Below are positions 1 through 64,000 of a stretch of 64,000 nt of DNA, one piece after another. Location: the NCBI RefSeq assembly GCF_900113685.1, contig NZ_FOQG01000005.1, positions 124,001 to 188,000 of the forward strand, in the 5' to 3' direction. The position numbers and the translations under genes were made by a program. Source of the DNA: Nocardioides psychrotolerans (GTDB lineage Bacteria; Actinomycetota; Actinomycetes; Propionibacteriales; Nocardioidaceae). Under the pieces are notes generated by a model. The model had not been told where the DNA came from. It searched no databases and saw nothing but the letters and a program-made list of their open reading frames with translations. Numbering within the stretch: the stretch's first letter is position 1; every line of letters begins with the position of its first letter.

Positions 1-2
1 AC

Positions 3-152
3 GGCGCCGACGTGGCGGCGTACTGCGGCTCGGGCGTCACCGCCACCCACGACCTGCTGGCCCTCGAGGTCGCCGGCGTGCGCGCCGCTCTCTACCCCGG
101 CAGCTGGAGCGGCTGGATCACCGACCCGACACGCCCGGTGGCCACCGGCTGA
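3..152 (+). CDS. Sulfurtransferase (rhodanese family), C-terminal part
   Basis: The frame is open from the window edge and ends at TGA 150-152, so only about 49 residues are seen. They carry the rhodanese active-site loop CGSGVTA, whose Cys is the sulfur carrier, and the ending YPGSWSGW that resembles the YPGSWSEW tail of thiosulfate or 3-mercaptopyruvate sulfurtransferases (SseA type). The catalytic second domain is therefore intact at its end; the start lies upstream of the window. The next gene begins 28 bp downstream on the same strand. Confidence 0.85.
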
Positions 153-180
153 GTCCGCCACCAACGGGTACCGGGACGAC

Positions 181-792
181 ATGTCGACACTCAACGCCCT
201 GGTCCTCAACTGCACCCTGAAGAAGTCGCCCGCCGCGTCCAGCTCCGAGCTGCTCGCCACGGAGCTGGTCGCCGCGCTGGCCCAGCACGACGTCGAGAGC
301 GAGATCGTGCGGGTCGTCGACCACGACGTCCGATTCGGCGTCTCCACCGATGAGGGCGACGGCGACGGGTGGCCCGCGATCCGAGCGAAGATGCTGGCCG
401 CCGACATCTTCGTCGTGGCCACGCCGATCTGGATGGGCCAGCCGGGCTCGGTTGCCAAGATGGTCCTCGAGCGGCTCGACGCCGAGATCAGCGAGACCGA
501 CGACGAGGGCCGCATGTCGACCTTCGGGAAGGTCGCCGGTGTCGCGGTCGTGGGCAACGAGGACGGCGCCCACCACACCTCCGCCGAGCTCTTCCAGGCC
601 CTCTGCGACGTCGGATTCACGATCCCCGCCAACGGCGTGACCTACTGGGTCGGCGAGGCCATGCAGGGCACCGACTACAACGACCTCACCGAGCGGCCCG
701 AGAAGACCGCGCTGACCACCCGCACGCTCGCGGCCAACGCCGCGCACCTGGCCCGGCTGCTGAAGGGCTCGGACTACCCGCCCGTCAGCTGA
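181..792 (+). CDS. NAD(P)H-dependent flavodoxin-fold oxidoreductase
   Basis: 203 aa. The start reads LNALVLNCTLKKSP, the first beta strand and phosphate loop of flavodoxin-like FMN reductases. VVATPIWMGQPGS (about residues 79-91) is the typical second FMN-binding loop, and VVGNEDGAHHT follows where the third loop lies. It probably reduces flavin or quinone substrates with NAD(P)H in the cytosol; the substrate cannot be told. TACCGG lies 6 nt before the ATG, a poor match to a leaderless -10 box. It converges with the acyl-CoA reductase gene, ending 18 bp from it. Confidence 0.8.
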   Translation: MSTLNALVLNCTLKKSPAASSSELLATELVAALAQHDVESEIVRVVDHDVRFGVSTDEGDGDGWPAIRAKMLAADIFVVATPIWMGQPGSVAKMVLERLDAEISETDDEGRMSTFGKVAGVAVVGNEDGAHHTSAELFQALCDVGFTIPANGVTYWVGEAMQGTDYNDLTERPEKTALTTRTLAANAAHLARLLKGSDYPPVS

Positions 793-810
793 GGTCGAGC
801 GCCACGGCCA

Positions 811-2820
811 TCACCAGTGGATGCCCTTGAACACCTTCGCCAGCATGATCTGCTCCGACTCGCGCGTGCCACCGGTGGCATCCGCGCCCTTGGCGGCCGC
901 TGAGTCGGGGAAGACGTGATAGGCCATGTTGAGCACCCGGAAGGCGAGCTTGGGCGCGACCGTGTGCGCGATCGCTCCGGCATTGCCGAGCATCGTGTTG
1001 ATCTCGTGGGGGCGCTCGACCATCGCGGTGACCACCAGGTCCGCGGCCTGCGCCGGTGAGATCGTGGGGAACTTGTCGTAGAGCTTGGTCGGCGCGATCA
1101 TCGGCGTCCGCACGAGCGGCATGTGGATGTTGGTGAAGGTCACCCCGTCACCCACGAGCTCCGACGACACGACGTTGCTCCAGGAGTCCAGCGCCGCCTT
1201 CGAGGCGACGTACGCCGAGAACCGCGGCGGGTTGGTCTGCACCCCGATAGAGCTGATGTTGACGACGTGCCCGCGGTGCTGGTCGCGCATCGTCGGCACC
1301 AGCCCCATGATCAGCCGGATGGCCCCGAAGTAGTTGAGCTGCATGGTGCGCTCGAAGTCGTGGAAGCGGTCGTGCGAGAGCTTCAACGAGCGGCGGATCG
1401 AACGGCCGGCGTTGTTGATGACGAAGTCGACCGACGGCAGCTCGGTGACCATCTGCTCGCACAGCCGGTCGATCGCCTCGAGGTCGGAGAGGTCGCAGGG
1501 GTAGACGTGGGCGGTGCCGCCGCGCATCTCGATGGTGGCCTTGGTGTCCTCGAGCTTGTCCTTGCCGCGCGCGACGAGGACCGGGATGCCGCCGGCCTGG
1601 GCGACCTTGAGCGCCACGACCTGGCCGATGCCCGAAGATGCACCGGTGATGACCACGTGCTTGCCGGTCAGCGCCGCGCGGATCTTGGGGTCGCGGCCGG
1701 TCGACTCGTCGAGGTGCTCCTCCCAGTAGTTCCACAGGGTGCGGGCGTAGGACTCGAGGTCGGGCACCGCGATGCCTGACCCGGCCAGCGCCTTCTCGGT
1801 GCGGCGGGAGTCGAAGGCGGCCGTGAAGCCGGTGTGGGCGAGCACCTCGGCGGGGATGCCGAGGCGGCCGACGGTCTGGTCGAGCAGCAGCTGCACAGCC
1901 GGGTTCTTCACCAGGCCGGTGAGCACGTTGGAGGGACGCAGGCGCCGGGGGAGCAGCGCCATCGGACCGCCCTGGGTGAGCGAGCGGTCCAGGGGCATCA
2001 CGAACGTCGGGGCGCCCGCCGCCTTGCAGAAGGCGTTGACCATGTCGAGGGTCGGCTGCGGCTCCGGGTTGACCAGGTGGAAGGCCTCTCCGTCGTGGCC
2101 GGGCAGGTGCGCGAGGTGGTCCATCGCCTTGGCGACGTAGTCGACGGGCACCACGTTGGTGTCGCCGAGGTCCATCCCGACCAGCGGCAGCCAAGCCGGC
2201 AGGGTGTCGCGCATGAGCTTCATCAGCGGGAAGAAGTAGTAGGGGCCGTCGACCTTGTCCATGGCCCCGGTCTGGCTGTCACCCACCACGATCGCGGGGC
2301 GGTAGACGCGCCACGGCACGCCCGCCTCCTCGCGCACGATGCGCTCGGACTCGAACTTCGTGCGGTGGTAGGGCGACGGCAGGTGCTGGCCCTCGTCGAA
2401 CATCGTCTCGTCGAAACGACCCCGGAACTCCCCGGCCGCCGCCACGGAGGAGACCTGGTGGAAGCACCCGGCGCGCAGCGCGTCGGCGAGCGAGACCGCG
2501 TTGCGGGTGCCGCCGACGTTCATTGCCTCGTTGGTCGCGTCGTCGGCGGTCATGTCGTAGATCGCCGCGAGGTGGAAGAAGTGGTCGACGGACCCGGCGT
2601 GATCGGTCACCCAGTCGTCGTCGACGCCGAGGCCGGGCTCACCGAGGTCACCGACGACCGGCACCACCCTGGCGGAGCCCCAACGCTTGATCAGCGCCTC
2701 CATGCGGTTCATCGAGCCGGCGCGCACCAGGACGAAGATGTCGCCCTCGCGGTGGTCGACGAGCTCTTGGACGAGGTGGCGGCCGATGAACCCGGTGGCG
2801 CCGGTCACGAAGTACGACAT
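811..2820 (-). CDS. Bifunctional SDR protein, fatty acyl-CoA reductase type (AcrA1-like)
   Basis: 669 aa with two Rossmann domains. The N-terminal half is an extended SDR of the male-sterility/NAD-binding_4 class: TGATGFIG at residues 7-14 and a YHRTK (YxxxK) catalytic pair near residue 150. The C-terminal half (from about residue 385) is a classical SDR with TGASSGIG, NNAG and YVASK. This order and length match mycobacterial AcrA1 (about 650 aa), which reduces fatty acyl-CoA with NADPH. The likely product is a fatty aldehyde or alcohol for wax or lipid synthesis. The function is by family; the substrate chain length is unknown. It stands alone between convergent and same-strand neighbours. 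Confidence 0.8.
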   Translation of the reverse strand: MSYFVTGATGFIGRHLVQELVDHREGDIFVLVRAGSMNRMEALIKRWGSARVVPVVGDLGEPGLGVDDDWVTDHAGSVDHFFHLAAIYDMTADDATNEAMNVGGTRNAVSLADALRAGCFHQVSSVAAAGEFRGRFDETMFDEGQHLPSPYHRTKFESERIVREEAGVPWRVYRPAIVVGDSQTGAMDKVDGPYYFFPLMKLMRDTLPAWLPLVGMDLGDTNVVPVDYVAKAMDHLAHLPGHDGEAFHLVNPEPQPTLDMVNAFCKAAGAPTFVMPLDRSLTQGGPMALLPRRLRPSNVLTGLVKNPAVQLLLDQTVGRLGIPAEVLAHTGFTAAFDSRRTEKALAGSGIAVPDLESYARTLWNYWEEHLDESTGRDPKIRAALTGKHVVITGASSGIGQVVALKVAQAGGIPVLVARGKDKLEDTKATIEMRGGTAHVYPCDLSDLEAIDRLCEQMVTELPSVDFVINNAGRSIRRSLKLSHDRFHDFERTMQLNYFGAIRLIMGLVPTMRDQHRGHVVNISSIGVQTNPPRFSAYVASKAALDSWSNVVSSELVGDGVTFTNIHMPLVRTPMIAPTKLYDKFPTISPAQAADLVVTAMVERPHEINTMLGNAGAIAHTVAPKLAFRVLNMAYHVFPDSAAAKGADATGGTRESEQIMLAKVFKGIHW

Positions 2821-2873
2821 GACCGGAGAGTACTAGCAGGTAACCCTCGGGGGCAGGGGTCGAGCGGGTCGGG

Positions 2874-3872
2874 CTACTGGTCGCCGCCGCCGAACATGAT
2901 CTCGTCCCAGCTCGGCACCGAGGCACGCCCACGCTTCTTGGCGGGACGGCGGGCCGGCGGCTCGTTCTCGGCGGGGTCGTTCTTGTCGGGGTCGTTCTCG
3001 TCAGGGCCGCTCTCGGTCACGGACTCGGCGGCACTCTCCGCAGACGGCGCCTCGGCGGCGGCGGCCTCGGTGGCCTCCTCGCGTGCCTCCGGGTCGTCGG
3101 AGGCGGGGGAGTCGTCGAGGAACGCCTCGAGCGGGATGTCGCCGCCGAGGTCGGCGGTCGCGCCCTCCGGCTGGGGGTCGTCGCTGACCATCTCGATGAC
3201 GTCGTCGCCCAGGGGCAGCTCGTCGGCAGGGACGGCGGACAGGCGTCGGGTGCGCGCGGAGCGCAGGTCGTCACGGGGCTCGGGGGCGGACGCGACGGCC
3301 TCGCCGACCAGCCAGCGGGCGTCCTCGTTTGCGAGGAGCACGAAGTTGCCCGGGGCGTCGAAGGTGAGCTCGGCAGTGCCCTTGCGCTTGATCGACTCGA
3401 AGGTCCCGCGCAGCGACCACCGCCCGTCCTCGCGCCGCCAGGCGTCCCACGTCACCGTGGTGGGGTCGACGTTGAGCGAGCGGAGGTGCGCCTCGACGGC
3501 GTCGCCGAGGGTGCGGGCACCGCCCGCCGGCTCGCCCGTCGTGCGACGCACGGTGGAGCGCTGCGCCCGGTCGGCGATGTGTTCACGCTCGGCGAGCACC
3601 GGCCCGGCGTAGATCATGATCTTCTCGATGCTGGTCTGCGCGGCCTGCGCGACGGCTTCGGGCGACTCGCCGGCCCGGATGCGGGCCTGGATGTCGCGGG
3701 GACGGAGGGATGAGTCCATCTGAATCTCCAACTGGCCGAGGCGAGAGCTGTCGCCGCGGAGTGCGGCCCGCAGGCGGCGGTCGAGGTCGAGGGTGAACTC
3801 CACCCCCGCATCGCTGACCAGGAGCAGGCGCTGTCCGTCGTCGCTCACTCCTGCGAGCGTGAGGTGCGCCAT
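2874..3872 (-). CDS. sepH: Septation protein SepH (DUF3071)
   Basis: 332 aa from the ATG at 3872, chosen because MAHLTLAGVSDDGQRLLL is the conserved SepH beginning; the frame upstream runs antisense to the next gene. The N-terminal DUF3071 domain (about 1-170) has the LGQLEIQMDSSLRPRDIQAR stretch and a predicted helix-turn-helix (SPEAVAQAAQTSIEKIMIYAG). The C-terminal half is acidic and disordered and ends with SWDEIMFGG, a typical terminal motif. In Streptomyces and Mycobacterium SepH stimulates FtsZ assembly at the division site. Cytosolic. Confidence 0.92.
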   Translation of the reverse strand: MAHLTLAGVSDDGQRLLLVSDAGVEFTLDLDRRLRAALRGDSSRLGQLEIQMDSSLRPRDIQARIRAGESPEAVAQAAQTSIEKIMIYAGPVLAEREHIADRAQRSTVRRTTGEPAGGARTLGDAVEAHLRSLNVDPTTVTWDAWRREDGRWSLRGTFESIKRKGTAELTFDAPGNFVLLANEDARWLVGEAVASAPEPRDDLRSARTRRLSAVPADELPLGDDVIEMVSDDPQPEGATADLGGDIPLEAFLDDSPASDDPEAREEATEAAAAEAPSAESAAESVTESGPDENDPDKNDPAENEPPARRPAKKRGRASVPSWDEIMFGGGDQ

Positions 3873-4019
3873 CGTTCTGCTTCCTGAGTCCTGCGGTGTG
3901 AGGTGGGGTGCCCTTGTGGCCGGGTGGCCTGCGGTGAGGACGACCCTACGCCAGCAGACAGGTGCTGCCCGGTCACCGGGCGGCGTGCCCACCGGCCAAT
4001 CTCGGGCTGCCGGGGGCAC

Positions 4020-4025
4020 TATTCT
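4020..4025 (+). promoter_or_regulatory. -10 box for leaderless TRIC gene
   Basis: TATTCT fits TANNNT and is followed by 6 nt and the GTG at 4032, so transcription should begin at or next to the start codon. No Shine-Dalgarno sequence is visible. Confidence 0.6.
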
Positions 4026-4031
4026 TCCCTG

Positions 4032-4652
4032 GTGCCGAGCACCCTGGTCGTCCTGGATCTGGTGGGGATCTTCGTCTTCGCCATCTCCGGCGCGCTGGTG
4101 GCCGTTCGCAAGGACCTCGACGTCTTCGGTGTGCTCGTCCTGGCCGGCACGACGGGCCTGGGCGGCGGCTTCCTGCGCGACGTCCTCATCGACGCCACGC
4201 CCCCCGCCGCGCTGGCAGACTGGCGCTACCTGCTGGTCCCCGCGGCGGCCGGACTGCTCGCCTTCGCCTTCCACCCGCTGCTCGGGCGGATGGAGCGCAT
4301 GGTCAACGTCTTCGACGCCTTCGGGCTCGCGCTCTTCTGCGTCGCGGGCGCGACCAAGGCGCTGGAGTACGGCCTGGGTCCCTTGCCTGCGGCGCTCATG
4401 GGCATGCTGACCGGCATCGGCGGCGGGATGCTGCGCGACCTGATGGCCGGGCGCGTCCCCGTGGTCTTCCGCGGCGAGCTCTATGCGACCCCGGCCCTCG
4501 CCGGCGCAACCGTGGCCGTCCTCGGCACCCGCGCCGACCTGCCGGTCGTCGCCGTGGCCGTCACCGGTGCCGCGGTCTGCCTGACCTGGCGGCTGCTCGC
4601 CATGTGGCGTGGCTGGCAGGCCCCGATGCCCACGGGGCCCGCCAGCGTCTGA
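4032..4652 (+). CDS. TRIC-family cation channel (YadS/UPF0126)
   Basis: 206 aa, about seven membrane helices. The TRIC fold is an inverted duplication, seen here as two glycine-rich helix breaks: GTTGLGGGFLRD in the first half and GIGGGMLRD in the second. Prokaryotic TRIC proteins form trimeric channels for K+ and Na+ in the inner membrane. The GTG at 4032 was chosen over upstream in-frame starts because a -10 box ends 6 nt before it and the residues upstream are not hydrophobic. Divergent from sepH with 159 bp between the starts. Confidence 0.88.
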   Translation: MPSTLVVLDLVGIFVFAISGALVAVRKDLDVFGVLVLAGTTGLGGGFLRDVLIDATPPAALADWRYLLVPAAAGLLAFAFHPLLGRMERMVNVFDAFGLALFCVAGATKALEYGLGPLPAALMGMLTGIGGGMLRDLMAGRVPVVFRGELYATPALAGATVAVLGTRADLPVVAVAVTGAAVCLTWRLLAMWRGWQAPMPTGPASV

Positions 4653-4670
4653 GCGTCGGGGTGGCTCAGC

Positions 4671-5780
4671 TCAGCCGCCCAGGACCTCTCCGACGGGCAG
4701 CTGCAGCTCGCCCTCGACCCCGGCGCCGTCGATCAGCAACGTGCAGCTCGACGTGGCGATCGAGCAGGAGAACAGGTCGGCGCTCGCCTCCTCGCTCTCG
4801 AGCGCGATCACCCGAACGGTCTCCTCGTCGACCCACTCGTAGACCGTGGAGAAGAAGTAGCGGGTCGGTATGCTCGGGGAGAGGTCGGTTCCGTCGCGGT
4901 TGACGACCTTCACCCACTCGCTGTCGGGGGCATAGCTGGTCGCCAGGGGCGACAACACCCCGCTGCCTTCCAGCACGCCGGGCAGCGGGCGTGCGGTTCC
5001 GCGGGTCTCGCCCAGCTCGACGCCCTCCTGCCCGTAGAACGCGAGGACGCCGGCCTGCACGTCGATCAGGTCGAAGCCGTTGACGGCGCGGGCGTCGACC
5101 ACCGTGGTCCCACCGGTCGCGACGTCGACCGCGACCAGCCCGCGGGTGTCGCGCCAGTAGGCCGTGTCCCCGTCGATGGCGTAGAAGTAGGCCGGGTCGG
5201 TGTCGTCGGCCAGGTTGCTCATCCCCGGGCGGGTGGCCGAGTCGTCGTCGAGCACGATCTCGTCGTCGTCCTGGTCATAGACCTGGAACGCCGGCTGCTC
5301 CCCGGACCGGTCGACCCAGCCGACCAGCGAGCTGTCGTGGTCGCTGACCAGGCGGGGGTCCGTTGCGTCGACCGTGCCGACCTCGGTGACCTCGCCGCCG
5401 ACGACGGAAAGCACGCGACCCCGGGCGTCGGCCACGACGTAGCCCACGTCGGTGCGGACGAAGGCCCGGATCGTCTCGCCGAGGTCCGTCTCGGCCGGAC
5501 CGGCGTGCAGGATCGATCCGTCGGCCCAGGACACGAGGTCCGTGGGCAGCACGTCGGTGGCGAGGGCCCCGGCCGGGTCGGGAGTGCCGTCGTCGGAGAC
5601 CAGGGCGGGGACGACCACCGCGGCAGTGACGGCCAGCGCCGCGAGGGAGCCGGCGGCGACGAGGCCGCGCCGGCGGCGTACGCGCCGGTCGCCGGAGCGC
5701 ACCAGCAGGTCCAGGTCGGGGGGCGGGAAGTCCACGTCGACAGCGCGGTCGTGGAGCAGGTTTCGGAGCTTCTCGGTCAT
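4671..5780 (-). CDS. Membrane-anchored protein paired with ECF sigma factor
   Basis: 369 aa. Residues 1-38 are cytoplasmic and charged, then comes one transmembrane helix (GLVAAGSLAALAVTAAVVVPAL) and a large extracytoplasmic domain with repeated beta-rich segments, perhaps a beta-propeller. Its ATG overlaps the sigma gene stop by 4 nt (ATGA), so the two are translationally coupled. Position suggests an anti-sigma or signal-sensing role, but no zinc anti-sigma HxxxCxxC motif is present. I do not recognise a named family. Function is inferred from context only. Confidence 0.65.
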   Translation of the reverse strand: MTEKLRNLLHDRAVDVDFPPPDLDLLVRSGDRRVRRRRGLVAAGSLAALAVTAAVVVPALVSDDGTPDPAGALATDVLPTDLVSWADGSILHAGPAETDLGETIRAFVRTDVGYVVADARGRVLSVVGGEVTEVGTVDATDPRLVSDHDSSLVGWVDRSGEQPAFQVYDQDDDEIVLDDDSATRPGMSNLADDTDPAYFYAIDGDTAYWRDTRGLVAVDVATGGTTVVDARAVNGFDLIDVQAGVLAFYGQEGVELGETRGTARPLPGVLEGSGVLSPLATSYAPDSEWVKVVNRDGTDLSPSIPTRYFFSTVYEWVDEETVRVIALESEEASADLFSCSIATSSCTLLIDGAGVEGELQLPVGEVLGG

Positions 5781-6301
5781 CGGTTCACCACCAGGTCAGG
5801 GAGGGGGAGGAGGTCGGCGTCGTCGCCGAGGTGCTCGCGGAGCTTGGCGATGCCGGCTGACACCTGGCTCTTGACCGTGCCGACGGCACAGCCCATCGCG
5901 TCCGCGGTCTGGACCTCGGTGAGGTCCTCGTAGTAGCGCAGTACGATCGCGGCACGCTGCCGCGGCGGGAGCTGCTGGAGGCCGTCCCAGAGCCACTGGC
6001 TCTGGGTGACCGCGTCGTCGTGGCCGCTGGTCCGGCCGGCGGGCAGGACCTCGGTGGTGCGCTCGTGGCTCCAGCTCTTGCGGCGGAACCACGAGATGGC
6101 CGTGGTCGTGATGGCCTTGCGGCAGTAGGCCTCCGCGTTGCCCTTGTCGCGCAGCCGCGGCCAGGCGGCGTAGGTCTTGACCAGCGTCTCCTGCACCAGG
6201 TCCTGTGCGAGGGCCTGGTCGCCCACCATCAGGTAGGCCGCTCGGTGCAGGGCGCCCGAGCGCCCGGTCACGAACTCGGCGAACTCGTCGCGTCGTGTCA
6301 T
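5777..6301 (-). CDS. SigE-family ECF RNA polymerase sigma factor
   Basis: 174 aa. Sigma region 2 is at about residues 10-75 (AYLMVGDQALAQDLVQETLVKTY) and region 4 at about 110-160 (LPPRQRAAIVLRYYEDLTEVQTADAMG, then GTVKSQVSAG as recognition helix). This is the actinobacterial SigE/SigM-like ECF class that is usually co-transcribed with a membrane partner, as here. The start at 6301 is supported by AAGGAG 5-6 nt upstream; the frame is open further upstream but lacks a site. Likely a stress or envelope regulator; the signal is unknown. Confidence 0.9.
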   Translation of the reverse strand: MTRRDEFAEFVTGRSGALHRAAYLMVGDQALAQDLVQETLVKTYAAWPRLRDKGNAEAYCRKAITTTAISWFRRKSWSHERTTEVLPAGRTSGHDDAVTQSQWLWDGLQQLPPRQRAAIVLRYYEDLTEVQTADAMGCAVGTVKSQVSAGIAKLREHLGDDADLLPLPDLVVNR

Positions 6302-6368
6302 CGCAGCTCCTTCGTCATCCTCATGCCCACCAGACGAGGTGACGTGAGGGAAAGGTTCGCCGGGTGGC

Positions 6369-7673
6369 TCAAGGCCCCAGGACCCGGCGCAGGTAGCCGT
6401 TGGAGAAGACCCGGTCGGGGTCGAGGCGGTCGCGCATGGCGAGGAAGTCGTCGAAGCGGGGGTAGAGCGGGGCCAGCCCGTCGGCCTGGCGCGTGTGGAC
6501 CTTGCCCCAGTGGGGGCGGCCGCCGTGGACACGCATGACCTGCTCCATCAACGCGAAGTACGCCGTGTGGTCGGCGCGGCGGTGCGTGTGGAAGGCGAGG
6601 TAGAACGAGTCGCGCCCGCTGGCGGTCGACAGGGGCAGGTCGTCGGCGGGGGCGACCCGGATCTCGACGGGGAAGCTGACGGTCAGGTCGGAGGCGTCCA
6701 GGGCCGCTCGTGCCTCACGCAGGGCCGAGAGGCCGGCCGCACGCGGAACGGCGTACTCCATCTCCTTGAAGACGACATTGCGCTCGGTGGTGAAGACCCG
6801 GTGGGCCACGTCGCTGTAGGTGCGGGCGCCGAGCATCCGGGCGTTCATCCGGTTCATCCGGGGGATGACGCGCGGCGCGCGGTTGGCGGCGGCCGTGAGC
6901 AGCCCGAAGGCCTTGTTGGAGAGCAGCTCGTCGTCGACCCAGGCGCGGGTGCGTGACAGCGGCTCGGCCTCGGAGAGGTCGGCGGCGAGCCGGTCGTTGC
7001 GCTTGGTCAGCATCCGGTCGGAATGGGGGAACCAGTAGAGGTCGACGTGGTGGCTCTCGGCCACCATCTGGTCGAAGGAGCCGAGCGCCTCATCCCACCG
7101 CATCGGACGCTCGGTGGCCTCGAGCAGGAAGAGCGGCTCGACGCGGAAGGTGATGGCGGTGAGGACGCCGAGTGCGCCGAGGCCGATGCGGGCGTGCTCC
7201 AGGACGTCGGCGTTCTCCTCGGCCGTCGCACGCAGGACCTCGCCGGTGCCGGAGACCAGCTCGAGCCCGACGACCTGCGCCGCCAGGCTCGCCGCGACGC
7301 CGCCGGTGCCGTGGGTGCCGGTCGAGATCGCGCCGGCCAGCGTCTGCTCGGCGATGTCACCCATGTTGTGCAGGCTGAGGCCGAGACCCTCGAGGGCCGC
7401 GTTGAAGACCTTGAGCCGGGTGCCGGCCAGGGCGGTGACCGTCATCGCCTCCCGGTCGACGGCGACGATCCCGCTGAGCGAGTGGGGGAGCAGCATCGTG
7501 TGCTCGGGGGCCGAGATCGCGGTGAAGCTGTGGCCGGTGCCGATCATCTTCACCGTGGTGCCCTCGGTGCGCGCGCGGTGCACCTCGGCCACCACCGCGG
7601 CGGTGTCGACGGGCTGCGCCACCCGCTGCGGGCGCGCGCTGGCGAGGCCCGACCAGTTGACCCACTCAGTCAC
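6369..7673 (-). CDS. D-arabinono-1,4-lactone oxidase / FAD-linked oxidase
   Basis: 434 aa. The N-terminal PCMH-type FAD-binding domain includes GTGHSFTAI (about 46-54) and [12 protein letters not shown]. The C-terminal ALO domain carries the family signature HWGK (in GRPHWGKVH) and ends [12 protein letters not shown]. Members oxidise aldonolactones such as arabinono- or gulonolactone with FAD. The GTG at 7673 overlaps the stop of the upstream MFS gene by 8 nt, so the two are probably one operon. Substrate not determinable from sequence. Confidence 0.88.
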
Positions 7674-8862
7674 GTGTCACCACGGGCACCACGATAGGGC
7701 GGATCGCCTGGGCCGCCAGCAGGGCGAGCAGACCACCCGCGACCGGCACCAGGTAGGCGGCCGACGCGCCCTGGGTGTCGATCACGACCCCGGCCAGCGC
7801 CGCGCCGGGGGCGACGCCGGCGACCAGGCCCGTCTGGAGGAAGGCCATCCCCTCGGTGAGTCGCGAGGGCGGCAGCACCTTCTCCGAGAGCGACATGGTG
7901 GCGATCAGGGTCGGGGCGATGGCGAAGCCGGCCACGAAGAGCACCGCACCCATCACCACCATCGAGTCGATGAAGGTCAGGGGAAGCATCGCCACGGTCA
8001 TGGCCCGTGCCCCCCAACGCAGCCGGTGGTCCGGGCCTCGGCGCCAGGTGACGGCACCGGTCATCACACCGGCGATCAGGGAACCGGCCGCCCAGAGCGC
8101 GAGCAGCACTCCGGCGTAGACCTTGGCGCCGCGCTCCTCGGCGAAGGCGACCGTCGCCACCTCGGCGGCGCCGAAGAGGAGTCCCAGGGCCGCGGAGACG
8201 ACGGTCAGGGGGATCAACGTCCCCCACGGGATGCCCGGACGGTCGGCGCCCGGCTCCGGGCGCCGATGGGTCGGCGGCTCCGTACGACGCTGCGCGGCGA
8301 AGGCGTAGGTGCCCAGGACGCCGGTGACCAGGGCGGTGGTGAGACCGGCGACCGGGTGCACGGCCGTGGCGAGCACCGTGACCAGGATCGGACCGGTGAT
8401 GAACACGGCCTCGTCGGCCACGGCCTCGAGCGCGAAGGCGGTCTGGAGCTCGTCGGGGTCGCGCGTCGCGTGCGACCACCGCGCTCGCACGCAGGTGGCG
8501 ACCGAGGGCAACGAGGCGCCGGCCAGCACTGCGAAGAGGTAGGTCAGCAGGATCGGCCAGTCGGACTCGACCGACCACATCAGCAGCGCCAGCGCGACGC
8601 CCCAGATCGTGATGACCACCGGCAGGACCCGCGACTGCCCGACGCGGTCGATGAGGCGCCCCTGCAGGATCGCGAAGAGCGCGTTGGCCAGCAGGTGGGC
8701 GGCCGACACGGCTCCCGCGACGCCGTAGGAGCCCGAGGCGTCCTCGACGAGCAGCACGATCCCGAGCCCCACCATGGAGATCGGCAGGCGCGCCACGAGA
8801 CCGGTCGCGCTGAAGAGGGCGGTGCCGGGGCGGGCCAGGATCCGACGGTAGGTGGCGAGCAT
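7666..8862 (-). CDS. MFS transporter
   Basis: 398 aa from the ATG at 8862, about 12 transmembrane helices in two halves joined by a loop rich in Arg and Pro (about residues 195-210). It belongs to the drug/solute MFS type by general features; no substrate can be assigned. The long upstream extension of the frame is antisense to hemH and was rejected. It is co-transcribed with the lactone oxidase (8-nt overlap) and is divergent from hemH with only 33 bp between the start codons, so the two promoters interleave. Confidence 0.85.
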
Positions 8863-8871
8863 GGGAGGTTG

Positions 8872-8889
8872 AGGGTAGGTCCATACGAT
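8872..8889. promoter_or_regulatory. Interleaved divergent -10 boxes (MFS and hemH)
   Basis: On the plus strand TACGAT (8884-8889) ends 6 nt before the hemH GTG. On the minus strand TACCCT (8877-8872) ends 9 nt before the MFS ATG. The two promoters share about 33 bp, so one may hinder the other. Confidence 0.5.
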
Positions 8890-8895
8890 GGGGTA

Positions 8896-10032
8896 GTGCC
8901 CAATCCTGACTCGTCGGTCCCCGCGGCCAACCCCGCCACCAACCCCGCCGCCAATCCCGCCGCCCCCTACGACGCCCTCCTCCTGGTCTCCTTCGGAGGC
9001 CCGGAGGCGCCCGAGGACGTGGTCCCGTTCCTCGAGAACGTCACCCATGGCCGGGGCATCCCGCGCGAGCGGCTCGAGCAGGTCGGCGAGCACTACTCCC
9101 TCTTCGGCGGCAAGTCCCCCATCAACGACCTCAACCGCGACCTCCTGAAGCGGATCGAGGCCGACCTGGCCGGCGCCGGGATCGACCTCCCGGTCTACTG
9201 GGGCAACCGCAACTGGGACCCCTACCTCAAGGACACGCTCGCGCAGATGGCCGCCGACGGCGTCACCCGAGCCGCCTGCTTCGTCACCAGCACCTACTCG
9301 TCGTGGTCGAGCTGCAGGCAGTACCGCGAGAACCTCTACGACGCCGTCGACGGCCTCGAGGGTGCCCCGCAGCTGGACAAGCTGCGCCACTACTTCAACC
9401 ACCCGGGCTTCATCGAGCCGATCGTGGACGCCACGCTGGCCTCGCTCGCCGAGCTGCCCGAGGACGTCCGCGCCGGCGCCCACCTGGCCTTCGTCACGCA
9501 CTCGATACCGCTCTCGATGAACGACACCAGCGGACCCGAGGGCGGCGCCTACGTCGACCAGCACCTCAGCGCCGTCACCGAGATCGCGCGCCAGGTGTCG
9601 CTCGTGACCGGCGTCGAGCACCCGTGGGAGCTGGCCTACTGCTCGCGCTCCGGCGCACCGCACGTCCCGTGGCTCGAGCCGGACGTCAACGACCACCTTG
9701 CGTCCCTGAAGGAGGCCGGTGCCCCCGCCGTCGTGTTGATCCCGAGCGGCTTCATCTCCGACCACATGGAGGTCATCTACGACCTCGACACCGAGGCACT
9801 GGCGACCGCGGAGGAGCTCGGGCTGCCGGCGCGACGCGCCGCGACGCCTGCCACCGACCCGCGCTTCGTGACGATGGTGCGCGACCTGCTGCTCGAGCGG
9901 GCCACCGCCGAGCGCGGCGAGGACGTCGTGCGCGCCAGCATCGGCCGACTCGACGCCCGGTGGGACAGGTGCCCCGTCGGGTGCTGCGCCAACCCGCGTG
10001 CCGACCGCCCCGCCCTCTGCGGCGACGCCTGA
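8896..10032 (+). CDS. hemH: Ferrochelatase / coproporphyrin ferrochelatase
   Basis: 378 aa. It inserts Fe2+ into the porphyrin in heme synthesis; in Gram-positive bacteria the substrate is coproporphyrin III (CpfC). Conserved parts are [19 protein letters not shown] near the start, [16 protein letters not shown], and HSIPLSM with the catalytic region. The C-terminus has CPVGCC and a further Cys, and together with the Cys of SSCRQY this fits the actinobacterial [2Fe-2S] ferrochelatases. An unusual N-terminal extension repeats Asn-Pro-Ala units (about residues 9-22). The GTG at 8896 is chosen from the leaderless -10 box. Confidence 0.93.
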
Positions 10033-10044
10033 GCAGGCACCGAG

Positions 10045-10875
10045 ATGACGATCGACATGACCGACGAGCTCGCAGACCTGGCCCTCGGGGCCGCCCGCCT
10101 GGCCGCTGACCTGATCCGGGGCCGCAAGGCCGACGGGGTCAGCGTCGCGGCCACCAAGACCAGTGACGTCGACATCGTCACCGAGGCAGACCGGGCCGCG
10201 GAGGCGCTGATCCGCGACACGATCCGCGCGCGACGGCCCGACGACGCGTTCCTCGGCGAGGAGGGCGACGACGAGGAGGGCACGACGGGAGTCCGCTGGG
10301 TCATCGACCCGATCGACGGCACCGTCAACTTCCTCTACGGCCTCCCCAACTACGCCGTGTCCATCGCCGCCGAGGTCGACGGCGAGGCCGTGGCCGGGGT
10401 CGTGCTCAACGTCGTCACCCGCACCGAGTACGTCGCCCGCAGCCAGGACGGCCACCTGGTCGCCCTGCGCGACGGCCGACAGATCGGCGTACGCGATCAG
10501 GCGCCGCTGTCACACCGCCTGATCGCCACGGGCTTCTCCTACGACCGCGAGGTCCGCGTGCTGCAGGCGGAGGCCGCCAGTCGGTTGCTGCCCCACATCC
10601 GCGACCTGCGTCGCCTCGGCTCGTGCGCCCTCGACCTGTGCCTGGTCGCCGACGGCTCGCTCGACGGCTACGTCGAGGAGGGCGTCAACCTGTGGGACCA
10701 CGCGGCCGGTGGACTGATCGCCCGGACCGCCGGTGCGACGACTCGACTGGGCACGGGCGTGGGCGGCATGACGCTGCTCGTGTGTGGGCCCGCTCACGGC
10801 TTCGAGGAGCTCCACGCGGCCGTCGTCGACGCGGGGTTTGCCGCGCCTGGCACCATCACGGAACGCGGGGAATAG
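10045..10875 (+). CDS. Inositol monophosphatase family protein
   Basis: 276 aa. Metal-binding motifs are in order: EEGDDEEG (the GEE element, about residues 72-79), WVIDPIDGTVNF (DPxDGT motif) and WDHAAGGLIARTAG near the C-terminus. These phosphatases dephosphorylate inositol phosphate or related sugar phosphates with Mg2+. In mycobacteria the gene at this locus is suhB, and the order of downstream genes matches. It starts 12 bp after hemH and is probably in one transcript with it. Confidence 0.88.
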   Translation: MTIDMTDELADLALGAARLAADLIRGRKADGVSVAATKTSDVDIVTEADRAAEALIRDTIRARRPDDAFLGEEGDDEEGTTGVRWVIDPIDGTVNFLYGLPNYAVSIAAEVDGEAVAGVVLNVVTRTEYVARSQDGHLVALRDGRQIGVRDQAPLSHRLIATGFSYDREVRVLQAEAASRLLPHIRDLRRLGSCALDLCLVADGSLDGYVEEGVNLWDHAAGGLIARTAGATTRLGTGVGGMTLLVCGPAHGFEELHAAVVDAGFAAPGTITERGE

Positions 10876-10999
10876 CAGCCGTTCACCCAACGTTCCACCG
10901 ACCTACCGCCTAGCCGGTGTCGGCGGGGCCACGACGGTGGTGCACAATCTGGCCCGCCACACACACCCGCCCCACACAGCCGAAGGGAGTGAGCGACGC

Positions 11000-11290
11000 A
11001 TGGCTACTGATTACGATGCACCGCGTAAGAACGAGGAAGACCAGTCCGAGGAGAGCATCGAAGAGCTCAAGGCGCGTCGCCACGACAAGAACTCCGGCAA
11101 GGTCGACGAGGACGAGACGGAAGCCGCCGAGGCCTTCGAGCTCCCCGGGGCCGACCTGTCCCACGAGGAGCTCGCCGTCGAGGTGAAGCCGAAGCAGGAG
11201 GACGAGTTCACCTGCATGAGCTGCTTCCTGGTCCACCACCGCAGCCAGCTGGCTGACAGCAAGAAGATGATCTGCCGCGACTGCGCCTAG
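11000..11290 (+). CDS. DUF4193 protein (acidic, four-cysteine)
   Basis: 96 aa, very acidic, ending in CMSCFLVHHRSQL then ICRDCA: two CxxC pairs that probably bind Zn2+. DUF4193 is conserved across Actinobacteria and its role is not known; its short dsRNA-polymerase-binding-like size suggests a cytosolic regulator but this is a guess. The ATG at 11000 is supported by AAGGGAG 12-18 nt upstream. Its 124-bp leader region holds no recognised gene. Confidence 0.88.
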   Translation: MATDYDAPRKNEEDQSEESIEELKARRHDKNSGKVDEDETEAAEAFELPGADLSHEELAVEVKPKQEDEFTCMSCFLVHHRSQLADSKKMICRDCA

Positions 11291-11304
11291 GGACTTCTCC
11301 CTGG
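11287..11304. terminator. Short hairpin between convergent genes
   Basis: CTAGGGA pairs with TCCCTGG around a CTTC loop (7 bp including one wobble pair). It overlaps the DUF4193 stop and precedes the end of the opposing DUF4235 gene. No T tract, so only a weak candidate. Confidence 0.3.
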
Positions 11305-11320
11305 CCCAGCACGCCCCGGC

Positions 11321-11638
11321 TCACGAGACCGGCGTCGGCGCCTTCGGGTCCTGGCCGTCCCTCTGGAGGCCCGGGGGGAGATGTCCGGTCGACTTCGCGT
11401 AGTAGTGGGCCGCCTTGCGGGTGGCCATCATCCGGGCGAGCGCGATGAACGTGCCGCTCACCGTGGCCCAGGCCACCGCCTCCCACACGTCCACGTCGGG
11501 ATCGGCGGGGTTGGCGGGCGGGTTCTTCCCCGTGGCGGCCTTCCAGGACGTGTTGAGTCCCTTCTTGGCGATCGCGGCCGCGCCGAGCGCGGCGGCGAGG
11601 GAGAAGACGGACCAGAGCTTGGAGCTGTCGGAAGCCAT
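11321..11638 (-). CDS. DUF4235 membrane protein
   Basis: 105 aa. Two hydrophobic helices are visible (WSVFSLAAALGAAAIAKKGL near the N-terminus and AVAWATVSGTFIALARMMA in the middle) separated by a Pro-rich loop. The length and pattern match DUF4235, a small actinobacterial inner-membrane protein of unknown function. It lies 9 bp downstream of the DUF3093 gene on the same strand and is probably co-transcribed with it. Confidence 0.82.
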   Translation of the reverse strand: MASDSSKLWSVFSLAAALGAAAIAKKGLNTSWKAATGKNPPANPADPDVDVWEAVAWATVSGTFIALARMMATRKAAHYYAKSTGHLPPGLQRDGQDPKAPTPVS

Positions 11639-11647
11639 GGGCCAACC

Positions 11648-12145
11648 CTAACCAGGCGTCGTGTCACGCCTTCGGGGTGAGGTGCGGGTGAGCTCGCCGA
11701 CGGCCGCCGCCAGCCGCTCCGGGTGCCGGGTGCTGAGGAGCCAGTAGGGCGTGGGGTCGGCCGCGTCGTGCAGCGAGATCTTGACCGAGCGCTTCAGGTA
11801 GGGACGCAGCAGCAGGAACGCGCGGACGTCGGCGTCCCGACCCGCCGTACGACGGGTGGCCTCGGCGTCCAGGGCCACCGCGACGCCGAGGTGGCGTGCC
11901 TCGATCGAGGCGCGACCGGCACGCAGGACCCCGTCGCGCACGGAGATCTGGGCGGACCCGAAGGAGATCATCGCGGCGGAGAGCAGCAGCATCGCGACGG
12001 CCGTGATCACCGAGGACAGCAGCCCGGGGAGGGCGACGACGAGAGCCAGCCACAGGCTCGCGACCAGCATCGTGCCCTGGACCCACCAGCGCAGGGGCAC
12101 GCCGAGGCGCTCGCTGTAGGAGGAGGTCTCGGCGGTGCTGCTCAC
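11648..12145 (-). CDS. DUF3093 membrane protein
   Basis: 165 aa from the GTG at 12145 (SSTAETSSYSERLGVPLRWW). Two adjacent transmembrane helices span about residues 24-62, followed by a conserved PH-like cytoplasmic domain. It corresponds in family and place to the Rv2698-type gene beside dut in mycobacteria (from memory). Function unknown. The dut gene is divergent with 27 bp between start codons. Confidence 0.82.
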   Translation of the reverse strand: MSSTAETSSYSERLGVPLRWWVQGTMLVASLWLALVVALPGLLSSVITAVAMLLLSAAMISFGSAQISVRDGVLRAGRASIEARHLGVAVALDAEATRRTAGRDADVRAFLLLRPYLKRSVKISLHDAADPTPYWLLSTRHPERLAAAVGELTRTSPRRRDTTPG

Positions 12146-12160
12146 GAGACGAGTCTCCAC

Positions 12161-12166
12161 TAAGGT
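12161..12166 (+). promoter_or_regulatory. -10 box for leaderless dut operon
   Basis: TAAGGT followed by 6 nt and the dut GTG at 12173. It lies inside the 27-bp gap to the divergent DUF3093 gene. Confidence 0.6.
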
Positions 12167-12172
12167 CCCAGC

Positions 12173-12664
12173 GTGCTCACGCCCGACCCGTTCGCCCCGG
12201 TCCCCGTGGAGGTCGTCCGGCTGGATGCCGACCTCCCGCTCCCGTCCTACGCCCGTCCCGGCGACGCGGGAGCCGACCTCCTCACCACCGTGGACGTGAC
12301 GTTGGCGCCGGGCGAGCGGGCGCTGGTGCCGACCGGCATCGCGATCGCCCTGCCCGACGGCTTCGTGGCGCTGGTGCACCCCCGATCGGGCCTCGCTGCG
12401 CGCCACGGGCTCTCGATCCTCAACACCCCCGGCACCATCGACGCGGGCTACCGCGGCGAGATCAAGGTGTTGCTCATCAACCACGACCCCACCGAGGCGA
12501 TCGAGCTCCGGCGCGGTGACCGGATCGCGCAGCTGGTGATCCAGCGCTTCGAGCGGGCGGCGTTCGCGGAGGTCCGGGAACTCCCCGCCAGTGTGCGAGG
12601 AGACGGGGGTTACGGTTCTACTGGTGGCTTCGGCCATCCCACACCTCGAGGAGACAGTTCGTGA
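12173..12664 (+). CDS. dut: dUTP diphosphatase (dUTPase)
   Basis: 163 aa, the usual trimeric dUTPase length. All five motifs can be seen: [11 protein letters not shown] (I), [11 protein letters not shown] (II), [17 protein letters not shown] (III), RGDRIAQLV (IV) and [12 protein letters not shown] (V, the P-loop-like tail). It hydrolyses dUTP to dUMP and PPi, keeping uracil out of DNA and feeding thymidylate synthesis. Its stop overlaps the DUF3710 GTG by 4 nt. Confidence 0.96.
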
Positions 12665-13293
12665 AGTTCCGCCGCAAGTCCGACGTCGACACCACCGCCG
12701 AGGCAGTGGAGGACGTGACCGACGAGGTGAGCGTGCCGGCAGGTCCCTTCGACGCCGAGGAGCTGCAGGAGGACGGGGTCGACCGTGTCGACCTGGGCTC
12801 CCTGGTCCTCACCCCCGAGCCGGGCCGCGAGCTGCGCCTCCAGGTCGACGAGGCCTCGGGCAACGTGCAGTCGGTCGTGCTCGCCGGCTCCGACGGTGCC
12901 GTGGAGCTGCGCGCCTTCTCCGCACCCCGCAACGGTGACCTCTGGGCCGACGTCCGCCCGCAGATCGCCGCCGACATGGAGTCGCGCGGCGGCACGGCCA
13001 CCGAGCGCGAGGGCCGCTTCGGCACCGAGCTGCTCTGCCACATCGTGATCCAGCAGCCCGACGGCACCAAGGGTGCCCAGCCCTCACGGATCATCGGCGT
13101 CAACGGCTCCCGCTGGCTGCTCCGCGCGACCCTGCTGGGCCGCCCGGCCATCGACCCCGAGTCGTCGGCCGCCTGGGAGGAGACGATCGCCAAGGTCGCC
13201 GTACGGCGGGGCGCGCACGCCATGCCCGTCGGCGAGGCACTGCCGGTGGTCATGCCCGAGAACGCCCGCCGCGTCGAGCCTCCCACCGCCTGA
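12661..13293 (+). CDS. DUF3710 protein
   Basis: 210 aa, soluble, with an acidic N-terminus and a mixed alpha/beta core containing [21 protein letters not shown] and [21 protein letters not shown]3710 is conserved next to dut in Actinobacteria and has no known activity. The GTG at 12661 overlaps the dut stop (GTGA) and has AGGAGA 8 nt upstream. It probably forms an operon with the OB-fold and DUF3159 genes. Confidence 0.88.
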
Positions 13294-13308
13294 CGAGCGG
13301 GGCCGACG

Positions 13309-13665
13309 ATGAGCAAGCTGCGCCGCACGATCAGCAAGTGGGCCAACAACGACGACGCCCATGCCCGCGACCTGCGCAAGACCTACAGCGGTGGGGAAGG
13401 CGTCGACTGCATCGTCGACGCGCCCGACCGTGAGGTCGTCCGCCTGCGCGGCACGCTCCGCACCGTCACGTTGCGACCGCGTGGAGGGGTGCCGGCCCTG
13501 GAGGCCGAGCTCTACGACGGCACCGGCGTGATCACCGTCGTCTGGCTCGGTCGTCGCCGGATCTCCGGCATCTCGCCGGGACGCTCCATCCAGGTCCAGG
13601 GCCGCATCGGCGCCCACGACGGGGTGCGGATCATCTACAACCCGCGCTACGAGCTGATGCCGTGA
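13309..13665 (+). CDS. OB-fold nucleic-acid-binding protein
   Basis: 118 aa. A single OB fold is suggested by the alternating strands VVRLRGTLRTVTLRP, LEAELYDGTGVITVVWLGRR, ISGISPGRSIQVQGRI and RIIYNPRYEL. It is the homologue of the Rv2694c-type gene found in the same place in mycobacteria (from memory). It may bind single-stranded nucleic acid, but no partner is known. The DUF3159 gene starts within its stop codon. Confidence 0.85.
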   Translation: MSKLRRTISKWANNDDAHARDLRKTYSGGEGVDCIVDAPDREVVRLRGTLRTVTLRPRGGVPALEAELYDGTGVITVVWLGRRRISGISPGRSIQVQGRIGAHDGVRIIYNPRYELMP

Positions 13666-14420
13666 GCGAGCCCGACCCCGGGGCGGGGGAGCGGACACCG
13701 GAGCAGGCGCACGCCTCGGTCGCCACGGTCGAGGAGGTCGTGCGCGCCCAGCTGTCCAAGGCATTGGGTGGGCGCCGCGGGATGGTCGAGGCGGCGGTCC
13801 CGACCCTGCTCTTCACGGTGATGTGGCTGACGACCCGCGAGCTGGTCCTGGCCCTGGTCATCAGCATCGCCGCGGCCGTGGCGATGCTCGTGGTGCGGCT
13901 CGTGCAGCGCTCGACGACGCAGTTCGTCCTCAACGCGATCTTCGGGATCGGCATCGGCTGGCTCTTCGTCCGGATCGCGGCCAGTCGTGGGGGCAGCGAG
14001 GACGAGCAGGCGCTGGCCTACTTCCTCCCCGGGCTGATCTACAACTCCGGCTACACCGTGCTCCTCGGCTTCACCTGCCTGATCGGCTGGCCGCTGGTGG
14101 GCTTCATGGTCGGCAGCGTCACCGGCGACCCGACCGCCTGGCACGCCGACCGCCAGGTCGTGCGGCTGTGCACCAAGCTCACCTGGCTGCTCGCCCTGCC
14201 GTGCGCGCTGCGCGTCGCCGCACAGGCCCCGGTGTGGTTCGCCGGGCAGTCCGGCGCGATGGAGGCCGACACCGCGGTCGCGGTCCTCGGCATCATGAAG
14301 GTGGGTCTGGGCTGGCCGCTGCAGCTGGCCGCCCTCGGCGCCATGGTGTGGCTGCTCTCGCGCGACGCGACCCCGGTCTCGACCGGCGCGCGGCTCGATG
14401 CGGGTCCGTCCCCGACGTAG
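13662..14420 (+). CDS. DUF3159 membrane protein
   Basis: 252 aa with about six transmembrane helices after a soluble acidic N-terminus of some 45 residues. The start of the domain (VEEVVRAQLSKALGGRRGM) and AVPTLLFTVMWLTTRE are typical of DUF3159. The GTG overlaps the previous stop by 4 nt (GTGA). Function unknown; the fixed place beside RCK potassium-uptake proteins in Actinobacteria hints at envelope or ion physiology (inference). Confidence 0.87.
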   Translation: MSEPDPGAGERTPEQAHASVATVEEVVRAQLSKALGGRRGMVEAAVPTLLFTVMWLTTRELVLALVISIAAAVAMLVVRLVQRSTTQFVLNAIFGIGIGWLFVRIAASRGGSEDEQALAYFLPGLIYNSGYTVLLGFTCLIGWPLVGFMVGSVTGDPTAWHADRQVVRLCTKLTWLLALPCALRVAAQAPVWFAGQSGAMEADTAVAVLGIMKVGLGWPLQLAALGAMVWLLSRDATPVSTGARLDAGPSPT

Positions 14421-14491
14421 TACAGGTCGACCGCGGGAGCTCGCGAGGTCCCACACGTCCCCCAACGAGGGCGGTGGGCCACACCCGTGAC

Positions 14492-14527
14492 GCGGGAGCC
14501 AGGCAGGGACGCCACCGTGGTTCCCGC
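14492..14527. terminator. Stem-loop between convergent DUF3159 and trkA genes
   Basis: GCGGGAGCCA pairs with TGGTTCCCGC over 10 bp (one G-T wobble) around a 16-nt loop. It sits in the 179-bp convergent gap 14421-14599, which shows no other feature. There is no T tract, so a bidirectional factor-independent terminator is only possible. Confidence 0.35.
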
Positions 14528-14599
14528 AGGTCCCTCATCGTCGATCTCCACGAGCGGGTCGACGGGGTAGGCGACGACGTCCGTGCGTGCGTGCGACCC

Positions 14600-15274
14600 C
14601 TAGGGCCTACCGTGGGTGCCCGGCGCCAGCAGGCGCTCGAGCTCGTCCTCGCCGACGTCCGGCACGACGAACAGCAGCTCGTCGCCGGCCTCGACCGGCT
14701 GCTCGGGGTCGGGCACGTAGACCTGGCCGTCGCGCAGGATCGTCACCAACGCGCAGTTGTCGGGCAGCGGGATGAGCCCACTGGGCTTCCCGACGTAGGG
14801 CGAGTCCGCCGGCAGCGTCATCTCCACCAGGTTGGCATCGCCCTGGCGGAAGGTGAACAGCCGCACCAGGTCGCCGACCGTCACGGCCTCCTCGACGAGC
14901 GCCGACATGATGCGCGGGGTCGACACGTTGACGTCGACGCCCCAGGCCTCGGTGAAGAGCCACTCGTTGTTGGGGTGATTGACCCGCCCGACGGTGCGTG
15001 GCACGCCGAACTCGGTCTTGGCGAGCAGCGACGTGACCAGGTTGGCCTTGTCGTCACCGGTGGCCGCGATGACGACGTCGCACTTGTCGAGACGGGCCTC
15101 CTCGAGCGAGGACAGCTCGCAGGAGTCGGCCAGCAGCCACTCCGCGTCCGGCACCCGCTCGGGGTGGATGGAGCCCGGGTTCTTGTCGATGAGGAGGACC
15201 TCGTGACCGTTCTGGATCAGCTCACGCGCGATGGAACGTCCCACGGCGCCGGCTCCGGCGATCGCAACTCGCAT
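14600..15274 (-). CDS. TrkA-type RCK potassium-uptake regulator (CeoC-like)
   Basis: 224 aa. RCK_N domain with the Rossmann loop GAGAVGRSIA at residues 7-16 and acidic residue at the end of strand 2 (LLIDKN), then an RCK_C domain from about residue 135. RCK proteins bind NAD(H) or ATP and gate a membrane K+ transporter. It starts 3 bp after the other RCK gene. The pair matches mycobacterial CeoB/CeoC. No TrkH/KtrB channel gene is adjacent; the KimA-like permease divergent from the pair is the obvious partner. Confidence 0.88.
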   Translation of the reverse strand: MRVAIAGAGAVGRSIARELIQNGHEVLLIDKNPGSIHPERVPDAEWLLADSCELSSLEEARLDKCDVVIAATGDDKANLVTSLLAKTEFGVPRTVGRVNHPNNEWLFTEAWGVDVNVSTPRIMSALVEEAVTVGDLVRLFTFRQGDANLVEMTLPADSPYVGKPSGLIPLPDNCALVTILRDGQVYVPDPEQPVEAGDELLFVVPDVGEDELERLLAPGTHGRP

Positions 15275-15277
15275 CTC

Positions 15278-15940
15278 TTACGACTCCTCGGGTCCGCGTT
15301 CGATGACCTGGTAGGCGTGAGCGGCGTTCTCCTCGCGCATCACCAGGTGGAGCAGGTCGCCCTCCTGGATGACCGAGTCACGCGTGGGCAGCATGCCCTC
15401 GCCGAGCCGGTCGATCCAGGCGATCCGGCTCCGGGACTGCTCCTGGAACGTGATCGTCCGGTGCCCGATCCACGTCTCCTGGACGGGGACCTGGTCGAGC
15501 CGGATGGTGCCCGACGGGTCGCGGAAGTCGGGCTCGGCGCCGACCGGCAAGATCCGGCGCAGCACCTGGTCGGCCGTCCACTTCACCGTCGCGACCGTGG
15601 TGATGCCCAGGCGCTGGTAGACCTCGGCGCGGCCGGGGTCGTAGATGCGGGCGACGACCTGCTGGATCCCGAACGTCTCGCGCGCGACTCGCGCAGCGAT
15701 GATGTTGGAGTTGTCGCCGCTGGAGACGGCGGCAAACGCGTCGGCGCGGCGGATGCCGGCCTTCTCGAGGACCTGCTGGTCGAAGCCGTAGCCGGTCACC
15801 TTGTCGCCGTTGAAGCCGGGCCCGAGGCGTCGGAACGCATCTGGCTCGCTGTCAATGACAGCCACGGTGTGGTTGCGGTCCTCGAGGCTGCGGGCGAGGG
15901 TCGAACCGACCCGGCCACAACCCATGATCACGACGTGCAC
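15278..15940 (-). CDS. TrkA-type RCK potassium-uptake regulator (CeoB-like)
   Basis: 220 aa from the GTG at 15940, giving MHVVIMGCGRVGSTLA, the usual TrkA start with the nucleotide-binding GCGRVG loop. RCK_N covers about 1-125 and RCK_C 135-215. The start is fixed by a -10 box TACGGT ending exactly 6 nt upstream, so upstream in-frame codons are excluded. It is divergent from the KimA-like gene with 46 bp between starts and is followed closely by the second RCK gene. Confidence 0.88.
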   Translation of the reverse strand: MHVVIMGCGRVGSTLARSLEDRNHTVAVIDSEPDAFRRLGPGFNGDKVTGYGFDQQVLEKAGIRRADAFAAVSSGDNSNIIAARVARETFGIQQVVARIYDPGRAEVYQRLGITTVATVKWTADQVLRRILPVGAEPDFRDPSGTIRLDQVPVQETWIGHRTITFQEQSRSRIAWIDRLGEGMLPTRDSVIQEGDLLHLVMREENAAHAYQVIERGPEES

Positions 15941-15946
15941 GACGTA

Positions 15947-15978
15947 ACCGTACTCGGCGGTGAGCCGTGCCGTACTGT
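15947..15978. promoter_or_regulatory. Divergent leaderless promoters, RCK genes and KimA-like gene
   Basis: Minus strand: TACGGT (15952-15947) then 6 nt to the GTG at 15940. Plus strand: TACTGT (15973-15978) then 8 nt to the GTG at 15987. The -10 boxes face away from each other with 20 bp between them, so both transcripts share one control region. Confidence 0.6.
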
Positions 15979-15986
15979 TGCGGCTC

Positions 15987-18038
15987 GTGGGTGTCGGCGA
16001 CGTCTCGAAACGAATACTCCTGGGACGCAAGTTGCGCAGCTCCCAGCTAGGGGAGACCCTTCTTCCCAAGCGGATCGCGCTGCCGGTCTTCGCGAGCGAC
16101 GCGCTCTCCTCGGTGGCCTACGCCCCCGACGAGGTCTTCATCATGCTGTCGCTCGCCGGCGCGGCGCAGTACGTCTGGTCGTGGAAGATCGCCATCGCGG
16201 TCGCTCTCGTCATGGCCGCCGTCATCGCGTCCTACCGGCAGACCGTCCACGCCTACCCCAGCGGGGGCGGCGACTACGAGGTCGCGACGGTCAACCTCGG
16301 CGTCAACGCCGGCACCACGGTGGCCAGCGCCCTGCTCGTCGACTACGTCCTCACGGTCGCCGTGTCGATCTCGTCAGGCGCCCAGTACGCCGCCTCGGCC
16401 ATCCCTGTGCTCAGCGGCCACGAGGCGGTCTTCGGCTCGGTGCTGGTCGTCGTGCTGATGGCGATGAACCTGCGTGGCATCCGGGAGTCCGGCACGTTCT
16501 TCGCCGTCCCGACGTACCTCTTCATGGTCGCCATCCTCGGCATGTGCCTCTTCGGGCTGGTGCGGCTGGCCCTCGGCACGCTGCCGGACGTGGAGAGCGC
16601 GGGGCTCTCGATCACGCCCGAGCCGGGCCTGGACGGCCCCCTCACGACCTTCGCTCTGCTCTTCCTCCTGGCCCGGGCCTTCTCGTCGGGCTGTGCCGCG
16701 CTGACCGGCGTCGAGGCGATCTCCAACGGCGTCCCGGCCTTCACCCGCCCCAAGAGCAAGAACGCCGCCACCACGTTGCTGCTCCTCGGCGTCATCGCCA
16801 TCACGATGATGGTCAGCGTCATCGTGCTGGCCCGGCAGATGGGCATCCGCTACGTCGACCCCCACGACCTCGACCGACTGACGCGCAACGGCGAACCGCT
16901 CCCCGAGGGCTACGACCAGCACACGGTCATCGCCCAGATCGCCGACGCGGTCTTCAACAACTTCCCGCCGGGCTTCTACCTGGTCGTCTCCGTCACGGGC
17001 GTCATCCTGGTGCTCGCCGCCAACACGGCGTTCAACGGCTTCCCGGTGCTCGGATCGATCCTGGCCCAGGACGGTTACGCGCCACGTGCGCTGGGTTCGC
17101 GCGGCGACCGACTGGCCTACAGCAACGGCATCGTCTTCCTCGCCGTCATGGCGATCATCCTGATCCTGGCCTTCGACGCCCAGGTCACGCGTTTGATCCA
17201 GCTCTACATCGTGGGCGTCTTCGTGTCTTTCAACCTCAGCCAGCTCGGGATGATCCGGCACTGGACGCGCCACCTCGCCAGCGAGCGCGACCCGGCCAAG
17301 CGGGCCCACATGATCCGCTCGCGCGTCATCAACGCGATCGGCCTCACGTTCACCGCCGTGGTGCTGGTGATCGTGCTGGTCACCAAGTTCCTCGAGGGCG
17401 CCTGGATCACGATCCTGGCGATGCTGTTCTTCTACGCCTTGATGAAGGGCATCAAGGGCCACTACGACAAGGTCGCCGAGGAACTCGCCGCCGACGACGA
17501 GGACAAGGTCATGCCCACCCGGGTGCATGCGATCGTCCTGGTCTCCAAGCTGCACAAGCCGACCTTGCGCGCCCTGGCCTTCGCCAAGGCGACCCGGCCC
17601 AACGTGCTCGAGGGCGTCTACGTCGCCACGGACTCCGACGCGACCAACCGACTCCTGGAGGAGTGGGACGAGCGCCGCATGGACGTGCCGCTCAAGGTGC
17701 TCCACTCGCCCTACCGCGAGCTGATCCGCCCGATCGTGGAATATGCCACCGAGATCCGCAAGGCCAACCCGCGTGGGGTCGTCGCGGTCTACATCCCGGA
17801 GTACGTCGTCGGTCGCTGGTGGGAGCAGCTGCTGCACAACCAGACCGCGCTGCGGCTCAAGGGCCGATTGCTGTTCACCCCTGGCGTCATGGTCACGTCC
17901 GTGCCCTACCAGCTGCGCTCCTCCGAGATCGCCCGCGAGCGCGAGCTCCGCGAGGACACCCGGGTGCGCCCCGGTGACCTGCGTCGTGGCAACGTCGACG
18001 AGCGCTCCGAGCGCTCCGACCGCCAAGTCCCTCGGTAG
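15987..18038 (+). CDS. KimA-like APC-superfamily permease, probable K+ importer
   Basis: 683 aa: about 12 transmembrane helices to residue 485, then a cytosolic C-terminal domain of nearly 200 residues. The sequence resembles Bacillus subtilis KimA (YdaO) closely in recalled segments: SDALSSVAY, SYRQTVHAYPSGGGDY, LLVDYVLTVAVSIS, SSGCAALTGVEAISN and ILVLAANTAFNGFP. KimA imports K+ with H+ and is inhibited by c-di-AMP. It is often annotated only as an amino-acid permease, but its divergence from two RCK genes supports K+ transport. The C-terminal domain looks like a universal-stress-type fold (inference). Confidence 0.82.
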   Translation: MGVGDVSKRILLGRKLRSSQLGETLLPKRIALPVFASDALSSVAYAPDEVFIMLSLAGAAQYVWSWKIAIAVALVMAAVIASYRQTVHAYPSGGGDYEVATVNLGVNAGTTVASALLVDYVLTVAVSISSGAQYAASAIPVLSGHEAVFGSVLVVVLMAMNLRGIRESGTFFAVPTYLFMVAILGMCLFGLVRLALGTLPDVESAGLSITPEPGLDGPLTTFALLFLLARAFSSGCAALTGVEAISNGVPAFTRPKSKNAATTLLLLGVIAITMMVSVIVLARQMGIRYVDPHDLDRLTRNGEPLPEGYDQHTVIAQIADAVFNNFPPGFYLVVSVTGVILVLAANTAFNGFPVLGSILAQDGYAPRALGSRGDRLAYSNGIVFLAVMAIILILAFDAQVTRLIQLYIVGVFVSFNLSQLGMIRHWTRHLASERDPAKRAHMIRSRVINAIGLTFTAVVLVIVLVTKFLEGAWITILAMLFFYALMKGIKGHYDKVAEELAADDEDKVMPTRVHAIVLVSKLHKPTLRALAFAKATRPNVLEGVYVATDSDATNRLLEEWDERRMDVPLKVLHSPYRELIRPIVEYATEIRKANPRGVVAVYIPEYVVGRWWEQLLHNQTALRLKGRLLFTPGVMVTSVPYQLRSSEIARERELREDTRVRPGDLRRGNVDERSERSDRQVPR

Positions 18039-18081
18039 CCACAGCCCCTGATGAGCCAGAACCCGTGATGAGGAACCTTCC

Positions 18082-19209
18082 ATGACACGCCAGTCCAGCC
18101 GCCGCCCCCGCCACGGTCAGACCCGGCAGAAGCAGAGCCGCGGCGCCAGCGTGGTCGGCCAACGCTTCGAGGCCCAGGTCGGTCCCGTCGCCCACGGCGG
18201 GCACTGCATCGTGCGCCTGCCCGAGCCGGTCTCGCGGGTCGTCTTCACCCGTCACGCCCTGCCGGGCGAGCGGGTCGTCGTCGAGATCACCGAGGGCACC
18301 GAAGGCGACCGGTTCTGGCGCGGTGACGCCGTCGAGGTGCTCGAGGCGTCGCCCGACCGCGTCCCCGCCCCCTGCCCTGTGGCGGGGCCTGACCTGTGCG
18401 GTGGCTGCGACTTCCAGCACGTGACGCTCAAGCGCCAGCGCTCGCTCAAGGCCGAGGTGGTCCGGGAGCAGCTGCAACGCCTGGCGAAGCTCGACGTCGA
18501 GGTGAAGGTCGAGGCCGTGCCCGGCGACGTCGGGGGGCTGCACTGGCGCACGCGTCAGCGCTACGTCGAGCTGCCCGACGGCAAGCGGGGCATGCGCAAG
18601 CACCGTTCCCACGAGGTCGTCGAGATCGACGAGTGCCTCCTGGAGGCGCGCGAGCCCAGCGACCACGTGGTGGGGCCGCACGCGTTCATCGTCGAGGACG
18701 ACGGGTTCTGGCAGGTCCACCCCGGCGCTCCCGACCTGCTGGTCGAGACCGTGATGGACATGCTCCAGCCGCAGCCGGGCGAGCGGGCGCTCGACCTCTA
18801 CGCCGGCGTCGGGCTGTTCGCCCGCTTCCTCCTCGACGCCGTGGGTGAGACCGGTCGCGTCGTGGCCATCGAGTCCGACCCGACGGCCTCGCAGCAGTCA
18901 CGTGCCAACGCGCCGGGGATCAAGACCGCCGCTGGACTCGTCGACCGGGTGCTCGCCCACGACTACGACGAGCCCTTCGACCTCGTGGTCCTCGACCCGA
19001 CCCGTGAGGGGGCCAAGCGGGTCGTCGTCGAGCAGGTCGTCGACCGGGCCCCACGTGCGGTCGCCTACGTCGCCTGCGATCCGGCCGCTCTGGCTCGCGA
19101 CGTGGCGATCTTCGCCGAGCACGGCTATGAGCTCACGAAGCTGCGCGCCTTCGACCTCTTCCCGATGACGCACCACGTGGAGTGCGTCGCACTGCTGACG
19201 CGTCGCTGA
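18082..19209 (+). CDS. RNA uracil-C5 methyltransferase, TrmA/RlmD family
   Basis: 375 aa. N-terminal TRAM-like domain (about 25-85), then cysteines CPVAGPDLCGGC that fit the [4Fe-4S] site of RlmD-type enzymes, a SAM-binding motif DLYAGVGLFARFL, and the catalytic Cys in VAYVACDPAALARD. The C-terminal acidic base lies in MTHHVECV. It methylates uracil C5 in tRNA or 23S rRNA; the exact target cannot be told. Homologous genes sit next to the KimA-like gene in mycobacteria. GAGGAA lies about 6 nt upstream of the ATG. Confidence 0.88.
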   Translation: MTRQSSRRPRHGQTRQKQSRGASVVGQRFEAQVGPVAHGGHCIVRLPEPVSRVVFTRHALPGERVVVEITEGTEGDRFWRGDAVEVLEASPDRVPAPCPVAGPDLCGGCDFQHVTLKRQRSLKAEVVREQLQRLAKLDVEVKVEAVPGDVGGLHWRTRQRYVELPDGKRGMRKHRSHEVVEIDECLLEAREPSDHVVGPHAFIVEDDGFWQVHPGAPDLLVETVMDMLQPQPGERALDLYAGVGLFARFLLDAVGETGRVVAIESDPTASQQSRANAPGIKTAAGLVDRVLAHDYDEPFDLVVLDPTREGAKRVVVEQVVDRAPRAVAYVACDPAALARDVAIFAEHGYELTKLRAFDLFPMTHHVECVALLTRR

Positions 19210-19301
19210 CCCGCTCCTGGGTCGAGTCGAAGGCCGGGGCCGAGTCGGCGCGATGTCGCAGCGCCGTCCGGTCGTCGGCGGCCTGCGTCGGAGCGCTCCC
19301 G

Positions 19302-19307
19302 TAGCGT
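19302..19307 (+). promoter_or_regulatory. -10 box for leaderless SDR gene
   Basis: TAGCGT, 6 nt, then the ATG at 19314. No Shine-Dalgarno sequence is present. Confidence 0.55.
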
Positions 19308-19313
19308 CGTGGC

Positions 19314-20156
19314 ATGACGCAGATACAGACGGCCCCCAAGACCTGGTTCATCACCGGCTGCTCGCGCGGCTTCGGGCGCGAGTGGTCCATCGCCGCGCTC
19401 GAGCGCGGCGACCGGGTCGCAGCGACGGCGCGCGACACCTCCACGCTCGACGACCTCGTGCAGAAGTACGGCGACGCCGTCCTCCCGATCGAGCTCGACG
19501 TGACCGACCGCGACGCCGACTTCGCCGCGGTCGCGCAGGCGCACGCGCACTTCGGCGGGCTGGACGTCGTCGTCAACAACGCCGGCTACGGCCAGTTCGG
19601 CTTCATCGAGGAGCTCAGCGAGGCCGACTTCCGTGACCAGATGGAGACCAACGTCTTCGGTGCCATGTGGGTGACCCAGGCCGCGCTGCCGTTCCTGCGC
19701 GAGCAGGGGAGCGGCCATGTCCTCCAGGTCTCCTCGATCGGTGGGATCTCGGCGTTCCCCAACATCGGCGCCTACCACGCGTCGAAGTGGGCCCTCGAAG
19801 GCTTCTCCCAGTCGCTCGCACAGGAGGTCGCGTCCTTCGGCATCCGCGTGACCCTGATCGAGCCGGGCGGGTTCGCCACGGACTGGTCAGGCCCCTCGGC
19901 CAGCACGGCCACCGCTCTGCCGGCGTACGACGAGGTGCGGGCGCGTTTTGCCGAGGAGCGCGCCAAGCGGGCCGGCGCCGGTCCCGGTGACCCGACCGCC
20001 TCGGCAGCCGCCGTCCTGCACGTCGTCGACGCCGACGAGCCACCGCTGCGGGCGTTCCTTGGCACCGCACCGCTGGGGATCGCGCAGGCCGACTACGCTT
20101 CGCGCCTCGCGTCGTGGGAGGCCTGGCAGGACAACGCGGAGCTCGCCCAGGGCTGA
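19314..20156 (+). CDS. Classical SDR-family oxidoreductase
   Basis: 280 aa. NAD(P)-binding TGCSRGFGR (residues 15-23), structural NNAGYG, and catalytic YHASK with the upstream Ser in VSSIGG. The variant glycine motif GCSRGFG is common in SDRs annotated as hydroxysteroid or general short-chain dehydrogenases. Substrate unknown. The gene is monocistronic by spacing, with 104 bp before and 180 bp after it, and appears to be translated from a leaderless mRNA. Confidence 0.85.
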   Translation: MTQIQTAPKTWFITGCSRGFGREWSIAALERGDRVAATARDTSTLDDLVQKYGDAVLPIELDVTDRDADFAAVAQAHAHFGGLDVVVNNAGYGQFGFIEELSEADFRDQMETNVFGAMWVTQAALPFLREQGSGHVLQVSSIGGISAFPNIGAYHASKWALEGFSQSLAQEVASFGIRVTLIEPGGFATDWSGPSASTATALPAYDEVRARFAEERAKRAGAGPGDPTASAAAVLHVVDADEPPLRAFLGTAPLGIAQADYASRLASWEAWQDNAELAQG

Positions 20157-20222
20157 CGCCGGAGTGGGGGTCGGGGCGCCGCCGCCCGGTCGGCCTGTTG
20201 AGGATTGTTTCGACATCGGGTA

Positions 20223-20236
20223 TCTTGATATCAAGA
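20223..20236. promoter_or_regulatory. Perfect 14-bp palindrome upstream of acnA
   Basis: TCTTGATATCAAGA is its own reverse complement; extended to 18 bp (20221-20238) it still matches at 16 positions. It lies 101-114 bp before the acnA ATG in an unusually AT-rich stretch. The shape fits MarR-family operators; Streptomyces TamR is a MarR protein reported to control aconitase, so a TamR-type regulator is a candidate (inference). Confidence 0.7.
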
Positions 20237-20252
20237 CAAATCGTGTTGCGGA

Positions 20253-20266
20253 TAAGGCATGCCTTA
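20253..20266. promoter_or_regulatory. Second perfect palindrome upstream of acnA
   Basis: TAAGGCATGCCTTA is a perfect 14-bp palindrome centred 30 bp downstream of the first one and 77 bp before the ATG. It lies where a -10 region or transcription start would be expected, so it may be a repressor site. The two palindromes differ in sequence, suggesting two regulators. Confidence 0.55.
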
Positions 20267-20336
20267 CTACCCCGGTCCACCGTCACGTGGGCAAGATGGG
20301 TGGAGCAACCCACTGACTCAACGAGGAGACGGCTTG

Positions 20337-23006
<2,670 letters not shown>

Positions 23007-23024
23007 TCCACCCCGCAGCACCCG

Positions 23025-23067
23025 CGACGCGAGCATCCCCCGAGCGGGGGTGCTCGCGTCGGCTTTT
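23025..23067 (+). terminator. Rho-independent terminator after acnA
   Basis: A 16-bp stem (one bulged T) with CGACGCGAGCA on the left and TGCTCGCGTCG on the right plus a C5/G5 core, loop GAGC, followed by GC and TTTT at 23064-23067. Confidence 0.85.
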
Positions 23068-23135
23068 CGGGCAGACCCGGGGCCTCTTCGGGCGAACCGC
23101 TCGTCGGCCGCGCCGACATCCCCCACACTGGCTCC

Positions 23136-24116
23136 ATGCCCCTCCTCACGACCTGGTTCTTGCGCGCCCTCGTGGTCGTGCTGGCCACAGGTCTGGCCGC
23201 GATCCCCGGTCAGGCGTCGGCCCGACCGGTGGTCCCGCGTGCCACGGCCCTACCGGCGCTGACCTTCGGGGTCAGCCTCCCGGACGCGCCGGGCAGCATG
23301 CAGTCGCTGGAGGACCTCGCTGCGCGGCTGGGACGCCGTCCCACGCAGGTGATGTGGTTCGACGCCTGGTCGCGAGGCACCGGCTTCCCCACCCAGCAGG
23401 CGGCCTCCGTGGCGGCCTTCGGCGCCACCCCCGTGATCACCTGGGAGCCGTGGGACCCGAGCCGGGGCACCGACCAGCCGACATACTCCCTCAAGGCGAT
23501 CGCCGCGGGTCTGCATGACGCCTACGTCACGACCTGGGCGAAGCAGGCGCGGGCCTACGGCCAGCCCGTGACGCTCCGGTTCGCCCACGAGATGAACGGC
23601 ACCTGGTATCCCTGGGCGGCCGGCGTCAACGGCAACACCGCCGCCGACTACGTCGCGGCGTGGAAGCGTGTCCGGGGGGTGTTCACGCGGCTCAAGGCCA
23701 CCAACGTCTCCTGGTCGTGGTCGCCCAACGTGCCCTACCCGGGCAGCACGCCGCTGGCGTCGCTCTTCCCGGGGGACGCCCAGGTCAGCACCGTCGCGCT
23801 CGACGGCTACAACTGGGGCGGACTGCTCCCGGGCACGACCTGGCAGACCTTCCTCGACGTCTTCGACGACGGCCACGGCGAGGTGCGCTCGTTCACCAGC
23901 AAGCCGATCGCGATCGGTGAGGTCGGTGCGCCGGAGGTGGGAGGGGACAAGGCCGCCTGGATCCGCGACATGTTCGCGACGCTGGCGACCCGGCCGGAGG
24001 GGCTCACGGGGCTCACGGGGTTCACCTGGTTCAGCCACTTCAAGGAGGCCGACTGGCGCATCGACTCCAGCCCGACCGCGTTCGAGGCGTTCCGCACGGG
24101 CCTCGCCACCTACTGA
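23136..24116 (+). CDS. Secreted GH26-like glycoside hydrolase
   Basis: 326 aa. Signal peptide at residues 1-29 (hydrophobic core LRALVVVLATGLAAI, AxA-like cleavage after QASA). GH26 clan-A features are intact: acid/base Glu152 in RFAHEMNGTWYPW and nucleophile Glu262 in IAIGEVGAPE, plus WSWSPN. Family members cut beta-mannan or mixed beta-glucans. A GH26-like domain also occurs in the polysaccharide operon at 58-60 kb, but there the nucleophile is not seen. Monocistronic by spacing. Confidence 0.85.
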   Translation: MPLLTTWFLRALVVVLATGLAAIPGQASARPVVPRATALPALTFGVSLPDAPGSMQSLEDLAARLGRRPTQVMWFDAWSRGTGFPTQQAASVAAFGATPVITWEPWDPSRGTDQPTYSLKAIAAGLHDAYVTTWAKQARAYGQPVTLRFAHEMNGTWYPWAAGVNGNTAADYVAAWKRVRGVFTRLKATNVSWSWSPNVPYPGSTPLASLFPGDAQVSTVALDGYNWGGLLPGTTWQTFLDVFDDGHGEVRSFTSKPIAIGEVGAPEVGGDKAAWIRDMFATLATRPEGLTGLTGFTWFSHFKEADWRIDSSPTAFEAFRTGLATY

Positions 24117-24314
24117 GCCCACGCCTCGCGGCGCAGGGGAGCGCGCCGCTCTCGACCGTGCTCCCGGCGCGCGTCAGGAGCACCAGGACGGTCCGCCACG
24201 CGAGGCTGAGGACCTCCATGGCCGGACGCTGACCCAGTGCGGCGCACGACAGGGGACGGGCACGCTGCGCGCGTGATTCGACTTCCGGTTGGCGGGGACC
24301 TCAGGGCACTTGGC

Positions 24315-24320
24315 TACGGT
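24315..24320 (+). promoter_or_regulatory. -10 box for the thiamine-binding protein operon
   Basis: TACGGT followed by 6 nt and the ATG at 24327. The same TACGGT plus 6-nt arrangement occurs at the Nudix and RCK genes. The rest of the 210-bp gap 24117-24326 shows no gene. Confidence 0.6.
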
Positions 24321-24326
24321 GACGCC

Positions 24327-24626
24327 ATGATCGTTGCCTTTAGCATCAGCCCGACGTCCGGGGACGAGACCGGGGGTGTCTCGGAGGCCGTCGCAGCCGC
24401 TGTCCGCGTCGTCCGGGAGTCCGGGCTTCCCCACGAAACAAATGCGATGTTCACCAACATCGAGGGGGAGTGGGACGAGGTGATGGCAGTGGTCAAGCGG
24501 GCCGTCGACGTCGTCGCCGAGGTGTCACCGCGCGTCGGGCTCGTCCTCAAGGCCGACATCCGCCCCGGCTGGACCGACCAGATGACCGCGAAGGTCGAGC
24601 GCCTCGAGCGCGCGCTGGAGGACTGA
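24327..24626 (+). CDS. Thiamine-binding protein (MTH1187/YkoF family)
   Basis: 99 aa, one ferredoxin-like domain. MIVAFSISPTSG, the SGLPHETNAMFTNIEGEWDEVMAVVKRA stretch and LVLKADIRPG are typical of the MTH1187/thiamine-binding YkoF-like family. These small proteins bind thiamine or its pyrimidine precursor. The start is fixed by a leaderless -10 box. The next gene begins within the stop (TGATG), and a YjbQ gene follows, so the trio is one operon. Confidence 0.85.
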   Translation: MIVAFSISPTSGDETGGVSEAVAAAVRVVRESGLPHETNAMFTNIEGEWDEVMAVVKRAVDVVAEVSPRVGLVLKADIRPGWTDQMTAKVERLERALED

Positions 24627-25378
24627 TGTCCGGCTGGCCGCCGCCGCCGCCAGGTCCGCCTCAGGGTCCGGGGCCGGGTTGGACGCAGGGTTGGACGCCG
24701 CAGGGGGCAGGCCCGCCGCCGACCTCCTCGCCGTACGGCGCCGCGCTGGGTCCGCCGCCGCTCGGACCCCCTCCCGGGTGGTCCCCCGCCCCGCCGCCGC
24801 CCTCCAGCCAGGGCACGAAGGTCGGGATCGTGCTCGGCGTGGTGGGCGCGGTGCTGGTCATCGCGCTCGCGGTGCTGGTGCCCCTCGCAGTGAGCGCCAG
24901 CCGGGAGGACGAGCAGGTCGCGGTCGACTCGACCCTCGACGCGGTCGAGGTCTTCGAGGACCTTCCCACGACCCATGACGACGGCGAGATCAGCTATGAC
25001 CAGTCGCCACCGGTCGGGGGTCCGCACAGCTCCGCCTGGCTCGACTGCGGTGCCTACGACGCCCCCGTCCCGGAGGAGAACGTGGTCCACGACCTCGAGC
25101 ACGGCACGGTGTGGATCACCTACGAGCCCGGTCTCGACCAGGACGAGGTGGATGCCCTGACAGAGGTGCTGCCGCAGAACGGGATCCTCTCGCCCTACGA
25201 CGACCTGCGCGCCCCCGTGGTCGTCACCGTCTGGGAGCGGCAGCTCGAGCTGACCGGTGCGGACGACCCGCGGCTGGAGATGTTCATCCGCGAGTTCGGT
25301 GCGGGGGAGACCGCGCCGGAGCCAATGGCGTCGTGCGCCGGCGGCCTGAGCCCCGACAGCGGCGGGACCAACGCGTGA
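24626..25378 (+). CDS. DUF3105 membrane-anchored protein
   Basis: 250 aa. The first 60 residues are a Pro/Gly-rich cytoplasmic tail, then one transmembrane helix (VGIVLGVVGAVLVIALAVLVPLAV), then the DUF3105 domain with SPPVGGPHSSAWLDCG, ENVVHDLEHGTVWITYEP and a conserved His/Cys set. DUF3105 has no known activity; conserved HDLEHG could bind metal (inference). It overlaps both neighbours by one nucleotide, so it is translated with the thiamine-binding and YjbQ genes. Confidence 0.85.
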   Translation: MSGWPPPPPGPPQGPGPGWTQGWTPQGAGPPPTSSPYGAALGPPPLGPPPGWSPAPPPPSSQGTKVGIVLGVVGAVLVIALAVLVPLAVSASREDEQVAVDSTLDAVEVFEDLPTTHDDGEISYDQSPPVGGPHSSAWLDCGAYDAPVPEENVVHDLEHGTVWITYEPGLDQDEVDALTEVLPQNGILSPYDDLRAPVVVTVWERQLELTGADDPRLEMFIREFGAGETAPEPMASCAGGLSPDSGGTNA

Positions 25379-25779
25379 TGACCTCGCAGACCCGGACCTA
25401 CCGCACCGGGAGCACGGAGGTGGTGCTCGACCTCACCGACGACTGCGCCGCGATCGTGGCGGGGCTCGGCGACGGCTTGCTCAACGTCTTCGTGCCGCAT
25501 GCGACAGCGGGGCTTGCGATCATCGAGACCGGCGCCGGGTCCGACGACGACCTGCTCGCCGCGCTGGGTGAGCTGCTGCCGGCCGACGACCGCTGGCGGC
25601 ACCGGCACGGCTCCCCGGGTCACGGGCGGTCCCATGTCATGCCGGCGATCGTGCCCCCGACGGTCACGGTGCCGGTGATCGGCGGGCGTCTCGCCCTGGG
25701 GACCTGGCAGAGCGTGTGCCTGGTCGACCTCAACCTGGACAACCCCGAGCGCGAGGTGCGCTTCAGCTTCCTGCTGTAA
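25378..25779 (+). CDS. YjbQ/UPF0047 family protein
   Basis: 133 aa. Conserved features are FVPHATAGLAIIETG and WRHRHGSPGHGRSHVMPAIV, with the His cluster of the UPF0047/YjbQ fold. E. coli YjbQ has weak thiamine-phosphate synthase activity, and the family is often named for that. A thiamine-binding protein in the same operon supports a link to thiamine metabolism. The ATG lies in the preceding stop; a GTG one codon earlier is possible. Confidence 0.85.
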   Translation: MTSQTRTYRTGSTEVVLDLTDDCAAIVAGLGDGLLNVFVPHATAGLAIIETGAGSDDDLLAALGELLPADDRWRHRHGSPGHGRSHVMPAIVPPTVTVPVIGGRLALGTWQSVCLVDLNLDNPEREVRFSFLL

Positions 25780-25788
25780 CCGATGAGA

Positions 25789-25804
25789 TCGAACACGCGT
25801 TCGA
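25789..25804. promoter_or_regulatory. LexA-binding SOS box
   Basis: TCGAACACGCGTTCGA fits the actinobacterial consensus TCGAAC-N4-GTTCGA with both 6-bp arms perfect. It ends 1 bp before the -10 box of the next gene, which is a repressing position. Confidence 0.88.
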
Positions 25805-25805
25805 C

Positions 25806-25811
25806 TAGGAT
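25806..25811 (+). promoter_or_regulatory. -10 box of the SOS-box gene
   Basis: TAGGAT, then 6 nt (which contain another ATG), then the ATG at 25818, which should be the leaderless start. Confidence 0.7.
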
Positions 25812-25817
25812 ATGTCC

Positions 25818-26189
25818 ATGAAGCCTCTCGTCGCACCCCCGGGCTGGCCGCGCGAGGTCCGGCCGCCGGACGCCCCCGACTGGGAGGCGAGCGCCGCGGC
25901 CTGGCTGCTCGACCTGTGCCCGGCCGACTACCGCACCTATGCCGGGTTGCGTCGCCACGTCGTGGTGCTGGCCCGCTTCGCGGTGCTCCACGTCGAGGCC
26001 AACGAGGCGGCCTGCCGGCGCGGGCTGAGCGAGGCGAGGGCCTCCTTCCGCGAGGTGGCCAACGACGAGGTCATCGAGGCCGCGCTCCAGACCTTCCAGC
26101 TCGAGCAGGCACGTCTGATGGGCATCCGTCGCGCGGTGGGTCTTGTCGAGGATGCGCTGCGCGGTCGCCGCTACGTCGCGCGGCTCTGA
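25818..26189 (+). CDS. Small LexA-box-controlled protein of unknown function
   Basis: 123 aa from the ATG at 25818; an ATG two codons earlier (25812) abuts the -10 box and cannot lie in a normal transcript. The protein is soluble and almost all helical (predicted by eye), basic, with CPADYRTYAGLRRHVVVLARFAVLHVEAN and EVIEAALQTFQLEQARLMGIRRAV. I do not recognise the family. A perfect SOS box directly in front of its promoter argues that it is made upon DNA damage, so a role in repair, mutagenesis or division arrest is likely (inference). It is probably monocistronic. Confidence 0.8.
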   Translation: MKPLVAPPGWPREVRPPDAPDWEASAAAWLLDLCPADYRTYAGLRRHVVVLARFAVLHVEANEAACRRGLSEARASFREVANDEVIEAALQTFQLEQARLMGIRRAVGLVEDALRGRRYVARL

Positions 26190-26250
26190 GGGCTGGTCGG
26201 GCGTTGGACAATCGGATGGGTGGGTGAGCTCCCACGGCGACACTTCAACG

Positions 26251-26308
26251 ACCACGGGGTGCCCGCCGAGGGAGTGGCGGTTCGTCCGCATACCTTGAGG
26301 AAGCGGAC
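26251..26308 (+). repeat. Dispersed 58-bp repeat, copy 1
   Basis: About 58 bp that match the reverse complement of 41268-41326, including an almost identical core GTGGCGGTTCGTC-GCATACC. It lies between the SOS-box gene and the damaged GH18-like gene, just past the latter's end. It is intergenic at both copies. Confidence 0.65.
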
Positions 26309-26311
26309 CGC

Positions 26312-27185
26312 TCAGCCCCGCGCCGGGACCCGATCAGCCGAGCCGAGTCGCCAGAGGGCGACCCCGTGGAGGCCGAGCTCGCGGGCGAGGGGACGCGACG
26401 GTCGAAGGAGCGCCCGTCGGACCACCAGATGACCGTGCCGTTGGACAACTGGGCCAGGTGTAGCCGTAACCGGCGACGCCCAGGTCGAGCCGGGAGGCGG
26501 GGACGGCCTCGAGGGCAGCGGTCACCGCGCGGCGCTGCCAGTCGGTCGGGCCGATCGGGCCGGGGCCGGACCAGGACGGGCCGTGGAGGTCGTAGGTCAT
26601 CAGCACGACCGTGTCCGCGGCCCGACCCAACGCGCCGAGCTTGTAGCCGCGGCCGCGGAAGGCGGTCAGGCTCGTCGAGGCGCTCACGTCGATCGACACC
26701 GTGCGGGCCTCGGGCATGGCCGACTGCAACGCCCGCACCAGGCGCACCAGCTCGTCGGCGTCCTGGCGTCGCACCAGCTCCAGGTCGACGTTGACCCCGC
26801 TCCACCCTTGGGCTCGCACGAAGCCGGCCATCCGCGTCGCGACCCGGTCGATGTGGGCGGGATTGCTCAGCAGCAGGTGGGCGGCGCGGGCGTCGAAGCC
26901 ACCCTGCCGGTTGCTGTAGTTGCTCAGCAGCAGCTCGGAGCGCAGTCCCTCGCGACGGGCGGTCCCCGCCAGGCGTCGTACGTCGGCGGTCGGGCGCGCC
27001 ACCCAGGCACCGTCGGCAGTGATGCTGACCCCGGCGACGCTCACGGTCGTGAGTCCGCGGGCGTTCTCGGCCACCAGCCGGTCGGTCGCGCTGCCCAGGG
27101 CGAAGCCCGTGACGGACAGGCCCGACACGGACAGGACGGTGGCGAGCGCGGCGGTCAGGAGTGAGATCACGCGCCACTTTCGCAC
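26312..27185 (-). pseudogene. GH18-like (chitinase-type) gene with two frameshifts
   Basis: From the GTG at 27185 the frame gives a signal anchor (VISLLTAALATVLSVSGLSVTGFAL) and a GH18-type barrel with GWSGVNVDLELV, matching the DxxDxDxE motif region, and VVLMTYDLHG. The frame is correct up to GVAGYGYTW near 26456. Homology then continues in a second frame (LSNGTVIWWSDGRSFDRR, from about 26451) and in a third (RPLARELGLHGVALWRLG, from about 26395) ending at TGA 26314-26312. About 35 residues that usually lie between GYTW and the WWSD motif seem missing. Either the gene is decaying or the assembly has errors here. Confidence 0.7.
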
Positions 27186-27188
27186 GGC

Positions 27189-27194
27189 TACGGT
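27189..27194 (+). promoter_or_regulatory. -10 box for leaderless Nudix gene
   Basis: TACGGT, 6 nt, then the ATG at 27201. The divergent GH18-like gene starts only 15 bp away at 27185. Confidence 0.6.
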
Positions 27195-27200
27195 GGCGAC

Positions 27201-27623
27201 ATGCACCAGTTCGCGAGCGTCGCCCTCGTCGACCGCAGAGGCCGGGTCCTGCTCCAGGAGCGCGACTCGCGGCCGCGGATCGACCCGGACCGCTGGGGCT
27301 ACCCGGGTGGTGGCGTGGAGCCCGGTGAGACCTACGAGCAGGCGGCCTACCGCGAGCTCGAGGAGGAGACCGGGGTGCGGCTGGAGCCGGGCACGCTCGA
27401 GCTCGTGGGGGAGTTCAGCTTCTGGAGCGAGGCCTGCGGAGGCACCGATGCGTTCTGCCTCTTTGCCGCCGGCACGGACCTCACCGAGGTGGAGTGTCAC
27501 GAGGGTCGGCAGATGGTCTTCGTCGACCCGGGCGTCGCGACCGGGCTCGACCTGACCGCCTCGGCGCGCCTGACGCTGCGTGACTTCCTCACGTCCCCGA
27601 TCTACGCCAAGGTGGGCCCATGA
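27201..27623 (+). CDS. Nudix hydrolase
   Basis: 140 aa. The Nudix box is complete: GGGVEPGETYEQAAYRELEEET fits GX5EX7REUXEEXGU. The fold starts with FASVALVDRRGRVLLQERD and the substrate loop has RIDPDRWGYPGG. It hydrolyses a nucleoside diphosphate linked to another group; the substrate is unknown. Its stop overlaps the SMP-30 gene start by 4 nt, so the two are co-translated. Confidence 0.92.
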   Translation: MHQFASVALVDRRGRVLLQERDSRPRIDPDRWGYPGGGVEPGETYEQAAYRELEEETGVRLEPGTLELVGEFSFWSEACGGTDAFCLFAAGTDLTEVECHEGRQMVFVDPGVATGLDLTASARLTLRDFLTSPIYAKVGP

Positions 27624-28561
27624 CTTCGACCCTGCGCGTGATCCCCGTCCCCGGCCCCGGCGCTGAGGACGTCGTCGTCGGCACCAGCGGCCGCGACGAG
27701 GGCGCGGTGTTCACCGGCACCGAGGACGGTGCGATCTTCCGGATCAGCCACGACGGCCAGAAGGTCGACCGGGTCGCCCACACCGGCGGTCGCCCCCTCG
27801 GCATCGAGATCGATCCCGACGGCCGGCTCCTGGTCTGCGACGCCCACCTCGGGCTGCTGCGCATCGACACCGCGAGCGGCGCGATCGAGCCGATCACCGA
27901 CAGCGTGGCCGGCACCCGGATGGTCTTCTGCAACAACGCTGCGATCGCCTCCGACGGCACGGTGTGGTTCAGCGACTCCTCGACCAAGTACGGCATCGAG
28001 AGGTGGAAGGACGACTTCGTCCAGAACACCCGCACCGGCAGGCTCATGAAGCTCTCGACCGACGGCGCCATCGAGGTCGTGCTCGACGGTCTGGCCTTCG
28101 CCAACGGCGTCGCCCTCTCGGCCGACGAGGACTTCGTCTGCGTCGCCGAGACCGCCGGCCGCACCGTCGTACGACGCTGGCTCACCGGCGACCGCAAGGG
28201 GATGCGCGACCTGCTCTGCTCGAACCTCCCGGGTTACCCCGACAACATCGCCCGGGGCAGCGACGGGCTCATCTGGGTCTCGATCGCCAGCCCGCTGGAC
28301 CCTGTCGTCGAGCGGCTCCAGACGGCGCCGATGGTGCTGCGCAAGCTCGTCACCAAGATCCCCGAGGCGCTGCAGCCCAAGCCGAAGCACACCGTCCGGG
28401 TCCAGGCCTACGACAGCGCCGGCACCTTGGTCCACGACCTCGACGTGGACCCTCAGGAGAGCGGTGTGAGCTACCACATGGTCACCGGCGTGCGTGAGCA
28501 CGACGGACGAGTCTGGATGGGGAGCCTCCACGAGGGCGCCGTCGCCGTGCTGGAGCGCTGA
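27620..28561 (+). CDS. SMP-30/gluconolactonase/strictosidine synthase-like protein
   Basis: 313 aa, a six-bladed beta-propeller by pattern: repeated blade strands such as [63 protein letters not shown] and [16 protein letters not shown]. Metal-binding Asn/Asp of SMP-30 enzymes fall in these strands. Family members hydrolyse lactones or organophosphate-like esters. No signal peptide. It starts within the Nudix stop (ATGA). dxs follows 40 bp later with its own promoter. Confidence 0.86.
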
Positions 28562-28588
28562 CGGATCGGTGAACCGCCCGCGGACCCG

Positions 28589-28594
28589 TAAACT
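28589..28594 (+). promoter_or_regulatory. -10 box for dxs
   Basis: TAAACT followed by 7 nt and the ATG at 28602; transcription should start at or beside the A of the start codon. Confidence 0.6.
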
Positions 28595-28601
28595 CGACGA
28601 C

Positions 28602-30515
28602 ATGGGTGTTCTCGACTCGATCGCCGGACCGCGCGACCTGCGCGGGCTGTCCGACGACCAGCTCACGACCCTGGCCGCGGAGATCCGTGACCAGCTCGTG
28701 CAGGCGGTCTCGCGCGTGGGCGGGCACCTGGGTCCCAACCTCGGCGTCGTCGAGCTCACGCTCGCCATCCACCGGGTCTTCGACTCACCGCGTGACCGCG
28801 TCGTCTTCGACACCGGGCACCAGGCCTACGTCCACAAGATGCTCACCGGCCGGGCCGCCGACTTTGTCGGCCTGCGCAAGGAGGGTGGTCTCTCCGGCTA
28901 CCCCAGCCAGTCCGAGTCTCCCCACGACATCGTCGAGAACTCCCACGCCTCCACGGCGTTGAGCTATGCCGACGGCATCGCCAAGGCCTACGCGATCCGC
29001 GGTGAGGACCGCCACACCGTCGCCGTCATCGGTGACGGTGCCCTCACCGGGGGCATGGCCTGGGAGGCACTCAACAACATCGCGGTTGCCCGCGACTCCA
29101 AGCTCGTCGTCGTCGTCAACGACAACGGCCGCTCCTACACCCCGACCATCGGCGGGCTCGCCACCGCGCTGACGTCCCTGCGCACCAACCCGCGCTACGA
29201 GCAGGTGCTCGACCTGGTCAAGAAGCGCCTCAACGCGGTGCCCGGGGTCGGCCCGGCCGCCTACGACGCCCTGCACGCCATGAAGAAGGGCCTCAAGGAC
29301 GCGCTCGCCCCGCAAGGTCTCTTCGAGGACCTCGGGCTCAAGTACATCGGTCCGGTCGACGGCCACGACCGCGACGCGATGGAGCACGCCCTCGCCCACG
29401 CCAAGAAGTTCGGTGGCCCGGTGATCGTGCACGCGATCACCCGCAAGGGATTCGGCTACGACGCGGCCGAGCAGCACGAGGCCGACCAGTTCCACTCGCC
29501 GCAGCCCTTCGACATCGAGACCGGCGAGGAGAAGGTCCGTGGTCGCATCTGGACCGACGTCTTCGCCGACGAGATGGTGCACCTGGGCGCGCGCCGCAAG
29601 GACGTCGTCGCGATCACCGCGGCGATGATGCACCCGGTCGGGCTCGACCAGTTCCAGGCCCGCTACCCCGAGCGCACCTTCGACGTCGGCATCGCCGAGC
29701 AGCACGCCGCCACCTCCGCGGCCGGCCTCGCGATCGGTGGCCTGCACCCCGTCGTGGCGATCTACGCCACGTTCCTCAACCGGGCCTTCGACCAGGTCCT
29801 CATGGACGTCGCCCTGCACCAGTGCGGCGTCACGTTCGTGCTCGACCGCGCCGGCGTCACGGGTGACGACGGCGCCAGCCACAACGGCATGTGGGACATG
29901 TCCATCCTCCAGGTCGTGCCCGGTCTGCGGCTCGCCGCGCCGCGCGACGCGACCCGCCTGCGCGAGCTGCTCAACGAGGCCGTCGACGTCGACGACGCCC
30001 CCACCGTCGTGCGCTTCTCCAAGGGCCCACCGCCCGCCGACATCCCGACCCATGCCAAGGCCGGTGGCGCCGACGTGCTCGTGCGCTCGGGTGCCAAGGA
30101 CGTGCTCGTCGTCGCCGTCGGCTCGATGTGCGACGTCGCGGTCGAGGTCGCCGAGCGGCTCGACGCCCAGGGAATCGGGGTCACCGTCGTCGACCCCCGC
30201 TGGGTCAAACCGGTCGACCCCGCCATCGTGGAGCTCGCCCGCGAGCACCGGCTCGTCGTCAGCGTCGAGGACAGCGGTCGCATCGGCGGCTGCGGGGCGG
30301 TGCTCCTGCAGACGCTCAACGACGCCGGAGTCACCACCCCCTTCCGACTGCACGGCATCCCGCAGGAGTTCCTCCACCACGCGAAGCGCGCCGCGATCCT
30401 CGAGCGGATCGGCCTCACACCGCAGGCCCTCGCCCGCGGGATCGTCGAGGACATCACCGCGCTCGACACGGTGACCGACGACGAGTCCGTGGTCGATGTC
30501 GACCACCATCTCTGA
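28602..30515 (+). CDS. dxs: 1-deoxy-D-xylulose-5-phosphate synthase
   Basis: 637 aa, a full-length DXS. It condenses pyruvate and glyceraldehyde 3-phosphate with thiamine diphosphate in the first step of the MEP isoprenoid pathway. Seen are [17 protein letters not shown], the TPP motif [16 protein letters not shown] (GDG...NN), [12 protein letters not shown] in the pyrimidine domain with catalytic Glu, and the transketolase C-terminal domain with [12 protein letters not shown]. The start at 28602 follows the leaderless box; upstream codons lie in the preceding gene. Confidence 0.97.
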
Positions 30516-31935
30516 GGCGCGAGGAAGGACGGGCTCCATCAAGGCACTCGTTCTCGGGATCGTGGCCTGCCTGGCGCTCGCCGGGTGCTCCGGCACGCCC
30601 GACGGTTCCTCGCCGCAGGCGGCACCGAGCGGGTCGGTCGCTCCGAGCGAGATCACGCTCCCGGTGCCGCCCGACCTGCTCGCGGAGTTCCGCGGGCTCC
30701 TCACCCGTCGCGCGGACGCCGTACGACGAGGAGACCGGGCGGTCTTCGAGCGCGGCGTCGCCCAGGGTCGTCCCGCGTTCCTGGCCGAGCAGCGCACCTA
30801 CTTCGACAACCTGACCCAGCTCCCGATCGGGGAGCTGGCCTACGCCGTCGACCGGGGCAGCCTGCTGCGCGAGGGCGACGACTACTGGGTGGCCGTCGAC
30901 GTCGTCCTCCAGCTCGAGGGCTTCGACGCCGTGCCCGTGACGATGCGCGACCGCTACCGCTTCTCCCCGTCGCGCCGCGACCCCGAGGCGTTCGTCCTCA
31001 GCTCCGTCACCGACCCCGCCTGGGAGGAGTTCACCGACACCCGGCCGCAGCCGTGGGACCTCGGGCCCATCGAGGTCGTGCGCGGCGTGGGCGTGCTGGG
31101 CATCTTCGACAGCACCAGCAGGGGCTCGTCGGCAGGGCTGGTGTCCTCGGTGGAGCGGGGGATCGCCGACGTTGCCGCCCAGGTGCCCTACGACTGGGAC
31201 CGGAGCGTCGTCCTCTACGCCCTGTCGGACCCGGCCTTCCTGAGCACCATCGACGACCTGCCCGGGGGGGACCCGACCGCGATCGACGGCCTGGCGTTCC
31301 CCGTCGACGCCGGTCCCGGGAGCAACGAGATCGCCTCCACCCGCTTCGTCCTGAACCCCACGATGCTGGGCAGGGACGGGATCGAGCGCGACCGACTGGT
31401 GCGGCACGAGCTCACGCACGTGGCGCTGGGGCAGCGTGACGACCAGGCGCCGGTCTGGCTCAGCGAGGGTCTCGCCGAATACGTCTCCGTGCAGCCGCTG
31501 GCCCCGGAGGACCGGCGCATCACCCAGCAGGCCATCGACGCCGCCGAGGCCGGTGTCGACGCCCTGCCGGCCGACGACACCTTCAACGGCGACGCATCGT
31601 CGGCCAACTACGGCCTGTCGTGGTGGGCGTGCGAGTACGTCGCCTTGACCTATAGCCCCTCGATGCTGTGGAGCCTGCTCGACTACGTCACCGTCCCGGG
31701 TGCCGACCCGGGGCAGCGGATGCAGATGGCACTCGGGCTCAACTCCCGGCAGCTCGCCCGGGCCGGTGCGAAGCTGCTGATCTCGACGTTCGACCCGGCG
31801 TTCCTCGAGCCGACGCCCAGCCCGACGCCCAGCCCGACGCCTAGCCCGACGCCCAGCCGAAGCCCGACGGCCAGCCCGCTGGCCAGCCCGACGGGCACCC
31901 CGCCGGCCGCACCCACGGCTGCCCCGGCCGGGTGA
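30496..31935 (+). CDS. Lipoprotein metalloprotease-like protein (gluzincin motif)
   Basis: 479 aa. Lipoprotein signal [17 protein letters not shown] with lipobox LAGC, so membrane-anchored outside the cell. The catalytic-looking motif [10 protein letters not shown] followed by [11 protein letters not shown] gives HExxH plus a downstream Glu, as in MA-clan (M1-like) peptidases. Residues from about 440 are a Pro-Ser-Thr tail encoded by a 12-bp tandem repeat, probably a wall-spanning linker. The ATG overlaps dxs by 20 bp. Substrate unknown. Confidence 0.78.
31809..31860 (+). repeat. 12-bp tandem repeat coding a Pro-Thr-Pro-Ser tail
   Basis: About four copies of CCCGACGCCCAG with one base change, within the 3' end of the lipoprotein gene, followed to about 31900 by degenerate copies. 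It may vary in copy number between strains. Confidence 0.8.
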
Positions 31936-31978
31936 GAAGGGTCTTGCCGCCGGATCACGACGAGAGGACAGTGGGGTC

Positions 31979-32887
31979 GTGGGCACCCCTGCGTTGCTGG
32001 GCGGCAACGACTTCGTCACCGACGGTGGGCTCGAGACCGACCTGATCTTCAACCGCGGCCTCGACCTCCCGCACTTCGCCGCGTTCCCGCTCGTCGAGGA
32101 CGCCTCCGGTCGGGCCGTGCTGCAGGACTACTACCTCGGTTACGTCGAGGTCGCCCGGCGCGCCGGGGCGGGACTGCTGCTCGAGACCCCGACATGGCGG
32201 GCGAACCCTGACTGGGGACACCGGGTCGGCTACGACCTGCGCCATCTCGAGCACGCCAACCGCAAGGCGGTGCAGCTGCTCGACGAGCTGCGCTCCGAGC
32301 AGCTGATCGACGGCCCGGTCCTGGTCAGCGGCACGGTCGGGCCGCGAGGGGACGGCTACGTGGCGGGGGAGCGCGGCGACCCCGACGAAGCCGCGGCCTA
32401 CCACGCACCTCAGCTCGCTGCGTTCGCCTCCGCGGGCGCCGACCTCGCCACCGCCTACACCTTGACCGGCCCGGAGGAGGCGATCGGCGTCGTCCGGGCC
32501 GCGCGCGAGGTGGGTCTGCCCGTGGCGGTGTCCTTCACCGTCGAGACCGACGGCCGACTCCCCGACGGCACCACGCTGGCCGACGCGGTCGCGATGGTCG
32601 ACGCGGCCGACGGGCCCGACTGGTTCCTCGTGAACTGCGCCCACCCGCTCCACCTCGAGCCCGGCCTGGGCCACGGAGCGTGGCTGGAGCGCATCGTGGG
32701 TCTGCGTCCCAACGCCTCGACGCTCACCCACGCCGAGCTCGACGCCAGCGAGGTCCTCGACGAGGGGGACCTGGACCTGCTCGCCGCGTCCTTCGACCTG
32801 CTGCGCGCACGGCTGCCGCAGCTGCAGGTCGTCGGTGGCTGCTGCGGCACCGACGTCCGCCACGTCGCCCGGCTCTGGGGGCAGTGA
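31979..32887 (+). CDS. Homocysteine S-methyltransferase family protein
   Basis: 302 aa, a TIM-barrel of the homocysteine/selenocysteine methyltransferase family. Zinc ligands are the Cys in LVNCAHP and the pair in VGGCCGTDVRH. The start LLGGNDFVTDGGLETDLIF is typical of this class. It could transfer a methyl group from S-methylmethionine to homocysteine, but the subfamily cannot be settled. GTG start with GAGAGG about 10 nt upstream. The PAC2 gene follows with its own promoter inside the first bases after the stop. Confidence 0.87.
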   Translation: MGTPALLGGNDFVTDGGLETDLIFNRGLDLPHFAAFPLVEDASGRAVLQDYYLGYVEVARRAGAGLLLETPTWRANPDWGHRVGYDLRHLEHANRKAVQLLDELRSEQLIDGPVLVSGTVGPRGDGYVAGERGDPDEAAAYHAPQLAAFASAGADLATAYTLTGPEEAIGVVRAAREVGLPVAVSFTVETDGRLPDGTTLADAVAMVDAADGPDWFLVNCAHPLHLEPGLGHGAWLERIVGLRPNASTLTHAELDASEVLDEGDLDLLAASFDLLRARLPQLQVVGGCCGTDVRHVARLWGQ

Positions 32888-32898
32888 CCGCAGGGGCC

Positions 32899-32904
32899 TA
32901 TCGT
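32899..32904 (+). promoter_or_regulatory. -10 box for PAC2 gene
   Basis: TATCGT followed by 6 nt and the GTG at 32911. It lies 12 bp after the preceding stop. Confidence 0.6.
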
Positions 32905-32910
32905 TTCCCC

Positions 32911-33873
32911 GTGACCACCGAACCCCGGCTCGTCCACATCGTCGACGAGGTGCCCCAGCTCGACGACACTTCGTCGTTGACCATGGTGGTGGTCCTCGAC
33001 GGCTTCCTCGACGCGGGCAATGCCGCCGCCATCGCCAGTCGCCACCTCGTGGAGCTGACCGAGCGCCGCGTCGGCCCGGGCGATGGCGAGCAGAGCAACG
33101 GTCCGGTCGTCGCCACCTTCGACGTCGACCAGTTCCACGACTACCGGGCGCGCCGTCCCGCGATGTCCTTCGTGCGCGACCACTACGAGGGCTACGACGC
33201 CCCGCGCCTGGTCGTCCGACTCCTCCACGACTCCGGGGACACGCCGTACCTCCTGCTCCAGGGCCCCGAGCCCGACAATCGCTGGGAGGCCTTCACGCGC
33301 GCGGTGCTCGAGGTCGTCGAGCGCTTCGGCGTCACGCGCGTGGTGAACATGGGCTCGGTGCCGATGGCCGTGCCGCACACCCGCCCGATCGCGATCACCC
33401 ATCATGCCAACAACGCCGACCTCATCTCCGGGGACAGTCCCTGGCGCGGTGAGCTCCGCATCCCCAGCAGCGCGCAGGCGCTGCTCGAGGTGCGCCTGGG
33501 CGAGTGGGGCCACGACGCCATGGGCTTCGTCGCCCACATCCCGCACTACCTCGCCCAGTTCGACTACCCGCGCGCCTCGCTGGCGCTGCTCGAGAACGTC
33601 GAGAGGGCCGGTCGCCTGATCATCGATCTCACCGACCTCCGCGCCGAGGCTGAGGGGCGTGAGGAGGAGGTCGCGCGCTACCTGTCCTCCAACGAGGAGG
33701 TGGCCGACGTGGTGGAGGCGCTCGAGCGTCAGTACGACGCGTTCGAGCGCGCCGAGGAGTCCGGCACCAGCCTGCTCGCCGCGGACCAGCCGCTGCCCAC
33801 GGGCGAGGAGATCGGCCAGCAGTTCCAGCAGTTCCTCGCCGGGCTCGAAGGCCCCGACGAGCAGCAGGGCTGA
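32911..33873 (+). CDS. PAC2 family protein
   Basis: 320 aa. PAC2 (proteasome-assembly-chaperone 2-like) proteins in Actinobacteria share the pattern MVVVLDGFLDAGNAA, YLLLQGPEPDNRWEAF and VVNMGSVPMAVPHTRP seen here. The C-terminal 80 residues are charged and helical. The role in bacteria is not established; a chaperone or proteasome link is suspected. The start is set by the -10 box; an in-frame GTG at 32884 lies upstream of it. It is followed 6 bp later by two thioesterase genes. Confidence 0.85.
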   Translation: MTTEPRLVHIVDEVPQLDDTSSLTMVVVLDGFLDAGNAAAIASRHLVELTERRVGPGDGEQSNGPVVATFDVDQFHDYRARRPAMSFVRDHYEGYDAPRLVVRLLHDSGDTPYLLLQGPEPDNRWEAFTRAVLEVVERFGVTRVVNMGSVPMAVPHTRPIAITHHANNADLISGDSPWRGELRIPSSAQALLEVRLGEWGHDAMGFVAHIPHYLAQFDYPRASLALLENVERAGRLIIDLTDLRAEAEGREEEVARYLSSNEEVADVVEALERQYDAFERAEESGTSLLAADQPLPTGEEIGQQFQQFLAGLEGPDEQQG

Positions 33874-33879
33874 GGCGGC

Positions 33880-34758
33880 GTGCCCCGCAACGCCGACGAG
33901 CTCGTCGAGCTCCTCGACCTCGAGCGGCTCGACGACAACCTGTTCCGCGGTCATCAGATGCCCTCGGTGCTGCCGCGCGTCTTCGGCGGCCAGGCCGCTG
34001 CCCAGGCACTGGTGGCCGCGAACCGCACGGTTGACCCGTCCTACGCCGTCCACTCGCTGCACTCCTACTTCCTCCAGCCCGGCGACACCGGGGCGCCGAC
34101 GATCTTCGACGTCGACAACCTGCGCGACGGCAGGTCGTTCGCCACCCGGCGGGTGGTGGCGCGTCAGCACGGCCGCCCGATCTACGCGATGACGGCCAAC
34201 TTCCAACGGGCCGAGGAGGGCTTCGACCACCAGGAGCCGATGCCGGAGGTGATCGCACCCGAGGACGCCATCGATGCCCGCGCCGCCGGTCGCGCCGCCG
34301 ATCCCGGGCGCGACTCGCCCATGGACTCGGAGTGGGACGTCGTCGACTTCCGCTACGTCGGCAGCTCAGCCGACGGGCTGTTGCCCGAGGACGGTGAGCA
34401 GACGGCTCGCCAGCGTTTCTGGCTCCGGGTCTCCTCGGCGCTGCCCGACGACCCCTTCTGGCACGTCGCGGCGTTCACCTATCTCTCCGACATGACGCTG
34501 ATGGGCGCAGCCCTCGCGCCGCACGGCGTGCGCGTGGGCAGCCCTGAGACCCTGATCGCCTCGTTGGACCACTCGGTGTGGTTCCACCGGCCGTTCCGCG
34601 CCGACGAGTGGTGGCTCTACGACCAGGTCTCGCCGGCTGCGGCCGGCGGTCGGGGCCTGGTGCTCGCCAAGGTCTACGCCCAGGACGGCACGCTCGGGGC
34701 AACGGTCGCGCAGGAGGCGCTGCTGCGCCGTCGCACCGGACCGGGGAGCCCGGCATGA
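33880..34758 (+). CDS. Acyl-CoA thioesterase II (TesB type), copy 1
   Basis: 292 aa, double hotdog fold. Recognisable segments: RVFGGQAAAQALVAA, VHSLHSYFLQPGD, DGRSFATRRVVARQHG and the C-terminal LDHSVWFHRPF with the Asp of the Asp-Gln-Thr catalytic set. It hydrolyses acyl-CoA to free fatty acid and CoA. The stop overlaps the start of the second copy by 4 nt. The two proteins share most motifs, so they arose by tandem duplication. Confidence 0.9.
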   Translation: MPRNADELVELLDLERLDDNLFRGHQMPSVLPRVFGGQAAAQALVAANRTVDPSYAVHSLHSYFLQPGDTGAPTIFDVDNLRDGRSFATRRVVARQHGRPIYAMTANFQRAEEGFDHQEPMPEVIAPEDAIDARAAGRAADPGRDSPMDSEWDVVDFRYVGSSADGLLPEDGEQTARQRFWLRVSSALPDDPFWHVAAFTYLSDMTLMGAALAPHGVRVGSPETLIASLDHSVWFHRPFRADEWWLYDQVSPAAAGGRGLVLAKVYAQDGTLGATVAQEALLRRRTGPGSPA

Positions 34759-35642
34759 GCGACGCGACCCCCACGCCGGCGCAGGTGCTCGTGGCGCTGC
34801 TCGACCTCGAGGACCTCGACGTCGACCTCTTCCGCGGCGCCCAGCCTGACTCGGCCCGCGCCCGGGTCTACGGCGGGCAGGTGGCCGGGCAGGCGCTGAT
34901 CGCCGGCGCCCGCACGGTCGAGCCCGACTACGTCGTGCACTCCCTGCACTCCTACTTCCTGCTGCCCGGCGACTACCAGGTGCCGATCATCTACGACGTC
35001 GAGCGGATCCGCGACGGACGTTCGTTCGCGACCCGGCGCGTGGTCGCGCGCCAGCACGGTCGACCGATCTACTACCAGACCCTCGACTTCCAGCGGGCCG
35101 AGGAGGGCTTCGTCCACCAGGACCAGATGCCCACCGTCGGCACCCCTGACGAGGGGTTCGACCTCGTCGACCTGATGCGCGCGCGCGGCAACGCCGAGGC
35201 CGACGCGCTCGGCAAGGAGTGGGCGGCCCTCGACGTGCGTTACCTCGGCAACTCGCGCATCGGGCTCACGCCCGACCCCCAGCACCCGGCCCAGGCGCGG
35301 ATGTGGATCCGGATCAACGGTGAGCTCGGCGACGACCCGCTGGAGCACCTCGCTGCCTTCACCTACGCCAGCGACGTCAGCCTCCTCGGCGCCTCCCTGA
35401 CCGCGCACGACGCCTCGCCGTCGAGGACCCAGATGGCGTCCCTCGACCACACGATCTGGTTCCACCAGCCCTTCCGCGCCGACGCATGGTGGCTCTACGA
35501 CCAGTGGTCGCCGTCGGCCAGTGGTGGTCGTGGCCTGTCGCTGGGTCGGATCTTCACCGAGGACGGGACCCTGGTCGCCACGGTGGCCCAGGAGGGCCTG
35601 ATCCGGCCGCTCAAGGAGCGGGAGCCGGTCCAGCCCTCTTAG
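34755..35642 (+). CDS. Acyl-CoA thioesterase II (TesB type), copy 2
   Basis: 295 aa, the paralogue of the gene before it. Same motifs (RVYGGQVAGQALIAG, VHSLHSYFLLPGD, DGRSFATRRVVARQHG, LDHTIWFHQPF) with different flanking residues such as IIYDVERI and YYQTLDFQRAEEG, which suggests a shifted chain-length preference. The ATG overlaps the previous stop (ATGA). A 126-bp gap follows before a secreted peptidase gene. Confidence 0.9.
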   Translation: MSDATPTPAQVLVALLDLEDLDVDLFRGAQPDSARARVYGGQVAGQALIAGARTVEPDYVVHSLHSYFLLPGDYQVPIIYDVERIRDGRSFATRRVVARQHGRPIYYQTLDFQRAEEGFVHQDQMPTVGTPDEGFDLVDLMRARGNAEADALGKEWAALDVRYLGNSRIGLTPDPQHPAQARMWIRINGELGDDPLEHLAAFTYASDVSLLGASLTAHDASPSRTQMASLDHTIWFHQPFRADAWWLYDQWSPSASGGRGLSLGRIFTEDGTLVATVAQEGLIRPLKEREPVQPS

Positions 35643-35768
35643 CATGACAGTGATGTAGTTCGTGACAGACACGCCGGACCCGTGGTTACGTGTGTTCACT
35701 TCTGTGACTGCTGGCGCCCGTGGTGTGCGTGTGACTCAGCGTCACTCCGACGTCCGAGGTGCTCCGCG

Positions 35769-36992
35769 ATGTCCCGACCACGACGCCGTTCCGGCCCGCT
35801 GGCCGCCCTGGCGACCGGTGCGCTGACGGTGGCCACGCTCACCTCGACGTCGGCTCCGGGACACGGCGCGGCGCCCACGGTCGGCTTCGAGATGCCGTTC
35901 CCCTGCGCGCAGTCCTGGACCGGCACGACGCGCTCGGGCCACAGCCCCAGCCCGCACGCCATCGACTGGAACCGCGCCGACGACGACGGCCTGCCCGTCG
36001 TCGCCTCTGCGCCGGGCGTGGTCGCCACCGCCGTGCCGGGCGGGACCCGAGGCTATGGACGCTACGTCGTGCTCGAGCACGCCGGTGGTGCGCAGACCTA
36101 CTACGCCCACCTGTCCTCGGTGAGTGTCGTGAAGGGCCAGAGCGTCGACCAGGGCGCACTGCTCGGCCGGGTCGGCTCGACGGGCAACAGCGGCGGGCCG
36201 CACCTGCACTTCGAGCAACGCGCCGGCGGGTCCGTCGCGGAACCGTGGTTCCACGGCGCCCGTTTCGTCATGGGGACCCAGGCCTCGCAGAACTGCGTGG
36301 ACGTGCCGGTCGCGGGCAACTTCCTGGGCGACCCGGGCGCCGAGCTCGTCGTCTTCCGGCGTGCGGAGAAGGCGACCTTCGAGATCCAGCGACCCGGTCT
36401 CGCGCCCAAGGTGCTCCGCCTCGGCACCGCCACCGACCAGCCGGTCGTGGGCGACTGGGACGGCGACGGCCGGCTCAACCCCGGCATCCGCTCGCCAACG
36501 ACCACGACCTTCACCCTGAAGATGCCCTCGGGTGTCCAGCAGGTGGTGCTCGGGGCCGCCGCCGACGTCCCGGTCTCGGGGGACTGGGACGGTGACGGCC
36601 GCTGGGAGGTCGGGGTGCGCCGAGCGGTCGACGGGGTCTTCCGGCTGCGCGCTCCCGACGGTGCGCTGACCGACGTACCCCTCGGCGACGTCGGCGACCT
36701 GCCCGTCACGGGTGACTGGGACGGTGACGGTGACACCGACCTCGGCGTCTATGACGTCGCGAGCGCGACGTTCACCCTGCGCCGTGTCGACGACGACGGC
36801 CTCGCGTGGCTGGCGCAGGTCGCCTTCGGGTCCGGTGACGACCTGCCGGTGACGGGGGACTGGGACGCCAACGGACGCACCGACCTCGGGGTGTGGGACC
36901 CGTCGAGCGCGACCTTCACGCTGCGTCAGGCGCCGGTGCCGTCGGCAGCCCGGGCAGAGACGTCGTCGGTCAGCTTCGGTCGTCGGCGCTGA
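35769..36992 (+). CDS. Secreted M23 peptidase with FG-GAP/VCBS-like repeats
   Basis: 407 aa. Signal peptide (RRRSGPLAALATGALTVATLTSTSA) after the ATG at 35769. An M23 LytM domain (about 45-175) has the zinc ligands in SPHAIDWN and HLHFE. Four repeats follow, each with a DWDGDGR or DWDANGR calcium-loop-like core spaced by about 47 residues. M23 enzymes cut peptidoglycan cross-bridges; the repeats may form a propeller that binds wall or ligand. GAGG lies about 9 nt upstream. Probably monocistronic. Confidence 0.87.
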   Translation: MSRPRRRSGPLAALATGALTVATLTSTSAPGHGAAPTVGFEMPFPCAQSWTGTTRSGHSPSPHAIDWNRADDDGLPVVASAPGVVATAVPGGTRGYGRYVVLEHAGGAQTYYAHLSSVSVVKGQSVDQGALLGRVGSTGNSGGPHLHFEQRAGGSVAEPWFHGARFVMGTQASQNCVDVPVAGNFLGDPGAELVVFRRAEKATFEIQRPGLAPKVLRLGTATDQPVVGDWDGDGRLNPGIRSPTTTTFTLKMPSGVQQVVLGAAADVPVSGDWDGDGRWEVGVRRAVDGVFRLRAPDGALTDVPLGDVGDLPVTGDWDGDGDTDLGVYDVASATFTLRRVDDDGLAWLAQVAFGSGDDLPVTGDWDANGRTDLGVWDPSSATFTLRQAPVPSAARAETSSVSFGRRR

Positions 36993-37069
36993 GCCGACCT
37001 GACGCTGCACGTCGCGCGTCGGGTCGGCTGAGGGCCACGGTGCCGGCGGTCCTCATCGCTCGGCTCGTA

Positions 37070-37149
37070 GTCGGACGTACTCGATCGGGCTCCACCGCAC
37101 CTCCGCCCGCCTGCGCCCGGGCCGTGGGACACCCATGCGTACGTCCGAC
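37070..37149. repeat. 11-bp inverted repeat, 58 bp apart
   Basis: GTCGGACGTAC at 37070-37080 is the exact reverse complement of GTACGTCCGAC at 37139-37149; extended arms match at 14 of 16 positions. It lies in the gene-poor stretch 36993-37339, which otherwise shows nothing recognised. Possibly regulator sites or ends of a lost element. Confidence 0.45.
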
Positions 37150-37339
37150 CACGCGGGAGGTGGTCCGTTCTGACATGGCCAATCGTTTGACCACCCCCGG
37201 GGTCATGCCAGCGGGCCGCGGCACGGCAGACCAGGCGCCGGGAACGCAGTGCCGCCCCCGCAACGGGTCGCCATGGCCGAGGGCCAGGTGAGTGCCACCG
37301 GCTCTGTCGGCCGACTCCTCGTCCTGGCGGCTCGTCGTG

Positions 37340-37516
37340 GCGCGGGTGGTGGCGGGGCTCGCCACCGATGTCCTCAATGAGGTCCTGGGACGTGAGGCGG
37401 TCGCGAGCGTTCCGCCCGACCGGGCCGCCATGGGCAGCGGCGCCACCAACACCGCGCGTTACCTGGGCGTGGCCTGCGGGATCACGCTCTTCGTGAGCGT
37501 CGCGACCGACGACGGC
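37340..37516 (+). pseudogene. Remnant of a DHA2-type MFS efflux transporter
   Basis: About 59 codons with good codon usage read LGREAVASVPPDRAAMGSG followed by TNTARYLGVACGITLFVSVA, the conserved loop and helix found near the end of EmrB/QacA-type transporters. No start, no other helices and no proper end are present; the frame runs into the antisense of the MaoC gene. So this is a C-proximal fragment of a deleted gene. Confidence 0.6.
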
Positions 37517-37518
37517 CC

Positions 37519-38394
37519 TCAGAGGGCGGTGGTCGCTCCGACGAGGTGGGGCGCGCCGCTCCTGGGGTTGGTCAGCGAGAACGCGAAGCCGTCATCGGTC
37601 GGTGTCGAGCCGAACGCGACCTTGCCGGGCAGCAGGATCGGCTTCTTGAAGGCCACGTCGACGCGTACGGCGTCGGGCAGCCGGTTCTCCAGGGCAGCGA
37701 TGCAGCGTGCCTTGCTCCACATGCCGTGGGCGATCTGGCGCGGGAAGCCCAACGCCTTGGCCGTCAGCGCGTAGAGGTGGATCGGGTTGTGGTCGCCCGA
37801 GACCCCGGCGTAGGTGCGACCGAGGTCGCCCGGGAGGCTCCACACGGTGCCGGTCGGGGCGGCCTCGGGGAACGAGGAGCCCGCGGAGGCGGCTTCGTCG
37901 CCCTTGCCGCGGCGCAGGTAGGTCGACGTGCTCTCCCAGACCAGCTCGCCGTCGGAGCGGGCCTCGCTGACGAAGCGGAAGATGGTGCCCTTGGGGTGCG
38001 GTTCGGACGGGCCGACGCTCACCTGCACGCCCAGGCTCTCGCCGATCGCGACCGGCCGGTGCCCGGTGATGGAGTTCTCCAGGTGCACCGTCCCGATGGC
38101 CGGGGCTGGGAAGGCCTGCTCGGTCATGATCGCCATGTGGAGAGGGAACGCCAGCATGTGCGGGTAGGGCAGTGGAGCGGCGTCCTTGGTCGGGAAGCCG
38201 CACACCCGCGCATAGGCGTCGACGTGCTCGCGCGTCACCTCGCTGGCCGGACGCGAGAACGCCAGGCCGTCGAAGCCGGCCGGTGCGGCCTTCCTGATGC
38301 CGGGCAGGGACCCGATGACCGGGAGGGACGGCAGGGCCGCCTTGAGCAGGAGGCCCAGGCCGCCGGGGGTGTCCTGCAGGATGCGGGTCTCCAT
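37519..38394 (-). CDS. MaoC-like (R)-hydratase/dehydratase (HtdX-like)
   Basis: 291 aa with double hotdog fold. The hydratase motif is AGVSGDHNPIHLYALTAKALGFPRQIAHGM, with the catalytic Asp and His. It corresponds to HtdX (Rv0241c) of mycobacteria, which hydrates trans-2-enoyl thioesters to (R)-3-hydroxyacyl thioesters. The ATG at 38394 shares one base with the stop of the FabG4-like gene, so the two enzymes are made together and act in consecutive steps. Confidence 0.88.
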   Translation of the reverse strand: METRILQDTPGGLGLLLKAALPSLPVIGSLPGIRKAAPAGFDGLAFSRPASEVTREHVDAYARVCGFPTKDAAPLPYPHMLAFPLHMAIMTEQAFPAPAIGTVHLENSITGHRPVAIGESLGVQVSVGPSEPHPKGTIFRFVSEARSDGELVWESTSTYLRRGKGDEAASAGSSFPEAAPTGTVWSLPGDLGRTYAGVSGDHNPIHLYALTAKALGFPRQIAHGMWSKARCIAALENRLPDAVRVDVAFKKPILLPGKVAFGSTPTDDGFAFSLTNPRSGAPHLVGATTAL

Positions 38395-39728
38395 CAGGCG
38401 CCCAGCATCATCTGGCCGCAGACGCGGACGACATTGCCGTTGACCGCGCTGGAGGCCGGGTTGGCAAACCACGCGATGGTCTCGGCGACGTCGACCGGCA
38501 GACCGCCCTGCGACATCGCGTTGAGGCGCTGACCGACCTCGCGGGTGGCGAAGGGGACGGCCGCGGTCATCGCGGTGATGATGAAGCCGGGGGCGACCGC
38601 GTTGATGGTGATGCCGTCCTCGAGCTCATCGGCCAGCGAGTCGACGAAACCGATGACGCCGGCCTTGGAAGCGGCATAGTTGGTCTGCCCGACGTTGCCG
38701 GCGATGCCGGCGATGCTGGCGACCCCGACGATGGAGCCGCCCTCGTTGACCACACCCTGGTCGAGCAGCTCACGGGTGATCAGCTCGGGAGCCGTCAGGT
38801 TGACCGCGATGACCGACGCCCAGCGTGACTCATCCATGTTGGCGAGCTTCTTGTCGCGGGTGATGCCGGCGTTGTGCACGACGACGTCCACACCACCGTG
38901 CTTCTCCTTGAGGTGGTGGGCGATGCGCTGTGGCGCGTCCTTGCCCGTGATGTCGAGGGTCAGCCAGTCGCCCTCCAGCTCGGCCATGAGGGCCTGCAGC
39001 TCGGAGGCGGCCTGGGGCACGTCGACGCCGACGACGGTCGCGCCGTCGCGGTGGAGGACGCGGGCGATCTGCTCGCCGATCCCGCGGCTGGCGCCGGTCA
39101 CGAGCGCGACCTTGCCGGTCAGCGGCTTGGTCCAGTCGGTGACCGCGGGGACCTCGGTGGTGCCGTGGGCGCCGATCCGCACGACCTGGCCCGACACGTA
39201 GGCGGACTTGGGGGAGAGCAGGAAGCCCAGCGTGCTGGTGGCCGCGGCCTCCGCGCCCTCGGCGACGTAGACGACCTGGACGGTGCCGCCGTGGCCGATC
39301 TCCTTGCCGAGGCTGCGGGTGAAGCCCTCGAGCGCTCGCTGGGCGACCCGCTCCGAGCCCTCGACCAGCTCCGGCGGGGTGCCGAGCACGACCACGCGTG
39401 GGCAGCTGGTGAGCTTGCGCATCACCGGGGCGAAAAAGGCCCGGAGCGCTTCGAGCTCGGCGGCCGACGTGAGGCCGGTGGCGTCGAAGACCAGGCCCTT
39501 GAAGCGGGCGTCCTCAGCGAAGGTCTGCGTCGAGGCGATCCCGAGGGTGTCGAGCAGGCCGGGGAGCGACTCGGCCAGGCGACCACAACCACCCACGAGC
39601 ACGGTGCCGTCGACCAGCGGTGCGCCGTCGACGTAGCGGTCGAGCTGCATCGGGGCAGGCAGGCCGAGGTTCTTGACCAGCAGCTTGCCGAGGGGGGACT
39701 GGGTGAAGCCCTGGTAACGGTCGCTCAT
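38394..39728 (-). CDS. fabG4: High-molecular-weight 3-oxoacyl-ACP/CoA reductase (FabG4-like)
   Basis: 444 aa. The N-terminal 200 residues are a degenerate Rossmann domain and the C-terminal half is an active SDR with VTGASRGIGEQIA, NNAG-like HNAGIT and catalytic YAASK. This architecture is that of Mycobacterium FabG4 (Rv0242c), an NADH-dependent beta-ketoacyl reductase. Same neighbours as in mycobacteria: HtdX-like downstream and a FadA2-like thiolase divergently upstream. The 155-bp divergent region carries TetR-operator-like sites. Confidence 0.9.
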   Translation of the reverse strand: MSDRYQGFTQSPLGKLLVKNLGLPAPMQLDRYVDGAPLVDGTVLVGGCGRLAESLPGLLDTLGIASTQTFAEDARFKGLVFDATGLTSAAELEALRAFFAPVMRKLTSCPRVVVLGTPPELVEGSERVAQRALEGFTRSLGKEIGHGGTVQVVYVAEGAEAAATSTLGFLLSPKSAYVSGQVVRIGAHGTTEVPAVTDWTKPLTGKVALVTGASRGIGEQIARVLHRDGATVVGVDVPQAASELQALMAELEGDWLTLDITGKDAPQRIAHHLKEKHGGVDVVVHNAGITRDKKLANMDESRWASVIAVNLTAPELITRELLDQGVVNEGGSIVGVASIAGIAGNVGQTNYAASKAGVIGFVDSLADELEDGITINAVAPGFIITAMTAAVPFATREVGQRLNAMSQGGLPVDVAETIAWFANPASSAVNGNVVRVCGQMMLGA

Positions 39729-39794
39729 GGGGTGGTGAGTCCTCCGGGTGTCGTGGGTGCGTGCGCCGACGAGCCGCGCGCGTGGTGGGGAACA

Positions 39795-39823
39795 TGTAAC
39801 TCCAGGTGTAACTCAGAGTCCAC
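39795..39823. promoter_or_regulatory. TetR-operator-like sites between fabG4 and the thiolase
   Basis: TGTAACTCC at 39795-39803 and GTGTAACTCAGAGTCCAC at 39806-39823 resemble the 19-bp palindrome in front of the tetR gene at 42102-42120; the second site matches its left arm at 8 of 9 positions and keeps GAGT on the right. Suggests shared control of this module by that TetR protein. Confidence 0.55.
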
Positions 39824-39883
39824 ATTTCGTGACCTGGCCCTCATTGGCTTCTCTGGGAGCGGTGCTGGGGACAGGATGTGCGC

Positions 39884-41167
39884 ATGATCGAACGTACCCG
39901 CCGGGTCGCCGTCATCGGCGGCAACAGGATCCCCTTCGCCCGTTCCAACACCGTCTATGCGGGGGTGTCCAACCAGGACATGCTCACCGCCGCGATCGAC
40001 GGCCTGGTCGCCCGCTACGGACTCGAGGGTGAGCGCCTCGGCGAGGTCGTCGCCGGCGCCGTGCTCAAGCACGCCCGCGACTTCAACCTCACCCGCGAGG
40101 CCGTGCTCGGCTCCAAGCTGTCGCCCGAGACCCCCGCCACCGACATCCAGCAGGCGTGCGGCACCGGCCTGCAGGCCGCCATCCAGGTCGCCAACAAGAT
40201 CGCCCTCGGCCAGATCGAGGTCGGCATCGCCGGCGGCACCGACACGACCTCGGACGCGCCCGTCGCGATCAGCGACAAGCTGCGCAAGAAGCTGATGAAG
40301 GTCAACGCCGCCCGCGACACCAGGTCGCGTCTGGCCGCCCTCGCGTCCATCCGTCCCGGCGACATCGGCCTGGAGATCCCGCAGAACGGTGAGCCCCGCA
40401 CCCGGCTGTCGATGGGTGACCACGCAGCCCTCACCGCGCTGGAGTGGCAGGTCGGCCGCGAGGAGCAGGACGAGCTGGCGGCGCTGTCCCACCAGCACCT
40501 CGGTGCGGCCTACGACGCCGGCTTCCTCGACGACCAGGTCACTTCCTTCCGCGGCGTCGAGCGCGACAACAACCTGCGCCCCGACTCCTCCGTCGAGAAG
40601 CTCGCCAAGCTCAAGGCGGTCTTCGGCAAGGGCGGGGCCGCCACGATGACCGCCGGGAACTCGACGCCGCTGACCGATGGCGCGTCGGTGATCCTGCTGG
40701 CCTCCGAGGAGTGGGCGAAGGAGCACGACCTGCCGGTCCTCGCCTACCTCACGGCCTACGAGACGGCGGCCGTCGACTACGTGCACGGCGGCGAGGGTCT
40801 GCTGATGGCGCCCGCCTATGCGATGGCGCGGATGCTCCAGCGCGAAGGCCTGACCCTGCAGGACTTCGACTTCTACGAGATCCACGAGGCCTTCGCCTCG
40901 CAGGTGCTCTCGACCCTCAAGGCGTGGGAGGACCCGGTGTTCTGCAAGGAGCGCCTCGGTCTCGACGCCCCCATGGGCTCGATCGACCGCTCCAAGCTCA
41001 ACGTCAACGGCTCCTCGTTGGCCGCGGGCCACCCCTTCGCCGCTACGGGCGGGCGCATCATCAACGTGCTCGCCAAGCTGCTCGCCGAGAAGGGTTCCGG
41101 TCGTGGGGTCATCTCGGTCTGCGCCGCCGGCGGCCAGGGCGTCACCGCGATCCTCGAGCGTCCCTGA
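39884..41167 (+). CDS. Acetyl-CoA C-acyltransferase (FadA2-like thiolase)
   Basis: 427 aa. Catalytic nucleophile Cys in DIQQACGTGLQAA, the active His in NGSSLAAGHPFAATGGR, and the second Cys in VCAAGGQGV. It performs thiolytic cleavage or Claisen condensation of acyl-CoAs. Together with the divergent FabG4- and HtdX-like genes it forms a full beta-keto/hydroxy/enoyl acyl module. CAGGAT ends 6 nt before the ATG at 39884 and could be a -10 box, so this start is preferred over GTG 39878. Confidence 0.93.
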   Translation: MIERTRRVAVIGGNRIPFARSNTVYAGVSNQDMLTAAIDGLVARYGLEGERLGEVVAGAVLKHARDFNLTREAVLGSKLSPETPATDIQQACGTGLQAAIQVANKIALGQIEVGIAGGTDTTSDAPVAISDKLRKKLMKVNAARDTRSRLAALASIRPGDIGLEIPQNGEPRTRLSMGDHAALTALEWQVGREEQDELAALSHQHLGAAYDAGFLDDQVTSFRGVERDNNLRPDSSVEKLAKLKAVFGKGGAATMTAGNSTPLTDGASVILLASEEWAKEHDLPVLAYLTAYETAAVDYVHGGEGLLMAPAYAMARMLQREGLTLQDFDFYEIHEAFASQVLSTLKAWEDPVFCKERLGLDAPMGSIDRSKLNVNGSSLAAGHPFAATGGRIINVLAKLLAEKGSGRGVISVCAAGGQGVTAILERP

Positions 41168-41170
41168 CTG

Positions 41171-41206
41171 ACGCGCTTCACGCGCTTCACTCGCTTCACG
41201 CGCTTC
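41171..41206 (+). repeat. Four tandem copies of a 9-bp unit
   Basis: ACGCGCTTC repeated four times (third copy has ACTCGCTTC), placed between the thiolase stop and the terminator hairpin. Confidence 0.75.
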
Positions 41207-41243
41207 ACGAGCCCCCGACCGCAGCAGCGGTCGGGGGCTCGTG
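41206..41243. terminator. Terminator hairpin after the thiolase gene
   Basis: A perfect 17-bp GC-rich stem (left arm begins CACGAGCCCCC, right arm ends GGGGGCTCGTG) with loop AGCA. No T tract. The opposing tetR gene ends 153 bp away, so it could serve the thiolase alone. Confidence 0.75.
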
Positions 41244-41267
41244 GGCGTCTGTGGGTGTCGGCGGGGT

Positions 41268-41326
41268 GGCCGCTCCATCAAGGTATGCCGACGAACCGCC
41301 ACCTGCCACGGTGAACACCCCGTGGT
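41268..41326 (-). repeat. Dispersed 58-bp repeat, copy 2
   Basis: Inverted relative to copy 1 at 26251-26308; the two agree over about 58 bp with a few changes and a 1-nt gap. In this copy CCACGG and CCGTGG form a 6-bp inverted repeat around 8 nt (within 41305-41325), absent in copy 1. Confidence 0.65.
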
Positions 41327-41396
41327 GGGTGGCGTGTCGTCGTGGGGAGTGCTGCGCCGGAGTGCCTCGGCGTACGCCGGAGCGCGAGGTTGCGCC

Positions 41397-42083
41397 TCAG
41401 CGGGCGACGAGTGCGAGGGCCGAGGCGACCAGGTGTGAGCGGACCTGCTCGGGGGAGATCTCGCCGACGGTGGGGATGCCGGGGGCGGCCTCCTTGACCA
41501 GGATGCCGAGCCGCGCGATCTGGAGACCACCGAGCCCGCTCGCATAGAGCATGTTGGCCAGCAGGGTGGGGTCGTTGCCGGCGGAGAAGTCGCCCGAGGC
41601 GATGCCCTCCTCGATGGCCGCGGAGAGCAGGGCCAGGCACGACGAGATCGCGCGGCCGAGGCGGAAGAGAGCGCTCTCGCTGATCTCGTCGAGCAGCTCA
41701 GGACCGGGCCGGCGCATCAGCGCCTGGGCGCAGTCGACGAATGCCGGGTGCTCGAGGCCGTAGTCGACGAACGCGCCGACGATCCCCGTCAGCTTCTCCG
41801 GGGGAGTGCTGGCTGCGTCGGCCGCGGACGCCAGGGCGGCACGCAGCTCGTCGAGGTAGACCACCAGCGTGAGGGCGAACAGCTCCTCCTTGCCGGTGAA
41901 GTGGCGGTAGACGATCGCCCGGTTGATGCCGACTGCCCGCGCGATGTCCTCGATCTGTGCGTCCCGGACCCCGCGCTCGTCGAAGAGGGCGCGCGTGGCC
42001 GCGATGATGTCCGCCTCGCGCGCCCGACGGCGTACGGCGGCGGCCTTGCGACGGCCGTCGGTCTCGGGGGCCCGGGTGCTCAT
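41397..42083 (-). CDS. TetR-family transcriptional repressor of the fatty-acid module
   Basis: 228 aa. HTH at about residues 30-60: IEDIARAVGINRAIVYRHFTGKEELF. The ligand domain is hydrophobic and helical. A 19-bp palindrome lies just upstream of its own -10 box, a position suited to autorepression, and related sites lie in the fabG4-thiolase gap. The probable effector is an acyl-CoA (inference from context). The mRNA is likely leaderless: TAGGCT ends 6 nt before the ATG. Confidence 0.88.
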   Translation of the reverse strand: MSTRAPETDGRRKAAAVRRRAREADIIAATRALFDERGVRDAQIEDIARAVGINRAIVYRHFTGKEELFALTLVVYLDELRAALASAADAASTPPEKLTGIVGAFVDYGLEHPAFVDCAQALMRRPGPELLDEISESALFRLGRAISSCLALLSAAIEEGIASGDFSAGNDPTLLANMLYASGLGGLQIARLGILVKEAAPGIPTVGEISPEQVRSHLVASALALVAR

Positions 42084-42089
42084 CGACCC

Positions 42090-42120
42090 AGCCTAGGAGA
42101 AGTGCAACTCCGAGTTGCAC
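42090..42120 (-). promoter_or_regulatory. tetR promoter with 19-bp palindromic operator
   Basis: GTGCAACTCCGAGTTGCAC at 42102-42120 has 9-bp perfect arms around one central base. TAGGCT (42095-42090, minus strand) is the -10 box. The operator ends 6 bp upstream of it, blocking the spacer. Confidence 0.78.
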
Positions 42121-42136
42121 AGGTGTGACATGTTCG

Positions 42137-43666
42137 TCACGCGGTGTCGGGGCCACCCAGGAAGGCACGCACTGTCGCCAGGGTGTCGGCGTCGGCGGGC
42201 GTCTTGTCGTCGCGGTAGCGGACCACCCGGGCAAACCGGAGGGCCACGCCACCCGGGTAGCGCGACGAGCGCTGGACGCCGTCGAAGGCGACCTCGACGA
42301 CCTGCTCGGGTCGGACGTGCACGACGGAGGACGAGCGCGAGGTCTCCAGCTCGAGGAAACGCTCGGTCTGCCAGGTGAGCATCGAGTCGGTCATTCCCTT
42401 GAAGGTCTTGCCGAGCATCACCAGGTCGCCGTCGGGGCCGAGGGCGCCGAGGTGGATGTTGGACAGCCAGCCCTCGCGGCGACCCGAGCCCCACTCGACG
42501 GCGAGGACGACCAGGTCGAGAGTGTGGACGGGCTTGACCTTGACCCACGACGAGCCGCGGCGGCCGGCGTCGTAGGCGGCGGACTGGTCCTTGACGACGA
42601 CGCCCTCGTGGCCGGCGGCGAGCACGCTGCGCACGAAGTCGTCGGCGTCGGCCGGGTCGTCGGTGACGAGGCGGGGGGCGAGGTGCTCGGTCGGCACCAG
42701 GGCCTCGAGCGCCGCCAGTCGGGTGGTGGCCGGCTCGTCGAGGAGGTCGGTGCCGTCGAGGTGGAGCAGGTCGAAGAAGTAGGGAGTGACGTGGAGACCA
42801 CCGTCCTGGCTCGCCCGGGCAGTGCGGGAGGCGGTCTCCTGGAACGGTCGTGGCCGCCCGGTCGCGTCCAGGGCCAGCGCCTCTCCGTCGAGGACGAACG
42901 TGTCGGCCGGCAAGGCGAGCGCGACGGCGACCACCTCGGGCAGCCGTGCGGTGACGTCCTCGAGGGTGCGGGTCGCGATCAGGACCTCGTCGCCGCAGCG
43001 GTGGACCTGGATGCGGATGCCGTCGAGCTTGGTGTCGATCGAGACCGCTGCTCCCTTGCCGGCCTTGGACATCGCCTCGACGACCGAGGGGGCGGACGAG
43101 GCGAGCATCGGCTGCACCGGTCGGAGCACCTCGAGGCCCACCAAGCCCAGAGCCGGCTCGCCGCCGGTGAAGGCCAGCCTCGCGGCGACGACCGTGGAGC
43201 CGGAGAGCATGGCGGCGCGGCGGACGGACGGGAGCGGGACCTCGGCGGCGAGCGCGACCGCCTCCTGCACGAGCGCCTCGAGCGCGCCCTGGCGCAGCGC
43301 GCCGGTCACGACCCCGCGCAGCCACTCCTGCTCGGAGGCCGTGGCACGACCGAAGAGCGAGGCCACGGCCGCGGCCCGCGTGGCTTGGGAGCCAGGGCCG
43401 GAGAGCACCGCGAGGTCGGCGAAGGCGGCGTCGACCTCGCGCACGGACAGGGAAGGCTCGGGCGCGGGGTCGGGGAGCGAGCCGAGGCCGCGCCAGCCCA
43501 GACCGGTGCGGCGTTGGAGCAGCGAGCCGCCGACGTAGGAGGTCACCACCTCGATCTCGTCGGTGTCGGCGCGGGCCAGGAGGTCGGCGAGTGCCACCAC
43601 CTTTGCCTTGCGCGACCGGGTCGCCGCGACCGTGGTGGAGGTGGTGACGACGTCGAGGAGCAGCAC
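42137..43666 (-). CDS. ligB: ATP-dependent DNA ligase (LigB-like)
   Basis: 509 aa from the GTG at 43666, matching the length of mycobacterial LigB. N-terminal DNA-binding domain (1-200), then the nucleotidyltransferase with lysine motif I in DTKLDGIRIQ, motif IIIa/IV elements YFFDLLHLDG and EGVVVKD, and motif V SWVKVKP, then an OB fold. It seals nicks with ATP in repair; replication uses NAD-dependent LigA. The start is set by the promoter: CAGACT ends 6 nt upstream and a damage-type element sits 8 nt before that. Confidence 0.9.
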   Translation of the reverse strand: MLLLDVVTTSTTVAATRSRKAKVVALADLLARADTDEIEVVTSYVGGSLLQRRTGLGWRGLGSLPDPAPEPSLSVREVDAAFADLAVLSGPGSQATRAAAVASLFGRATASEQEWLRGVVTGALRQGALEALVQEAVALAAEVPLPSVRRAAMLSGSTVVAARLAFTGGEPALGLVGLEVLRPVQPMLASSAPSVVEAMSKAGKGAAVSIDTKLDGIRIQVHRCGDEVLIATRTLEDVTARLPEVVAVALALPADTFVLDGEALALDATGRPRPFQETASRTARASQDGGLHVTPYFFDLLHLDGTDLLDEPATTRLAALEALVPTEHLAPRLVTDDPADADDFVRSVLAAGHEGVVVKDQSAAYDAGRRGSSWVKVKPVHTLDLVVLAVEWGSGRREGWLSNIHLGALGPDGDLVMLGKTFKGMTDSMLTWQTERFLELETSRSSSVVHVRPEQVVEVAFDGVQRSSRYPGGVALRFARVVRYRDDKTPADADTLATVRAFLGGPDTA

Positions 43667-43672
43667 GGCACC

Positions 43673-43695
43673 AGTCTGGACCAGACCGCCGACAG
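43673..43695 (-). promoter_or_regulatory. Possible RecA-independent damage promoter of ligB
   Basis: Read on the minus strand: CTGTCGGCG, 8 nt, CAGACT, 6 nt, GTG. This fits the mycobacterial PafBC-type pattern TTGTCRGTG-N8-TANNNT at 7 of 9 upstream positions with exact spacing. Confidence 0.5.
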
Positions 43696-43913
43696 TGCCC
43701 CTGGGGGCCGTGGGTCCGTGACCGGGACTCGACCCCCCGGGCCCGGCTGTCCTCGCGGCTCGACCGGGGAGTGGGGCGGGCCGTGGAGTTGGTTGCTCTT
43801 CTGACCCCACGCACAGCCAACCCGTTCACGCCTCGTTTGTCTGACAACGGCCTCACCACGGTGTTCGACTCCCGCCTCGGTCTCGCGCCCGTCGCGCCCA
43901 GCAGCACCCGGCC

Positions 43914-44159
43914 GTGGGCACCACCGTGAAGGACCTCCTGCCCGGCATCGACTTCGACGCCGCGACGCTCGGCACGAAGCAGGGCGGCGACGACGTCTTC
44001 CGGGCCGGTCCGCGGGCCGACGTGGTCCGGGTGCGGCAGATCGCGTTCCCGACCACACAGGGCGGCCGGGCGACGTACGCCGTGCTGGTCGTGAAGAACA
44101 TCGACGAGTCGTGGGCCCTCATCACCGACGCCGCCACCGGACGCCGCGGCGCCGGATGA
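43914..44159 (+). CDS. Small hypothetical protein, uncertain
   Basis: 81 aa from a GTG at 43914 (TTVKDLLPGIDFDAATLGTKQGGDD). Nearly every codon ends in G or C in this frame, which favours real coding. No signal, no SD, no leaderless box. The end VLVVKNIDESWALITDAATG resembles the start of beta-sandwich FxLYD-like domains, so it may be a truncated protein. The opposing MerR-PP2C gene ends 15 bp away. Not recognised. Confidence 0.4.
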   Translation: MGTTVKDLLPGIDFDAATLGTKQGGDDVFRAGPRADVVRVRQIAFPTTQGGRATYAVLVVKNIDESWALITDAATGRRGAG

Positions 44160-44174
44160 TCCGGGGCGCGACGC

Positions 44175-45239
44175 TCAGGTCGAGAGATCGACCACGACCA
44201 CCGTGTAGTTGTCGGGAGCCTCCGCGGCCTCCACGGCCCGGGCGACACGGTCGGCGACGACGTCCGGGTCCCCGGAGCCCGTCAGGAGGCGAGTGAGCTC
44301 GTCGGGGTCGAGCGTGCTGTGCACGCCGTCGGTGGTGAGGACGAGCCGGTCGCCGGCCCGCACGTCGCAGCTGACACGGTCGGCGTCGGTGGCCTGCACC
44401 AGGACCCGGTTGAGCAGTGCCCGGTGCGGATGTGACCTGGCTTCGTCCTCGGTCAGCCGGCCCTCCTCGAGCAGCGCCTGCACGAGGGTGTGGTCGCGGG
44501 TCAGCCGCTCGAGCTTCCCGTCGCGCAGCCGGTGGGCGCGGGCGTCGCCGACGTGCGCCACCTGGGCCGTGTTGCCGACCAGCCACAGCGCGGTCAACGT
44601 CGTGCCCGCCTCCTCGTCGAGGTCCTGGGTCGCCTCGGCCACGGCGGTCGAGGCGCGCGTCACCGCGTCGCCCAGCAGGTCGCGCGCAGCAGCCGGCCCG
44701 TCGTCGTACGACGTGGTGTCGAGGGTCGTGAGTGCAGCAATCGCTGCTGCGCCGGGGCCGGGCGCAGCCCCGAAGCCGTCGGCCACGGCGAAGAGCCGGG
44801 CTCCGACGTGGACCGCGTCGAGCTGGTGGGTGCGGGCACCCCGGCCGTGGCGAGCGGCGGCCGTGGCGATCAGGGTCTCGTGCGGGTGCTGGTCGGTCAT
44901 GGTGATCTCCTCGTGGTCGAGCTCTCGGACGAGGGAGGCCACGACGTCGCGGCGAGCGCGGTGGTCGGCCTCGACCTGCGACCAGTACGACGAGACCTCG
45001 GCCGCCCTGGTCCGGCCGGAGGTCGCGATGACCTCACCGATCCGGGCCAGGGGCATGCCGACGAGGCGCAGTCGCGCCACGACGCGGGCCTGGTCGAGCT
45101 GCTCGGGCAGGTAGCGCCGGTAGCCCGTCCACGGATCCACGTCGGCGGGCTGCAGCAGCCCCAGGTCGTCGTAGAGGCGCAGGGCCTTGGCGGTGAGGCC
45201 GCTGGCCCGGCCGAAGTCGCCGATGGTCAGGTAGTCCAT
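44175..45239 (-). CDS. MerR-type regulator fused to PP2C phosphatase
   Basis: 354 aa. Residues 1-75 are a MerR HTH (LTIGDFGRASGLTAKALRLYDDLGLL with Y-RRYLPEQL), 75-112 a dimer helix, and 125-354 a PP2C-type Ser/Thr phosphatase with metal residues in FAVADGFG, VGDARAHRL, LVLTTDGVHS and DNYTVVVVD. The usual effector domain of MerR proteins is thus replaced by an enzyme. The phosphatase may change DNA binding or act on a Ser/Thr kinase target (inference). Confidence 0.88.
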   Translation of the reverse strand: MDYLTIGDFGRASGLTAKALRLYDDLGLLQPADVDPWTGYRRYLPEQLDQARVVARLRLVGMPLARIGEVIATSGRTRAAEVSSYWSQVEADHRARRDVVASLVRELDHEEITMTDQHPHETLIATAAARHGRGARTHQLDAVHVGARLFAVADGFGAAPGPGAAAIAALTTLDTTSYDDGPAAARDLLGDAVTRASTAVAEATQDLDEEAGTTLTALWLVGNTAQVAHVGDARAHRLRDGKLERLTRDHTLVQALLEEGRLTEDEARSHPHRALLNRVLVQATDADRVSCDVRAGDRLVLTTDGVHSTLDPDELTRLLTGSGDPDVVADRVARAVEAAEAPDNYTVVVVDLST

Positions 45240-45331
45240 CAGGCCATCCTCATCCCTCGGTGACTCTCACCGTTGCCTGGAGGCTCGGGCCTGTCCCTGG
45301 AGGAAGGTCAAGGAGTGCGGTCCCGCATCCG

Positions 45332-45457
45332 TCAGAGGTGCACGGCGATGCCGCAGCGCGGGCAGTGCGCGGCGCTGGTCTCGAGCGGCTGGCCGCACGA
45401 GCAGGAGGGCTCGTGGGCGACCGCGGAGCACCTCGGGAGGGAAGCTGTGATGACCAT
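45332..45457 (-). CDS. Small zinc-ribbon protein
   Basis: 41 aa from ATG 45457. The C-terminal part has HEPSCSCGQPL and HCPRCGIAVHL: CxC and CxxC pairs that would bind one zinc. GAGGA lies 5 nt before the ATG, a good Shine-Dalgarno placement on this strand. The leader upstream (45458-45558) can form two exclusive hairpins. A longer frame exists upstream but has no site. Function unknown; the size suggests a regulatory or chaperone-like zinc ribbon. Confidence 0.5.
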   Translation of the reverse strand: MVITASLPRCSAVAHEPSCSCGQPLETSAAHCPRCGIAVHL

Positions 45458-45487
45458 CGGGATCCTCGTCTCCAGGCGGGTGCCTGT

Positions 45488-45558
45488 CACGAAGGTGTTC
45501 GTAGCGAGCCGCGTCGCGGATGTCGGGGCGCACGCGGACACGAAGCACCTTCGTGTCC
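45488..45558 (-). promoter_or_regulatory. Mutually exclusive hairpins in zinc-ribbon leader
   Basis: CACGAAGGTG (45488-45497) can pair with CACCTTCGTG (45546-45555), 10 bp perfect. Alternatively GGACACGAAG (45536-45545) pairs with CTTCGTGTCC (45549-45558), 10 bp with a 3-nt loop. Both use the same bases, so only one can form. Confidence 0.45.
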
Positions 45559-45709
45559 GGAGGGCTCAGCCGGTGGCGGTCAGCGATGCGGCCGGCCGTC
45601 GGCGTACGTCCAGACGTGCCTAGGCGGCGTCGGCCGGGGGAGCTGAGCGTCGGCCGGTCGCGCAGAAGGGGCTGATGCCCGTTGGTCCGTACGGCGGATC
45701 GGCTCGAGG

Positions 45710-46333
45710 TCAGCCGGTCGCGGCGACCGGCTCGCTGGCCTCGAGCACGGCCGCCGTGACAGCGCCCCGGATGACCTGGGCGAAGACGGTGTCGAGGTCG
45801 TCGACGCCGCCGAAGTAGCCGCTCACCTCCAGCGAGACGAAGCCGTGCAGCGCGGAGAAGACCGCCATGCCGGTGAGCAGGATGCGGTCCTCGGGCAGCC
45901 CGGTCGAGCGCACCATGACGGCCAGGGCCTCGATGGTGCCGGCGGCCGCCGCGAAGAAGCTCTCGCGATCGATCGGCGCGCGGGTCATGGCGGCGTAGCG
46001 GTGGGGATAGGAGCGGGCGAAGTCGCGCAGGGAGTGGCTGAGCACCCGCAGGCCGTCCGGACCGGCGTGGCCCATGGCGGCGCTGCGCACCTGGTTGCCG
46101 AGCAGCTGCATGGCCCGCACCTGGATCTCGGCGCGCAGGTCCTCGAGGTTGGCGACGTGGTTGTAGAGCGAGGACACCCGGGTGTCGAGCTCGCCGGCGA
46201 GCAGCGTCATCGTGAGCGCGTCGTAGCCCTCGCGGTCGACCAGGCCCTCAGCCGCGACGAGCACCGCCTCGTGGTCCAACCGGGGCCGACGGGCCCGGAC
46301 GGGCGGTGCGGCGTCGGGGAAGGACGGCGACAT
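45710..46333 (-). CDS. TetR-family regulator
   Basis: 207 aa from ATG 46333, which has AGGAG 7 nt upstream. HTH segment TMTLLAGELDTRVSSLYNHVANLEDL at about residues 34-60, and a TetR_C_33-like domain with APIDRESFF and GMAVFSALHGFVSLEVSGYFGG, common in TetR regulators of the WHG or tetracycline-like type. The target is most likely the divergent membrane protein gene, 61 bp away. No clear palindrome was found between them. Confidence 0.85.
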   Translation of the reverse strand: MSPSFPDAAPPVRARRPRLDHEAVLVAAEGLVDREGYDALTMTLLAGELDTRVSSLYNHVANLEDLRAEIQVRAMQLLGNQVRSAAMGHAGPDGLRVLSHSLRDFARSYPHRYAAMTRAPIDRESFFAAAAGTIEALAVMVRSTGLPEDRILLTGMAVFSALHGFVSLEVSGYFGGVDDLDTVFAQVIRGAVTAAVLEASEPVAATG

Positions 46334-46381
46334 GGGAGCACTCCTGTCGATGAATCTATTTCGTATCAGCATGAAGAACTA

Positions 46382-46387
46382 TAGCCT
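46382..46387 (+). promoter_or_regulatory. -10 box for leaderless membrane protein gene
   Basis: TAGCCT, 7 nt, then the GTG at 46395. An upstream ATG in frame at 46371 would fall before the transcription start. Confidence 0.5.
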
Positions 46388-46394
46388 TCGTGCC

Positions 46395-47531
46395 GTGTCC
46401 GACCTGTGCACCGACCGCTTCCGCGAGCTCGCGGACTCCCTCGGTGGGGTGGCGTGCGAGGACGCCTCACCGTTCGTCTACCTGCGCGACCCGCGGGACC
46501 TGGCGGACGTAACGATGCCGGTCGTCGAGCTGCTGATCCTGCTCGGTGCGGTGCTGGCCTTCCGCCACGCTTGGGTCCTCCGACGAGACACCGGCGACGC
46601 GACGAACCTCGGCGTCTGCCTGGCCGCGGTCGCCTACGTGCTCGTGCTGGAGCCGCCGCTCTACTTCCCGGCGCTCTTCGGGATCGACGACTACGTGTCG
46701 GCGGTGTTCGTCCACAACGAGTTCACCGTCGGACTGCTCTACCACCGGCTGCCGCTCTACATCCTGTTGCTCTACCCCGCGCTGGTCTACCTCGCCTGGG
46801 TGCTCGTCCAGCGGCTCGGCGTGCTCGAGCGGCACGGTCGGGTGCGGGGGGCCGTGATCGCCTCGGTGTGCGTGGGCGCGGTGCACCAGGGCTTCTACTC
46901 GATCTTCGACCAGTTCGGGCCGGACCACCTGTGGTGGGCCTGGGACACCGACACCCGCACCAACGCGATCCTCGTCGGTGACGTCCCGATGTCGAGCACG
47001 GTGAACTTCGCCCTCGTCATGCCGACGGCGTTCGCGCTGGCGTGCTTCCTGCTGCTCGGTCGTCGGGTGCGGCCCACCACCGGCTCGGTCGTCCTCCCGG
47101 CGATCGGCATCGGCTTCCTCACCCCGCTGCTGAGCATCCCGGGGCAGCTGCCCGTCACCTACCTCGACCTCGTCGACGCCCCGTCGTACGACGCGGTGCG
47201 GGTGGTCCTCTGGCTCATGCTCGTGGCCGCCACGGCGGTGCTGGTGCGGGAGCTGGTCGCCGCCTGGCGCGCGCCGACGGTGCGCGAGCCCGGGCTTCGC
47301 GGCGCCTACCCGACGGCCTACCTGGCGCTGTGGCTCGCGACGTTCGCGATCCTCGCCGTGGTCACGCCGCCGGCGGGCGTGGTGGCCTACCTCGTGCCCT
47401 GCTATGCCCTCAGCCTCGCCGTGCTCGTCACCGTGGCGCGATCACCGGTGGGCGGCGTGCCTCGGACCCGAGCGCGTCCGGGAGGTGGGCGCGGGGACCG
47501 AGTCGTGGGACGGGCGCCCATCGGGGGGTGA
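46395..47531 (+). CDS. Polytopic membrane protein, function unknown
   Basis: 378 aa with eight or nine predicted transmembrane helices (for example MPVVELLILLGAVLAFRHAWVL, LYILLLYPALVYLAWVLV, FALVMPTAFALACFLLLG, VVLPAIGIGFLTPLLSI). The N-terminal 35 residues contain two Cys and are soluble. The last 30 residues are basic and disordered. I do not recognise the family. The gene is divergent from a TetR regulator, so it may be a regulated transporter or lipid enzyme. Followed by 188 bp with no recognised gene; one plus frame (about 47580-47720) reads like a worn protein fragment. Confidence 0.75.
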   Translation: MSDLCTDRFRELADSLGGVACEDASPFVYLRDPRDLADVTMPVVELLILLGAVLAFRHAWVLRRDTGDATNLGVCLAAVAYVLVLEPPLYFPALFGIDDYVSAVFVHNEFTVGLLYHRLPLYILLLYPALVYLAWVLVQRLGVLERHGRVRGAVIASVCVGAVHQGFYSIFDQFGPDHLWWAWDTDTRTNAILVGDVPMSSTVNFALVMPTAFALACFLLLGRRVRPTTGSVVLPAIGIGFLTPLLSIPGQLPVTYLDLVDAPSYDAVRVVLWLMLVAATAVLVRELVAAWRAPTVREPGLRGAYPTAYLALWLATFAILAVVTPPAGVVAYLVPCYALSLAVLVTVARSPVGGVPRTRARPGGGRGDRVVGRAPIGG

Positions 47532-47719
47532 GGCCCTGATGCGCCGCGCCGGACCGACGTACGGCTAGGTGGGGCGGTGGCCGCCGTGCGCGCCGGCTGG
47601 CACACGCCTGGGTCCGCGAGGGGCTCGACCCCGAGAAGTGGGCACGGAGCTGGCAGGTCGTCAGCGAAGAGCTGCGGGGCGACACCGGGAAGGCGCGTTG
47701 CTCGGCCTGGCGCTGGGCC

Positions 47720-48505
47720 TCACCAGCCGGGTGGCAGTGCGGTGAAGTCGGGCTCACGCCCCTCGGCGAAGGCCGTGAGAGCCTCGAGGTTGGCGGGGCC
47801 TCCCATGAGCTCGGCGAAGGCGGCGTTCTCGCGCTCGCGGGCCGCCCGGATCTCGGACCGCAGCGGCTCGGTCATCGTGCGCTTCACCGCGACCAACGAG
47901 GAGATCGGGCGGCGGGCGAGGAGCTCCGCGTGACGACGCGCCTCGGGCAGCAGGTCGTCGGGCTCGCAGACCCGCCAGACCAGGCCCATCTCCAGCGCCT
48001 CCTGGGCACTGACCCACTCGGCCGACAGCAGCACCCACGCCGCGTCCTGGCGGCCGAGCAGCTGGGGGAAGAGGTAGGACGACGCCGCCTCCGGTGCCAC
48101 CCCGAGGCTGGTGAACGGGCACTTCAGCCTCGCCGTCGACGACATGAAGGCGAGGTCGGCGTAGCCCAGGATCGTCATCCCGATGCCGAGCCCGACGCCG
48201 TTGACCGCGCACACCAACGGCTTGGGAAAGTCGACCAGCGCGTCGAGCAGTCCGAGGAAGCCGTGCTTGCCGCGCGCGAAGTCGGGGTTGGTCGCGAGCT
48301 GGTGCATCTCCAGCAGGTCGGTGCCCGCGCTGAAGCCCCGGCCGTTGCCGGTCAGCAGCACGACGGCGACGTCGGGGTCCTCCGCCGCGGCGATCAGCGC
48401 TTCCGCCGTCGCGTCGTAGAGCGCCTCGTTGAACGCGTTGAGAGCCTCGGGGCGGTCCAGGGTGATGGTCCGGACGCGGGCCTCGTCGGTGATCTGCAGG
48501 GTCAT
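47720..48505 (-). CDS. Enoyl-CoA hydratase/isomerase
   Basis: 261 aa, crotonase fold. Oxyanion-hole elements are GRGFSAGTDLLEM and NGVGLGIGMTILGYADLAF. Position of the usual second catalytic Glu is in GVAPEAASSYLFPQLLG. It hydrates or isomerises enoyl-CoA in fatty-acid or sterol breakdown. The start follows a leaderless -10 box. A KstR-like palindrome lies 9 bp upstream of that box, so sterol-responsive control is possible. Confidence 0.9.
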   Translation of the reverse strand: MTLQITDEARVRTITLDRPEALNAFNEALYDATAEALIAAAEDPDVAVVLLTGNGRGFSAGTDLLEMHQLATNPDFARGKHGFLGLLDALVDFPKPLVCAVNGVGLGIGMTILGYADLAFMSSTARLKCPFTSLGVAPEAASSYLFPQLLGRQDAAWVLLSAEWVSAQEALEMGLVWRVCEPDDLLPEARRHAELLARRPISSLVAVKRTMTEPLRSEIRAARERENAAFAELMGGPANLEALTAFAEGREPDFTALPPGW

Positions 48506-48511
48506 GGCGGC

Positions 48512-48541
48512 ATGCTATCGCCCAACTAGAACGTGTTCTAG
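48512..48541 (-). promoter_or_regulatory. Promoter with KstR-like operator
   Basis: TAGCAT (48517-48512, minus) ends 6 nt before the ATG at 48505. CTAGAACGTGTTCTAG at 48526-48541 has 7-bp perfect arms and fits the KstR motif TNNAACNNGTTNNA fully. The site covers the spacer upstream of the -10 box, where a repressor would act. Confidence 0.72.
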
Positions 48542-48556
48542 GTCATGGCCGTCCGG

Positions 48557-48579
48557 GCGTCGGTGGTCGCGTCTAGGCT
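48557..48579 (+). promoter_or_regulatory. Promoter of the alkA-like gene
   Basis: GCGTCGGTG, 8 nt, TAGGCT (48574-48579), 6 nt, GTG. The spacing equals that of the uvrB promoter and 7 of 9 upstream bases fit TTGTCRGTG. However, 48561-48582 is also almost identical to the promoter of the VOC gene, so assignment to a damage response is uncertain. Confidence 0.4.
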
Positions 48580-48585
48580 CACAGC

Positions 48586-49542
48586 GTGGGCGCGGACACC
48601 GGCACGGGCGAGCGACGGGTGTGGCGACCCGACTGGCCGTGCTCGGTCGGCGGGGTGCTCCGGCCCCACCGCCGCGGCGGCGGCGACCCGACCTACACGA
48701 TCGACGCGGCCGGCCGCCACTGGCGCGGCATCCGAACGCCGGAGGGTCCCACCACGCTGTGCGTGGAGGCCCGTCCGGGCGAGGGCGAGGTGGTCGGTGC
48801 GGCCTGGGGGCCGGGGGCGACCTGGGTCCTCGACGGGCTGCCCGCGCTGCTCGGCGCCGACGACGACTGGAGCACCTTCGAGCCCCGGCACCCGGTGCTG
48901 GCCGAGGCCCGCAAGCAGCACCCGCACGTGCGGCTGGGCCGCACGGGCCTCGTCATGGAGGCACTGGTGCCGGCGATCATCGAGCAGAAGGTGACCGGCC
49001 AGGAGGCGTTCGCCGGCTTCCGGATGCTCGTGCACCGCTTCGGCGAGCGGGCGCCGGGCCCGGGTGCCGACCTCAAGCTGTGGCTCCAGCCCACGCCCGA
49101 CGTGCTCCGCACGGTCCCGAGCTGGGAGTGGCTCCGGCTGCACGTCGACCCCGCCCGCTCGCGCACCATCGTCACGGTCGCGCGGGTGGCCGACGCGCTC
49201 GAGCGCACGGCCGGGTTGTCGGGCGAGGAGGCGGAGCGGCGGATGCGCTCGGTCCCGGGCATCGGGGTGTGGACGAGCGCGGAGGTGCGCCAGCGCGCGC
49301 TCGGCGATCCTGACGCGGTGTCGTTCGGCGACTACCACGTCTGCAAGGACGTGGGCTGGGCCCTGACCGGCACGCCCTTCGACGACGTCGAGCTCGAGGA
49401 GTTTCTCGAGCCGTGGCGGCCGCAGCGTGGTCGGGTGCCCACGTTGATCGCCATGGCGGGGCTGCGCCGACCGCGCCACGGAGCGCGGATGTCACCGCGC
49501 GGGCACCTGCCCGCCACCGTTGTCCGACACCCGTCCGCCTGA
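48586..49542 (+). CDS. DNA-3-methyladenine glycosylase (AlkA family)
   Basis: 318 aa. HhH-GPD domain with VPGIGVWTSAEVRQRALGDPDAVSFGDYHV, including the hairpin and the catalytic Asp in SFGDYH. The N-terminal half is an AlkA-like beta domain. It removes alkylated bases in base excision repair. The mRNA is leaderless by the -10 box. It lies upstream of a cardiolipin synthase-like gene and near uvrB, whose promoter has a similar layout. Confidence 0.87.
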   Translation: MGADTGTGERRVWRPDWPCSVGGVLRPHRRGGGDPTYTIDAAGRHWRGIRTPEGPTTLCVEARPGEGEVVGAAWGPGATWVLDGLPALLGADDDWSTFEPRHPVLAEARKQHPHVRLGRTGLVMEALVPAIIEQKVTGQEAFAGFRMLVHRFGERAPGPGADLKLWLQPTPDVLRTVPSWEWLRLHVDPARSRTIVTVARVADALERTAGLSGEEAERRMRSVPGIGVWTSAEVRQRALGDPDAVSFGDYHVCKDVGWALTGTPFDDVELEEFLEPWRPQRGRVPTLIAMAGLRRPRHGARMSPRGHLPATVVRHPSA

Positions 49543-49547
49543 CTCGC

Positions 49548-49553
49548 TAGATT
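49548..49553 (+). promoter_or_regulatory. -10 box for cardiolipin synthase-like gene
   Basis: TAGATT, 7 nt, then the GTG at 49561. Confidence 0.55.
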
Positions 49554-49560
49554 GTCCGAC

Positions 49561-50820
49561 GTGTCCCTGCGCCGCCCGTCTCCCACGCGGCTCCTGACCG
49601 TCGCCCGCAAGACCCTGCTGAGCGTCCTGACGGTCCAGCTCGGGGTCGCGATCGTGATGTCGTTGGTCGACTCCTACCGGCGCCGCGGCAAGAAGCCCAA
49701 GCCCTTCCCGGTCAGTCCTCCCAGCACGGTCGAGGTGGGCTTCGGGTCGGTGACGACGTACACGTTCGGCAAGGACCTCTACGACGACATGATCGCGGCC
49801 ATCGAGGGCGCGAAGAAGCAGATCCTCTTCGAGACCTACATCTGGAAGGGCGACGCGACGGGGGAGCGGTTCAAGGACGCGCTCGCGGCGGCGGCCGATC
49901 GAGGGGTCGAGGTCTACTGCATCTACGACGGCTTCGCCAACCTGGTCGTCTCGCCGGTGTTCAAGCGCTTCCCCGACAACATGCTGGTGCTGCGCTACCC
50001 CGTCTACGCCGCCGGGTGGCGCTTCTTCGACCTCAGCCGCTACGGCCGTGACCACCGCAAGATCCTGGTCGTCGACGACAACACCGGCTTCGTGGGCGGC
50101 TACAACATCGGCTCGGCCTACGAGACCGAGTGGCGCGACACGCACGTGCGCATCACCGGCCCGGCCGTCTGGGACCTCAAGCGCGCCTTCGCCGACTTCT
50201 GGAACCTCAACCGCCGGCGCCGGATCCGGCACAGCGAGCGGCCGCTGCTGCTCGAGACCGCCTCCACGTGGGAGCCGCAGATCCGGGTCCAGCGCAACGT
50301 GCCACGGCTGTGGATGTTCCCCATCCGGTCGATGTACATCGAGGCGATCAACCGGGCCAGTCGCAACGTGTGGATCACCACCGCCTACTTCACGCCCGAC
50401 CAGGACTTCGTCAACGCGATGCGCCACGCCGCCCAGCGCGGGGTCGACGTGCGCCTGCTGCTCCCGCTGAAGTCCAACCACATCGTGGCCGACTGGATCT
50501 CGCGCGGCTACTTCACCCAGCTGCTGGATGCAGGCGTGCGGGTCTTCCGCTACAAGGACGCCATGGTGCACGCCAAGACCGCCACCGTCGACGGCACCTG
50601 GACCACCGTCGGCACCGCCAACATCGACCGGCTCAGCCTCACCGGCAACTACGAGATCAACGTCGAGTTCATCGACGAGTCATTGGCCAAGCAGCTGGAG
50701 CAGATCTTTGCCACCGACGAGGGCAACTGCCTGGAGCTGACGAGCCTCGAGTGGGAGGCACGCGACCTGCACCGCAAGTTCACCGAGTTCTTCCTGGCTC
50801 CGCTGCGACCCCTGCTCTGA
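49561..50820 (+). CDS. Phospholipase D-type phosphatidyltransferase (cardiolipin synthase-like)
   Basis: 419 aa. One N-terminal transmembrane helix ([19 protein letters not shown]), then two PLD domains with HKD motifs HRKILVVDD and HAKTATVDG. The pattern fits bacterial cardiolipin synthases of the ClsA/B type, which transfer a phosphatidyl group between phospholipids at the inner membrane. A start at GTG 49561 is chosen from the -10 box; a TTG three codons earlier is possible but too close to it. uvrB follows 55 bp on with its own promoter. Confidence 0.85.
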
Positions 50821-50847
50821 GGCTCGGCCCCGCGCTCGTCACGGCGC

Positions 50848-50869
50848 TGTCGGTGGGCGCCCGTACGCT
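50848..50869 (+). promoter_or_regulatory. uvrB promoter, RecA-independent damage type
   Basis: CTGTCGGTG (50847-50855), 8 nt, TACGCT (50864-50869), 6 nt, ATG at 50876. Eight of nine upstream bases and the spacing match the mycobacterial PafBC (RecA-NDp) pattern TTGTCRGTG-N8-TANNNT. No LexA box is seen here. Confidence 0.7.
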
Positions 50870-50875
50870 GGCTCT

Positions 50876-53017
50876 ATGCGTCCCGTCACCGACCTCGAGC
50901 GCCGCGTCGCGCCCTTCCACGTGGAGGCCGACTACCAGCCCAGCGGCGACCAGCCGGCCGCCATCGCGGAGATCACCAAGCGGATCAACGGCGGGGTCCA
51001 GGACGTCGTGCTGCTCGGCGCCACCGGCACCGGCAAGACCGCGACCGTGGCGTGGGTGGCCGAGCAGGTGCAGCGGCCCATGTTGGTGCTGCAGCCCAAC
51101 AAGACGCTGGCCGCGCAGTTCGCCAACGAGCTGCGGATGCTCTTCCCGGAGAACGCGATCGAATACTTCGTCTCCTACTACGACTACTACCAGCCCGAGG
51201 CCTACGTCCCCCAGACCGACACCTACATCGAGAAGGACTCCTCCATCAACGAGGAGGTCGAGCGGCTGCGGCACTCGGCGACCAACTCGCTGCTGACCCG
51301 ACGCGACGTCATCGTGGTCTCGACTGTGTCCTGCATCTACGGTCTCGGCACCCCCCAGGAATACGTCGACCGCATGCTGCGGCTGCGCGTGGGCGAGGAG
51401 CGCGACCGTGACTCGATCCTGCGTCAGCTCGTCGAGATCCAATACACGCGCAACGACATGTCGTTCACCCGCGGCACGTTCCGGGTCCGCGGCGACACCC
51501 TCGAGATCTTCCCCGTCTATGAGGAGCACGCCGTCCGCATCGAGTTCTTCGGCGACGAGATCGAGCGGCTGATGTCTCTGCACGCTGTGACCGGCGAGGT
51601 GCTCACCGAGGACACTGAGCTCTACGTCTTCCCCGCGACCCACTACGTCGCCGGCCCCGAGCGCATGGAGCGGGCGATCGCCGGCATCGAGGCCGAGCTC
51701 GAGGAGCAGCTCGCGACGTTCGAGAAGCAGGGCAAGCTCCTGGAGGCGCAGCGCCTGCGGATGCGCACGACGTACGACGTCGAGATGATGCGCCAGGTCG
51801 GCTCCTGCTCCGGCATCGAGAACTACTCGATGCACATGGACGGTCGCGCGCGCGGCACCGCCCCCAACTGTCTGCTCGACTACTTCCCCGAGGACTACCT
51901 CGTGGTCGTCGACGAGTCCCACGTCGCGGTGCCCCAGATCGGCGGCATGTACGAAGGCGACATGTCGCGCAAGCGCAACCTCGTCGACCACGGCTTCCGG
52001 CTGCCCAGCGCGATGGACAACCGGCCGCTGCGCTGGGAGGAGTTCCTCGAGCGGATCGGCCAGACGATCTACCTCTCGGCGACGCCGGGCAACTACGAGC
52101 TCGACAAGGTCACCGGTGCCGACGGTCAGCCCGACACCGTCCAGCAGATCATCCGACCCACCGGTCTGATCGACCCCGAGGTCGTCATCAAGCAGACCAA
52201 GGGCCAGATCGACGACCTCATCCACGAGATCCGCACACGCGCCGAGAAGAACGAGCGGGTCCTGGTCACGACGCTGACCAAGAAGATGTCCGAGGACCTC
52301 ACCGACTACCTCCTCGACGCCGGCATCCGCACCCGCTACCTCCACTCCGAGGTCGACACCCTCAAGCGCATCGAGCTGCTCCGCGACCTGAGGCTCGGGG
52401 AATACGACGTCCTCGTCGGCATCAACCTGCTCCGCGAGGGCCTCGACCTGCCCGAGGTGTCGCTGGTCTCGATCCTCGACGCCGACAAGGAGGGCTTCCT
52501 GCGCTCCGACAAGTCCCTCATCCAGACGATCGGTCGCGCCGCCCGCAACGTCTCGGGCCAGGTCCACATGTATGCCGACAAGATCACCCCCTCCATGGCG
52601 AAGGCGATCGACGAGACCAACCGTCGCCGGGTCATCCAGGTCGCCTACAACACCGAGCACGGCATCGACCCGACCCCGCTGCGCAAGAAGATCGCGGACA
52701 TCACCGAGATGCTGGCCCGCGAGGACGAGAACACCCAGGAGCTCCTCGAGACCTGGGCCGGCACAGCAGCCAAGGGGCGCGCCGGTGGCGTCAAGGCCAA
52801 GCAGCCGGTCCCAGGCCTGTCCAAGGCCGCTTCGGGACAGCACGCCAAGGACCTGGCCGGCATGCCGAGCTCCGAGCTGGCCTCGCTCATCCAGGAGCTG
52901 ACCGACCAGATGAAGGCAGCCGCTGCCGAGCTGCAGTTCGAGGTCGCCGCCCGCATGCGCGACGAGATCTCCGACCTGAAGAGGGAGCTGCGGCAGATGA
53001 TGGAGGCCACCAAGTAG
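50876..53017 (+). CDS. uvrB: Excinuclease ABC subunit B
   Basis: 713 aa. Helicase motif I GATGTGKT, the beta-hairpin [20 protein letters not shown] that locks damaged DNA, motif II VVVDESH, motif [11 protein letters not shown], and a C-terminal UVR coiled-coil ([12 protein letters not shown]...ARMRDEI) that binds UvrC. It verifies lesions for nucleotide excision repair. The start is leaderless. A promoter of the PafBC type suggests damage induction without RecA/LexA. Confidence 0.97.
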
Positions 53018-53102
53018 GTCGCCCACGTCGAGTCGGCGCGTTGTTGCGGGACCGCACGCCGAGTCGGCTCGGACGCCGAGCGGCCGCCGTCATCGACCCC
53101 CC

Positions 53103-53564
53103 TCAGCGCACGACCGTGAGCGGCCCCTCGTCAGGGGTGGGGGCCTCGAAGTGGTCGAAGTACTCAGCGGCGAGTTCTTCGGGGATCACGAAGTCATCGG
53201 CGTCCCGGCCGAGTCGATCGCGCACCCGCGCGAGCACCGTCTCACGGTCGGTGGCGAGATAGATCGTCTCCGGGACGACACCCACATCGCCCAGCAGACC
53301 CCGGTAGTCGTCGCGCATGGCCCGCGACCAGAACGAGAAGTCCAGGACGACGTCCTGGCCGGCCGCGACGAGGGAGCGCAGCCGCGTGCGGAGGTCCGAC
53401 TCGATCTCAGCGCGGACCGAGGGCGACAGCGGCACCTGCGTGAGACCGCGGCGCCACATCTCGACGTCGAAGGAAAGCCGAACCATGCCGTCGACCTCGA
53501 GTCCCCTCGCGTAGGTCGACTTGCCGGAGCCCGAGGGACCGCACATGAGGACCACGCGGGGCAT
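53103..53564 (-). CDS. P-loop kinase-like ATPase (AAA_33)
   Basis: 153 aa. Walker A GPSGSGKST at residues 9-17; then SFDVEMWRRG, VVLDFSFWSRAMRDDYR and DRETVLARVRDR, an arrangement found in zeta-toxin-like and polynucleotide kinase-like small ATPases. It probably phosphorylates a small molecule or nucleic acid; no substrate is apparent. Leaderless start: TAGGCT ends 6 nt before the ATG. Divergent from a thioesterase gene. Confidence 0.82.
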   Translation of the reverse strand: MPRVVLMCGPSGSGKSTYARGLEVDGMVRLSFDVEMWRRGLTQVPLSPSVRAEIESDLRTRLRSLVAAGQDVVLDFSFWSRAMRDDYRGLLGDVGVVPETIYLATDRETVLARVRDRLGRDADDFVIPEELAAEYFDHFEAPTPDEGPLTVVR

Positions 53565-53570
53565 GGCCGG

Positions 53571-53595
53571 AGCCTACGTCGGGTGCGGGCACAAT
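53571..53595. promoter_or_regulatory. Divergent leaderless promoters, kinase and thioesterase
   Basis: Minus: TAGGCT (53576-53571), 6 nt, ATG 53564. Plus: CACAAT (53590-53595), 6 nt, GTG 53602. Both lie in a 37-bp divergent gap. Confidence 0.5.
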
Positions 53596-53601
53596 GGCGC
53601 C

Positions 53602-54411
53602 GTGACCTCGGGAGCCGACTCGGCCTACTTCGAGCGCCTCGGCGCGACGTCCTTTCGGGCGACCGACCACGTCGGTGGTGCGTGGGACACCGCGACCCAG
53701 CACGTCGCGCCGGCGTTGGGGCTGATGGTCCATGCCGTCGAGGCCGACCTGCGCAGCCGCAGGGACGACGCCCTCGTGGTCGGCCGCCTCTCCTTCGACA
53801 TCCTCGGCACGATGCCGGTCGACGTGGTCGACATCGAGGTGGCGGTGGTCCGCCCCGGCCGCACCATCGAGCTGGTCGAGGCACGGCTCGGCCACACCGG
53901 GCGCGACGTCGTGCGGCTCCGGGCCTGGCTGCTCCGGCCCGGGGAGACCAGCCACCTCGCGGGCAGCGCCTTCGCCGCCCTGCCCAGCCCGGACCAGACC
54001 CCCGTCTGGGACGGGACGTCGCTGTGGCCGGGCGGGTTCATCGGATCCGTGGACGTGCGCCGACACCTGCACGAGCCCGGCCGCGGCACCTACTGGGTCC
54101 GCAGCAGGGTGCCGCTCCTGGCCGGTGAGCAGGTCAGCCCGCTCGCCGCGACCGCCGGTCTGTTCGACATCGCCAACGGCATGGTCGTGCGTGCCGACCC
54201 GCAGCACGTGGCGTTCCCCAACGTCGACCTGACCGCCCACCTCTTCCGCGCTCCGGCCCCAGGGTGGGTCGGCTTCGACACCACCGTGTCGTTCGGCGCC
54301 GGCGGCCTCGGCGTGACCAGCACCGTCCTGCACGACGTCGACGGCCCGGTCGGGACGATGTCGCAGGCGCTCACGGTCCGCCCCGTGAGCGCGCCCTCAG
54401 CGCCCCGGTAG
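53602..54411 (+). CDS. TesB-like thioesterase family protein
   Basis: 269 aa. The double hotdog pattern is visible: HVGGAWDTATQHVAPALGLMVHAVEADL in the first half and AATAGLFDIANGMVVRADPQHVAFPNVDLTAHLFR in the second, the latter typical of actinobacterial thioesterase-family proteins annotated as TesB-like. Probably acts on acyl-CoA. The GTG at 53602 follows a NANNNT box by 6 nt. Its end overlaps the convergent IMPase gene by 15 bp. Confidence 0.82.
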   Translation: MTSGADSAYFERLGATSFRATDHVGGAWDTATQHVAPALGLMVHAVEADLRSRRDDALVVGRLSFDILGTMPVDVVDIEVAVVRPGRTIELVEARLGHTGRDVVRLRAWLLRPGETSHLAGSAFAALPSPDQTPVWDGTSLWPGGFIGSVDVRRHLHEPGRGTYWVRSRVPLLAGEQVSPLAATAGLFDIANGMVVRADPQHVAFPNVDLTAHLFRAPAPGWVGFDTTVSFGAGGLGVTSTVLHDVDGPVGTMSQALTVRPVSAPSAPR

Positions 54412-55179
54412 GGCTCCGACCAACCCCTGCACCAGCTCGTACGTCGGACGGTCGGCCGCCGCGACCAGCCCGCGGGTCGTCGGGTCCTGCGGTCGGTAGG
54501 GCCCGCCGGTGAACGTCCCGACATGGCCACCCGCCTCGCTGAGCAGGAGCGAGCCCGGGGCGTGGTCCCAGGGCTTCGCGACCCAGTAGAGGGCGTAGTC
54601 GGCCGCGCCCTCGACCAGGTGCGGGTAGTCGACCCCGCAGCAGACCCAGGTGAGGTCGAGCTCGCGCAGCGTTCCGAGCGCCCGTCCCAACCAGCTGCGG
54701 CGGGACGTGACGCCGCGCAGGTCCTCGCCGAGGGGCGCACGCACCAGGCGCTCGCCGTTGCGCCAGGCGCCGGCGCCACGCTCGGCGACGTAGGCGACCT
54801 CGTGCTGGGGCTGCCAGATCCAGCTGCGCACGACCTCGCCCTGACGGAGCTCGGCCACCATCACCGCGTGGTCGGGCGAGCCGTTCACGAAGTTTTTCGT
54901 GCCGTCGACGGGGTCGACGGTGAACGCGTGCTCCGCCTCGGCGTAGTGGTCGAGCAGGCGGGGGTCGGCCGCGGTCGCCTCCTCGCCCAGGACGAGAGCG
55001 TCCGGGTAGGCCCGGAGCAGCGCCTCGGTGAGAAGCGCCTCGGCCTCATGGTCGGCGACCGTGACGAGGTCACCGGGATTCTTCTCCGAGACCTCATGGG
55101 CGCTCAGTGCCCGGAACCGCGGGTTGATGACCTCCTCGGCCACGTCACGGAGCAGGGTCAGGACCTCGTCTGTCTCCAC
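54397..55179 (-). CDS. Inositol monophosphatase-like phosphatase (HisN/CysQ type)
   Basis: 260 aa. Motifs GEEATAADP, FTVDPVDGTKNFVNG and WDHAPGSLLLSEAGG form the metal site. DPVDGTKNF is more like HisN (histidinol-phosphatase) or CysQ members than SuhB, so histidinol phosphate or an inositol phosphate may be the substrate. Leaderless GTG start: TAGGTT (55191-55186) lies 6 nt upstream. The gene converges with the thioesterase gene, overlapping it by 15 bp. Confidence 0.86.
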   Translation of the reverse strand: METDEVLTLLRDVAEEVINPRFRALSAHEVSEKNPGDLVTVADHEAEALLTEALLRAYPDALVLGEEATAADPRLLDHYAEAEHAFTVDPVDGTKNFVNGSPDHAVMVAELRQGEVVRSWIWQPQHEVAYVAERGAGAWRNGERLVRAPLGEDLRGVTSRRSWLGRALGTLRELDLTWVCCGVDYPHLVEGAADYALYWVAKPWDHAPGSLLLSEAGGHVGTFTGGPYRPQDPTTRGLVAAADRPTYELVQGLVGALPGR

Positions 55180-55185
55180 GGGACG

Positions 55186-55191
55186 AACCTA
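55186..55191 (-). promoter_or_regulatory. -10 box for the HisN-like gene
   Basis: TAGGTT on the minus strand, then 6 nt, then the GTG at 55179. It overlaps the 3' end of the AbrB-family gene. Confidence 0.55.
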
Positions 55192-56250
55192 CCGAGGCGC
55201 GCGGCCGCGCAGCCACCGGGCCAGCAACGGGGTGAGCAGGAGGACGACCAGGAGTCGGAACAGTTGCACCGCCATGACGTAGGTGACGTCCGCGCCGCTG
55301 TCCGCGGCGGTGGCGAGCACCGCGAAGAGTCCGCCCGGAGTGGTGGCGAGGTAGGCCGTGAGCCCGTCGACCGACGTGAGCCAGGCCAGGGCCGACCCCA
55401 TCAGTGCCGAGAGCACGATCATGGCGATGATGAGGCCGGTGACCACGGGGAGCATCCGGGTGATGGAGGCCAGGCTGGCCCGCGTGAAGCGCAGCCCGAC
55501 CTGGACGCCGATCAGGGCGTATCCCAGCCACTGCAGCGGGGTCGGCACGGACACCTCGCCGAGCCACCCGGCGGACACGACGACGGCGGCGATGGTGAGC
55601 GGGGCGAGCAGGGTCATGGTCGAGACGGGAACGACCCGCGCGACCAGGAGGCCACCGCCGACGGTGAGGGCGACGTACGCCAGGGAGGCGGCGCCCAGCG
55701 ACCCGTCGCCGCCGGCGAGCGTGCCGACGCCGGACGCGGGGTCGAAGACGACGGCCGTCACCAGCGGCATCGTCACCAGCACGAGAAGGACCCGGAGGTA
55801 CTGCACGACGGTCACGACCCGGTCGTCGGCGCCGAGGTCGCGCGCGATGGCGACCACCCCGGAGGCGCCTCCGGCCACGAGCGCGAAGGCTCCGGTCACG
55901 GGGGAGACGTCACGTCGCAGCGCGAGGAGCCGCCCGGTCAGGAGGCTGAGCACGATGGTGCCGAGCGTGACCAGCAGGATCGGCCCGATCTCCCCGACCA
56001 TGCGGCGCAGCGCCTCCACGCTCACCAAGGTCCCGATGGTGACGCCGATGAGGGCCTGGCCCAGCCGGAACGCGGCGACCGGCACCTTGATCTCAGTCGG
56101 GGAGGTCAGCGCGTGGGCCATCCCGCCGAGGAGCGAGCCGAAGAGCACCGCGGAGGGCACGCCTGCCAGCGCGAGCGCGATGCTCAGCACCACGGTCGTC
56201 GTCAGCACGAGGACGATGCCGGCCAGCGGTGTCCGTCCCCGAGCAGTCAC
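55189..56250 (-). CDS. AbrB-family (AmoA-like) membrane protein
   Basis: 353 aa with about ten transmembrane helices in two similar halves: SAVLFGSLLGGMAHAL and VTGAFALVAGGASGVVAIARDLGAD in the first, LTIAAVVVSAGWLG and LTAYLATTPGGLFAVLATAADSGAD in the second. This AbrB duplication family (named after an E. coli regulator gene) is sometimes labelled ammonia monooxygenase, but it is likely a transporter. GTG start with TAGGGT ending 6 nt upstream. Divergent from the VOC gene. Confidence 0.85.
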   Translation of the reverse strand: MTARGRTPLAGIVLVLTTTVVLSIALALAGVPSAVLFGSLLGGMAHALTSPTEIKVPVAAFRLGQALIGVTIGTLVSVEALRRMVGEIGPILLVTLGTIVLSLLTGRLLALRRDVSPVTGAFALVAGGASGVVAIARDLGADDRVVTVVQYLRVLLVLVTMPLVTAVVFDPASGVGTLAGGDGSLGAASLAYVALTVGGGLLVARVVPVSTMTLLAPLTIAAVVVSAGWLGEVSVPTPLQWLGYALIGVQVGLRFTRASLASITRMLPVVTGLIIAMIVLSALMGSALAWLTSVDGLTAYLATTPGGLFAVLATAADSGADVTYVMAVQLFRLLVVLLLTPLLARWLRGRAPR

Positions 56251-56256
56251 ACCACC

Positions 56257-56322
56257 ACCCTAGGAGCGCCGGCGATCAGGGGCCTGACCGACTCTCGACC
56301 GGCCGGTGGTCGCGCCTAGGCT
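56257..56322. promoter_or_regulatory. Divergent promoters, AbrB-family and VOC genes
   Basis: Minus: TAGGGT (56262-56257), 6 nt, GTG 56250. Plus: TAGGCT (56317-56322), 7 nt, ATG 56330. The plus promoter segment 56304-56325 is identical at 21 of 22 bases to 48561-48582 before the alkA-like gene. Confidence 0.6.
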
Positions 56323-56329
56323 CACCCGC

Positions 56330-56770
56330 ATGGACGTCAGAGAGCTCCAGGTGACCTTCGACTGCGCCGACCCCCACGGCCTGGCGGGCTTCTGGTGCGA
56401 GGCGATCGGTTACGCCTGCGACGCGCCACCACCCGGCTTCGACACGTGGGACGCCGCGCTCGACGCCTTCGGCGTGCCGCCCGACCAGCGCAACGGGCGG
56501 TCCGCCTGCCACGACCCGACGGGCGCGGGCCCGCGGTTGTTCTTCCAGGTCGTGCCCGAGGGCAAGACCGCCAAGAACCGGCTGCACCTCGACGTGCGGG
56601 CCGCGCCGGGCCTCCGGGGCGAGGAGCGGATGGCGGCGCTGGAGGCTGAGGGGAAGCGGCTGGTCGCCCTCGGCGCCGCGCGAGTGCAGCGTCACGAGCC
56701 CGCGCCCCCGTTGAGCCACGGGTTCCTCGTCATGGCCGACCCGGAGGGCAACGAGTTCTGCCTCGACTGA
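56330..56770 (+). CDS. VOC-family (glyoxalase-like) protein
   Basis: 146 aa. Two beta-alpha-beta modules: VRELQVTFDCADPHGLAGFWCEAIGY and KTAKNRLHLDVRA, ending FLVMADPEGNEFCLD. The metal-site positions of true glyoxalases are partly replaced, and it matches the VOC proteins of the DUF-type glyoxalase-like domain. Function unknown. It is followed 20 bp later by an MFS gene with its own promoter. Confidence 0.82.
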   Translation: MDVRELQVTFDCADPHGLAGFWCEAIGYACDAPPPGFDTWDAALDAFGVPPDQRNGRSACHDPTGAGPRLFFQVVPEGKTAKNRLHLDVRAAPGLRGEERMAALEAEGKRLVALGAARVQRHEPAPPLSHGFLVMADPEGNEFCLD

Positions 56771-56778
56771 CGCCCCCC

Positions 56779-56784
56779 TAAGAT
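56779..56784 (+). promoter_or_regulatory. -10 box for leaderless MFS gene
   Basis: TAAGAT followed by 6 nt (CATGGG, holding an out-of-frame ATG) and the GTG at 56791. Confidence 0.6.
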
Positions 56785-56790
56785 CATGGG

Positions 56791-58074
56791 GTGAGAGTCG
56801 AGCCGCCGACCAGGACCGTGCTGACGGTCTGGGGCGTCGGTCTCGCGGTCTACCTCGTGGCCGTGTTCCACCGCTCTTCCCTTGCGGTCGCAGGCCTGGC
56901 GGCGAGCGAGCGTTTCGACATCTCCGCCTCGCAGCTGGCGACCTTCACGATGCTCCAGCTGCTCGTCTACGCCGGCATGCAGATCCCCGTCGGCCTGCTC
57001 GTCGACCGGTTCGGCTCGCGCAGCGTCATGCTCGCCGGCACCCTCATGCTCGCCGGCGCCCAGGCGTTGTTCGCGGTCGCCGAGAGCTATCCACTGGCGC
57101 TGCTCGCACGCACCCTCGTCGGGGTGGGCGACGCCTTGACGTTCATCTGCGTGCTGCGGCTGGTCAGCCGCTGGTTCCCCGCCCGACGGGTCCCCCTCGT
57201 CACGCAGCTGACCGGCACCCTCGGGCAGGTCGGCGCCATCGGCGCTGCGATCCCGATGACCTACGCCCTGGGTCGCTGGGGCTGGACGACGGCCTACCTC
57301 GGCGCAGCCGTGCTCGGCTCCGTGCTCGCCGTCGCGATCCTGGTGGCCGTCCACGACTCGCCGGACGGGCGCAACCTGCGCGGCCCGCGGATGTCGTGGG
57401 GCGCGATGCGACAGACGTTGTCGGCGTCCTGGGCCCACCCCGGAACCCGCCTCGGCTTCTGGATGCACTTCTCCACACAGTTCAGCGCGACCGCACTCTC
57501 CCTGCTCTGGGGCTACCCGTTCCTGGTGCGCGGCGAGGGGTTGTCGTCGCGCCAGGCCGGCGTGCTGCTGTCGCTGATGATCGTGGCGGTGATGCTCAGC
57601 GGGCCGGTGCTCGGCTGGCTGATCGGCCGGCACCCCTGGCACCGCTCGACGATCGTGCTCACCATCGTCTGGTCGATCGTGGCGGTGTGGACCGTGGTGC
57701 TCGTCTGGCCGGGCGAGGCGCCGTTGCCGGTGCTCGTGGCCCTGGTCCTGGTGGCAGGTGTTGGAGGACCGGCGTCGATGATCGGCTTCGACCTCGGTCG
57801 CACCTCCAACCCCGTCGAGCGACTCGCGAGCGCCAGCGGCATCATTAACCAGGCCGGGTTCACGGCTTCCTTGATCCTCGTCGTGGCGATCGGCGTCATC
57901 CTCGACTGGCGCACCCCGGGCGACAGCACGGCGTACACGCCCGAGGCGTTCCGGTGGGCGATGAGCTCGCAGTACGTCCTGTGGGGGATCGGCCTGGTCC
58001 AGATCTGGCGCTACCGTCGCAAGGCACGCGCGGTCATCGACCGGACCCAGCTCGAGTCCGGCGTCCTGGCCTGA
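56791..58074 (+). CDS. MFS transporter
   Basis: 427 aa, 12 transmembrane helices with a cytoplasmic loop near residues 190-215. Motif A-like LVDRFGSRSVMLAG is at the loop between helices 2 and 3. The family resembles nitrate/nitrite or organic-acid MFS by pattern (GVGDALTFICVLRLVSRWFP), but the substrate is open. It ends 5 bp from the end of the polysaccharide operon transcribed towards it. Confidence 0.86.
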   Translation: MRVEPPTRTVLTVWGVGLAVYLVAVFHRSSLAVAGLAASERFDISASQLATFTMLQLLVYAGMQIPVGLLVDRFGSRSVMLAGTLMLAGAQALFAVAESYPLALLARTLVGVGDALTFICVLRLVSRWFPARRVPLVTQLTGTLGQVGAIGAAIPMTYALGRWGWTTAYLGAAVLGSVLAVAILVAVHDSPDGRNLRGPRMSWGAMRQTLSASWAHPGTRLGFWMHFSTQFSATALSLLWGYPFLVRGEGLSSRQAGVLLSLMIVAVMLSGPVLGWLIGRHPWHRSTIVLTIVWSIVAVWTVVLVWPGEAPLPVLVALVLVAGVGGPASMIGFDLGRTSNPVERLASASGIINQAGFTASLILVVAIGVILDWRTPGDSTAYTPEAFRWAMSSQYVLWGIGLVQIWRYRRKARAVIDRTQLESGVLA

Positions 58075-58078
58075 GTCG

Positions 58079-60427
58079 TCACGTGCGCGAGGCGACGGTC
58101 GCGACCACGAGCAGCACGGGCGTGTGTGCCACGAGCACGGCCAGAGCATGTCGCCCCACCGGGACCAGCACCCGACCGACCGTCGTGGCCAGCGGGCGCC
58201 ACCAGGTGCCCACCAGCACCGTGACCACGAGGGTGCTCGCCGCCACGAGCGCCACCCGACCGATCGGCACGTCGACGCCGGCGACGAGGTCCTGGTCGAG
58301 CGCGATGTCGTTGAGCCACAGCCCGCCGACCGCACCGGCGTACGCCGCGACGACGACGCAGACCAGGAGGGTGCCACGCTGCCCGCGCAACCATGTCGCC
58401 ACACCACGCCGATGGTGGCCGAGCACCAGGCCGTGCACGAAGAGCAGCTGCCAGGCGAGGGGGGGATAGGTGTCGGCGAACTGCGCCGGTGACCAGTCGG
58501 GGTGCCAGACCTGTCCGAGACCCCACAGCGCCCACGACAGGGAGAGCACCACCCACCAGAGACGTCGACGAAGCAGCGCGAGGACCAGGGGTGCCAGGAG
58601 TCCCAGGAGCACGAAGAGCCCCAGGATGCTGGTCACCCACGGACCGGTCTCCAGGAACAGCAGGCGTTGCGCGGCAGCCCAGGGGGTCGGGTAGTCGAAG
58701 AGGTGGTCGGCGTCGGGGAACAGCTCTCGCACCTGACCGGTGACCGGGTCGCGCAGCTGCATCAGGCGTCCGGCACGCACCCCGGGGACGAGGCTGACGA
58801 CGTAGACGGCGAGGGCGGTGAGGACGGCTGCCGCGTAGAGCCGGCCCACGCGTCGCAGGGAGCGCACGGCCGCCGAGGAGGCGATTGCCAGGCCGGAGAG
58901 CAGCACCAGCCCCTCTGCCACCGGGACGGCACCGAGCGCCGAGCCGGCGATCTCGTGGTAGCCCAGGACCACGGCGAGGTGACCGGCCACCACCACGAGG
59001 ACCAAGGCCCCGCGCACCAGGTCCAGCCGGAGGTCGCGTCCTGCCTCGTCCACCGGCCCCACGTCCGTCACCCGGGTCGTGGCGCGACCGGTCAGGAGTG
59101 CGAGCGCGAGCAGCAGCAGGAGCAGGAGGCCACCGATGCCGAGCCCGCGGACTGACGGGTCGGGGGTGACCCCGGCAGGCAGGTCGCTGCCGGCGACCGG
59201 GACGAAGGAACCGTCACCGTCGCGGACCGGGTCGTCGACGGCCGGAGTGACGGACTCGACCGGCTCGCTGACCGGGCCGAGGTCGATCGTGGACTCCTCG
59301 AGGTCGGCTCTGACGGCGGCCGCGATCTCGGGATCGGCGGTGACCCTCCAGTCCACCGCGAGGGTGTCGACCTCGGGCTCGATCCGGTCGACCTCGAGCC
59401 AGCTGATGAGCCCGATGAGAGGACGGTCCACCGCGCTGCCGAAGACCTGACGCCACCACGAGCGCTTCAGCTGCAGCTCCGTGGCTCCCCCGACGGCGGG
59501 GTTGTAGAGCGCGGAGGTCTGCACCAGCATCGGCCGGTCACCGGCCGCCGCGAAGCGGTCGTAGAAGGGACGCCCGTTGGTCCCCGGGGCGTAGCCCCAG
59601 GTCTCCGCGAGGCGTGCGTCGTACTCACCGGTCGGGACGACGTTGCTGTCGATGCCTTGGTCCTGGCCGAAGCGGTAGAGCGTCAGTCCCACCCAGTCGA
59701 CGACGTCGTCGCCGGGGAAGTAGGGGCCGTAGGGGTCGTCGCCGGGAGCCAGGCGGCCGTTCCCGTCGGTGTCCAGGGGCTCGACGTCGACCTCGTCGGG
59801 CAGCCCGATGTCGCCGTCGGCGCCCTGCTCCTCGCGGTAGGGGTAGCCCGAGCCGTAGACCGGGGACCAGACGGTCTCCACGTGGGGCGCCGTGGCGTCG
59901 AGTCCTTCGGCGAGCAGCCTGAAGGCTGCCTTGTAGGCGACCGCCTGCTGGCCCCACGGCTCCCACGAACCGTTCATCTCGGCTCCGAAGCGCGCGAGGA
60001 ACCAGGTGCCGAGCTCGTCGTGCAGCCCGTCGAGCAGGGAGCCGAGACCTTCGGCGTCCTCGGTCGAGAGCCCCTCGAGCGGCGTCCGTGGCTGGAGGTC
60101 CACGACCACGACCGCGCCCAGGGTCGCGATCGCGCGCACCTGGCGCTCGAGGAACACCTGGTCCTCGTTGCTGAGCGGGTAGTCGACCTGGAAGGTGAAG
60201 GACGACGGCGAGGCGCCGAGCGCGTCGGCGTAGTCCTGGGGGACCGCCGTCTCGATGTCGAGCTCCGGGCCGAACCACGGAGCGCCCGGCGCGGGCCTGG
60301 GCATCGTGTCCCCGGCCCCGGTCTCGCTGAGGGCAGAAGCTGGAGCAGGTAGGACGAGCAGCACGGCGAGCAGGGCACCCCCGGCTGCGACGGCCCCGGT
60401 CACCAGCGCAGGTCGGGACCTGGTCAC
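58079..60427 (-). CDS. GH26-like extracellular domain fused to OpgC-type acyltransferase
   Basis: 782 aa from GTG 60427, which overlaps the ATPase stop (GTGA) and exposes a clean signal peptide (LVTGAVAAGGALLAVLLVLPAPASA). Residues 45-375 are GH26-like with FGAEMNGSWEPWG (acid/base Glu150), VETVWSPV and a Ca-loop-like DTDGNGRLAPGDD. Where the nucleophile Glu should lie the sequence is MLVQTSALYNP, with no Glu. Residue 430 on is an OpgC-like membrane acyltransferase with about ten helices. The protein may bind or trim and acylate (for example succinylate) the polymer made by the GT2 in this operon (inference). Confidence 0.8.
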   Translation of the reverse strand: MTRSRPALVTGAVAAGGALLAVLLVLPAPASALSETGAGDTMPRPAPGAPWFGPELDIETAVPQDYADALGASPSSFTFQVDYPLSNEDQVFLERQVRAIATLGAVVVVDLQPRTPLEGLSTEDAEGLGSLLDGLHDELGTWFLARFGAEMNGSWEPWGQQAVAYKAAFRLLAEGLDATAPHVETVWSPVYGSGYPYREEQGADGDIGLPDEVDVEPLDTDGNGRLAPGDDPYGPYFPGDDVVDWVGLTLYRFGQDQGIDSNVVPTGEYDARLAETWGYAPGTNGRPFYDRFAAAGDRPMLVQTSALYNPAVGGATELQLKRSWWRQVFGSAVDRPLIGLISWLEVDRIEPEVDTLAVDWRVTADPEIAAAVRADLEESTIDLGPVSEPVESVTPAVDDPVRDGDGSFVPVAGSDLPAGVTPDPSVRGLGIGGLLLLLLLALALLTGRATTRVTDVGPVDEAGRDLRLDLVRGALVLVVVAGHLAVVLGYHEIAGSALGAVPVAEGLVLLSGLAIASSAAVRSLRRVGRLYAAAVLTALAVYVVSLVPGVRAGRLMQLRDPVTGQVRELFPDADHLFDYPTPWAAAQRLLFLETGPWVTSILGLFVLLGLLAPLVLALLRRRLWWVVLSLSWALWGLGQVWHPDWSPAQFADTYPPLAWQLLFVHGLVLGHHRRGVATWLRGQRGTLLVCVVVAAYAGAVGGLWLNDIALDQDLVAGVDVPIGRVALVAASTLVVTVLVGTWWRPLATTVGRVLVPVGRHALAVLVAHTPVLLVVATVASRT

Positions 60428-60894
60428 TCGCTCGCGCGTAGGCACAGGAGGTCCCACAGGTTGCGGCCGTCAGCACGCTCGTAGGACAGGTCATCGAGGG
60501 CAGCGGTGGCCAGGGCCAGCCCGCGCCCCGACTCGGCCAGCACGTCGGGCATGGCCACCCCGCTCAGGTCGAGCGCCGTCGGGAGGCCGTTGTCGCCCAG
60601 ATGGGCCATCAGCTGGGTGTCGGTGACGCCGATGACGATCTCGAAGCGACGGCCGTCCTGTCCGGGCACGTCGACGTGGTCGGCTGCGTAGGCGTGCTCG
60701 ACGACGTTCCCGAGGATCTCGATGACCGACATCTCGAAGCGGATCCGGTCGCGGTCGGAGATATCGGGGTTGCTGATCCAGAGGTGCTCGAGCATCGCGT
60801 GCACGAGATCCATGATCTCCGGGGTAGCAGGGGCCGAGAGCGACAACCGGTTCTCGAGGGCGATGACCGCGCGAGCGGGTCCGGGCTCAGTCAT
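60424..60894 (-). CDS. RsbW/anti-sigma-type HATPase (Ser kinase)
   Basis: 156 aa. GHKL ATPase of the serine-kinase class: N-box EILGNVVEHAY (residues 54-64), DNGLPTALDL, and ESGRGLALATAALDDLSYE as the lid and G-box. RsbW proteins phosphorylate a STAS antagonist on Ser. The gene overlaps the STAS gene by 8 nt, so the pair is made in step. The start is ATG 60894; ATG 60903 is an alternative. No sigma factor gene is adjacent, so the kinase's second target is unknown. Confidence 0.87.
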   Translation of the reverse strand: MTEPGPARAVIALENRLSLSAPATPEIMDLVHAMLEHLWISNPDISDRDRIRFEMSVIEILGNVVEHAYAADHVDVPGQDGRRFEIVIGVTDTQLMAHLGDNGLPTALDLSGVAMPDVLAESGRGLALATAALDDLSYERADGRNLWDLLCLRASE

Positions 60895-61222
60895 CGAAGG
60901 CACCGTCCACGGACTCGCGCGCCCGCAGCACTCGGTCGAGGTTGGTGAGCTCGAAGACCGTCATCACGGCGGGCGACACCCGGGCGATGCGGAGGTCCCC
61001 TCCGGCCTGGCGTGCGGACTTGAGGCCGCCGATGAGGGCCCCCAGGCCGGAGGAGTCCAGGAAGCTGGTCTCGCCCATGTCGACGACGATGCGCGTCGTC
61101 CCGGCGCTGACGAGCTCGGAGAGGATCTCCTTGAGCCGTCGGGCGGACACCATGTTGAGACGGCCCTCAGGTGTCACGACACCGACGCCGTCGTCTCGGG
61201 TGTGGACCGCGAACTCGATCAT
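60887..61222 (-). CDS. STAS-domain anti-sigma factor antagonist
   Basis: 111 aa, a single STAS domain: VVTPEGRLNMVSARRLKEIL, then ETSFLDSSGLGALIGGLKSA, which has the phospho-acceptor Ser in DSSG as in SpoIIAA and RsbV. In partner-switching systems the unphosphorylated STAS protein binds the RsbW-like kinase. ATG overlaps the GT2 stop (ATGA) and its own end overlaps the kinase gene. Start at 61222. Confidence 0.92.
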   Translation of the reverse strand: MIEFAVHTRDDGVGVVTPEGRLNMVSARRLKEILSELVSAGTTRIVVDMGETSFLDSSGLGALIGGLKSARQAGGDLRIARVSPAVMTVFELTNLDRVLRARESVDGAFDD

Positions 61223-63213
61223 GGTGCTCCTTGGTGGGTGGGACCGACACTGACGGTGGTGGGCGCAGGCTCGCTGGGGGCAACGTATCCCCGGTAGCGC
61301 GCCGCCTTGATGATGACGGAGAAGATCAGCAGGTCGAACACGACCCACACCATGTTGAAGAGGCTCCCCGGGATGTTGGCCTGTCCGGTCGCCATGCGGA
61401 CGGAGCCCGCGACGAGCGCTCCGACGAGCAGGCCCATCGCCCACAGCTGGGGACGGATCAGGTGCCATGCCGGGCCGGTGGGCTCCCGCTTGGTCTTCGG
61501 CGTGACGGCGAAGTCCAGGCTGCGGCCCAGGAAGACGTTGCCGAAGGCGGTCGTGAACGACGCGATCCACACCGGGAAGAGGGCGAGGGAGTACTGCTGA
61601 CCGCGCCAGGTCTTGCGTCCGTCCGCAACCACGAAGAACAAGAGCTGATTGATGATGAGGAACGGGATCAGCCGCACGAAGAACTCGGTGCTCAGGGCGT
61701 TGACCGGAAGCACGCCCAACGTGAGGTAGATGACCGGGGCAGCGATGTAGACCAGCGCGGCGAACCCGGACAGATAGCTCCACATCGTGGAGAAGTACAT
61801 CAACCGTTGGGCCAGGGTCAGGCCCCTTTGCGTCAGGGGGTTCTCCTTGAACAGCACCTGCACCGTGCCCTGGGCCCAGCGCAGGCGCTGGGTCAGCATC
61901 GTCTGGAGGTCCTCGGGAGCCAGGCCGGTGGCGAGGACCTCGTCGTGGTAGGCCGACCGCCAGCCCAGCGTGTGCAGCCGCATGCAGGTCGCCATGTCCT
62001 CGGTGACCGAGATGGTGGCCATCGGCATCACAGCCTGGGCCTCGTCACCCCGGTCGACGTCGATGGCGTTGACGAGGGCCTGCACGGTCTCCACCGCTCC
62101 TAGCGGCGACCAGTCGCGGTGGGCCATCTGCAGGAGGACGCTCTCGTCGACCGTGGCCAGTGCGAGGTCCGGATCTGCGCCGATGCCCTCGAGCTCCGCG
62201 ATGACGGCCAGGTCGGCCTGCAATGCCTCGAGGTCGGCGGCCACCAGGCCGCGACGGATGGCGGCCACCCGCTTCTGGAACGTGTAGGTCACGTCGAAGA
62301 GCGCACCACCCCTGGCCAGCTCACGGCGTGAGCACCCGATCTCGTGCAGGATCGCGTCGAGTGCCTCACGAGCCTCGGTCTCGTCCGGCTCCAGCGTCCT
62401 CCTCGCCGACCGGAGCACGGCGCGGGCGGTCTTGAGAGCCCGATGGACCCCGACCTCGACCTCACCCACGTAGCGCGACACACCCAGCTGCATCAGGGCC
62501 TCGCGACGGATGACGGCGTTGGAGCCGCAGAAGAAGGCGGAGTTCCACCCGTCCTTGCCCTGCTGGATCGGGCCGTAGAACAACGGGGCCTGGCTGCCGA
62601 GCGGGTCGTCCTCCGGCACGTTCGTGAAGTACTGAGGGGTCTGCACGAGCGCCATCCGCTCGTCGGTGAAGAAGCCCAGGGTGTGGTCGAGGATCTCGGG
62701 CTCGGGGATCATGTCGGCGTCGAGGATCAGCAGGAACTCACCCTCGGTGGTGAGCAGCGCGTTGTTGAGGTTGCCGGCCTTGGCATGGCGCGGCATGCCT
62801 GCCCACTCCGCCGACCGGGTGATCCACCCGATCCCCTCCGCCTCGGCGGCCGCTCGCATCTCGGGTCGGTTGCCGTCGTCGAGGATCCAGGTCTCGTGCG
62901 GGTAGGAGATCGCCTTGGCCGCGCGAGCCGTCGTCATCACGAGGTCGATGGGCTCGTTGTAGGTCGCGACGAAGACGTCGACGGTCAGCCCCGGCCCGGG
63001 CGGCGCGGGGGTGTCGCGCTCCTTGAGTCGCCACATGCCCAGGCCGAAGAGCAGCGAGTCGACGAGGCTGTAGGTCTCGGCCAGGACCAGGGGCACGGCG
63101 ATCCACCAGGCGTCCCAGTTGACCGAGAAAAGCCAGCGCCAGACGACGTAGTTGAGGCCCAGGATCGACGTCAGGACGACGACGAAACGGATCAGCAGCA
63201 GCCGACGACTCAC
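61219..63213 (-). CDS. Cellulose-synthase-like GT2 glycosyltransferase
   Basis: 664 aa from GTG 63213, overlapping the phosphatase stop (GTGA). Two N-terminal helices, then a processive GT2 domain: VATYNEP, LDDGNRP, LDADMIPEP, QTPQYF, SVTEDMATC and QRLRWAQG, i.e. DDG, DxD, TED and QxxRW, all needed for beta-glycan synthesis. About six helices follow. There is no PilZ domain at the C-terminus (residues 645-664 are a disordered tail). An insertion of roughly 155 residues (about 244-400), helical by eye, separates FFCGSNAVIRREAL from the TED motif and is not in BcsA as I know it. Product probably a beta-glucan-like polymer. Confidence 0.88.
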   Translation of the reverse strand: MSRRLLLIRFVVVLTSILGLNYVVWRWLFSVNWDAWWIAVPLVLAETYSLVDSLLFGLGMWRLKERDTPAPPGPGLTVDVFVATYNEPIDLVMTTARAAKAISYPHETWILDDGNRPEMRAAAEAEGIGWITRSAEWAGMPRHAKAGNLNNALLTTEGEFLLILDADMIPEPEILDHTLGFFTDERMALVQTPQYFTNVPEDDPLGSQAPLFYGPIQQGKDGWNSAFFCGSNAVIRREALMQLGVSRYVGEVEVGVHRALKTARAVLRSARRTLEPDETEAREALDAILHEIGCSRRELARGGALFDVTYTFQKRVAAIRRGLVAADLEALQADLAVIAELEGIGADPDLALATVDESVLLQMAHRDWSPLGAVETVQALVNAIDVDRGDEAQAVMPMATISVTEDMATCMRLHTLGWRSAYHDEVLATGLAPEDLQTMLTQRLRWAQGTVQVLFKENPLTQRGLTLAQRLMYFSTMWSYLSGFAALVYIAAPVIYLTLGVLPVNALSTEFFVRLIPFLIINQLLFFVVADGRKTWRGQQYSLALFPVWIASFTTAFGNVFLGRSLDFAVTPKTKREPTGPAWHLIRPQLWAMGLLVGALVAGSVRMATGQANIPGSLFNMVWVVFDLLIFSVIIKAARYRGYVAPSEPAPTTVSVGPTHQGAP

Positions 63214-64000
63214 CGAGCGTCTCCCGCCACCGGGGCTCGGAACACCGCCACGGCCGTGACGTCGTCCAACGCAGTTCGGTCCCGAGCCAGTCGAGCCACG
63301 AGCTCCAGCAGCGTGCCGACGTCGTCGGCCCTGCGCATCAGGGCGCCGACCTCGTGCCACCACTCGATGGGATCGTCGATGAGATCGAGGAGGCCGTCGC
63401 TGAAGACCAGCATCCGACTGCCCGGTTCGAGCGTGACCTGGTGCTCGCTCCAGTGGTCGTCGGGCAGGATGCCGAAGGGCCGGTCGACGCTGTCGAGACG
63501 CTGCTCGCTCCCGTCGCCGTGCACGAGCAGGCAGAGGCCGGCACCTGCGTCGACGTAACGAGTGAACCCGTCATCAAGGTCGATCGCCGCCTCGAAGAGC
63601 GTCACGAAGGACTCGGTGCGCTCGAGGTCGGGCAGCAGGCTGCGAGCCACCTGCGTGGCAGTGATCCCGAGGTCGACCCCGGCGGTGACGGCGGCGTTGG
63701 TGCTGCGGATCGCGGCGCGGACCCCCGCTCCCACCAGGGCTGCTCCCGTGCCCTTGCCCATCACGTCACCCAGCCCGAGGTGGACGACGCCGTTGGTGAC
63801 GCCGTAGTCGTAGAAGTCGCCGCCGACAGCGAGGGCGGGCAGGCAGAGCCCGTTGATCTCCCAGCCGCCGGTGCGCACGGCCCGGGCCGGGAGCATGGAG
63901 GCCTGCACGTGTCCGGCCTGCGACATCTCCGCCGAGGACACCAGCTCCTGCTCCGCCCAGGCCGCCATGTCGCGGAACGCGACGAGGAGGTCACCGTCGA
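63210..64000 (-). CDS. SpoIIE/RsbU-type PP2C phosphatase, N-terminus missing
   Basis: At least 263 residues; the frame is still open at the window end, so the start lies beyond 64000. The first residues visible (DGDLLVAFRDMAAWAEQELVSS) look like the end of a GAF sensor domain. The PP2C domain has GGDFYDYG, GDVMGKGTGAAL, DAGAGLCLLVHGDG, FSDGLLDLID and DDVTAVAVF, with the Asp metal ligands present. RsbU-type enzymes dephosphorylate the STAS partner. It heads the operon in this window; its stop overlaps the GT2 GTG. Confidence 0.9.
   Translation of the reverse strand, partial: DGDLLVAFRDMAAWAEQELVSSAEMSQAGHVQASMLPARAVRTGGWEINGLCLPALAVGGDFYDYGVTNGVVHLGLGDVMGKGTGAALVGAGVRAAIRSTNAAVTAGVDLGITATQVARSLLPDLERTESFVTLFEAAIDLDDGFTRYVDAGAGLCLLVHGDGSEQRLDSVDRPFGILPDDHWSEHQVTLEPGSRMLVFSDGLLDLIDDPIEWWHEVGALMRRADDVGTLLELVARLARDRTALDDVTAVAVFRAPVAGDAR

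Follow-up and report, generated by a model that had tools for sequence, protein, structure and literature searches.

Partner switching is best known as a form of sigma-factor control, and an operon of Nocardioides psychrotolerans that joins a phosphatase, a STAS protein and a kinase to a polymer synthase raises the question of what such a switch acts on there. The operon lies at the end of the 64,000-nucleotide stretch that we analyzed (the window) and comprises five minus-strand genes: a GAF and SpoIIE-type PP2C phosphatase, whose C-terminal part occupies 63210..64000 (Pfam); a GT2 cellulose-synthase-like membrane polymerase of 664 aa (61219..63213), assigned by Pfam, NCBIfam, and fold; a STAS-domain protein of the anti-sigma-factor-antagonist type (60887..61222; Pfam); an RsbW/SpoIIAB-type serine kinase with a HATPase_c_2 domain (60424..60894; Pfam); and a multi-pass OpgC-type acyltransferase joined to a GH26-like, probably secreted domain (58079..60427), assigned by Pfam and homologues. 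The phosphatase gene crosses the window edge, running from 63210 to about 64475 (L005:5211-6476, minus strand), with its N-terminal part beyond the window. Neighboring genes overlap by 4, 4, 8, and 4 nt, lengths that depend on the start codons picked in the analysis, in agreement with the 4-8 nt of the preliminary description. Reading by eye, we recognized no sigma-factor gene beside the operon, as that description had also stated.

Is the switch itself complete? The top Pfam model for each operon protein scored over its gathering cut-off. The phosphatase matched GAF (E 7.5e-12) and SpoIIE/PP2C (6.7e-26), so that the GAF domain, previously entered with a question mark, was called correctly; the STAS protein matched the STAS domain (8.2e-19) and the kinase HATPase_c_2 (4.5e-9), with RsbW (6m36) as its best PDB profile match. 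Six phosphatase residues that we take to be metal-binding, D203, D206, D220, D343, D387, and D388 (first-row numbering), were invariant in 30/30 aligned PP2Cs. Likewise, D56, S57, and S58 of the STAS protein were invariant in all 30 aligned sequences; Ser57, within the motif DSSG (codon 61052-61054), is the putative phospho-acceptor and presumably the equivalent of SpoIIAA Ser58. In the kinase, E59, N63, H67, G103, and G123-R124-G125 were unchanged in 30/30 alignment rows, and what we take to be the N and G boxes are intact. The full phosphatase/antagonist/kinase set claimed at the outset is therefore present, with its catalytic and phospho-acceptor residues intact.

The synthase at the center of the operon matches GT2/cellulose-synthase Pfam models (E down to 1.9e-20) and misses the cut-off of the NCBIfam CelA equivalog (341.5 bits vs 699.1); its closest fold is BcsA (9b8v, E 4e-28). 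D112-D113-G114, D165-A166-D167, T404-E405-D406, and Q442-R443-L444-R445-W446, which we read as the DDG, DAD, TED, and QRLRW core motifs of GT2 enzymes, were invariant in 31 aligned rows. The enzyme thus shares the GT2 fold, catalytic motifs, and membrane architecture of BcsA, but BcsA has a PilZ domain, whereas the window GT2 has no PilZ match and carries a helical insertion instead. A C-terminal PilZ was absent from the Pfam matches of the 14 GT2s tested besides L138 and L142, two proteobacterial BcsA-type rows in which PilZ scored above and below the gathering score, respectively. By alignment, the insertion spans residues about 248-395 (62029..62472, minus strand), between FFCGSNAV and TED, and the structure model places helices at 237-273, 279-300, and 305-344, with low confidence for residues 341-368. 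Neither the 4 proteobacterial BcsA-type relatives nor the cyanobacterial relatives have it. Since cyanobacterial GT2s lacking the insertion are still linked to STAS genes, we dropped the idea that the actinobacterial insertion is a universal STAS site. In a quick tree, computed without L102 and L122 and with placements read from its topology, the STAS-linked GT2s grouped separately from the 4 proteobacterial BcsA-type rows, on a branch with a support of 100.

The last protein had been described as a GH26-OpgC fusion. Its OpgC half stood, as OpgC_C scored above gathering at 58094..59038 on the minus strand (Pfam E 6.5e-32). The GH26 half holds through relatives and not through a Pfam match of the window protein itself, for which Glyco_hydro_26 gave no match at E<=0.01: the family profile weakly matched GH26 structures (endoglucanase H, E 1.2e-4), a homologous stand-alone protein in L221 matched PF02156 at 1.5e-10, and E142, M143, and N144 of the GH26-like domain were invariant in 23 rows. 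An NCBIfam search of the whole protein gave no match. The gene followed the kinase gene on the same strand in 20/31 loci, and a GT2-STAS-GH26 arrangement was seen in L220, L222, and L246. Among the Mycobacteriales and cyanobacterial loci read, no full GH26/OpgC match was found, only weak ones, such as the GH26-like matches (22-34 bits) upstream of PP2C in 8/10 Mycobacteriales loci.

How firmly is the switch tied to the synthase? When the window was compared with 30 relatives, PP2C, GT2, STAS, and kinase genes were clustered in 30 of the 31 loci, so their grouping is not chance. The window's order occurred in 27 loci and GT2-STAS-KIN-PP2C in 3, while in one (L055) the module lay elsewhere in the genome; the order that the preliminary description had thought worth seeking in other genomes is thus found in relatives, and we rejected the notion that it is private to N. 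psychrotolerans. Among 149 Nocardioidaceae genomes, 31 had the GT2 (E<=1e-60) and 32 a STAS ortholog (E<=1e-34), the latter being present in 31/31 GT2-positive but only 1/118 GT2-negative genomes (Fisher 3e-31, relatedness of genomes ignored). Among 199 Microbacteriaceae genomes, STAS (E<=1e-20) was found in 32/32 with an uninterrupted full-insertion GT2, compared to 11/163 without GT2. Because only part of the first-look candidates was scored per genome (up to 8 for GT2 and 31 for STAS in Nocardioidaceae, 6 and 23 in the Microbacteriaceae searches), some of these negatives may be false. A phylum-wide profile search, with <=3 candidates scored per genome, returned 2/396 genomes, a figure of no use as a frequency.

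Linked GT2 and STAS genes were also present in Cyanobacteriota, as well as in single assembled genomes from the Chloroflexota and the Spirochaetota. The cases from these last two phyla and from Acidimicrobiales come from metagenome assemblies, and misbinning or transfer could account for them. Where full-insertion GT2s had a linked STAS, Ser57 was present in 100/100, GT2s sharing one core being counted once. Of 80 named loci, 16 with <3 kb of flank were dropped from the comparison. With contig-end cases excluded, 13 full-insertion loci had no linked STAS, and an orthologous STAS lay elsewhere in 10/10 genomes checked (8 genomes plus G778 and G852; L076, L077, and L085 were left out). Loss of STAS in Curtobacterium, Arthrobacter, and G033 was accordingly rejected for the 10/13 loci covered. 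In the 8 genomes read, a kinase gene adjoined the unlinked STAS in 8/8, and a GT2 did so in one. Curtobacterium keeps a kinase gene in the GT2 operon, and its STAS lies elsewhere with a second kinase.

Natural fusions connect the two more closely still. Five cyanobacterial loci encode a GT2 with an internal RsbW-like kinase domain and have a STAS gene adjoining; HATPase_c_2 exceeded its gathering score in 5/5, and the embedded domain of L140, the only one folded, resembles SpoIIAB/RsbW structures. A separate kinase gene was found in 14/22 unfused cyanobacterial loci vs 0/5 fused loci within the available stretch, counting matches to the actinobacterial kinase profile (KIN), or matches to KINcy, a profile seeded with whole GT2 sequences, on stand-alone ORFs also matched by KIN. 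Among linked STAS proteins, the motif NSSG was exclusive to the five kinase-fused loci and occurred in all of them. The kinase-GT2 fusion represents one or two evolutionary events. Conversely, in two Microbacteriaceae it is STAS that is fused, to the GT2 C-terminus. A fused single chain was modeled with moderate confidence (pLDDT 73, pTM 0.56). Both kinds of fusion suggest direct control of the GT2 by the switch. Since the switch proteins share the GT2 operon and one of them is fused into the GT2 in some relatives, the phospho-switch probably acts directly, turning slime production on and off.

A third line of evidence comes from GT2s with a short insertion, found in 6 genomes at two separate tree positions. 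Both lineages lack the same ~50-residue part of the insertion, corresponding by alignment to residues about 321-372 of the window GT2 (62098..62253, minus strand). No kinase profile match at E<=1e-5 was obtained in any of these 6 genomes, whereas the same search gave a match in 12/12 other genomes (5 strong, 89-195 bits; 7 weak, 34-50 bits, embedded domains included). Position 57 of STAS was not Ser in 6/6, and STAS adjoined the GT2 in 4 and was fused to it in 2. In evolutionary terms, these short-insertion cases count as about two events. Kinase, STAS phospho-serine, and insertion segment are thus absent together, yet STAS stays with the GT2, and we propose residues about 321-372 as the kinase-docking segment.

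Taken as a whole, these observations make it probable, in our judgment, that the operon encodes a polysaccharide synthase with an on-site phospho-switch, in which unphosphorylated STAS is the partner of the GT2, a GT2-docked kinase phosphorylates STAS, and the phosphatase resets it. The GT2 would polymerize and export a polymer that, given its BcsA-like fold, may be beta-glucan-like, and the helical insertion between the catalytic motifs would replace the PilZ/c-di-GMP domain of BcsA. Unphosphorylated STAS bound to the GT2 would give its active state; the RsbW-type kinase, docking on the GT2 probably via the 321-372 segment, would phosphorylate STAS Ser57 and so release or inactivate STAS. The GAF-PP2C phosphatase would sense a signal and take the phosphate off STAS, and the GH26-like/OpgC protein may trim and acylate the polymer outside. 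Linkage, co-occurrence, intact residues, the fusions seen among relatives, and the fact that kinase, phospho-serine, and insertion segment are missing together can all be read from the sequences themselves, while we infer physical binding among the window's proteins, the active state of STAS, and the identity of the polymer.

An alternative that we consider unlikely, though one to be taken seriously, would apply the classical topology to the synthase, with a kinase that binds and blocks the GT2 until unphosphorylated STAS pulls it off, in the way that RsbV acts on RsbW to free sigma-B. The embedded kinase of the five cyanobacterial loci and the kinase gene kept in the Curtobacterium GT2 operon are consistent with a kinase acting on the GT2, but STAS could not remove a kinase that is part of the GT2 chain itself, and the kinase-less lineages retain a STAS without phospho-serine beside or fused to the GT2, which would be pointless if STAS served only to titrate the kinase.

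Less probable again is that the set frees a distant sigma factor transcribing polymer genes, the gene order merely grouping co-regulated genes. Like RsbU/RsbV/RsbW and SpoIIE/SpoIIAA/SpoIIAB, the window has a phosphatase, an antagonist, and a kinase, whose catalytic and phospho-acceptor positions are conserved. Moreover, 11 Microbacteriaceae genomes and one Nocardioidaceae genome (G046) have a STAS ortholog without a GT2 match, so the PP2C/STAS/kinase set can serve something else, and one such GT2-less module (L227) lies about 2.6 kb from an ECF-sigma-like ORF (L227:2623-3471; translation read by eye). Against this stand the near-perfect co-occurrence of STAS and GT2, the fusion of kinase or STAS to the enzyme in relatives, and the lack of a sigma-factor gene recognizable by eye at the window's operon. 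The preliminary description had offered direct control and a distant sigma factor side by side; co-occurrence, embedded kinase, and fused STAS strengthen the former, and a remote sigma target is weakened and now disfavored. Finally, that the switch targets export or modification, through the GH26-like/OpgC protein, or some other membrane partner instead of the GT2 appears highly improbable: its gene and the kinase gene share 4 nt and GH26-like proteins recur (L220, L222, L246, and weakly in Mycobacteriales), but 11/31 loci lack this gene after the kinase, the GT2-STAS link persists in Mycobacteriales and cyanobacterial loci lacking a full GH26/OpgC match, and both fusions involve the GT2.

The on-site switch that we favor has partial parallels. 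In the Sia system, SiaA is the phosphatase, SiaB the kinase, and SiaC has a STAS-like fold. The window PP2C matched the NCBIfam SiaA model weakly (E 1.7e-9, 36.8 bits; cut-off 700). According to excerpts of the reports, Sia is a threonine phosphorylation pathway (PMC7647112), and in the SiaC-SiaD complex of Pseudomonas aeruginosa SiaC binds and activates the enzyme directly (PMC8457831). Both systems would thus pair a phosphatase and a kinase with a directly enzyme-activating protein; however, SiaC acts on a diguanylate cyclase, and the target proposed here is a polysaccharide synthase. In Vibrio fischeri, the STAS protein SypA and the kinase SypE control biofilm polysaccharide, with unphosphorylated SypA being active (excerpts of PMC8256260 and PMC4517449). 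This system differs in that SypE combines kinase and phosphatase activity and the syp locus comprises 18 genes, and the excerpts mention no synthase-embedded kinase or STAS of the kind seen in relatives of the window GT2. HmpUVW of Nostoc punctiforme, a PP2C/STAS/kinase-type set with the STAS protein HmpV as output, is tied to polysaccharide and motility (excerpts of PMC8256260 and PMC6495340). By the locus tags in an excerpt of PMC10581220, however, hmpV (Npun_F5169) lies apart from hmpU/hmpW (Npun_R5135/R5134), whereas the window's set of the same type forms one operon. In open-licence PMC literature, we found no comparable system in print.

We lean, if only slightly, toward a more general proposal: a separate, PilZ/c-di-GMP-independent mode of switching for the cellulose-synthase family. 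In a GT2 branch present in Actinomycetota, Cyanobacteriota, and, as assembled genomes, Chloroflexota and Spirochaetota (four phyla in all), a phospho-regulated STAS subunit would hold the polymerase; the kinase would dock on this enzyme or form part of it, and no sigma factor would be involved. For the polysaccharide-linked exceptions SypA and HmpV, the downstream target is not established according to the excerpt of PMC8256260. With kinase or STAS fused to a polymer synthase in relatives of the window GT2, the synthase is the likely target here, and a directly testable one. If true, enzyme-anchored partner switching would offer a concrete picture of what SypA and HmpV may act on. It would also suggest a control route for PilZ-less synthases in Actinomycetota and Cyanobacteriota, and with it a way to approach slime and biofilm formation in both phyla.

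The five minus-strand genes overlap one another as the preliminary description had proposed, by 4, 4, 8 and 4 nt with the chosen start codons. They encode a phosphatase (PP2C; from 63210, reaching beyond the window to about window position 64475), a cellulose-synthase-like polymerase (GT2; 61219-63213), a STAS protein with a putative phospho-acceptor Ser57 in a DSSG motif (60887-61222), an RsbW-type kinase (60424-60894) and an OpgC-type acyltransferase (58079-60427). Pfam matches GAF and SpoIIE, GT2/cellulose synthase, STAS, HATPase_c_2 and OpgC_C across them, which names the GAF domain previously queried on the phosphatase; of the suggested GH26-OpgC fusion, the OpgC part is matched directly, while the GH26 part is backed through relatives only. 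Across 30 aligned orthologs, D56-S57-S58 of the STAS protein, E59, N63, H67, G103 and G123-R-G125 of the kinase and the PP2C aspartates are unchanged, and the GT2 motifs DDG, DAD, TED and QRLRW are kept in 31 of 31 sequences. The closest solved folds to the window GT2 are BcsA structures, and no PilZ match was found in it. An insertion of ~150 residues lies between its FFCGSNAV region and TED, where a predicted structure model places long helices. Just outside the window, translation reading identified an OmpR-type response regulator (6598-7353, + strand, of the wider extract), divergent from and upstream of the phosphatase gene and followed by YrbE/Mce-like genes, apparently an Mce operon; this regulator is a possible transcriptional input to the operon.

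We then asked how widely the arrangement is conserved. Within the Nocardioidaceae, GT2 was found in 31/149 genomes, and PP2C, GT2, STAS and kinase are grouped in 30 of the 31 loci read. A contig scan found at least 592 GT2 relatives, of which 80 were kept, 64 with at least 3 kb of flank on each side; since loci were picked on GT2 similarity alone, gene context is an independent observation. Of the 49 among these 64 that carry the insertion, 40 have STAS nearby, 42 kinase and 38 PP2C; 36 have all three and 3 have none. For the 15 lacking it (cyanobacterial and BcsA-type), the numbers were 12, 6 and 9 for STAS, kinase and PP2C. STAS-linked GT2 loci span Actinomycetota, Cyanobacteriota, Chloroflexota (L112, L118) and Spirochaetota (L116), the last three loci being metagenome-assembled; the insertion is also present in a Planctomycetota fragment (L122), whose short contig shows no module. 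In 8/10 Mycobacteriales loci (L079, L081, L084, L088, L092, L093, L119, L120), the gene just upstream of PP2C gave weak GH26-like matches (22-34 bits), suggesting a GH26-type partner without OpgC. Arthrobacter sp. ISL-30 (L087, L094) has two related GT2 copies, only one with STAS and kinase beside it, and four STAS matches in the L087 genome.

The co-occurrence of GT2 and STAS was also assessed genome by genome, with Fisher values that ignore the kinship of genomes. A STAS profile (E<=1e-34) matched 32/149 Nocardioidaceae genomes, namely all 31 with GT2 plus G046. In Microbacteriaceae, GT2 was matched in 36/199 genomes, 32 uninterrupted and 4 without the insertion region (G865, G880, G920, G933), and STAS (E<=1e-20) in 43: 32/32, 0/4 and 11/163 of the genomes with uninterrupted, insertion-region-less and no GT2, respectively. 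Some search negatives may be false, because only part of the first-look candidates was scored, and those four genomes do have sub-threshold STAS, degenerate and linked in two, GT2-fused in two. Thirteen uncut full-insertion loci had no linked STAS; in the 10 that were followed up the exception was only apparent, since an orthologous STAS lies elsewhere in each of the 10 genomes.

Genomes with STAS and no GT2 were read in 10 of 11 Microbacteriaceae and in G046. STAS, kinase and PP2C occurred together in nine of these ten and in G046; in the tenth (L230), STAS and kinase sit at the extreme contig end. These modules count against an exclusive STAS-GT2 pairing. The loci read are L224-L233 and, from G046, L188; by translation reading, several of them adjoin succinyl-CoA-ligase-like or CDP-alcohol phosphatidyltransferase-like genes, and an ECF-sigma-like ORF (L227:2623-3471), ~2.6 kb from a PP2C-STAS-kinase module, is a possible sigma target of that module. 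At L233:5769-7376, a single 535-aa ORF adjoining STAS is matched by both kinase and PP2C profiles, a kinase-phosphatase fusion reminiscent of a dual SypE-like protein.

Six genomes carry GT2s lacking the same ~50 insertion residues in the alignment (residues about 321-372 of the window GT2): Microbacterium rhizomatis (L113), G865, G920, G969, G880 and G933. In a quick tree, L113 falls within a full-insertion clade (support 99) and the other five group elsewhere (100), which makes two events likely. The kinase profile (E<=1e-5) had no match in any of the six and matched all 12 other genomes of that search, 5 strongly and 7 weakly. STAS is retained in all six, adjacent in four and fused as a C-terminal extension to the GT2 of G880 and G933 (Pfam STAS 26.4 and 23.0 bits; cut-off 22.6), and its position 57 is W, A, A, A, P and P, both P being in the fused domains as aligned by eye. 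Among full-insertion GT2s, the linked STAS has Ser57 in 100/100, and 106/115 of the GT2 loci have a kinase no more than about 3 kb away.

Cyanobacterial STAS-linked GT2s are without the actinobacterial insertion and have a different helical stretch, C-terminal to their first catalytic Asp motif (L140 model and sequences). In five loci (L132, L137, L139, L140, L178), this stretch contains an RsbW-like domain, with HATPase_c_2 above the gathering score in all five; the folded example, L140, matches SpoIIAB and RsbW structures in a predicted model of moderate confidence. Within the stretch read, 14 of 27 cyanobacterial loci have a separate kinase gene, 5 the embedded kinase without a separate one and 8 neither, L132 and L139 ending at contig ends and the L137 and L140 genomes having further, weakly matching RsbW-like proteins elsewhere. 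STAS adjoins GT2 in 5/5 kinase-fused loci with the motif NSSG in place of DSSG, and NSSG was found in no linked STAS outside them. These GT2s sit at two places in the tree, which would fit two separate gains or a single gain combined with losses or transfers. A wider search found such a GT2 in 11/194 cyanobacterial genomes (E<=1e-80), 2 with the embedded kinase. Opposite STAS in two kinase-fused loci are large PP2C proteins of ~690 aa (L178:9299-11383, L140:9449-11515) with an extra N-terminal part, most unfused loci having PP2Cs of ~380-405 aa. Two Pseudanabaenaceae loci (L124, L133) are GT2-STAS pairs with neither kinase nor PP2C nearby; the L124 STAS reads DASG, without the phospho-serine, and the kinase profile gives a weak match elsewhere in that genome.

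The portions of the open-licence PMC literature covered describe no GT2/STAS/kinase operon of this type and no kinase-GT2 fusion, and a term search of the main text of a 2025 cyanobacterial cellulose review returned no STAS, anti-sigma, serine kinase, HATPase or phosphatase. A different cyanobacterial glycosyltransferase, all4160, has an N-terminal STAS domain according to the part of a review consulted (PMC8256260), a precedent for joining STAS to a glycosyltransferase in general.

A STAS protein kept, and even fused, after loss of the kinase would be useless as a mere kinase titrator, which suggests that STAS acts on the GT2 itself. An embedded kinase, as in the five cyanobacterial GT2s, suggests that phosphorylation takes place on the enzyme, and our best guess is that the segment lost along with the kinase is its docking site. 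Together, these three features lead us to propose an on-enzyme switch. Its active state would be unphosphorylated STAS sitting on the GT2, as we infer by analogy: in the sections consulted, unphosphorylated SypA is the active form (PMC8256260, PMC4517449), and SiaD is an enzyme activated by its binding partner, SiaC (PMC8457831). In the off state, the GT2-bound kinase would phosphorylate STAS, and the GAF-PP2C phosphatase would reset the switch.
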